Shown one piece after another: positions 1 through 27,520 of a DNA stretch of 27,520 nucleotides. The DNA is taken from positions 1 through 27,520 of the IMG/VR virus record IMGVR_UViG_3300047480_000113. The stretch is one strand, 5' to 3'. The position numbers and the translations under genes are program-made. Below the pieces are notes generated by a model that was given only the letters and a program-made list of their open reading frames with translations, did no database searches and was not told the origin of the DNA. This DNA is from a virus. Each line of letters starts with the position of its first letter. The first letter of the stretch is position 1.

Positions 1-770
1 ATCTCATACTGAATGTAAGCATATACGTACTTCTCAAACAACTTGTTTACAGTCACTAGGCTGTCATCACCATTCTCCATACCATCAGATATGTATTCAA
101 GAATAACTGACTCTCCCGACATATGTGAGCTAAAGTTAATAACTCCTGACTTCTTATCAATAGTAAACTGAGGATTTCCGTTGGCTGTCTCTGTATTTAA
201 ACCATATCGAGCACCAATGCCTGCCTCAAAATACCAATCTCCCTCATAATACCAACCATACTGTCCGTTATATTGGCTTATTGGGTTTAGATAAATGCTT
301 TTTTCAGTTCCTGTAATTCGGTCCCAATCAAGCTCAGAATACTGAGGCTCTAATGCATTTCCGTTTTGGTCGAAAAGAATCTTGCAGTTGTTATCCTGAA
401 GGTATGCCTTTGCAGACTGAACCTGAATATTCTCTGTCATTGGTCTAATAACACCATCCTTATATAGAGAGATGCGAACCCAATTGACATAGTCAGATGG
501 TAAGACAAATCGAAGTTGGTCACATACTGTAAGTTGAAGAACTTTAATTTCTTTAAAAGCATCGTAGTTTAACTCTTGAATAGCGCGCTTTGCATGAAAA
601 ATAATCTTGTAGCGCTCCTCATTATTTACTAGTGAGTGGTTGCCTGAATACATCAACATAAAGTTGTTGACAATTTCATACAGGCTTACATACTGATATG
701 AGCCCCAATTGGCATCCTCAGGTTGGTTACCACCATTCTCGTAGTATTGATATTGTGAAATATATGCCAT
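1..770 (-). CDS. Partial virion protein, connector/ring candidate (3' end outside window)
   Basis: The reading frame is open from an ATG at 770 to the left edge, giving about 256 residues with no stop, so the C-terminus is missing. The start lies 6 bp after the stop of the upstream 248-aa gene, so the two are co-transcribed. The protein begins MAYISQYQYYENGGNQ and is rich in Tyr, Asn and acidic residues. It has no signal peptide and no membrane segment. The early region (ERYKIIFHAKRAIQELNYDAF) looks helical, and beta-rich sequence follows. I infer a head-to-tail connector or tail ring protein from its place two to three genes after the major capsid protein in a podovirus-like order. No motif proves this, and another structural role is possible. 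Confidence 0.6.
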   Translation of the reverse strand, partial: MAYISQYQYYENGGNQPEDANWGSYQYVSLYEIVNNFMLMYSGNHSLVNNEERYKIIFHAKRAIQELNYDAFKEIKVLQLTVCDQLRFVLPSDYVNWVRISLYKDGVIRPMTENIQVQSAKAYLQDNNCKILFDQNGNALEPQYSELDWDRITGTEKSIYLNPISQYNGQYGWYYEGDWYFEAGIGARYGLNTETANGNPQFTIDKKSGVINFSSHMSGESVILEYISDGMENGDDSLVTVNKLFEKYVYAYIQYE

Positions 771-776
771 GGTCTA

Positions 777-1523
777 TTATTGTTGTGTACTAAATGCAGG
801 GTTTTCACTCTGCTCTTGTTGTATTGCGTACTGAGCAACTTGAATCTCTCTAATTGACATACCACAGTACTGAAGAATCTTCATAACCAATTTGTACTCG
901 TCTTCTCCCGGAAGCTCAAAATCTTGATAGTCAGGCTGAGATTGGTCAAATGCAGGCTCACCATTTGGCAAGCTAATATATGTCCACTTGGGGTCCTTAG
1001 GGAGCCTAAAGTAAGAGCACTTCAAAGATGATACTCCATTGATAGTGTCAGGATAAACTGTAATTATGTCTTCCTCAATGATATATGCAGGATACTTTGT
1101 TGTTGGTGCTGTAAGGTTTGAGTCTAACAACATGTAGAGGCGAGCATTAGCCACCTTTTCAGCATCACCCAATCTTGTGGCTCCATTAAAACAAGTCAAG
1201 CGGCTAATCATATAGAAGTTATAGCCTGTTGTTACCAAGGATGGTACGTAGTATTGGTTTGTTGTTGGAGATACCTGAGTAAGGGTATCATTACGTAGAA
1301 AACCCTCTAATACCTCAGCAATAGGATTCTCAATATCAGCATATTCAGTCCCTGATACGCGCGCATTCTCTGCATTTATCGTCTTATTGTAGCTGCTGTA
1401 GTACTCTTCATATATCTCCATCTGTGCCTGCTTGGCAAATAAATTGAAGTCAGAAGGAGAGATATATCCGTAGTTGTTCTTATTTAGAACAGACAATACA
1501 GTGTTTCTTACTGAGTTAATCAT
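777..1523 (-). CDS. Conserved virion protein, possible head-tail connector/ring protein
   Basis: This 248-aa protein starts with a helical segment (NSVRNTVLSVLNKNNYGYIS, then PSDFNLFAKQAQMEIYEEYY). I recognise this as the typical opening of a structural protein found next to the capsid genes of marine and freshwater Bacteroidota phages. The middle is beta-rich and the C-terminus is Gln-rich (AIQQEQSENPAFSTQQ). It has its own promoter-like box 15 nt before the ATG and follows a terminator, so it starts a new transcription unit that continues into the next gene 6 bp downstream. By position it is a candidate portal-adjacent adaptor or tail ring protein. The role is inferred from order only. Confidence 0.65.
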   Translation of the reverse strand: MINSVRNTVLSVLNKNNYGYISPSDFNLFAKQAQMEIYEEYYSSYNKTINAENARVSGTEYADIENPIAEVLEGFLRNDTLTQVSPTTNQYYVPSLVTTGYNFYMISRLTCFNGATRLGDAEKVANARLYMLLDSNLTAPTTKYPAYIIEEDIITVYPDTINGVSSLKCSYFRLPKDPKWTYISLPNGEPAFDQSQPDYQDFELPGEDEYKLVMKILQYCGMSIREIQVAQYAIQQEQSENPAFSTQQ

Positions 1524-1538
1524 TGAAATATCTTTTCA

Positions 1539-1546
1539 CAAAGATA
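1539..1546 (-). promoter_or_regulatory. Bacteroidota-type promoter box (TATCTTTG)
   Basis: The minus strand reads TATCTTTG, an exact match to the -7 consensus TAnnTTTG of Bacteroidota promoters. It ends 15 nt before the ATG of the 248-aa gene, so the leader would be very short. It follows directly on the T-tract of the preceding terminator, giving a compact terminator-promoter junction. Confidence 0.6.
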
Positions 1547-1580
1547 CAAAAAAATAAAGGTGCCGCTAGGACACCTTTAT
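1547..1580 (-). terminator. Rho-independent terminator after the 252-aa gene
   Basis: On the minus strand a 7-bp stem (AAAGGTG / CACCTTT, arms 1572-1578 and 1556-1562) with a 9-nt loop is followed by ATTTTTTTG. It would end transcription coming from the 252-aa gene before the promoter at 1539-1546. Confidence 0.8.
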
Positions 1581-1633
1581 CAAACAAACAAATGAGCGTA
1601 AACTCTAAAACAACATTACAAATATAATATTAT

Positions 1634-2392
1634 TTATGCATTCTCCAAGTGATGCTCTAACATTTTTAATGCCTCAATACCTTCATCGGTCTTCAGGTAC
1701 ATTGCAACAAGCATGTACGGGTCTTCACCGTAAGGTACATTAATCATTTTTTTCTTGTTGGTTGGTGTGTTATACCAAACCTCTTTGTTGCTGTTTCTAA
1801 AGCCAAGCAATCCCATGTCAAAGAAGATATGCACCTGAGACTGAAGTCTTAACATTGGGTCATCTAATGCGTTTAAGAATGAACCCGGGTAGTTACGTGC
1901 ATAGATAAGAACATCTCGTTTCATCTCTGCTGTTGTAACACGACTAACATCCTTATTGAATAATACGCGGTATACCGTCTCAAGCTCTTCGATTGAAAGC
2001 TCACGGGCCTTAATCAAAGCATCAACCTCTGCAGTAAGGTATTCTACCTCTTCTTGTGCATCACGCTCGTTATTAACCTCTTCAAAGATGGCACCATTCT
2101 GTGGATGATAATATAAGAACTCCTGAAGCACAGGATTGTTTTTTGGAACACTTAAGAAGCCATTCTCAAATATAATTGGTTGGATAATTGGATTTCCATC
2201 CTGCTCATCCTCAAAGGGGCTCCTTTGGTTTATCGCGTAGCGAAGTGGTCGGTTTTGATTCTTTTCTTCATCATACCAAAGAAGTGGTGAACGATGAGTA
2301 TTTCTTGCTGAAAGCATAAAGGACAACGGTGCCCTATCATTCTTGAGTCGATAGACTCTGTCGGCAGGAGCCAACTTTACTTTTTTTGACAT
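1634..2392 (-). CDS. Conserved phage protein of 252 aa, virion-associated by position
   Basis: The N-terminus is basic and contains PLSFMLSARNTHRSPLLWYD, followed by NRPLRYAINQRSPFEDEQDG and a segment about an expected input (VPKNNPVLQEFLYYHPQNG). Residues 105-135 are acidic and probably helical. There is no membrane segment or signal peptide. I recognise the NRxLRYAxNQxSPFxDEQD pattern as recurring in capsid-gene neighbourhoods of Bacteroidota and other marine phages, but I know no proven function. The gene is isolated by terminators on both sides, and no clear TAnnTTTG box was found between 2393 and 2421, so it may depend on readthrough from the capsid gene. Head decoration or head completion are possible roles. 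Confidence 0.6.
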   Translation of the reverse strand: MSKKVKLAPADRVYRLKNDRAPLSFMLSARNTHRSPLLWYDEEKNQNRPLRYAINQRSPFEDEQDGNPIIQPIIFENGFLSVPKNNPVLQEFLYYHPQNGAIFEEVNNERDAQEEVEYLTAEVDALIKARELSIEELETVYRVLFNKDVSRVTTAEMKRDVLIYARNYPGSFLNALDDPMLRLQSQVHIFFDMGLLGFRNSNKEVWYNTPTNKKKMINVPYGEDPYMLVAMYLKTDEGIEALKMLEHHLENA

Positions 2393-2421
2393 AAGATATA
2401 ATATAATTAAAGTTTAAAATA

Positions 2422-2447
2422 AGGGAGTGTCTTTGAAGACACTCCCT
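2422..2447 (-). terminator. Strong terminator after the major capsid gene; dyad copy 1
   Basis: A perfect 12-bp inverted repeat (arms 2422-2433 and 2436-2447, 2-nt centre) is followed on the minus strand by TTATTTT. It lies 19 bp beyond the capsid stop codon. Its core GTGTCTTTGAAGACAC occurs again inside two coding genes, at 9515-9534 and 22444-22461. Confidence 0.85.
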
Positions 2448-2465
2448 ATTTAGTTAATCCAAAGA

Positions 2466-3917
2466 TTAGGCTCCGTAACGGAACAATACGAAGTTGTTCG
2501 CACCCAAGGTACATACAGCACGCTCAGATAAGAAGTTGACTTCCATTGCATCGAGGTCGCTAGTAGCAGCACCACCGGCAGAACCTGTAATCCATGTTTT
2601 GTAACGGCGGTCTTCAGTCTCAGAAGCGCGGTAACGCACGTGTAAGAATGGACGCTTAGCGTTTTTACCAAGGATTTGGTCGTAAACAGTAGTTGAACCT
2701 GCAGGAACTAATAGACCTGTGATTGAGTTAGCAGTTGTAGCTCCTGTAGCAGAAGGAGTCAATCCACCACGCATAGTTGGGTCGTTGAGGTATTTCCAAT
2801 CTGTTTTGTAGAAGTCATAACCACGGCGGAATCCTGAGAAACCAAGGTTAAGGGCCATATCGCGGTCGTTATCAAACAAACCGTAAGAAGTACCACCTGC
2901 ACCGTAAGAGTTTTGAGCAGCCAACATATCATCGATATCGAAGCTGAAGTCACGGTTTACAAACAATACGTTTTCTTCGATAGAACCTTGCTTGTCAAGA
3001 CGTGAGATAACAGTGTCGAAGTCTTGTAATGAAGTTGGGTTACCACCACCCCATACGTTACCACGAGAGTTAACTACGTAGAATACACCCTCAGAACCTT
3101 TGTTACCAACTTGGTTGTTAACAGTCTGAGTGGCAACACCTGAACCTGATTCAGCAGGAACAGCTTCCAACATAGAAGTTTCGAGGTAGTCCTCAAAGCG
3201 GAGACGAGTCTCGTGCTCAGACTTCAAATACCAAAGGTATCCTGTAGCACCATTCTCAGTAGTTACTTCAATCCAACCAATTTGAGCCATGTCAGAACCT
3301 GAAACAGCGTACTTGTCTTTGATGATGATTGGGCTGTTAGAGAAGATTTCATCCTCAGCTTCCAATGAACCAATCATACCGTTAGTTCCTTTCTTGAACT
3401 CAGAACCATAGATAAATACGGTAAACTCGTTAGCAGCAGTGTTGTTGTTGTGGAAACCTGCAGCCTCGTAGAAGTAAACTGTAAATTGGTCAGTACCTGT
3501 GTTAACAGCAGTAACGATACCTTTGTTTTGAGTACCACCACCTGCAACATTAGGAGTGAGCATTACAGTTTGACCAACGCGAATTGCGATACCTGATACG
3601 TTCAAGTCATTCACAGTGAACTGTGCGTTATTAACAGGAGAACCTGAAGGAACAGCACCTGTAACAACCTTGGTGTACTTGGTATGCAAACGACCTTGCT
3701 CAGCCCATTTGATTTGGTCAGAGATAGACGGCATCTCAGCACCTACCATACGAAGGAAAGATGCAACGGTACGGTTTCCGTAGCGCTCAAATTCTTTCTC
3801 ATATGTATCAGGTAAATACTGATTCATGAAGTTAAAGTTTGTCAAGTAGTTGCTTGACAATGGTACCTGTTCAGCACTCGGCTGCAACTGATACGGAGGT
3901 GTAGCTAATAAAGACAT
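2466..3917 (-). CDS. Major capsid protein (HK97-fold candidate)
   Basis: This 483-aa protein would form the icosahedral shell. It follows the scaffold candidate, with TerL and portal before that, which is the normal place for the capsid gene. Its size is typical of a podovirus HK97-fold capsid protein. The N-terminal part (LTNFNFMNQYLPDTYEKEFER, then RYGNRTVASFLRMVGAEMPS and IKWAEQGRLHTKY) resembles capsid proteins of Bacteroidota phages. A Gly/Thr/Asn-rich beta segment (about 85-165) may be an inserted domain. The C-terminus (FLSERAVCTLGANNFVLFRYGA) has the hydrophobic ending common in this group. The leader just before the ATG is nearly pure A (AAAAAAAGAAAAAA), which fits high expression without a Shine-Dalgarno site. 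A strong terminator follows. Identification rests on context and pattern. Confidence 0.8.
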   Translation of the reverse strand: MSLLATPPYQLQPSAEQVPLSSNYLTNFNFMNQYLPDTYEKEFERYGNRTVASFLRMVGAEMPSISDQIKWAEQGRLHTKYTKVVTGAVPSGSPVNNAQFTVNDLNVSGIAIRVGQTVMLTPNVAGGGTQNKGIVTAVNTGTDQFTVYFYEAAGFHNNNTAANEFTVFIYGSEFKKGTNGMIGSLEAEDEIFSNSPIIIKDKYAVSGSDMAQIGWIEVTTENGATGYLWYLKSEHETRLRFEDYLETSMLEAVPAESGSGVATQTVNNQVGNKGSEGVFYVVNSRGNVWGGGNPTSLQDFDTVISRLDKQGSIEENVLFVNRDFSFDIDDMLAAQNSYGAGGTSYGLFDNDRDMALNLGFSGFRRGYDFYKTDWKYLNDPTMRGGLTPSATGATTANSITGLLVPAGSTTVYDQILGKNAKRPFLHVRYRASETEDRRYKTWITGSAGGAATSDLDAMEVNFLSERAVCTLGANNFVLFRYGA

Positions 3918-3937
3918 TTTTTTCTTTTTTTAATTGT

Positions 3938-5035
3938 TTATATTCTTTTTGCACTTTTGATTTTCAATCCACGACCTGTGTCAGGATTTACTTCTCGGAT
4001 TTGCATTCCTCCCTTAGATATTGCTTCAGGTGCTCTGCGCTCAGTCATATTAACATTTTTAATTTTTTTGTTAATATCATCCGTTGCATCAGATTGACCT
4101 TGTTCATAAAAGAACTTAGCAAACTTCTCGGGATTCATTGCAATTGCCAAAGACCTGTGGTAACCTACAGCATCGCTAATAAGCCCGCTCTCATCCAAAT
4201 ACCTATTAATAAAGTTGTATGGATTTGATTGTAGCTTCTTAAGCTCTGTCGCATCACCCGGAGAGAACACTAACTTCTTGTCGTCAATACTGAACTCAAA
4301 ACCTTTGAACTCTTGACTAAACACCTCGTCAGTCTTCTTCTGAAACCAAGAGGATTGACGCTCTTGCTCTTCCTGCAGACTCTTTGACTTTTGTATGTAT
4401 TGTTTATACGCCTCAAGCTCTTCCTTCTCTTCATCAGATACTCTGCTTCCAATTGACTCAACAGGTTGCTTATATTTCTCTTTTTGAGAGTTGAAATAAT
4501 CCTTGGCCTTAGCAATAGCCTTCTTCTTAGCAATCTTAGCTTTCTTAATATGAGAATCATCATCTAGGTCCTCATCATAAGCAAACTCTTCCATCATGGC
4601 TTCAATGTCTTCCTCATCGAGACCGACCTCTGTAGCCATGAAGTATTGCTTCAACATTGTATCAGGGTTCATGGAATCAAAGTCTTCTTGTAATTTCAAG
4701 TAGTCTTGGATACCACGCCCTGTTTCTTTCTTATACTTAAGGAACGCCTCAACATCCTCAGGTAACTCTTGGTTCTCCTGACGCTGAGCCATTAGCTCAT
4801 CAAATGAGCTAATCTCCTTGTTGTATCTTTTACCCAAATATGAAAGAACGTCTTCTTCTCTAAGTTCAGGAGTCTCAATTGGCGGTTCGTCAATTGGAGG
4901 TGTGTCGATAGGTGGCTCATCAATTGGAGCAGGAGGCGTATTTAAACTTTCCTCATGCTTCTGTAGTAATTCATCTTCTATCTGAGCTTGACTCTTCTCG
5001 ACAATTCCTGATACTTCTTTTACTTTAATTTCCAT
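3938..5035 (-). CDS. Candidate capsid scaffolding protein
   Basis: This 365-aa, highly charged protein sits directly before the capsid gene, the usual place for a scaffold. Residues 33-57 hold a short proline-acidic repeat (PPIDEPPIDTPPIDEPPIE), probably an extended linker. Residues 60-160 are acidic and helical (EEDIEAMMEEFAYDEDLDDD). Residues 160-235 are Lys/Glu-rich coiled coil (KKAKIAKKKAIAKAKDYF). The C-terminus is basic (GRGLKIKSAKRI), as in scaffolds that bind the capsid shell through a basic end. No protease motif was seen, so maturation cleavage, if any, must come from elsewhere. The gene begins a transcription unit with its own promoter box. Function is inferred from context and composition. 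Confidence 0.65.
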   Translation of the reverse strand: MEIKVKEVSGIVEKSQAQIEDELLQKHEESLNTPPAPIDEPPIDTPPIDEPPIETPELREEDVLSYLGKRYNKEISSFDELMAQRQENQELPEDVEAFLKYKKETGRGIQDYLKLQEDFDSMNPDTMLKQYFMATEVGLDEEDIEAMMEEFAYDEDLDDDSHIKKAKIAKKKAIAKAKDYFNSQKEKYKQPVESIGSRVSDEEKEELEAYKQYIQKSKSLQEEQERQSSWFQKKTDEVFSQEFKGFEFSIDDKKLVFSPGDATELKKLQSNPYNFINRYLDESGLISDAVGYHRSLAIAMNPEKFAKFFYEQGQSDATDDINKKIKNVNMTERRAPEAISKGGMQIREVNPDTGRGLKIKSAKRI

Positions 5036-5050
5036 TAGATTTAATTTTTA

Positions 5051-5058
5051 CAAAGTTA
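5051..5058 (-). promoter_or_regulatory. Promoter box (TAACTTTG) for scaffold-capsid unit
   Basis: The minus strand reads TAACTTTG, 15 nt before the scaffold ATG. The 18 bases at 5038-5055 (GATTTAATTTTTACAAAG on the plus strand) are identical to 11630-11647 before the 77-aa gene, including most of the box and the leader, so the two units are probably co-regulated. Confidence 0.6.
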
Positions 5059-5077
5059 TATATTATTTTTTATTGTT

Positions 5078-7513
5078 TTAGCGGGGTTCAAACTCGGCTA
5101 AATCAAACCCATCAAGGGAATCCTCATTAGACTCAAAGCTTATCGGAGGAAGATTGTTCTTTCTCTGATTAATTAATTTAGATTGCTCGCTGTTTTGCTG
5201 ACTAATACGTTTAGCCTTGGCTTCCTCACGGTCCTTCTCTCTATTACTCAATGACTCTTCTTCAACACCCTTAAGCTGCATCTGCATCTCGAACTCTGAC
5301 TGCATCAACTGCTGCTTGAGCATTGCTTCATTCTTCATTTTCTCAATATCAAAAGCCACCTCTGCCTGCTTAAGCTGCATCTTTGACTGAGTCTCAGCCT
5401 GAATCTTAGCCATGGCAGCCTGAGCTGACATCTGCTGAATCTGCATCTGCTGCTGTGCCTGCATAGCCTGCTGCTGAATAGCCATCTGTTGAGCCTTCTC
5501 CTCCTTCTTAACTCGTTTCAGTTTGAGGAGTTGGTTAGCCAATTTGATATTTTTAATTTCGCGTATATCAATCGCATCCTCAAGGTTAATATCACCCTTA
5601 GATAAAGCAACTTGAATGTTTTGTTCGAGTTGTGCTTTTTCCTCTTCATCAGGAGAGATATCAATAAAAATTCCGAAATCATATATGTATAGGTCTTTAA
5701 TTTCATCTAGTATTGATACATTATATTTACCAATCTTATTGGCAAAATCATCCCTGAAGTCAGCATACTCAAGAATATCTGCAATTCTGTACGTGAGTGC
5801 TTCAGATATAGACTTAAACATATATAAGCTTCCATCAAGTATATGACGTGTAGCAGTGTTTGAATTTAATGCAGCAAGTTTCTGTACGCCAATCAATGCA
5901 CGTGGGTCCGGGTCAGAACCATCTCTAGCCTCATTAAGACCTGTTACCGCACGAATCATGTCAAGGTAGTGGTTGTAGTTTGCAATAAGCATCTGAGTCT
6001 TAGCAGCACCTGAGTTGCTATTGAGCTCTTGGATTGGAACCCTAGCATTGTTAAAGTCCCCATCCTGTGTATAGCTACGACCAATAACGCTACCTGTTTG
6101 GAAGTAGAGTCTTAATGCATCCTCAGGATTATAAGCATTGCCCGTACCAAGGTCAACCTCATTGAGACCATCGGCGTCAATAAATACACCATCCGGAACA
6201 ACGCGCGATATAACCTGCTGAAGCTTTAAGTGCGTCAATTGGATGAGGTCAGCAAATGGTATCATTCTACGTACCAATGACTCAATTACACCCTTGTACA
6301 TACGAGGCGCAACAGCCACATAGTTTGGTAGTGCATGCTGAGTAGCAGACTTTGGTCTAACCATGTTCTGAGCTAGCTCCCACTTAAGCAGGATGTTAGT
6401 ACCCATAACCATGATTCCTTCATACCAAACGTCAATTATCTTCTCGACTTTTTCAAAACGACCTTCTTCCATCATCTCCACGGGAGGGTTGAAGTTCTCG
6501 TCTTTTTCAATCATTCGAGTATTTCCATTATCAAGAATTTTCTTCTTGTATACAATCTTTTTAGTAGTCTTATAGTTAAAGTATAGAAGAGTACACGTAT
6601 CACGGTAAAAAACATTATTTTCATAGAACTGAGCTACATTATAGTAGTCATACCAACTCTGACTGTATTTAGATATCTTCTCTAAATCTTCATTAGTAAG
6701 AGATTGGTCAATCTTGTAAAGCTCGGTAATTGGAAGTGTCTTAATCTCACCCCAATAGAAACAGTCACGGAAGTAAGGGTCTTCTGTATAGCTATAGACT
6801 ACGTTTGCCGGGTCTACGTATGACACCTGAATACCTGCTCCGGGAAGAAACTCGTGCTTCTCGACAGCAATACCAAGGCACATAAGGTCATAGTCACACT
6901 GACTACGAATATTGCTATACCTATTCTCATCAAGAATTGTATTGATAGCCTCCTCCTCTGCAATCTCAATTGCAGGCTTGTAGTTGAGGTTCATGTATAA
7001 CGATAGTTCCTCATCGCTATTTGGAAGCTCATCAGGCTTCATTACAAATGGGTCTACACCTGTGTTCTCTTGGATACTAGTAAGAAGGTCTTTTGCAACC
7101 ATCTGACTCTCAATCATATCCTGATACTTACTACGCTTTGCTTGTGACATTGCATCCTGTGCATACGCCTTAACTTTGAATAAGCGGTCTGACATTCCAT
7201 TGACAACAATGTCAACAAACTTAGGTATGATTGGAACAGGAGTCCAATCTAGATTGATATATGAAAGGTCGCCATCAACGGCAAGCTCATCCTTGTACTT
7301 CTGAATAGGTTGTTCTCCACGTGCATATAGACGGAGTCGGTGAAAGTCACGCCACTGACTGTAGTATCTACATTGGTTACCATCTTTTCTAAACCACTCA
7401 TATTGGATGGCCTGTCCAACTTGGAGACCAAACTCAAGGGTTTCTTTCTCTGCATCAGTTGCGAATTGACTCGGAAATGACGTAGATGATATGTTTACAA
7501 TTACTTCTTTCAT
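5078..7513 (-). CDS. Portal protein
   Basis: This 811-aa protein would form the dodecameric portal through which DNA is packaged. Its start overlaps the TerL stop by 4 bp (ATGA), the classical terminase-portal coupling. Residues 90-115 (PKFVDIVVNGMSDRLFKVKAYA) match the early conserved segment of portals from crAss-like and related Bacteroidota phages. Around 200-240 lies SQCDYDLMCLGIAVEKHEF followed by VSYVDPANVVYS, a typical wing-domain pattern. The region near 440-540 (LKLQQVISRVVPDGVFIDAD, YLDMIRAVTGLNEARDG) fits stem and clip. The last 150 residues are a Gln/Met-rich long helix (AIQQQAMQAQQQMQIQQ), consistent with an extended barrel or a disordered tail. The length is in the range for large podovirus portals. 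Confidence 0.88.
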   Translation of the reverse strand: MKEVIVNISSTSFPSQFATDAEKETLEFGLQVGQAIQYEWFRKDGNQCRYYSQWRDFHRLRLYARGEQPIQKYKDELAVDGDLSYINLDWTPVPIIPKFVDIVVNGMSDRLFKVKAYAQDAMSQAKRSKYQDMIESQMVAKDLLTSIQENTGVDPFVMKPDELPNSDEELSLYMNLNYKPAIEIAEEEAINTILDENRYSNIRSQCDYDLMCLGIAVEKHEFLPGAGIQVSYVDPANVVYSYTEDPYFRDCFYWGEIKTLPITELYKIDQSLTNEDLEKISKYSQSWYDYYNVAQFYENNVFYRDTCTLLYFNYKTTKKIVYKKKILDNGNTRMIEKDENFNPPVEMMEEGRFEKVEKIIDVWYEGIMVMGTNILLKWELAQNMVRPKSATQHALPNYVAVAPRMYKGVIESLVRRMIPFADLIQLTHLKLQQVISRVVPDGVFIDADGLNEVDLGTGNAYNPEDALRLYFQTGSVIGRSYTQDGDFNNARVPIQELNSNSGAAKTQMLIANYNHYLDMIRAVTGLNEARDGSDPDPRALIGVQKLAALNSNTATRHILDGSLYMFKSISEALTYRIADILEYADFRDDFANKIGKYNVSILDEIKDLYIYDFGIFIDISPDEEEKAQLEQNIQVALSKGDINLEDAIDIREIKNIKLANQLLKLKRVKKEEKAQQMAIQQQAMQAQQQMQIQQMSAQAAMAKIQAETQSKMQLKQAEVAFDIEKMKNEAMLKQQLMQSEFEMQMQLKGVEEESLSNREKDREEAKAKRISQQNSEQSKLINQRKNNLPPISFESNEDSLDGFDLAEFEPR

Positions 7514-9771
7514 GTATCTAAGGAGCTAATATTCCCTTTATTATTATATCTAGCAAATTTAATGCTTATTTTTGACTCTTTTACCTCGGGTTGATATAAG
7601 TGCTTCTGACAGGCCATTATAGCCAATCCTGAGCTAATTGTGGCATCAAACATTGTTCGGTCGCTAATATCAAACTTAGCCCAATCCTCTAGTGTCCTAG
7701 TGAAAGGCATTGTGCCCATATCACCCTCTGAGTTAAGTCCAATATACTTCTCGATATAAGACTCAACAGCAGCTGCATGAGCCTGCTTTACATCCTCAGA
7801 TGAGTTTGGTATACCACCTAGCTCTCGCTCAGTCTTAGATAGTTTGTTATATGTTTTGTCAGGACGATTGATACAGAATCCACGGTACCCCCTGTTCTTA
7901 AAGTGATAAAGTAATCGAGGTTTGTTGTTCTCAATTAAGATTGGCATACCATAGAATACGCAGGCCATAAGCACTTCTTCAAAGAATATCTCTGCAGTCT
8001 GAGGTCTAGCTATATACTCTAGAAAGAACTCATTTACAGGGCCATCATCCATATGGAACTTAGTAAGGCCATGCAGCGCTCCATTTGAACCTCGTCCAAC
8101 AACAACGCCTGAGATATCGTAGGAGTCACATCCAAATGCCCCCATATGGTCATTGCCGGGATGTTTTATACCATGCTTCTCATACACATTGTTCTGAAGA
8201 TGTTTAGCGGGTGTCCAAGATACCAAGAACCTCCCCCTCTTATCGGGAGTGAATATAACTTGACTATCTCGTATACCATCCTTCCAACTGAAGGAACCTC
8301 TAGTCATGTAGTGCTCTTTTATGATTGTGTCATTATAGTCAATCTGTTGGTATATCTTAGTAAGATTGAACAGCGCTGCTTTTGACTCATCACGGAAAGC
8401 ATGAGACTCAGTGCGCGGGAACTGACGATAGTATTCATTAAGTGCATCAGGGTCATTTTTAAGTGATTCAACTTCAGCCTCCCAATAGTCGATAGCTCCG
8501 TTCATAATCCAATTCCCATCAATTCCTTTTACAGGATTGCTAGGTTTACGTAGAACAGGCATACCATAGATATCAATAAAGCCTTCCATATTCCACTCCA
8601 TTGGAATAAATAGAGCATATAGGCCTGACTTAGTCTGACCGTTTGCATTTCGGGTAGATATCCTAGAGTCCTCGTACAGGTCCTTAAAGTTCTGACCACC
8701 CTTAGCAAGTGCGTTAGATGTAGAACCCATCATACACTTGCCAATTACTTTTGAACCTAGACGAAGACACGTCTTAGTTACGCGCCAATTGTTCAGAATG
8801 TTATTTGGTTTAATCCATTTTCCACTCTCGTCATGAGCTAGGAATAACAGCTTCTCACCATCATAGCTGTTGTCGTCTGTGTTCTTCCAATCTATTGTTG
8901 TGTCAAGGCCATCTATCTCATCGCTGTCAACGTCAGACATATTCTTCTTGGTAATCTTTGATGCAGGCACCCGGTATGCAAGCTCTGTCTTTGGCTTATC
9001 CATACCATCCATAACAGGCTTGAAGAAGAAAGGTAGGTTGCTATTGATTGGTACTACCTTATCTGTAAACATCTTCTTAGCATCAGCACCTGTCTTAGAT
9101 AATATTCCAACCCTTGCATCTTTTGCAAGAGTTCCAATATTCACGCACTCTGAAGAAGACATGAATGAGAAACCGGAACGGCGTATCTTTAAGTAAACCA
9201 TACCGAAGCTTCTAGGGTCTGCCTTGCATGCCTCCCAAAAAATATATAGTATTCTATTTGCTTCGCGAAAGTCAGGATATCCGATGTCAATCTTAGACCA
9301 TTGAAGATACATGTAGTGAGCCCCTGTGATATAGTGGGGCCTTCCATTGTTCATAAACCAATGCCCATTCTCTCTCCTATCAAACTCTTCCTCTATATAG
9401 TCTACATATCTAGCCTTAAAGTCTTTAGGCATCTCATGCCACTGAAATATTGATTGTATTCTTCCAAGTTGACTAGGTAGTTCTTCTCTCTGCCAATACT
9501 GCTCAGATGCTTTAGAGTGTCTTTGAAGACACTCCTTAGGTGCTAGTGGTAACGCAATATGAAGACCCGATATCTTTACAATATCTCCAATCTGCCCTGT
9601 CTTTGATATAACTACAATATCGTATTGGTCGTTATACCCATAGCTCCAAGTCCTGTTCCTATTCTTTGTAGAAACAATATTCTTTGGAATATAGTCATCG
9701 ACTATACTGCATAGACTATTTAGCTCTTCGCTCAGCCCAACCCTGCTTTGTGTCAAGTTTTGATGATTCAT
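7510..9771 (-). CDS. terL: Terminase large subunit (TerL)
   Basis: This 753-aa packaging motor has an N-terminal ATPase and a C-terminal RNase-H-like nuclease. A deviant Walker A lies at about 195-202 (KIRRSGFSFMSSS), with the basic residues ahead of the loop as in lambda gpA rather than a canonical GKT/S. Walker B is at about 308-315 (LLFLAHDE, catalytic Glu present). The coupling motif is GSTSN near 350. The nuclease has acidic motifs FGCDSYD (about 547-553), ILIENNK (about 611-617) and RTMFDAT (about 704-710). The ATG overlaps the upstream 94-aa gene by 56 nt. No later Met gives a complete ATPase, so this start is preferred. The gene carries the dyad GAGTGTCTTTGAAGACACTC at 9515-9534. It is translationally coupled to the portal. 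Confidence 0.93.
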   Translation of the reverse strand: MNHQNLTQSRVGLSEELNSLCSIVDDYIPKNIVSTKNRNRTWSYGYNDQYDIVVISKTGQIGDIVKISGLHIALPLAPKECLQRHSKASEQYWQREELPSQLGRIQSIFQWHEMPKDFKARYVDYIEEEFDRRENGHWFMNNGRPHYITGAHYMYLQWSKIDIGYPDFREANRILYIFWEACKADPRSFGMVYLKIRRSGFSFMSSSECVNIGTLAKDARVGILSKTGADAKKMFTDKVVPINSNLPFFFKPVMDGMDKPKTELAYRVPASKITKKNMSDVDSDEIDGLDTTIDWKNTDDNSYDGEKLLFLAHDESGKWIKPNNILNNWRVTKTCLRLGSKVIGKCMMGSTSNALAKGGQNFKDLYEDSRISTRNANGQTKSGLYALFIPMEWNMEGFIDIYGMPVLRKPSNPVKGIDGNWIMNGAIDYWEAEVESLKNDPDALNEYYRQFPRTESHAFRDESKAALFNLTKIYQQIDYNDTIIKEHYMTRGSFSWKDGIRDSQVIFTPDKRGRFLVSWTPAKHLQNNVYEKHGIKHPGNDHMGAFGCDSYDISGVVVGRGSNGALHGLTKFHMDDGPVNEFFLEYIARPQTAEIFFEEVLMACVFYGMPILIENNKPRLLYHFKNRGYRGFCINRPDKTYNKLSKTERELGGIPNSSEDVKQAHAAAVESYIEKYIGLNSEGDMGTMPFTRTLEDWAKFDISDRTMFDATISSGLAIMACQKHLYQPEVKESKISIKFARYNNKGNISSLDT
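9515..9534. repeat. 20-bp dyad inside terL, copy 2
   Basis: GAGTGTCTTTGAAGACACTC is a perfect inverted repeat (9-bp arms, 2-nt centre) located in the terL coding sequence. It encodes part of APKECLQRHSKAS. The same core forms the stem of the capsid terminator at 2422-2447 and occurs at 22444-22461. Confidence 0.85.
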
Positions 9772-10000
9772 CTTTTACCTCCTCTAGCGTAGCTTTCTCA
9801 GCTTCAATTTTATTTAAAATCTCAAATGCATCAAATATAGCCAATCGTTTTGATGCTGCAGCGTTCTTTAGTTTATCTGCCGAAAGGTCATCCTCAGGGT
9901 CAGGCTTGATGATATCTTCCTTAGCAACCTTTATTAATTGCTCAACAGCTCTGTAGCCTGCCTCAATAATATTAAGCCTTAATTGTTTCTCTCTGCTCAT
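9716..10000 (-). CDS. Small helical protein upstream of terL, TerS candidate
   Basis: The 94-aa product is almost entirely predicted helix (MSREKQLRLNIIEAGYRAVE, later AAASKRLAIFDAFEILNKIE) with a charged C-terminus. It sits directly upstream of terL and overlaps it by 56 nt, the usual place for the small terminase subunit, which recognises DNA and regulates TerL. It is shorter than many TerS proteins, and no helix-turn-helix is obvious by eye. Its ATG overlaps the stop of the upstream 187-aa gene (ATGA). TerS is inferred from position. A dispensable helical accessory protein is the alternative. Confidence 0.55.
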   Translation of the reverse strand: MSREKQLRLNIIEAGYRAVEQLIKVAKEDIIKPDPEDDLSADKLKNAAASKRLAIFDAFEILNKIEAEKATLEEVKDESSKLDTKQGWAERRAK

Positions 10001-10560
10001 AACTTGATTGTAATTTGATGGTCATACATACGGTATAGCTTTTCTCCGTCCACATTAAATTCATACTCGCTATCAGGCTTAAAGCATACCTTATCTCCGG
10101 CCTTTATTCCTGCATCCATAAGAGCTTTGTTTGGATATCTCATTATACCCATAAGAGGCTCTTCCTCAATTGGCTTATAGATAAATGACTCCTCAGGCTT
10201 GATAGGTTGAACAAAGCAATATCTGTCATACGCATGCCAACCCGTCTCATTGTGATACATGAAGAACTGTTCATCATCAATAAAAAAGAGGTCCTCCTTA
10301 AAAAAGCTTTTACCACTCTTCCGGCGACCTCTCATGTCATTGTAGAACTTGAATACATTGTGATGGACTAGAAGCTTATCTCCAATCTTAATTGGACCGC
10401 TGTAGTCTACGGGTACCTCAATAACCTCTGCCTCTCTATTTGAGAATCTGTGGTCCTCTTCAGAGGTACTAATAATTAGCTCAATACCACCTATCTCCTT
10501 GGTGTTATTGTATCTCTTTCCGCTAATTGGTCTTGTGATAAAGTAGAATGGTGATTGCAT
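9997..10560 (-). CDS. Possible GroES-like co-chaperonin-fold protein, two half-repeats
   Basis: This 187-aa protein has two segments that each resemble the GroES beta-barrel signature. In the first (about 22-120) there is GGIELIISTSEEDHRFSNRE, then EVIEVPVDYSGPIKIGDKLL and FFIDDEQFF, ending YDRYCFVQPI. In the second (about 137-187) there is GIKAGDKVCF and FNVDGEKLYRMYDHQI. GroES proteins show the same order: a glycine-containing strand, V(I/V)xV, K(V/I)GDKV, then an (D/N)GEEY-type strand and a final hydrophobic I strand. I infer a GroES-type fold, perhaps analogous to T4 gp31, but similarity is by eye and remote. Its place in the packaging operon suggests a role in capsid or portal folding. 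It could instead be a structural beta-barrel protein. Confidence 0.45.
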   Translation of the reverse strand: MQSPFYFITRPISGKRYNNTKEIGGIELIISTSEEDHRFSNREAEVIEVPVDYSGPIKIGDKLLVHHNVFKFYNDMRGRRKSGKSFFKEDLFFIDDEQFFMYHNETGWHAYDRYCFVQPIKPEESFIYKPIEEEPLMGIMRYPNKALMDAGIKAGDKVCFKPDSEYEFNVDGEKLYRMYDHQITIKL

Positions 10561-10787
10561 TAGATATTTATATTGTACTCAATGGCAATCGGAACGGTAT
10601 TGTTGAACTCCTTCCAAAGGACAACCTCATTCTTTTCATTGGCAATATAAATCTTAACTGATTGCTTATGGTCATCGTACTTAATAAGGTGAATCTCTTG
10701 ACTCTCACCTAATACCTTCTGACCAACAATGTAATGCATCGCTCCACCCTTATAGTCCGGGCCAACCGATATCTTCCTGATTTCCAT
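10560..10787 (-). CDS. Small conserved phage protein, 75 aa
   Basis: The protein begins MEIRKISVGPDYKGGAMHYI, contains EIHLIKYDDHKQSVKIYI, and ends FNNTVPIAIEYNINI. It is beta-rich with no membrane segment. I recognise it as a recurrent small gene next to terminase in Bacteroidota phages but know of no function. Its stop and the next start share one base (TAATG), so it is tightly coupled to the GroES-like gene downstream. Confidence 0.6.
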   Translation of the reverse strand: MEIRKISVGPDYKGGAMHYIVGQKVLGESQEIHLIKYDDHKQSVKIYIANEKNEVVLWKEFNNTVPIAIEYNINI

Positions 10788-11390
10788 TTAATTTAATTTC
10801 CAAATTTGAATCTGAGATGATGGTACATTAGACCAACCACCTAGCACTGTGTGGCCGTAAAGGCCACCTTGGTTTACACCTGACGAGTCACGCATAATTT
10901 CAAACCAAAAGATGTCACCAACATTCGCTTGGAATGGTATGGTTACCTCGTAAGGTATGTCTAAGTTCGGTGCGTCAAGATGGAATCCTTTAGTCACGCT
11001 AACCTGAGTTCCATTCAAACGTGCTCTAAACAAAAGAATAGCTACACCACCTGACGAACCTTGACGCTCAACAGAACCAAATCCATTAATCATGTAGAGT
11101 CCCGCCTTATTGAATGTAACCTTTCCAAATGCATCTAACGAAACATCAGTTGATGGGCTTCCTTGAGCAGCGCCAAATGATACAATCAACGGTGTGTCAA
11201 GTGCTGATGGAGCCTGCGTAACAAATGATGTTCCGTTTAATACCTGAGTTGCAGATAGATTAGCATTAACTAATGACACAATGTCACCAATAAGGTAATT
11301 TTTGGTTGCATCCAAGTTATTAACGTCAGTACCAATTAACTTATCATTTAAGTTTGGCGTTGAATCATTTGCGTAGCTACTAATCTTCAT
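10788..11390 (-). CDS. Tail fibre-like protein with C-terminal jelly-roll domain
   Basis: This 200-aa protein has a short N-terminal attachment-type module (MKISSYANDSTPNLNDKLIG, then TDVNNLDATKNYLIGDIVSL), which I know from fibre proteins of Bacteroidota phages. It is followed at about 60-200 by a beta-rich domain resembling C1q/TNF-type jelly rolls (FNKAGLYMINGFGSVE, LLFRARLNGTQV, PFQANVGDIFWFEIMRD, QIQIWKLN). Such trimeric jelly rolls often form fibre tips that touch receptors. There is no signal peptide. It is separated from the other fibre genes by the lysis cassette and is read in the packaging operon, between the 77-aa and 75-aa genes. Confidence 0.65.
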   Translation of the reverse strand: MKISSYANDSTPNLNDKLIGTDVNNLDATKNYLIGDIVSLVNANLSATQVLNGTSFVTQAPSALDTPLIVSFGAAQGSPSTDVSLDAFGKVTFNKAGLYMINGFGSVERQGSSGGVAILLFRARLNGTQVSVTKGFHLDAPNLDIPYEVTIPFQANVGDIFWFEIMRDSSGVNQGGLYGHTVLGGWSNVPSSQIQIWKLN

Positions 11391-11393
11391 CTC

Positions 11394-11627
11394 TTATTTT
11401 TTTGTGACCTCTCCGGTTTGCATGTTAATTACAGCATCCTCACCGTACTTAGTCATTAGTTCCTGTTCATGCTTTGCAAACTCACTTCTAAGAATCTCAA
11501 TGTTTCTCAGAGCAGCTTGCTTCTGCAACTCAGCATCAGCAACGTGAAGCTTAAGTTGGTTAAATTGACCGTGCATAGCTTGAGTCTTTTCAAGCTCTTC
11601 TTGCGTTAAAAATTTTTCTACTTTCAT
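11394..11627 (-). CDS. Small coiled-coil protein, 77 aa
   Basis: The protein is mostly helical coiled coil (residues 8-60, with QFNQLKLHVADAELQKQAAL and EILRSEFAKHEQELMTKYG) and ends in a short hydrophilic tail, INMQTGEVTKK. I have seen this arrangement in phage genomes as a hypothetical gene. It opens the unit that runs through the packaging genes and is preceded by a promoter box 15 nt before the ATG. A tail-fibre chaperone or head accessory role is possible, and nothing in the sequence decides between them. Confidence 0.65.
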   Translation of the reverse strand: MKVEKFLTQEELEKTQAMHGQFNQLKLHVADAELQKQAALRNIEILRSEFAKHEQELMTKYGEDAVINMQTGEVTKK

Positions 11628-11642
11628 TTGATTTAATTTTTA

Positions 11643-11650
11643 CAAAGATA
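11643..11650 (-). promoter_or_regulatory. Promoter box (TATCTTTG) for the packaging operon
   Basis: TATCTTTG on the minus strand ends 15 nt before the ATG of the 77-aa gene. Bases 11630-11647 are identical to those before the scaffold gene (5038-5055). It likely drives the unit from 11627 down to the portal. Confidence 0.6.
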
Positions 11651-11657
11651 CAATTTA

Positions 11658-12530
11658 TTAGATAATTATTTTATTCGAGTCAATACTCTTCTCCATCCTA
11701 TCAAGACCATCCTTTATAACACGTATGTTTTTAAATCTAAGTATACGCCCACCTAGTGGTTTTGGTGGAGCTCCTCGCTCTACGTGCCAACCGTGATGTC
11801 CATCCTCGTATTCCTCTTTATAAGTTCCCGTCAACATCAAATGAATCTGACGATGCTTTACGCAATAACCTTGGCTTGGATTATGTTGAATCATATCTCT
11901 AACGTCATTACGAGATGCATTCTCGTGAATATGACCCATTGTAAATACATCAAAGTCTTCATATAGCTCTAAGGCCCTAGTTAGATTAATGGCGCCCTTT
12001 GTAACTATTCCACCGCCTCCCGAGCCATGGAAGTACTTAACCTTGTACGTAACTAAGTTTCTAACTCCAATCTTAATTACCAACCACCCACCATATCCAC
12101 CTACCTGCACGTTTGTTCCGCACTTAAGATTAAGCAGGTCAACAAAGCGCTGTAGGATGTCAGTCTCTTGGTATTTGATTACACCCGTCTCATGGTTACC
12201 ATACCCTATAACAGTCAAAAGGTGAGCGTATGGGGCCCACCATTCTACAGCTGTCTCTACAATTGAGTCAAGGTACCTAAAGTTGTTATGCTCAGGACGT
12301 ATGTCTGACTTGTTTCTGCGATTATCGCCACGACCCTGCATCAGACAAAAGAAGTCCCCATTTATCATGATAGGTATGTCGTGCTTCTTAAAGTATTCAA
12401 GGTGCTTTGTGAGAACCTCCCAATCACACTTAGGATTATCCCAATGGATGTCTGAGAGCATTGCTATCTGAAAATCATCTGTCGGGACGATTATCTCATG
12501 CAAGTTTTTTGAGTGCTTGATTAGCTGCAT
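11658..12530 (-). CDS. Calcineurin-like metallophosphoesterase
   Basis: The 290-aa protein carries the full set of metal-binding motifs of calcineurin-type phosphoesterases: DIH (Asp27, His29), GD (Gly58, Asp59), GNHE (Gly111-Glu114), a His in KYFHGSGGGG (near 169) and GHIH (near 199-202). Two metal ions would be bound, and the substrate could be a phosphodiester in nucleic acid, a nucleotide or lipid. A Trp- and Arg-rich insert follows GD (QGRGDNRRNKSD). There is no signal peptide, so it acts in the cytoplasm. Its start overlaps the end of the spanin gene, so it is read with the lysis cassette. Its job there is unknown. Candidates include nucleic-acid processing or inactivation of a host signal. 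Confidence 0.85.
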   Translation of the reverse strand: MQLIKHSKNLHEIIVPTDDFQIAMLSDIHWDNPKCDWEVLTKHLEYFKKHDIPIMINGDFFCLMQGRGDNRRNKSDIRPEHNNFRYLDSIVETAVEWWAPYAHLLTVIGYGNHETGVIKYQETDILQRFVDLLNLKCGTNVQVGGYGGWLVIKIGVRNLVTYKVKYFHGSGGGGIVTKGAINLTRALELYEDFDVFTMGHIHENASRNDVRDMIQHNPSQGYCVKHRQIHLMLTGTYKEEYEDGHHGWHVERGAPPKPLGGRILRFKNIRVIKDGLDRMEKSIDSNKIII

Positions 12531-12978
12531 ATCTTATAATTAGAGTCAGTATTATTCCAATGACTAAACCAAGTAGAAATAGATTTGCACCTTTCTTATT
12601 TTCATGCCTAGTCTTTTTTGTTTCTTTCTTAGCTTCAACCTTTTGTTTTTGGAGTGCTATTTTTTGAGCTTTAAGGGCATTACGCAGTGAGTCCTGATAC
12701 ATTTTGCGAATATGTGCTAAACTATCCTTAAATCGCTGATTATCGAATCGTGTGCGCCATCTAGGAATATATTCAGTTACAATTTTAGGAACTATAGAAT
12801 CTCTATAAATCAATGAATCTTTTCCCTGAATGTTTTTTACAACTAAGTAAGGTACTTTTATGGTGTCTATATCAATGGTATGAACATATCCCTTTTGAAT
12901 TGCTTTATCATGCAATTTAGTAGCTGAGCATCCTAGAACTAGGTGCGCTATGATTAAAATAAGCGCTAATTGTTTCAT
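12496..12978 (-). CDS. Candidate unimolecular spanin (lipoprotein plus C-terminal membrane anchor)
   Basis: This 160-aa protein starts with a hydrophobic signal ending in a lipobox-like site, LALILIIAHLVLGC, with the acylated Cys at residue 17. It continues as a charged periplasmic-type segment with a helical Gln/Lys-rich stretch (about 90-128). It ends with a transmembrane helix (FLLGLVIGIILTLIIRY, about 133-149) and a short basic tail. A lipid anchor for the outer membrane at one end and an inner-membrane helix at the other is the architecture of unimolecular spanins such as T1 gp11. These fuse the two membranes in the last step of lysis. I chose ATG 12978 (TGATG overlap with the upstream stop) over GTG 12981. 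It lies next to holin and endolysin. A plain i-spanin is the alternative. Confidence 0.7.
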   Translation of the reverse strand: MKQLALILIIAHLVLGCSATKLHDKAIQKGYVHTIDIDTIKVPYLVVKNIQGKDSLIYRDSIVPKIVTEYIPRWRTRFDNQRFKDSLAHIRKMYQDSLRNALKAQKIALQKQKVEAKKETKKTRHENKKGANLFLLGLVIGIILTLIIRYAANQALKKLA

Positions 12979-13259
12979 CACTTGAAGAATGAGCGCTTCT
13001 TGTCAGCGCGATTTTTTGATTGAGACTGCATACGTGTACGGGTGCGAGACTTATGAGCTACGTCTTTCTTATCCCCGTTACCATAAGTTCCCTTCTCTCT
13101 GTTCTCTTTGTTGAGCTCAGCACGATAGTTCTTACGTGCCTCAGTAGAGTGGTATTCTTTATCATACGCCTCCTTCTTGGCTCTAGCCTCAGGATTTGAC
13201 TGATAGTACTTTGCAGTACGTGAAGTTCCTGTCTTGGTTCCTGCTATTTTGTTGCGCAT
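12978..13259 (-). CDS. Small basic conserved phage protein, 93 aa
   Basis: The protein is rich in Lys, Arg and Asn, beginning MRNKIAGTKTGTSRTAKYYQ, then NPEARAKKEAYDKEYHSTEA and ARKNYRAELNKENREKGTYG. I recognise the TxRxxKYYxxNPEARAKKxxYDxxYH pattern as a common small protein in Bacteroidota and other phages, where it often lies near lysis or tail genes. No function is known to me. The composition suggests DNA or RNA contact, or packaging inside the virion. It overlaps the endolysin end by 16 nt and the spanin start by 1 nt (TGATG). Confidence 0.65.
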   Translation of the reverse strand: MRNKIAGTKTGTSRTAKYYQSNPEARAKKEAYDKEYHSTEARKNYRAELNKENREKGTYGNGDKKDVAHKSRTRTRMQSQSKNRADKKRSFFK

Positions 13260-13888
13260 GACTTAAGCATTTCGATTAGCTCGGGATGAGGATATACGTC
13301 AGTCTTATCTTTTCTAACAGAGTTGTGTGTGTATACTCCGGGGTTACCGGCCAATGCTCTTCTTGACACACTCCAAATGTCTTCATTATAGTCCAATGGT
13401 ATTCCATAAATATCATTCCAATATAGTAACAATTCTTTTGTTGATTCAATCTGCTCCTTGGTATATGAGTGCCAAAACTGAAAACCCTTGTATGGAGTAT
13501 CAAGCTTGATGACATCCTTCTTAGGTATCTCTATGCCAACGTAGTTTACAAACTTGCCTTTTGATGCCTCTTTTAAGAAGCCCCAATTGCATATCTCTAC
13601 ACCGATTGATAGCTTATCTAGGCTTTGGTAAGGAACACCGTTAGAATTAAATACACCCTGCTTTAGACCAAGGTGGTATCCCCAATACTTTGAGCTAAAT
13701 CCCTGAGCAATTAATCCGTCTGTTCCTATCGCAACACAGGTTGCTACACGGTCCTTTGTTGATGCCCAATACTTAAATACCTGCTCAGCATTGCCATTTC
13801 CTGCAGTGTGGTGTAGGTATATCTGCTTCTTCTTGGTTTCTTCCTTGAAGTAGTGTGATGCTGCGAAGTCTACCTGCTTAATGTTCAT
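13244..13888 (-). CDS. Endolysin, N-acetylmuramoyl-L-alanine amidase (Amidase_2 fold)
   Basis: The 214-aa protein would cut the bond between muramic acid and the peptide stem of peptidoglycan. The Amidase_2 signature is visible: YLHHTAG (His26-His27, zinc ligand) and later YTHNSVRKDKTDVYPHPEL (His188, with the second ligand region near Asp197). A middle SIGVEICNWG strand (about 94-103) carries the usual Glu. The family is zinc-dependent, and the length is that of a single-domain phage lysin with no separate cell-wall-binding module. There is no signal peptide, so it needs the upstream holin to reach the periplasm. It overlaps the holin stop by 4 bp. Confidence 0.88.
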   Translation of the reverse strand: MNIKQVDFAASHYFKEETKKKQIYLHHTAGNGNAEQVFKYWASTKDRVATCVAIGTDGLIAQGFSSKYWGYHLGLKQGVFNSNGVPYQSLDKLSIGVEICNWGFLKEASKGKFVNYVGIEIPKKDVIKLDTPYKGFQFWHSYTKEQIESTKELLLYWNDIYGIPLDYNEDIWSVSRRALAGNPGVYTHNSVRKDKTDVYPHPELIEMLKSCATK

Positions 13889-14379
13889 TGCTTTATATTT
13901 CTATAGGTGCTTGCTGCGTTTTCGACTGCTGCACGAATCTTTTTGACTACTGAGAATACAGCCTTTAGCATATTGTTTCCTGTGATGTCAAACCAATTCT
14001 CATTGATTGACGATATCTCGATAAGTGAGAAGATGATAAGTATACCATTGGTAAAGATGGCCTTGTTTAGAACAATCTCATACCCTGCGCTATTTAGAAC
14101 GCTACTGACAAATGGCGTGAGTAGATAGAAGTCAAGCGGTAGAAGCGGAAGAGCTACAAATGCGTATCCTGCGAGCTTGAACATATACCCTCTGCGTAAC
14201 ATCTTTGATAGAAACACCTCACGGTAGGCTCTCTTTTCTCTCTTGGCTATATACCAAAGAGATATGAGCTTTACGATGGTGTCTACGCCAATTGTTATAA
14301 ATAGACATATGGCAGACAGCTCTACCGGGGCCCACATTGCTGTGAGTGCTATCAAGAATGTTATCAACTTGCTTTTCAT
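13885..14379 (-). CDS. Holin, phage_holin_4-type
   Basis: The 164-aa protein has about three to four hydrophobic membrane segments: FLIALTAMWAPVELSAICLF (about 8-30), a basic loop (YIAKREKRAYREV), YAFVALPLLPLDFYLL and the stretch AIFTNGILIIFSLIEI. The C-terminus is amphipathic and basic (SVVKKIRAAVENAASTYRNI). The pattern and position before the amidase match the phage holin 4 family found with Gram-positive and Bacteroidota phages. It would form holes in the inner membrane and release the amidase. It is read as a 4-bp overlapping chain: 45-aa gene, holin, amidase. Confidence 0.8.
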   Translation of the reverse strand: MKSKLITFLIALTAMWAPVELSAICLFITIGVDTIVKLISLWYIAKREKRAYREVFLSKMLRRGYMFKLAGYAFVALPLLPLDFYLLTPFVSSVLNSAGYEIVLNKAIFTNGILIIFSLIEISSINENWFDITGNNMLKAVFSVVKKIRAAVENAASTYRNIKQ

Positions 14380-14513
14380 TTTCCTTGTCCTTTGTACTTT
14401 TTCTTGTAGAGCTTTGACGACTTTAGCTTTGACGTCTTAGCCTTAGCATGAATACCCGGGCGTTCCTTCTTGCTCGCCTTCACAAAGTTACTAATTTCTT
14501 TAATCTTTGCCAT
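14376..14513 (-). CDS. Very small Lys-rich protein, 45 aa
   Basis: An ATG at 14513 opens a 45-aa frame, MAKIKEISNFVKASKKERPG followed by a Lys/Ser repeat-like tail (KSSKLYKKKYKGQGK). About one third of its residues are Lys. Its stop overlaps the holin start by ATGA, and it starts 3 bp after the 603-aa fibre stop in a TAAGACATG junction like the one at the 603-aa gene, so it is a real gene in the operon. The function is unknown. Such strongly basic small proteins may coat DNA, or be internal or regulatory. Confidence 0.65.
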   Translation of the reverse strand: MAKIKEISNFVKASKKERPGIHAKAKTSKLKSSKLYKKKYKGQGK

Positions 14514-14516
14514 GTC

Positions 14517-16328
14517 TTATACAATCTTCAAAATTCCACCGTCATTGTAAATGTCACCTGCATTCAACCCCGTAGGTGACGTAGGCAATCCCTCAAACCT
14601 TACTCGCCCACTTGTTGAGTGGAAGGCAAAGTGAGAATATCCTGTTCCTGATACAGCAGGGTTATAATAGAATCCTCTAATTATACCATTATAGGTCCCT
14701 GTATTTTCTATAGATGTACTAACCTGTACAGCATTATAAGTTGCATTTCCAGATGCGAAAGACATCCTTCCTCCTATAGCTTGAATAGCCATATTACCTG
14801 TCGTTGAAGGATTGGCAGCGCCTCCTCCACTTATGGTCATTATTGTTCCTGTATTGTACCCAACTTGATTTGTAAAATTATGTTGAGTTCCGTTTATTAC
14901 ATTAGATTGATAGTTAATTTGACCACTATTAAAAATTCTTGTAGTAGAGCCATCTAAATTGAATGTTAATCCATTTCCTAGTGTCAAAGCACCACTCACC
15001 CTCGCAGTACCTTGAACATCAAATAAGTAACCCGCATCTGTTGGGGCAACTGTACCGTTTGAAATAATTACGTTGTCAGTACCATCTTTCATGAAAAAAC
15101 GATATGGTCTTGTCGAGCTTCCTATAAAAAATGTATTGTATGAACCATATCTAATTTGTGCATTATATACTCCAATTTCTAACCAACCTCCTCTTGTACT
15201 TGTTCCTCCATCAAAATCATTAAATGTAATTCTATTTAATCTACCTGATACACTACCTTCTGACATTTGAATATAAGAAGTTCCTGCCGTCCCGGGTCCA
15301 AATACTCCAACACCATTAACATGAAATTTTTGAACAGGCGTACTCGTACCAATACCTACGTTGCCACTTGTTGTTCCGAATATTACATCTCCCGTGGTTG
15401 TCTCAATAGCACGGTGTGTTGTTCCTGATTGAAGTCCTGCAATATTTGGATTGTAATAAAATCCTCTAAATGTTTGTGAAGAGTTTGTGTTACTAAATGT
15501 TTGTTGAACATTAAACACATTAAAAGAACCTCCTGTTGCTGAAGCTAAAGTTCCTGTGAAATTAAAGTAATTTGTAGTACCTGTTGCTCCACCTATATAT
15601 TGAGTAGAAAAGTTAAATGTGTTTCCTGATTGAGCAGCTGAACCAAGAATTGTTGAGGCATTAAATGCAGTATAACCACCATTTACTCTTAATCCTTGAA
15701 GACAAGTTGCAACATCACCAAGTGTTGTTGTTCCCTGCACCCTAGCAGTACCATTAACATCCAACTTAAAACCTGCATCGGTTGTTGTGCCGATTAGGAT
15801 GTTACCTGTTGAATTTAATCTTAATCCTAAAATAGGAGCGCCATTACCTACAAATAAATCAAGGGAACCTGAGCTTGTTCTTAAGTGAGTTCCACTACTT
15901 GGACCATAATATGCTGACTTTCCACTTCCTTGACCTGCAGAATATACATAGAAATTATCAGAAGAATCAGTTCCAATATAAGCAGGCATATTCTGAGCTG
16001 ATACACCTGTAAACATTAAAAAATTATTTCCGACTATTGATAATTTTTGAGAAGGGTTAGTAACCCCAATACCCAAGCGGTTGTTCGTAGCATCCCAAAA
16101 TAAAGACGAACTCTGTTGAAGGACATTGCCTGTGCCTTGAAAGAGGACACGTCCAACAGTACCATTAATGATTGGGGTATTGTTGACGTTCAGCTTTGAC
16201 GCGTTCATTATCTCCTGACCGGTAATCTTTCGGCTACCTGTTCCTCCTGCAAGCGACAGCTCCAATAGGTCTGTTGCTGCTAAATCCCGTCCTAATGGCG
16301 GTAAATCAACTATTTTTATTCCTGCCAT
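14517..16328 (-). CDS. Long tail fibre paralogue A, 603 aa
   Basis: Residues 1-60 form the shared N-terminal module (MAGIKIVDLPPLGRDLAATD, then LLELSLAGGTGSRKITGQEI). It probably attaches the fibre to the tail or to a partner. Behind it is a long Gly/Asn/Ser/Thr-rich beta region with the recurring motif TTTDAGFKLDVNGTARVQG (about 180-200) and a degenerate second copy near 430 (TDAGYLFDVQGTARVSG). Motifs of the type GNVGIGTSTPVQKFHVNG also appear. These repeats are known from fibre proteins of Bacteroidota phages. The C-terminus is short (SPTGLNAGDIYNDGGILKIV), unlike the FLPPRMT ending of its two paralogues, so the tip may have been replaced. It is the last fibre before the lysis cassette. 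Confidence 0.8.
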   Translation of the reverse strand: MAGIKIVDLPPLGRDLAATDLLELSLAGGTGSRKITGQEIMNASKLNVNNTPIINGTVGRVLFQGTGNVLQQSSSLFWDATNNRLGIGVTNPSQKLSIVGNNFLMFTGVSAQNMPAYIGTDSSDNFYVYSAGQGSGKSAYYGPSSGTHLRTSSGSLDLFVGNGAPILGLRLNSTGNILIGTTTDAGFKLDVNGTARVQGTTTLGDVATCLQGLRVNGGYTAFNASTILGSAAQSGNTFNFSTQYIGGATGTTNYFNFTGTLASATGGSFNVFNVQQTFSNTNSSQTFRGFYYNPNIAGLQSGTTHRAIETTTGDVIFGTTSGNVGIGTSTPVQKFHVNGVGVFGPGTAGTSYIQMSEGSVSGRLNRITFNDFDGGTSTRGGWLEIGVYNAQIRYGSYNTFFIGSSTRPYRFFMKDGTDNVIISNGTVAPTDAGYLFDVQGTARVSGALTLGNGLTFNLDGSTTRIFNSGQINYQSNVINGTQHNFTNQVGYNTGTIMTISGGGAANPSTTGNMAIQAIGGRMSFASGNATYNAVQVSTSIENTGTYNGIIRGFYYNPAVSGTGYSHFAFHSTSGRVRFEGLPTSPTGLNAGDIYNDGGILKIV

Positions 16329-16331
16329 GTC

Positions 16332-17891
16332 TTATACCATAAATGTCCATCCTGTGGACTTGTAAACATATAAACCTTCTGTTGCGTCTGTGCAGTATAC
16401 AATAAGCCCTACTGCCGGGCTTGCAATCGCTGCTCTCTGAGCATTTGTCATTCGTGGTGGTAGGAAGCCTCTCTTTGTAGAATTTAATTGAAGTACAGCT
16501 GAATTCAATAAACTTGGTGTGCCGTCATCTGCAATTCCAAAACCTCTTTGTGTATCATTAACACCATTTAAAACTACACAAGTATTTATTACTCCACTTC
16601 CTAAATATAAAGGTACTTGATTTGGAACAGTATAAATACGGAAAGGGTCATAAGATAATAAATAGTCTCTCCTTAAGGAATAGGTGCCATCTCCTACTGT
16701 ATAATATGAAGATAAAATCAAACTACCATTTGTAAGTGTTAAGTTCCCACTCACTCTCGCAGTACCATTCACGTCAAGTTTATATCCGGCATCTGTAGTG
16801 GTATTGATGAGTAGATTTCCACTGTATTGAAGGCGCATCTGCTCCACATTGTTATGGAAGAAGCGATGAGAATGGTTTGAGCCATTTATAGATGAAAGGT
16901 AATTAATTCCACCGCCACCGCCACCGGTTCCTTTCTCACTTCTCAATGATAAATTGCTACCGTCTGAAATTGTTGATATTAAAAATCCATTTGTTGAACC
17001 TTGAACCAATCCTCCATTTCCTTGTGCTGTTACATAAAAGTTTGATGTAGTTGGAGCATTTAATTGAGCTAGAGATGTATTATTTCCTGAAGACCCATAT
17101 ATACCACCTGAGTTACCTCCTGAAAGATTTACTCTAAAGAAATAACTTCCGTTTGATGATGATGATGTATTACCACCTACCGCAAAAGCATCTAATGTAT
17201 TATTTGTTCCTGAACCCGCATGGTATTGATTCCAACCCATTAAACTAACGGTTCTATAATTATTCGAACCTGTATCTACAGCAAAAGTATTTGCTGTGCT
17301 AAAAGCAGTAAATCCGGGAGATGAAACTGTTAATACATTCTGTATTCTCGCAGTTCCGTTTACATTAAGTTTATATCCTGCATCTGTGGTGGTGCCGATA
17401 AGGACGTTTTGTGTTGAGCCTACAATGCGCATAGCCTCGTTGCCGTTGCCGAACAATGAGATGCGGTTATTATAGAACTCAATGCGGTTGTTGCCCGTGC
17501 CGTAATCTCCGATAGCGTAGCCATCACTGAGCCATACGTTGCCCGATGTGGTTACAATGTTGTACTCAGCAAAAATACCATTGCCGTGAATATTACCTGC
17601 TACGTCAAGCGTGTAGAGAGGCGTGTTTGTGCCTACTCCAAGCCTAGTATTTGAGTTGTCCCAAAATAAAAAGCTGTTCTGACCGAGCACATTTCCTGTG
17701 CCTTGGAATAAGAGTCGACCCACCGTGCCTGAGACTATTGGTGTTGAGCCAACAGCCAATTTTGAGGCGTTCATAATCTCTTGGCCTGTAATCTTGCGAC
17801 TACCGCTTCCACTTAATGAAACCTCAAGTAGGTCCGTGCTTATAAGGTCTCTACCCAATGCGGGTAGGTCGACAATCTTTATTCCTGCCAT
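16332..17891 (-). CDS. Long tail fibre paralogue B, 519 aa
   Basis: The N-terminal 60 residues (MAGIKIVDLPALGRDLISTD) are homologous to fibres A and C. The shaft is beta-rich with Gly/Asn/Ser runs and two copies of the TTTDAGYKL(N/D)VNGTARV repeat. One stretch in the centre is polyglycine-like (GTGGGGGGINY). The C-terminus holds the FLPPRMTNAQRAAIASPAVG segment and TDATEGLYVYKSTGWTFMV ending, a terminal module shared with fibre C. Its start is 3 bp after the 48-aa gene stop. It probably has a receptor-binding or fibre-shaft role, but which part touches the host is not visible. Confidence 0.8.
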   Translation of the reverse strand: MAGIKIVDLPALGRDLISTDLLEVSLSGSGSRKITGQEIMNASKLAVGSTPIVSGTVGRLLFQGTGNVLGQNSFLFWDNSNTRLGVGTNTPLYTLDVAGNIHGNGIFAEYNIVTTSGNVWLSDGYAIGDYGTGNNRIEFYNNRISLFGNGNEAMRIVGSTQNVLIGTTTDAGYKLNVNGTARIQNVLTVSSPGFTAFSTANTFAVDTGSNNYRTVSLMGWNQYHAGSGTNNTLDAFAVGGNTSSSSNGSYFFRVNLSGGNSGGIYGSSGNNTSLAQLNAPTTSNFYVTAQGNGGLVQGSTNGFLISTISDGSNLSLRSEKGTGGGGGGINYLSSINGSNHSHRFFHNNVEQMRLQYSGNLLINTTTDAGYKLDVNGTARVSGNLTLTNGSLILSSYYTVGDGTYSLRRDYLLSYDPFRIYTVPNQVPLYLGSGVINTCVVLNGVNDTQRGFGIADDGTPSLLNSAVLQLNSTKRGFLPPRMTNAQRAAIASPAVGLIVYCTDATEGLYVYKSTGWTFMV

Positions 17892-17894
17892 TTA

Positions 17895-18041
17895 TTAATC
17901 TTCTTTTGGCTCCTCAGGCTGTTGCTCTTTGGCAAGCTCATTGAGGAACTGAATTAATGGGAGGCCGTACTTAACGGGCATCTCCTGAATGAATGCTTCT
18001 AACTGCTGTAGTTTTTCTTGATTTAAGACGATTTGATTCAT
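17895..18041 (-). CDS. Small acidic protein, 48 aa
   Basis: An ATG at 18041 opens MNQIVLNQEKLQQLEAFIQE with a Gln/Glu-rich helix and a PEEPKED end. It lies between the 91-aa gene and fibre B with very tight spacing (11 bp upstream, 3 bp downstream), which supports a real gene. The helical, acidic character could suit a fibre-assembly chaperone. No family is recognised. Confidence 0.6.
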   Translation of the reverse strand: MNQIVLNQEKLQQLEAFIQEMPVKYGLPLIQFLNELAKEQQPEEPKED

Positions 18042-18052
18042 GATTATATAGA

Positions 18053-18328
18053 TTAAATGATTACTACTCCAAGGTATTCAGCAACATAGTTGTCTACTAC
18101 GCTGTTGTCAGTACCCCACGTTGCAAACTGCTCCTCTGTCAAGGTATAGTTACCTTGGCGCAACTGTTTACCTTCCTCAGTAAGGAGTTGGTAGTAAGTC
18201 GTGCAGGTAGTTGCAGACGTTTCAAAGTTAAGGACTAATACAGTCAAGCGTGTTGCTGTACCTTCGTTTAATGGGAATACTACCGGCTCGATAGCTACTC
18301 CTTGTACTTGTGGTGTTGTGTTTTCCAT
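18053..18328 (-). CDS. Small conserved protein in fibre region, 91 aa
   Basis: The protein begins MENTTPQVQGVAIEPVVFPL and continues with beta-strand-like segments (TRLTVLVLNFET, TTYYQLLTEEGKQLRQGNYT) and a C-terminal AEYLGVVII. I recognise similar small proteins between fibre genes in Bacteroidota phages but know no function. It is predicted to be a single beta domain of about 90 aa and may be a short fibre component or tip accessory. It lies 16 bp after fibre C. Confidence 0.6.
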   Translation of the reverse strand: MENTTPQVQGVAIEPVVFPLNEGTATRLTVLVLNFETSATTCTTYYQLLTEEGKQLRQGNYTLTEEQFATWGTDNSVVDNYVAEYLGVVII

Positions 18329-18344
18329 TTTTTATTTTTTATTG

Positions 18345-20114
18345 TTAACCGATATATGTCCATCCGGACGATTTATAAATATACTTTCCTTCAGTCGCAT
18401 CAGTCTGATAAATCTCAAGCCCAATGGCCGGTGATGCAATAGCGTTTCTCTGTGTCTGTGTCATTCGTGGAGGTAGGAAGCCTTTGGTTGTGCTTGTTAC
18501 GTTTAGAATTGCAGACGCTACATCTGTGGTGGTGTTGATGAGTACGTTGCCGCTTCCTTTTACTTGAAAAAGAGTTGATAAATTAGCAGTTCCTGTTGTT
18601 GCAGAAGACCTACTTATACTAAACGCATCCGTAAAAGCTGATTCATAATTTACACCTACTAGCCATCCCGGCTGAGTAGTATCTTGTAACACCCAAAATA
18701 ATGAAGTGTCTCTTACTATATTAGCATTTAAATTTATTCCTTTGTAACCTGTAGTAGTTTCTCCAAATATTCCACTATTACTATTACCTACAAAAATTGC
18801 AGGATATTGTGCAGAATTTGTTTGTCTTGATGGTAGGGTTGTTCCAAATAGCATATTTTTACCTGCACTAGTTGATAAATCCCCCTGCACCCTCGCAGTA
18901 CCATTCACGTCAAGTTTATAACCTGCGTCTGTGGTGGTGTTGATGAGTAGATTTCCTCCGTTAAATCTTGCAACTTCTGTGTTTGATGGACTAAAACGAA
19001 TAACAGAATAGCCACGTCCTAGGGACATTTGCGTTGAGCCTTCTTCTTGGATTGTTACTCTACTATTTATACGAAAAGTCGGAAATCCTCCGTTCCCTAC
19101 ATTTATTGAATTTGAAGAGCCTAAAGCGTCTATATTTCCACTTGTCGTGACATTCCCCTGCACCCTCGCAGTTCCGTTAACGTCTAAGCGGAAACCATCG
19201 TCTGTGGTGGTGTTGATGCCTACGTTGCCGTTGTAAAATATGCGCATTCTTTCAGCGTTAGCAGTAAACAATCTTAAAGCACCTGAACCTACTGACGTTT
19301 GACCAAAGTTAACATCACCCGTACCGTCATTATAAGCCCAAAACGAACTTTGACCACCTGATGTTCGAATGTCAAAACCGAGCGTACCTGAAGACGAAAG
19401 TCTTTGATGTGAAAAAAAATTATTGCTTAAACTTTGAAATCTCGTATTTCCGTCAAATCCTAAAATTCCCGTTGATAAAGTTACATTCCCACTCACCCTC
19501 GCAGTTCCGTTAACGTCTAAGCGGTAACCTGCATCGGTTGTTGTGCCTATGCCGATGTTTCCCGTTTTGTTTAAAACAAGTTGATTAGTTCTGTTGGTAT
19601 AAGTTCCAAAAGTTAACTTAGGTTCAACTGCTCCCGAATAGTAATCAGAGAAAATATAGAATGAAGTCGCTGCTGAATTGTATTCGAAAGTCAATCCAAA
19701 TACCTTTGTTGAATCTGATAATATTTGTATTGGTGAAGTTCCAATTGCACTTACTTGTAATGCAGTTAAACCCGTTCCACTTCCAATATTTGTAGCAGTT
19801 CCGATTAATGCTCGTCCGTTTATTGTTAGAGGTTGTATAGGTGAACTAGTTCCTATCCCCAACCTTCCATTCGTATTATCCCAAAACAAGTTCCCCGACT
19901 CCTGCACAACATTCCCCGTTCCCTCGAATAACACCCGTCCGACTGTACCTGAAGTAATAGCAGTTGTGCCGATGTTCAACTTTGAGGTGTTCATTATCTC
20001 TTGCCCCGTAATCTTACGGGAGCCTGTGCCTCCGGCTAGTGACAACTCAAGCAAGTCTGTGCTTGCCAAGTCTCTACCTAAAGGTGGTAAGTCAACTATC
20101 TTAATACCTGCCAT
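18345..20114 (-). CDS. Long tail fibre paralogue C, 589 aa
   Basis: The N-terminal module (MAGIKIVDLPPLGRDLASTD, LLELSLAGGTGSRKITGQEI) is almost identical in protein to fibre A, yet their codons differ widely. The shaft has three copies of the (I/N)TTTDxGxxLDVNGTARV repeat near residues 190-210, 310-330 and 390-410. The C-terminus has FLPPRMTQTQRNAIASPAIG and TDATEGKYIYKSSGWTYIG, shared with fibre B. It is first of the three paralogues in the operon and is followed downstream by the 91-aa gene. It is probably a trimeric fibre of the adsorption apparatus. Confidence 0.8.
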   Translation of the reverse strand: MAGIKIVDLPPLGRDLASTDLLELSLAGGTGSRKITGQEIMNTSKLNIGTTAITSGTVGRVLFEGTGNVVQESGNLFWDNTNGRLGIGTSSPIQPLTINGRALIGTATNIGSGTGLTALQVSAIGTSPIQILSDSTKVFGLTFEYNSAATSFYIFSDYYSGAVEPKLTFGTYTNRTNQLVLNKTGNIGIGTTTDAGYRLDVNGTARVSGNVTLSTGILGFDGNTRFQSLSNNFFSHQRLSSSGTLGFDIRTSGGQSSFWAYNDGTGDVNFGQTSVGSGALRLFTANAERMRIFYNGNVGINTTTDDGFRLDVNGTARVQGNVTTSGNIDALGSSNSINVGNGGFPTFRINSRVTIQEEGSTQMSLGRGYSVIRFSPSNTEVARFNGGNLLINTTTDAGYKLDVNGTARVQGDLSTSAGKNMLFGTTLPSRQTNSAQYPAIFVGNSNSGIFGETTTGYKGINLNANIVRDTSLFWVLQDTTQPGWLVGVNYESAFTDAFSISRSSATTGTANLSTLFQVKGSGNVLINTTTDVASAILNVTSTTKGFLPPRMTQTQRNAIASPAIGLEIYQTDATEGKYIYKSSGWTYIG

Positions 20115-20117
20115 CTA

Positions 20118-20261
20118 TCAGTCAATTATACGCTCGTCACCATCGTCTGTGTATCTGTTGATACCATCGTCTGTAACGCGCTCATATGGGTAGATGGGCG
20201 AGATTGAGTTTTCACCCGTCACGCCAATCTCATTTACAATCTGAATGCCGTTAGTAATCAT
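20118..20261 (-). CDS. Very small acidic protein, 47 aa
   Basis: An ATG at 20261 opens MITNGIQIVNEIGVTGENSI, with PIYPYERVTDDGINRYTDDG and DERIID following. The frame lies 1 bp after the 157-aa gene stop and 3 bp before fibre C. Spacing supports a real gene that is translationally coupled. The Asp-rich end (DDGxNRYTDDGDE) might bind calcium, but I would not claim it. Function unknown. Confidence 0.6.
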   Translation of the reverse strand: MITNGIQIVNEIGVTGENSISPIYPYERVTDDGINRYTDDGDERIID

Positions 20262-20262
20262 C

Positions 20263-20736
20263 TTACCACAATGCTACAAGGTTTGTCGCTGTTGTTCCTG
20301 TTTGGAATACTTTAAGCACCTGAACAGGTAAGAACGTACCACCCAAGATTGAGTCAAAGATAACATCTTGACCACCTGCAGTGATTACACGAAGCTTACC
20401 ACCTGTACCGATGAACAACACAGCGGCATTCTTTTCATTCTGCACATACACAGTATAGCTCTCGCCCGTAGACAAGAAGATATTCGCATTTAACAACAGA
20501 CGCGTCTCGTCAATAACCTGTATGACTGTAGCAGCCTGCAATGTAACATTGTTGTACACAACATCACCAACCTGTACATTATTAGTTTCAAATGTGGCTG
20601 TAACATCCTCAAGCTCATTGGCAATTGTAGTTCCGTTTAAACCTGCTGCTACAACCCCAACTGTTGGGATATACGCGTTATCTGTTGATACAATATTCAG
20701 ACCTACGCTAGTCTGTAATTTTTGATATACTGACAT
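20263..20736 (-). CDS. Virion-type protein, 157 aa
   Basis: This beta-rich protein begins MSVYQKLQTSVGLNIVSTDN and ends FLPVQVLKVFQTGTTATNLV-ALW. I recognise the C-terminal LPVQVxKVFxTGTTATNxxALW pattern from marine cyanophage and flavophage tail or surface proteins, where it recurs in small structural genes. It opens the long operon running through the fibres and lysis genes, behind a promoter box 19 nt before the ATG and a terminator further upstream. It may form a small fibre component or virion decoration. Activity unknown. Confidence 0.65.
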   Translation of the reverse strand: MSVYQKLQTSVGLNIVSTDNAYIPTVGVVAAGLNGTTIANELEDVTATFETNNVQVGDVVYNNVTLQAATVIQVIDETRLLLNANIFLSTGESYTVYVQNEKNAAVLFIGTGGKLRVITAGGQDVIFDSILGGTFLPVQVLKVFQTGTTATNLVALW

Positions 20737-20755
20737 CTCTTATAAATTAATAACA

Positions 20756-20763
20756 CAAAGATA
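20756..20763 (-). promoter_or_regulatory. Promoter box (TATCTTTG) for fibre-lysis operon
   Basis: TATCTTTG on the minus strand ends 19 nt before the ATG of the 157-aa gene. The next downstream box found is at 11643-11650, so one transcript of about 9 kb may cover fibres and lysis genes. Confidence 0.6.
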
Positions 20764-20773
20764 GGTAATATTT

Positions 20774-20806
20774 TAAAAAGAAAAAGCCACCCGTTGAGGT
20801 GGCTTT
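20774..20806 (-). terminator. Rho-independent terminator after the 94-aa gene
   Basis: A 9-bp stem (AAAGCCACC / GGTGGCTTT, arms 20798-20806 and 20783-20791) with a 6-nt loop is followed on the minus strand by TTCTTTTT. It separates the S74 unit from the fibre-lysis promoter. Confidence 0.85.
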
Positions 20807-20826
20807 ATTCTAGTAGTAGTTTATTT

Positions 20827-21111
20827 TTATAAAATATTTAAAGTTGTTCCCACAGGAACAGTCAATATATATCCCGAACCCATAGAAAGAGGGCCTGTGT
20901 AGTTTACCGTAGCTCCCTCAGGTAGATAGATATTGGTGTTAATAGCACCCGCAATCGAAAATCCATTTGCATATATTGACTGACCGGATGAATCAGCTGT
21001 AATATCCTCAATTGTGTACGCCTCAGACTCTGAATTTATTAATCCTGAGCGGCGCTCAACAGTTGGATAGTTTGCTGAGAGACCGATGAACTTAGTTCCT
21101 GCTGCTATCAT
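20827..21111 (-). CDS. Small conserved protein downstream of the S74 fibre, 94 aa
   Basis: The protein begins MIAAGTKFIGLSANYPTVER, has RSGLINSESEAYTIEDI, and ends in glycine-rich strands (YTGPLSMGSGYILTVPVG). I recognise the GTKFIGLSxNYPTVERRS start from phage fibre-region hypotheticals. Its start overlaps the S74 protein's stop, so both are translated together. It could form a fibre tip or a partner of the 289-aa protein. A terminator follows 20 bp after the stop. Confidence 0.65.
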   Translation of the reverse strand: MIAAGTKFIGLSANYPTVERRSGLINSESEAYTIEDITADSSGQSIYANGFSIAGAINTNIYLPEGATVNYTGPLSMGSGYILTVPVGTTLNIL

Positions 21112-21980
21112 TATTTTTTCTTCTCTAGTTGTTCAACTTTAGCAGCCAACTCCTGAACTGCCTTAACCAAGATTGGAACAAGCTTACCGTAAGATGCCTC
21201 AAGCTTCTCAGGATTTGACTCGTAAACAAGCTTAAGAACGTCAGCTAAGTTAGCATCCTCTTGAGCAGATTTAAGCTCCTGAGCAATGAATCCAAAGTCA
21301 GAAACACCATGCTTCCCATCCTCATCGCGGTCATCCCAAACGAACTCAACAGGACGAAGACCCTTTACAAAGTCCAAACCTGCACGTAGCTCAGTAATGT
21401 CCTTTTTATCACGCGCATCTGACAAAGATGTGATAGATGTAACGGCACAACGAAGAGCTGTAATTCCTGTATTACCAAGAGTAATCTCTCCACTAGCACC
21501 TGCAACACTTGGTCTTGCTGCTGCACCTAATAAAACGATATTGTCTCCTGAGATATTGCTAACACCTTGACCTGTGCTGTTCCCAACAAACACACTATTT
21601 ATAGCCGTAGAGATATTAAATCCTGCTCCATCACCAACAACAACGTTTCCATTTGCAGTTGTAGCATTAACAGCCGCTGACTGCCCGATATATGTATTTG
21701 AGAATCCTGTTGTAGTATTAGCGCCCGCCGTCTGACCAATAAATGTATTGTCTTGACCTGATGTTAATAAGCCACCTGCGCTTTGTCCAATGATTGTGTT
21801 AGCAGCACCCGTTACGTTAGCTGCCGCGCCTGAACCAATGATTGTGTTATTAGTTCCTGATGCAGCAATATTTGCATTGCCTATTCTTAAACTACCAACA
21901 ACTAATGAAGTATAAGCTCCATTTACATTTACTGCATTCCAATTTAATGGCAATACGTTATTTACATTAATCTGACTCAT
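21111..21980 (-). CDS. Tail spike/fibre with C-terminal S74 intramolecular chaperone
   Basis: The 289-aa protein has two parts. Residues 1-180 are a beta-roll of NTxIGxxAG-type repeats (NTIIGQSAG, NTFIGQTAG, NTYIGQSA), as in trimeric left-handed rolls. Residues 182-289 are a peptidase S74 (endosialidase chaperone) domain, with the catalytic Ser-Asp in SLSDARDKKDI (Ser187, Asp188). KGLRPVEFVWDDRDEDG and FGFIAQELK follow, then a C-terminal coiled coil (VQELAAKVEQLEKKK). The domain would trimerise the spike and then cut itself off before Ser187, leaving a mature spike of about 186 residues. It opens its own unit behind a promoter box. Confidence 0.88.
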   Translation of the reverse strand: MSQINVNNVLPLNWNAVNVNGAYTSLVVGSLRIGNANIAASGTNNTIIGSGAAANVTGAANTIIGQSAGGLLTSGQDNTFIGQTAGANTTTGFSNTYIGQSAAVNATTANGNVVVGDGAGFNISTAINSVFVGNSTGQGVSNISGDNIVLLGAAARPSVAGASGEITLGNTGITALRCAVTSITSLSDARDKKDITELRAGLDFVKGLRPVEFVWDDRDEDGKHGVSDFGFIAQELKSAQEDANLADVLKLVYESNPEKLEASYGKLVPILVKAVQELAAKVEQLEKKK

Positions 21981-21994
21981 GTCTTATTTTTTTA

Positions 21995-22002
21995 CAAATA
22001 TA
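21995..22002 (-). promoter_or_regulatory. Promoter box (TATATTTG) for S74 unit
   Basis: TATATTTG on the minus strand (fits TAnnTTTG) ends 14 nt before the 289-aa gene ATG. It lies just beyond the stop codon (22007-22009) of the preceding 55-aa gene. Confidence 0.5.
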
Positions 22003-22006
22003 CGGG

Positions 22007-22174
22007 TTATTTTTGGTACGGAAACATACGATTGAGCGCGTCCTTGCGTTTGCCACAACCACAATCCTTACCTGTAGCCTTAGCAACTGTATCGACAACC
22101 TTCTTGATGCCTGTCGCTGTAGTAAGCTTCTCTACTGTGTCGCCTAATCCACGACTCTTGCTTGTCAGTTTCAT
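22007..22174 (-). CDS. Small conserved protein with CGCGK motif, 55 aa
   Basis: An ATG at 22174 opens MKLTSKSRGLGDTVEKLTTA, then TGIKKVVDTVAKATGKDCGC and GKRKDALNRMFPYQK. I recognise the GLGDTxEKxTxATGIKKVVDTVAKATGKDCGCGKRKxxLNxMFPY pattern as a small protein family recurring in marine phage genomes. A CxCG motif might bind a metal, but no activity is known. It is the last gene of the small basic cluster and its start overlaps the next gene's stop (ATGA). Confidence 0.7.
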   Translation of the reverse strand: MKLTSKSRGLGDTVEKLTTATGIKKVVDTVAKATGKDCGCGKRKDALNRMFPYQK

Positions 22175-22338
22175 TTTTTCTTCTTGTCCATTGTCTTAAC
22201 AGAGGCGTATGCCTTGCCTGTTGACTTCTTGTTCATAGCCTTAGCCTCATCACGGCGAGCTTTCAAACTTTGGGTCTTCTTACCATTGCGAGCCGCTATT
22301 GACTCGTCCATCTTTGCATTGAATCCTTGCTTTTTCAT
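22171..22338 (-). CDS. Small Lys-rich protein, 55 aa
   Basis: An ATG at 22338 opens MKKQGFNAKMDESIAARNGK, continues with QSLKARRDEAKAMNKKS and ends DKKKK. About a third of the residues are Lys or Arg. It resembles small basic proteins found in phage genomes with the KGFNAKMDESxGxRxGK start, function unknown. It starts 1 bp after the 114-aa gene's stop and overlaps the downstream 55-aa gene by 4 bp. Confidence 0.7.
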   Translation of the reverse strand: MKKQGFNAKMDESIAARNGKKTQSLKARRDEAKAMNKKSTGKAYASVKTMDKKKK

Positions 22339-22339
22339 T

Positions 22340-22684
22340 TTACTTCTTTTTAACGTTACTTACTCTGTTGCCCATCCCTACCCTTGACTTCTCAGCCTTC
22401 TTGGCTGCAAGCTTGGATGGACTTAATTCACTCTTTGTTACCGGTGTCTTTGAAGACACTCTCTTGGATGGTCGGCAGTACTCATTGCTACCACCTGCAC
22501 CACAGGCCTTACCTGTTCTAGTATCGACCCACTTCTCTTTCTCCCATCTCTTAAGACTAGTTCCCTTCTCAGTCTTCTTTACATTTCCTGACGCCTTACG
22601 GCACTTAGCAATAGCCTGCGAAGCTCTAGCTGAGGGGAACACATCATAAGATGCCTTGACCTTTTTGTAGCAGGCGTCCTTCAT
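22340..22684 (-). CDS. Small basic Cys-containing protein, DUF5872-like C-terminal segment
   Basis: The 114-aa protein begins MKDACYKKVKASYDVFPSAR and has SQAIAKCRKASG, a pattern I know from small proteins of phages and giant viruses. A second segment, RWEKEKWVDTRTGKACG followed by CRPSKRV, matches my recollection of DUF5872 (a family shared by phages and eukaryotic viruses). Four Cys in CRK, CG and CRP contexts may bind metal. The C-terminus is a basic tail (KLAAKKAEKSRVGMGNRVSN). The gene contains dyad copy 3 at 22444-22461. A nucleic-acid role is plausible from composition, not shown. Confidence 0.7.
   Translation of the reverse strand: MKDACYKKVKASYDVFPSARASQAIAKCRKASGNVKKTEKGTSLKRWEKEKWVDTRTGKACGAGGSNEYCRPSKRVSSKTPVTKSELSPSKLAAKKAEKSRVGMGNRVSNVKKK
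22444..22461. repeat. 18-bp dyad inside the 114-aa gene, copy 3
   Basis: GTGTCTTTGAAGACACTC contains the perfect inverted repeat GTGTCTTTGAAGACAC (7-bp arms), identical to the core at 2422-2447 and 9515-9534. It is read in a different frame from the terL copy, so protein conservation does not explain it. Confidence 0.8.
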
Positions 22685-22974
22685 CAGTACTTTCCTCTGC
22701 GGTTTGATGGTGATGACTGAGTGCTACCACCCTTACCTGCCCATAACTTCTTACAGGCCCAATATCTTGGTGTTAATTTGTCGTTGGCAGTGTCACAGCT
22801 GTGGCGAGCCTTGAATGACTTACGTGCAGCAGCGCTATAGTTGTGTCCGTACCCACGTGCGCCGAAGTGCAGAAGCTTCTCAGTGCCTCCTGAGCAAGCC
22901 TTTACCATCATCTTCTTTCCTGCCCGGTCAGAAGGACGTGGTGAGTTGCATTTCATTTTACTTTTGTCTGCCAT
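22684..22974 (-). CDS. Small basic Cys-containing protein, DUF5754-like
   Basis: I chose ATG 22974 (MADKSKMKCNSPRPS), 1 bp after the upstream stop, over a longer frame that overlaps it, giving 96 aa. The pattern CNSPRPSDRAGKKMMVKAC, then EKLLHFGARG, KSFKARHSCD and RYWACKKLW fits my memory of DUF5754, which occurs in phages and giant DNA viruses of eukaryotes. Cys/His pairs (KARHSCDT, YWAC) may bind zinc. The C-terminus is a short Gly/Ser/Arg tail. Function unknown. Confidence 0.7.
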   Translation of the reverse strand: MADKSKMKCNSPRPSDRAGKKMMVKACSGGTEKLLHFGARGYGHNYSAAARKSFKARHSCDTANDKLTPRYWACKKLWAGKGGSTQSSPSNRRGKY

Positions 22975-22975
22975 C

Positions 22976-23227
22976 TTACTCAGTATATCTTTGTTTAGTA
23001 AGTTTTGGTAGCGACACTCCACTGCCTAGCGAAGCTAGGCTCGCCTCGACTCGACCGCCTGTCTGTCTACCGCCTTTCTTACGACCAAGCTGCGACTTTA
23101 CGCTGTATGCCTTGCTCATAAGCTTCATTGCCTGAAGGTTATTGAAGTTAATTTGGTTCAGGTCTGTAGCCAAGCTCTTGGTCTTGTCTGAGTATGGTAC
23201 TCCGCTATCTGTATATTTTACTGCCAT
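22976..23227 (-). CDS. Small hypothetical protein, 83 aa
   Basis: The protein begins MAVKYTDSGVPYSDKTKSLA, has a probable helix (NQINFNNLQAMKLMSKAYSV) and a basic Gly-rich stretch (RKKGGRQTGGRVEASLASLG). It overlaps the upstream 83-aa gene by 10 nt. I recognise no family. The basic part and the neighbours suggest a role with nucleic acid or virion core, but this is composition only. Confidence 0.6.
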   Translation of the reverse strand: MAVKYTDSGVPYSDKTKSLATDLNQINFNNLQAMKLMSKAYSVKSQLGRKKGGRQTGGRVEASLASLGSGVSLPKLTKQRYTE

Positions 23228-23469
23228 AGTATTTCTCTTATTTCGTCTGCTGACATCTGATAGATGTAGAGCGGCGTTCCTTCTCCTAGGTATGTTGAAA
23301 AGACATTGTACTCAAGGTACTCTGTTGCCTCCTCCTCAGTCATGCTGTCCCTATGCATCAGGATAAATATCATCTTCTCGACACCATAGATAACGCGGTA
23401 AACCTCGCTATTCATGTCCATGCCAATGATGGCATCATCAAATCCTTCAGCAAACAGGGTCATTCCCAT
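23218..23469 (-). CDS. Small conserved acidic protein, 83 aa
   Basis: The protein contains GFDDAIIGMD, YRVIYGVEKMIFILMHRD and TEEEATEYLEYNVFSTYLGE, then GTPLYIY. I recognise this combination (GxxxAIxG near the start, EEAxEYLEYNV later, YLGEGTP) as a widespread small family in marine phages and other viruses, with no known function. It is acidic, unlike its basic neighbours. It starts at the ATG sharing a base with the 170-aa stop and overlaps the following gene by 10 nt. Confidence 0.7.
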   Translation of the reverse strand: MGMTLFAEGFDDAIIGMDMNSEVYRVIYGVEKMIFILMHRDSMTEEEATEYLEYNVFSTYLGEGTPLYIYQMSADEIREILWQ

Positions 23470-23981
23470 TAGTTAGAGCCTTTCTTGATGCCTTGGTAAG
23501 TACCATATAGGCCTAGTCCTGTGCCAACAACCTCTAGTGTGCTTTTAACAGCCTTACCTACGTTACTTGCTCTCTTTTCACGGAGCTCCATCTTGTCGTC
23601 AGGTGTCATAGCACCCTTCATATTGGCCTTTGATACCTTTGACTTGCCTTTTGCCTCAGCAACAGCAACCTTTGTTTCTCTCTTGACGTCCTTGACGGTC
23701 CTTGCCGGTGCAGCAGGTGCCTTTGTCTCTGATGCCATAGCCGTTGGCTTGGTCTCAACAGGCTTAGCTGTAGGTTTAGCCGCGGGAGTCTTAGGTGCAG
23801 CAGGTCGTTTGATTGATGTATCACCTAATCCCTGAGATAGTGGTGTCTTTTGTTGGAATGGGTTAGCTAGTGTAGTGCTAGATGCGCTAGTTGAACGCTG
23901 TGTAGGTTGACCAAACTTGCCCTGAAGCTTGTCGATAGCTGCATTACGGAATGTGCTGCTATTGTAATCCATTTTTGCCAT
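23469..23981 (-). CDS. Low-complexity Ala/Pro/Lys-rich protein, 170 aa
   Basis: After a short N-terminal region (MAKMDYNSSTFRNAAIDKLQ), residues 35-110 are low complexity, rich in Ala, Pro, Lys and Thr (TPAAKPTAKPVETKPT). This is reminiscent of histone H1-like tails. A Lys/Glu-rich helix follows (MTPDDKMELREKRAS). The end is a glycine-patterned hydrophobic stretch (EVVGTGLGLYGTYQGI) that may be membrane-active or a packing helix. It is the first gene of the small cluster, 29 nt from the promoter palindrome. It could be an internal DNA-binding or ejected protein. I do not recognise a family. Confidence 0.6.
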   Translation of the reverse strand: MAKMDYNSSTFRNAAIDKLQGKFGQPTQRSTSASSTTLANPFQQKTPLSQGLGDTSIKRPAAPKTPAAKPTAKPVETKPTAMASETKAPAAPARTVKDVKRETKVAVAEAKGKSKVSKANMKGAMTPDDKMELREKRASNVGKAVKSTLEVVGTGLGLYGTYQGIKKGSN

Positions 23982-23999
23982 TATTTACTTTTTAAATAG

Positions 24000-24018
24000 T
24001 TAACTTTGACAAAGTTAA
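24000..24018. promoter_or_regulatory. Perfect palindrome carrying two divergent promoter boxes
   Basis: TTAACTTTGACAAAGTTAA has 9-bp arms and a 1-nt centre. Each half is a TAACTTTG box (TAnnTTTG), at 24001-24008 on the plus strand and 24010-24017 on the minus strand. They face the 145-aa plus gene (29 nt to its ATG) and the minus small-gene cluster (28 nt to its ATG). A regulator binding the dyad would control both. Confidence 0.65.
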
Positions 24019-24037
24019 TAATAAAATTCAATCAAAT

Positions 24038-24475
24038 ATGGACGATTACCTCAAGTATTGGAGGGTGATTAGGCAGTATATTAAGGTAAAGCATGGCTTA
24101 ACACAGTCAGACCTTGACATGCTGATGTTTATATACACAGAAAAGTACTTCTCGAAGGCCCGTTTTGATGAGTTCTCACGAATTGTGTCGTGGGATGCGG
24201 ACAGATTTAAGCGTCTGAAGGAGAACGGGTGGATTGAGTCGTTCAGAAAGTACGACCCACGCACGAATACTCGTGCAATCTATCAGATTTCGCCGGATGG
24301 CAAGCGTGTTGTGCAGAGTATCTACAGGATGCTTAAGGGTGAAGAGATGCCAATCACCCCTAAGTACAATCCTATGTTCAAGAGCAATGCCAAATACATG
24401 AGCAAGGTCTATAGAAACTCAATTAGAGAGCTGAACTCCTACCTGAAACAACAACAACGTCCCGCTCGTGAATGA
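24038..24475 (+). CDS. Winged-helix DNA-binding protein, probable regulator
   Basis: This is the only supported plus-strand gene. The 145-aa product has a MarR-like winged-helix layout. A helix (YLKYWRVIRQYIKVKHGL) precedes LTQSDLDMLMFIYTEKYFSK. A recognition-helix region follows (DEFSRIVSWDADRFKRLKEN), then a wing with GWIESFRKYDPRTNTRAIYQ and ISPDGKRVVQSIYRML. The C-terminus is basic and helical (NSIRELNSYLKQQQRPARE). No DNA target is visible in the protein, but its own promoter is the 19-bp palindrome, which suggests autoregulation and control of the divergent cluster. The last 53 nt overlap groES on the opposite strand, so antisense interference is possible. Confidence 0.75.
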   Translation: MDDYLKYWRVIRQYIKVKHGLTQSDLDMLMFIYTEKYFSKARFDEFSRIVSWDADRFKRLKENGWIESFRKYDPRTNTRAIYQISPDGKRVVQSIYRMLKGEEMPITPKYNPMFKSNAKYMSKVYRNSIRELNSYLKQQQRPARE

Positions 24476-24698
24476 TGGTGTACGGCTTGTCGTTGATAAC
24501 CATGGTATATGAGTTGTTCTTGTCGTAGTAAATCTCATCCCCGGCCTTGATGACGCTCACGTCAGTACCCGGTACGATAACATTACCCACCTTATAGCGA
24601 AACTCATTCGCGTCATGGGCACTTAAGAGGAGGCCCGACTCGGTCTTGACCTCCTTCTCTACTGTCTCAATGATAATATTCTTTCCTATTGCAATCAT
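24423..24698 (-). CDS. groES: Phage co-chaperonin GroES (Cpn10)
   Basis: The 91-aa protein caps the GroEL chamber. Its GroES barrel features are in order: AIGKNIIIETVEKEV, a mobile loop with GLLL (residues 22-25) in place of the usual GIVL that contacts GroEL, KVGNVIVPG, and VIKAGDEIYYD matching VKxGDxVxF. ITIIHERDVVVV-like strands (YTIIHERDVVVVSG) close the fold. It is about as long as bacterial GroES (97 aa). Its start overlaps the groEL stop by 4 bp, so it is translated second, the reverse of the usual bacterial groES-groEL order. Its last 53 nt overlap the convergent 145-aa gene. Confidence 0.88.
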   Translation of the reverse strand: MIAIGKNIIIETVEKEVKTESGLLLSAHDANEFRYKVGNVIVPGTDVSVIKAGDEIYYDKNNSYTMVINDKPYTIIHERDVVVVSGRSSAL

Positions 24699-26314
24699 CG
24701 TGCGTCATATGTTCGCGCCATTGTGATAATAGCGTCAGTTGATAAGATAGTTGTAGCAACACTCACTGCGTTCTGCAGTGCTGAGCGTGTCACCTTGAAT
24801 GGGTCAATTACACCCATCTGCATAAGGTCACCGTACTCACCCGTCTTGACATTATATCCCTGCCCATCAGCTAAGGACCCATTACCAAATGTGTAGATGT
24901 CATAAAAATTAAGACCTGCGTTTGCCAAGATTTGTTTTACAGGCGTGCTTAGCGCACTACGCATTATTGAGAGTGCTGCGTCATACTCCTTGGTCTTCCC
25001 AACAATATTGTTAAGAGAGATGGCCTCATCAAGGAGTGCCTTGCCACCACCCGGAAGGACACCCTCCTCTAGTGCTGAGCGTACTGCACACACAGCGTCA
25101 TCAACCCTGTCGTATAGCTCCTTCTGCTCAATGTCAGTGGTACCACCCACATAGATGACACCAACGCCGCCCGTAAGCGATGCGATGCGAGACAGGATGA
25201 AGTCCTTGTCATGCTTCTTGGTCGCCTCTGCGTGTGATGCCCATAGCTGAGCAACTCGCTCCTCCACAGCCTCCTCGTCAGTACGTGCCGGTGAGTTAAT
25301 GATTACAGTGTTCTGCGAGTCAACAATAATCTTAGATGCGTGACCTAGGTCAGCATATGTCATCAAGCTCAAGTCGTCACCCGTCTTCTCACTGAAGTAC
25401 TTGGCACCTACAGCTAGCGCGATGTCGCTCATCAGCTCGTGCTTCTTGTACCCAAAGCTAGGCGGCTCAATAGCACATATCTTAAGCTTACCCTTGGCCA
25501 CGTTTGCAGCCAATGTATTTACCACGTTTGTAGAGCATGGTGCAATGATAAGAAGACGCTTGCCCTCCTGAATGATTGGCTTAAGGATATTCTCCAACTG
25601 AAGAATGTTGTGAATCTCAGCGTCACACACCAATACCAATACATCCTCGTACACACACTCGTCACGCTTGTGGTCGTTGATGAAGTATGGCGAGTAGTAC
25701 CCACGCTGTATCTTGAAGCCATGAGTGCTCTCTGCATATGTCTCGTTGGTCTGTGACTTCTCCACGGTAACAATCCCATTCGTACCAATCTCGTTGTATA
25801 CGCGCGAAATGATTCCACCGATGTTCTTGTCGTTGTTGGCGGATATGGTAGCCACATCGCTCACCATCTTCTTGGTCACCTTCTTCTTCTTCTTCTTTAG
25901 GCTCTCAACCACCTCGTCAGCTATCTCACTGATGTGGCGTAGCACCTGAATACGATTCAGCTCAGGATTGATTATCTCATCTCCCGCAAGGACCAACGCC
26001 TCAGTAAGTACAATGGCAGTAGTTGTACCATCACCCGCATTGGTGGCCGTCTTGTCGGCAGCCTCCTTCATCATCCTTACAGCCAAGTTCTCAACCGGGT
26101 CAAGTAGGTCTACAGCCTTAGCGACAGTCACCCCGTCCTTTGTTACTGTAATACCTGCTGTGTGGTTAGCTGACTCAATCAGCACTGTGTTGCCTCGTGG
26201 GCCTAGCGTGCTCTTTACAGCACCTGCAATCTTTGTGATTCCATTAATGAGCTTCTCTCGCCCAAGCTCTCCAAACTTTATGTCCTTCGGAGAGTAACCT
26301 AAGTTCTCAATCAT
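24695..26314 (-). CDS. groEL: Phage chaperonin GroEL (Cpn60)
   Basis: The 539-aa protein forms the chamber for ATP-driven folding. Conserved features are TLGPRGNTVLIES, TKDGVTVAKAV (Asp60), AGDGTTTA (Asp95) and DDAVCAVRSALEEGVLPGGG (Asp406), which match the E. coli ATP and magnesium residues Asp52, Asp87 and Asp398. The apical domain holds RGYYSPYFIN. The usual GGM-rich C-terminal tail is absent, the protein ending TMARTYDAR. A run of lysines (LKKKKKKVTKK, about 139-149) lies near the equatorial-intermediate hinge. I chose ATG 26314. A TTG at 26320 would add two residues. groES follows with a 4-bp overlap, in the order groEL-groES. An inverted repeat covers the promoter. Confidence 0.95.
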   Translation of the reverse strand: MIENLGYSPKDIKFGELGREKLINGITKIAGAVKSTLGPRGNTVLIESANHTAGITVTKDGVTVAKAVDLLDPVENLAVRMMKEAADKTATNAGDGTTTAIVLTEALVLAGDEIINPELNRIQVLRHISEIADEVVESLKKKKKKVTKKMVSDVATISANNDKNIGGIISRVYNEIGTNGIVTVEKSQTNETYAESTHGFKIQRGYYSPYFINDHKRDECVYEDVLVLVCDAEIHNILQLENILKPIIQEGKRLLIIAPCSTNVVNTLAANVAKGKLKICAIEPPSFGYKKHELMSDIALAVGAKYFSEKTGDDLSLMTYADLGHASKIIVDSQNTVIINSPARTDEEAVEERVAQLWASHAEATKKHDKDFILSRIASLTGGVGVIYVGGTTDIEQKELYDRVDDAVCAVRSALEEGVLPGGGKALLDEAISLNNIVGKTKEYDAALSIMRSALSTPVKQILANAGLNFYDIYTFGNGSLADGQGYNVKTGEYGDLMQMGVIDPFKVTRSALQNAVSVATTILSTDAIITMARTYDAR

Positions 26315-26336
26315 ATACAATTAAATTTAACTGTCA

Positions 26337-26344
26337 CAAAATTA
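26337..26344 (-). promoter_or_regulatory. Promoter box (TAATTTTG) of groEL
   Basis: The minus strand reads TAATTTTG, matching TAnnTTTG, 22 nt before the groEL ATG at 26314. It overlaps the downstream arm of the inverted repeat at 26340-26367. Confidence 0.5.
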
Positions 26345-26367
26345 AGTGTTTTTCACCACACTTAATT
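26340..26367. promoter_or_regulatory. Inverted repeat over groEL promoter, operator candidate
   Basis: Arms AATTAAGTGT (26340-26349) and ACACTTAATT (26358-26367) pair perfectly over an 8-nt centre. No T-tract follows, so it is not a terminator. Its architecture recalls the CIRCE element of bacterial groE operons, but the sequence differs (CIRCE is TTAGCACTC-N9-GAGTGCTAA). Confidence 0.6.
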
Positions 26368-26375
26368 ATTTTTCA

Positions 26376-26402
26376 CAAAAAAAGCCACCCCGAAGGATGG
26401 CT
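26376..26402 (-). terminator. Rho-independent terminator after the 98-aa gene, UUCG loop
   Basis: On the minus strand AGCCATCC-TTCG-GGGTGGCT forms an 8-bp stem (one G-U pair) closed by a C(UUCG)G tetraloop, followed by seven T. It lies 21 bp beyond the stop of the 98-aa gene and before the groEL promoter. Confidence 0.85.
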
Positions 26403-26423
26403 CTCTCTAAATAGCTTGAAGTA

Positions 26424-26720
26424 CTACGCAATAGTTACTTGGCTGATAGCACGTGGAACAGATGCCACGTAAGCAACATTAGTCCAAGATGTAGCCAATG
26501 CAGCAGCAATAGCATCCTGTACAGCAGTACGCATGTCATAGGCAACCTGTGCAGCGTGAGTCAGAGTGACAGCACGACCGTTGGTGTACGTAATAACAGT
26601 TGTAGTTGCAGTAGCAGTGTTGTTGGTAGCACCTGTACCCGCAGATACCAATGCAATGTTAGTAACACTAACCAACTGATTTGGTTGTCCCGTTACCGGA
26701 AGCGAAATAAACTTTTCCAT
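26424..26720 (-). CDS. Small Ala/Thr-rich protein, 98 aa, possible virion protein
   Basis: The protein begins MEKFISLPVTGQPNQLVSVT, has a Thr/Ala-rich central stretch (TGATNNTATATTTVITYTNG) and a helix, AAQVAYDMRTAVQDAIAAAL, ending in SQVTIA. It is a monocistronic gene with its own promoter box (31 nt before the ATG) and terminators on both sides, an arrangement that suits a strongly expressed protein. I have seen similar VTGQPNQLVSV starts in marine phages as structural hypotheticals. A head-decoration or other small virion role is possible. Confidence 0.65.
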   Translation of the reverse strand: MEKFISLPVTGQPNQLVSVTNIALVSAGTGATNNTATATTTVITYTNGRAVTLTHAAQVAYDMRTAVQDAIAAALATSWTNVAYVASVPRAISQVTIA

Positions 26721-26751
26721 CGTTAAAAAATTAATGGGTTAAACAATACCA

Positions 26752-26759
26752 CAAAGATA
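26752..26759 (-). promoter_or_regulatory. Promoter box (TATCTTTG) of the 98-aa gene
   Basis: TATCTTTG on the minus strand ends 31 nt before the ATG of the 98-aa gene. It directly follows the T-tract of the terminator at 26762-26793. Confidence 0.6.
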
Positions 26760-26761
26760 AT

Positions 26762-26793
26762 AAAAAAGGGGCACCGCTTTCACCTGACACCCC
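26762..26793 (-). terminator. Terminator-like hairpin before the 98-aa gene
   Basis: The minus strand has GGGGTGTC ... GGTGCCCC (8 pairs with three G-U, loop of 10) followed by six T. It would stop transcripts entering from the AT-rich region and insulate the 98-aa gene. Confidence 0.65.
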
Positions 26794-27167
26794 ATCCTAT
26801 ACTTGACTAAAGTAGAACTCAAATTTACAAACTATTCTTAAACCAAAGACACTCCCAAAAATAAATTTTGGTAGTATGCCAAACTAACATGGTCCCTATT
26901 ATATATATATATTTTTACCTCCTTTTATTATTTATTTTAATTAGAAACCTTCTTTAATTTCAGCATTTTTGACATTAGTATTGATTATCAATTAGTTAAC
27001 TATTAATTATTGACATTATTATTGACATTTTAATGACAGAAATATAGAATATAAAAGAACAATTACTTAGAAGTACAAAATAGAAGCCTTAAAAAAAAAG
27101 AGTCGAAAAAGAGACGGAGGCAAAGTGTTTGATAAATGTATCTTCTCTGACTATGCGTTTGACACAC
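26794..27167. other. AT-rich non-coding stretch with direct repeats and short palindromes
   Basis: No supported gene is seen in about 370 bp. The stretch is strongly AT-rich. It holds TTGACATTA at 26969-26977, a 12-bp tandem ATTATTGACATT at 27006-27017 and 27018-27029, and TTAATGACA at 27030-27038. Between them lie TTGATTATCAA (26981-26991) and TAGTTAACTA (26993-27002), both perfect palindromes. A half copy of the dyad (AAAGACACTCCC) is at 26845-26856. This could be a control region or an origin-like site. The 65-aa minus frame at 27063-27260 is rejected as a gene. Confidence 0.55.
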
Positions 27168-27192
27168 AAAAAAAAGGGAGAGATTGCTCCCT
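27168..27192 (-). terminator. Rho-independent terminator after the 66-aa gene
   Basis: AGGGAG / CTCCCT on the minus strand (6-bp stem, 6-nt loop CAATCT, arms 27187-27192 and 27175-27180) is followed by seven T. It lies 24 bp after the stop codon of the 66-aa gene. Confidence 0.8.
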
Positions 27193-27216
27193 CCCCGCAC
27201 CTTTCTAGTGGGTCTC

Positions 27217-27417
27217 TTACTCGTAACCAAGCATCTTCTCGCGCATAGAAGCACGTACATCTGCCTCTACCATCATCTCAATCTTCTGCTCACGCTTACG
27301 CATCTTACGCATGTCAGCAGCTCTTTGGATTCCTGTTACGCCGTCAGGCATGTGGTTAACTAACCGTCCGTTCTGCATAGTCATGCCGGACATCTTGTCT
27401 AATGTAATTTTTATCAT
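27217..27417 (-). CDS. Small Met/Lys-rich helical protein, 66 aa
   Basis: I chose ATG 27417 (MIKITLDKMSGMTMQNGRLV). A TTG at 27432 would add five residues and would lie inside the promoter box. The later part (RAADMRKMRKREQKIEMMVE) is a charged helix rich in Met. There is no membrane segment and I recognise no family. It has its own promoter box 12 nt before the ATG and a terminator after it, so it is a separate small unit. The short leader suggests near-leaderless translation. Confidence 0.6.
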   Translation of the reverse strand: MIKITLDKMSGMTMQNGRLVNHMPDGVTGIQRAADMRKMRKREQKIEMMVEADVRASMREKMLGYE

Positions 27418-27429
27418 GGCTCTTTTTAG

Positions 27430-27437
27430 CAAAGATA
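27430..27437 (-). promoter_or_regulatory. Promoter box (TATCTTTG) of the 66-aa gene
   Basis: TATCTTTG on the minus strand ends 12 nt before ATG 27417. If transcription starts about 5-7 nt after the box, the leader is only a few nucleotides long. Confidence 0.5.
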
Positions 27438-27453
27438 ATCATTTTAGATATAT

Positions 27454-27520
27454 AGGGGTTGAGGGCTCCCCCCCGTCCTGCGCGAGCCACCCCCCTCCGC
27501 GGAATCGACTTTTTCTTCGA
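27454..27520. other. GC-rich, C-tract window end
   Basis: The last ~65 bases change sharply from AT-rich to C-rich on the plus strand, with runs of seven and six C, a GGCTC/GAGCC pair, and CGCGG, followed by a T-rich tail. No gene is seen. It may be a control region, an assembly end or a terminal sequence. Confidence 0.4.

Follow-up and report, generated by a model that had tools for sequence, protein, structure and literature searches.

Why would a phage carry its own groEL and groES, and what would the encoded chaperonin fold? The question is raised by the window, a linear viral fragment of 27,520 bp that represents less than a whole genome. Its sequence fits a virus of Bacteroidota-type bacteria, and the hosts of related phages that share its terminase include Flavobacterium, Cellulophaga, Tenacibaculum, and Maribacter.

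The groEL and groES Genes

The groEL gene (24695..26314, minus strand) encodes a group I chaperonin of 539 aa, with the ATG at 26314 as its preferred start and a TGA stop at 24697-24695; the listed ORF of 541 aa opens at a TTG at 26320. The protein matched Pfam Cpn60_TCP1 (PF00118) over profile positions 1-488 of 490 (E 2e-59; 202 bits, cut-off 34) and phrog_5725, "chaperonin groEL" (E 2e-136). Its best match in the PDB was an ancestral group I chaperonin of the Fibrobacteres-Chlorobi-Bacteroidetes (FCB) group (E 4e-118), with E. coli GroEL ranking behind it, which fits the Bacteroidota setting. Downstream, groES (24423..24698, minus strand) encodes a single-domain Cpn10 of 91 aa that matched Pfam Cpn10 (PF00166; E 1.8e-10, 41 bits, cut-off 21). 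The two genes overlap by 4 bp, sharing the ATGA at 24695-24698; ORFs, Pfam matches, and PHROG matches all agree with the description in the earlier note of an intact, overlapping pair in the order groEL-groES. The overlap is not clade-wide, being present in close relatives and giving way elsewhere to a gap of up to about 1 kb. Both genes showed strong purifying selection (dN/dS about 0.09 for groEL and 0.08-0.20 for groES).

Conservation of the ATP-site aspartates 60, 95, and 406, also proposed in that note, was borne out by alignment: these residues correspond to D52, D87, and D398 of E. coli GroEL and are invariant in 33 of 33 clade members, as is D504 (E. coli D495). The GDGTTTA and TLGP motifs are likewise invariant across the 33 members, save for one T91S. 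Judged from the sequence, the protein would be expected to form seven-fold rings, to hydrolyze ATP, to be capped, and to fold substrates.

Origin of the Phage GroEL

A maximum-likelihood tree was built of 63 GroEL sequences, 33 of them from the clade of the window, in which the Bacteroidota bacteria were Bacteroidales together with the ancestral FCB sequence, in place of Flavobacteriia GroELs. The 33 sequences formed one side of a single branch (support 97/94, and 100/100 after removal of the longest branches), and the number of bacterial GroELs inside the clade was zero. The stem branch of the clade measured 1.2-1.8 changes per site, and identity to the bacterial GroELs encountered was only 36-41%. 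The earlier note had named placement within a recent bacterial host clade as an outcome that would refute its reading; since the clade lies outside the bacterial GroELs, the reading was not refuted on this count, and recent capture from a host is largely ruled out for GroEL. Among bacterial assemblies, a close copy (62-63% identity) turned up in just one, that of bacterium TMED88; since this assembly has an ordinary GroEL elsewhere and also contains the phage tandem gene described below, the contig in question most likely derives from a phage and was binned alongside the bacterial DNA. The GroELs of AR9 and of Pseudomonas jumbo-type phages lay on very long separate branches. Elemovirus GroELs, also on long branches, grouped with the window clade at a support of 59/65 when the longest branches were left out and were placed elsewhere in the full tree.

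These results bear directly on the proposal that a captured host groE operon is recent cargo that helps host or phage generally under stress, which must be considered very improbable indeed. Phages do capture host genes, and two Vibrio phages in the tree have GroELs nested within the Gammaproteobacteria, so capture happens elsewhere; however, the low identity to any bacterial GroEL encountered, the well-supported separate clade on its long stem, and a groE order reversed relative to that of Bacteroidota hosts all argue against it here.

Frequency and Gene Order

Phage GroEL had been described in the earlier note as rare and the combination with GroES as rarer. This rarity is unsupported, because tblastn detected GroEL relatives in 230 of 50,697 GenBank phage records (212 covering at least 80% of the query), a count that includes some mislabelled bacterial DNA, and close relatives are encoded in at least 132 IMG/VR stretches, of which the best 80 were examined. 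The statement that the gene order is opposite to the usual bacterial one proved correct. The groES gene precedes groEL in Parabacteroides, Phocaeicola, Prevotella, Salmonella, Acinetobacter, and Collinsella, and it does so too in phages Calle_1, phi38:1, and immuto (Callevirus, Immutovirus). By contrast with the bacterial order, all 81 related loci have groEL first and groES after it on one strand; the same order was found in cultured Elemovirus phages of Flavobacterium and in all 13 uncultured Elemovirus-type loci with both genes complete. The swap is fixed across the lineage and is therefore a lineage trait, not a peculiarity of the phage in the window.

Viral chaperonins and variable groE order are already known, and the groEL-groES pair alone is a further case of the known phage chaperonins. 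Work on virioplankton by Marine et al. (2017, in ISME J) reportedly found that phage GroELs diverge from those of bacteria and often have groES adjacent, and its abstract is said to link the order of groEL and groES to GroEL phylogeny. This GroEL/GroES work is cited in two papers (PMC7185714; PMC8390657). Chaperonins are unmentioned in the 2020 paper on Baltic Flavobacterium phages.

Substrate Groove, Ring Contacts, and Lid

Some positions of the clade GroELs depart from those of E. coli. In the apical groove, L234 is replaced by E in 31 of 33 members and both V263 and V264 by A in all 33; Y199, F204, and L237 are retained. The altered positions are sites where mutations in E. coli impair the binding of substrate and GroES, so the function of the phage GroEL may be altered or even lost. 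Moreover, the ring-ring contact residues R452, E461, S463, and V464 of E. coli are not conserved in the clade, and C-terminal GGM repeats are absent from GroEL in the clade alignment (n = 33); together, these differences may point to a single-ring or otherwise different cycle.

With GroES, SGLLLS occupies the mobile-loop position in an alignment with bacterial GroES, and the roof loop, from the VPG turn to the IKAGD strand, has 4 residues, where Salmonella has 14 and Parabacteroides 9. At some 10 residues shorter than in Salmonella GroES and 5 shorter than in Parabacteroides, the loop lacks the roof beta-hairpin. This hairpin is missing from gp31 of phage T4 too, so the short roof is compatible with a co-chaperonin function. 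Pairwise distances among GroES proteins track those among the GroELs (r 0.82, Mantel p 0.0005), and the apical changes of the clade combined with the shorter roof loop would fit a matched private pair with a more open, gp31-like lid. T4 gp31, which is without roof loops (PMC6318259), provides a larger cage for gp23 of about 56 kDa (PMC6318259; PMC3012670). The window resembles T4 gp31 and RB49 CocO in having a phage co-chaperonin with an absent or short roof loop for the folding of a head protein, which is proposed here; gp31 and CocO, however, are single-domain proteins that act with host GroEL, whereas the phage of the window encodes a GroEL itself, along with a tandem protein.

The departures from E. 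coli GroEL are also what might be expected if the phage protein served as a binder or decoy in the virus-host interaction, or as a partly redundant chaperone without a lid like those of phages EL, OBP, and AR9. Chaperonins of the latter kind exist: the jumbo-phage proteins of EL, OBP, and AR9 are highly divergent and work without a co-chaperonin (PMC9598537; PMC7185714). Nevertheless, such a role appears quite improbable for the GroEL of the window, given that groES is kept beside groEL in every one of the 81 loci with distances that mirror those of GroEL, that the ATP site is invariant, and that the protein is far nearer to bacterial group I chaperonins than are those of EL, OBP, and AR9. While all are phage-encoded cpn60 proteins, that of the window is a plain group I chaperonin with groES adjacent; its assignment to the lidless jumbo-phage class was rejected on this adjacency and on the separate branches of the AR9 and jumbo-type sequences.

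Transcription of the Pair

The earlier note had credited the pair with its own promoter, and a candidate is readily seen: a Bacteroidota-type -7 element, TAATTTTG (26337..26344, minus strand), lies 30 bases 5' of the ATG. Among 52 non-redundant relatives, TAnnTTTG starts between -40 and -24 of groEL in 38, compared to a mean of 0.7 and a maximum of 5 in shuffled sequences. This conserved position supports the prediction that groEL-groES would be one unit transcribed from its own Bacteroidota-type promoter. Similar boxes precede phage genes at 27408, 26720, 23981, 21980, 20736, 11627, 5035, and 1523. A terminator-like hairpin with a U-run, predicted by RNA folding at 26377..26402 (minus strand), belongs to the gene upstream of groEL (26720-26424) and would separate the transcription unit of that gene from groEL-groES; the segment 26310-26425 as a whole folds with a z of -5.1. 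Sequence and fold also revealed a perfect 10-bp inverted repeat with a loop of 8 (26340..26367, minus strand) that overlaps the -7 element. It was not found at the corresponding place in relatives, and being confined to the window, it does not represent a conserved operator; a CIRCE-like operator at the groEL promoter was rejected on this basis.

On the other side of the pair, a convergent gene (24038..24475, plus strand) encodes a winged-helix-like regulator and overlaps the 3' end of groES by 53 bp. Its product matched phrog_12817, "transcriptional regulator" (E 2e-5), with a PadR-like match below the cut-off. The gene has its own TAACTTTG box 37 bases upstream on the plus strand, and related loci likewise have a homolog next to groES, encoded on the other strand.

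A Tandem Co-chaperonin Beside the Terminase Gene

A second co-chaperonin gene (9997..10560, minus strand), overlooked by the earlier reader, lies upstream of the terminase gene, two genes away. It encodes 187 aa with two tandem Cpn10 domains, the first spanning about 7-75 plus a strand at 91-119 and the second about 136-187, and matched phrog_13932, "co-chaperonin GroES" (E 5e-25). The gene order in the window, namely the tandem gene, a small gene, terminase, and portal, is identical in phi18:3, and an Elemovirus homolog of 35% identity is annotated as "chaperonin cpn10." An HMM of single-domain GroES, for which a broader set of such proteins was used, matched the tandem family twice and in order, at about 7-75 and about 118-196. 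The N-terminal match had E-values of 3e-5 to 2e-3 with Elemovirus and was weak (0.07) with the copy in the window, while the C-terminal match gave 3e-9 for phi18:3, 7e-6 for phi40:1, and 4e-4 for the window, all of these values relating to a set of merely 32 proteins. Pfam Cpn10 scored above its cut-off for the C-terminal domain of the phi18:3 and phi40:1 proteins. A GG-I-EL-I stretch occupies the mobile-loop position of the first domain. The AlphaFold2 model (pLDDT 83, pTM 0.78) had as its top PDB folds, over about its whole length, 7ekq_R (E 5e-5, TM 0.60) and 7ekq_Q (E 4e-4, TM 0.54), which are the Cpn20 co-chaperonin subunit and Chaperonin 23, respectively, both two-domain proteins of the chloroplast. 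Sequence and predicted structure concur that the architecture is one of two Cpn10 domains in a single chain, making the protein a putative lid.

In chloroplasts, Cpn10 and the two-domain Cpn20 coexist, and the two-domain units mismatch the seven-fold ring (PMC5780408). The tandem protein is like chloroplast Cpn20/Cpn21 in having two Cpn10 domains head to tail with a single-domain Cpn10 alongside, but it shares 13% identity with Cpn20 and has an insertion at about 74-90. PDB searches with phmmer and hmmsearch, using the tandem family as query, returned only weak GroES matches, Cpn20 chains were not among the PDB sequence matches of the tandem profile or of the phi18:3 protein, and hhalign alignments of tandem and GroES profiles were too shallow for a signal. 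Common descent with chloroplast Cpn20 was rejected, the similarity being one of fold only; as the sequence has no special link to plastid Cpn20, independent duplication is the likelier origin.

Of 39 related contigs, 34 have the tandem gene and the remaining five are partial records; at least 600 IMG/VR stretches encode the tandem protein. In GenBank, 87 phages have a related terminase and 85 the tandem gene; Tenacibaculum phage Gundel_1 has the terminase and neither Cpn10 nor GroEL. No part was more strongly conserved than this gene (dN/dS about 0.01-0.05; dS was saturated). GroEL, a single Cpn10, and the tandem protein occur together in phi38:1, phi40:1, Calle_1, Elemovirus, and MW202828. 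The last of these, Podoviridae sp. ctfjg026 (60,850 bp, circular), has the same order and genome type as the window, with 63% identity in GroEL, 79% in terminase, and 69% in the tandem protein, but it is another species and its tandem gene is annotated merely as hypothetical. Elemovirus (elemo, MT497107, and relatives, on Flavobacterium) shares with the window the groEL-groES order and a tandem cpn10 gene beside a terminase of 45% identity; it differs in a GroEL of just 36% identity with the uncertain clade membership given above, and in the strand arrangement of its head and groE genes. The records of phi18:3 and phi40:1 attach an MS/MS proteomics note to neighboring virion proteins but leave the tandem protein without one, a weak indication that the latter is probably not part of the virion; this weakened its candidacy as a virion component.

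Nothing on a tandem lid in phages was found in the open-licence literature, and Marine et al. (2017) are not known to have described one. The new element of the system, a little-noticed extra, is this tandem co-chaperonin tied to packaging genes.

Phage phi18:3 has a tandem protein and a single Cpn10 without any GroEL, so a tandem lid need not belong to a phage GroEL. It might therefore be that the tandem protein acting with host GroEL is the real head-folding device, and that the groE pair serves replication or lysis proteins or stands in for host GroEL once the host shuts down. Consistent with this, the highly conserved tandem gene tracks terminase, the groE pair belongs to another unit, for which a separate promoter is predicted, and the EL phage chaperonin acts on an endolysin in vitro (PMC9598537). 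However, none of the surveyed phages that have the tandem gene lacked a single-domain Cpn10, which hints that the lids cooperate, and this division of labor is regarded as rather unlikely. The same constant company makes a mixed lid possible. An elaborated form, in which single-domain GroES and tandem Cpn10 would co-assemble, as Cpn10 and Cpn20 do in chloroplasts, into a mixed seven-domain lid that gives a cage tuned to the head protein, the tandem gene being ancestral and GroEL having been added in some lineages, is an unlikely conjecture.

Head Genes and Proposed Function

Three further minus-strand genes bear on the choice of client. They encode the terminase large subunit (7510..9771; 753 aa; phrog_6681, E 5e-176), the portal protein (5078..7513; 811 aa; phrog_6547, E 4e-144), and a head protein of 483 aa and 53 kDa (2466..3917) that matched phrog_13704, "virion structural protein," of the head and packaging category (E 1.5e-98). 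From its position and size, the last is probably the major capsid protein. Of the capsid and portal proteins suggested as clients in the earlier note, the portal, like the terminase, looks too large for a GroEL-type cage, and the 483-aa protein could fit; near gp23 in size, it would be the most likely client.

The reading favored here, and considered reasonably probable, is that the phage makes a group I chaperonin of its own, with two lids, to fold its head proteins. GroEL would form a seven-subunit ring that binds ATP, and its matched GroES would dock through the mobile loop to close the chamber around newly synthesized phage proteins, which would fold there; those of the head, such as the product of 2466-3917, are the most likely substrates. 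The pair would be produced as one transcription unit from a promoter of the host (Bacteroidota sigma) type. The tandem co-chaperonin, made from the head-gene operon, would cap phage or host GroEL, either in place of GroES or in a mixed lid with it, and would be specialized for head assembly in the way that T4 gp31 is dedicated to gp23. Full-length domains, the ATP residues, purifying selection, the parallel distances of GroEL and GroES, retention of the pair and its order at each of the 81 loci and the 13 Elemovirus-type loci, the promoter box, the phage-only GroEL clade, and the company of tandem gene and terminase all argue for such a chaperonin. Of the original proposal of a private folding machine, the machine itself appears likely, given a complete and constrained pair of a phage lineage with a mobile-loop motif; the rarity ascribed to such phages did not survive.

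Significance

The variant described here combines one phage chaperonin, an ordinary lid, and a packaging-linked tandem lid, and it occurs in very common aquatic phages. It offers an example from outside the plastid of the symmetry problem posed by a seven-fold chamber and a two-domain lid. Cultured, tractable relatives are at hand, in Elemovirus on Flavobacterium and in the Cellulophaga phages phi38:1, with GroEL, and phi18:3, without it. The system would also be a natural setting in which to test what part a lid plays in capsid folding.

Chaperonin genes in the compared records

The genome of Cellulophaga phage phi18:3 (L267, NC_021794) carries two co-chaperonin genes, one encoding a single Cpn10 domain (record positions 31117-31338) and the other the tandem, two-domain form (41458-42060); GroEL is absent from this phage, the whole genome having been covered. 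In the assembly of bacterium TMED88 (L085, genome G001), one contig encodes a GroEL of the window phage type (62-63%), and the tandem co-chaperonin is found twice (61% and 40%). The contig with this GroEL is probably phage DNA that was binned with the bacterium. Two entries of the phage collection, CAKLQH020000021.1 (L098) and AGRM01000005.1 (L212), were found to hold ordinary bacterial chromosome genes, including a bacterial groES-groEL, and counts of phage GroELs are inflated by them.

The GroELs of Vibrio phages phiKT1024 (L219) and 2.275.O (L213) nested beside that of Salmonella in the maximum-likelihood tree of 63 bacterial and phage sequences; these represent a separate capture, with a gammaproteobacterial host as the source. 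In phiKT1024, groEL is flanked by the tail sheath and tail tube genes.

Organization of the groE locus

At window 26340-26367, two perfectly matching 10-bp arms around a loop of 8 bases form an inverted repeat, which overlaps the -7 box of the groEL promoter and is confined to the window. The overlap of groEL and groES is not general, because relatives (loci L010, L015, L060 and others) have up to approximately 1 kb of extra sequence, with inserted ORFs, between the two genes. Elsewhere in the window, a small protein (22340-22684, minus strand) matches DUF5872 (E 2e-13).

The 3' end of groES is overlapped by 53 bp by a convergent gene for a winged-helix-like regulator (24038-24475, plus strand), and in essentially all relatives homologues of this gene adjoin groES, encoded on the other strand. 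The regulator may control the groE unit or the head unit.
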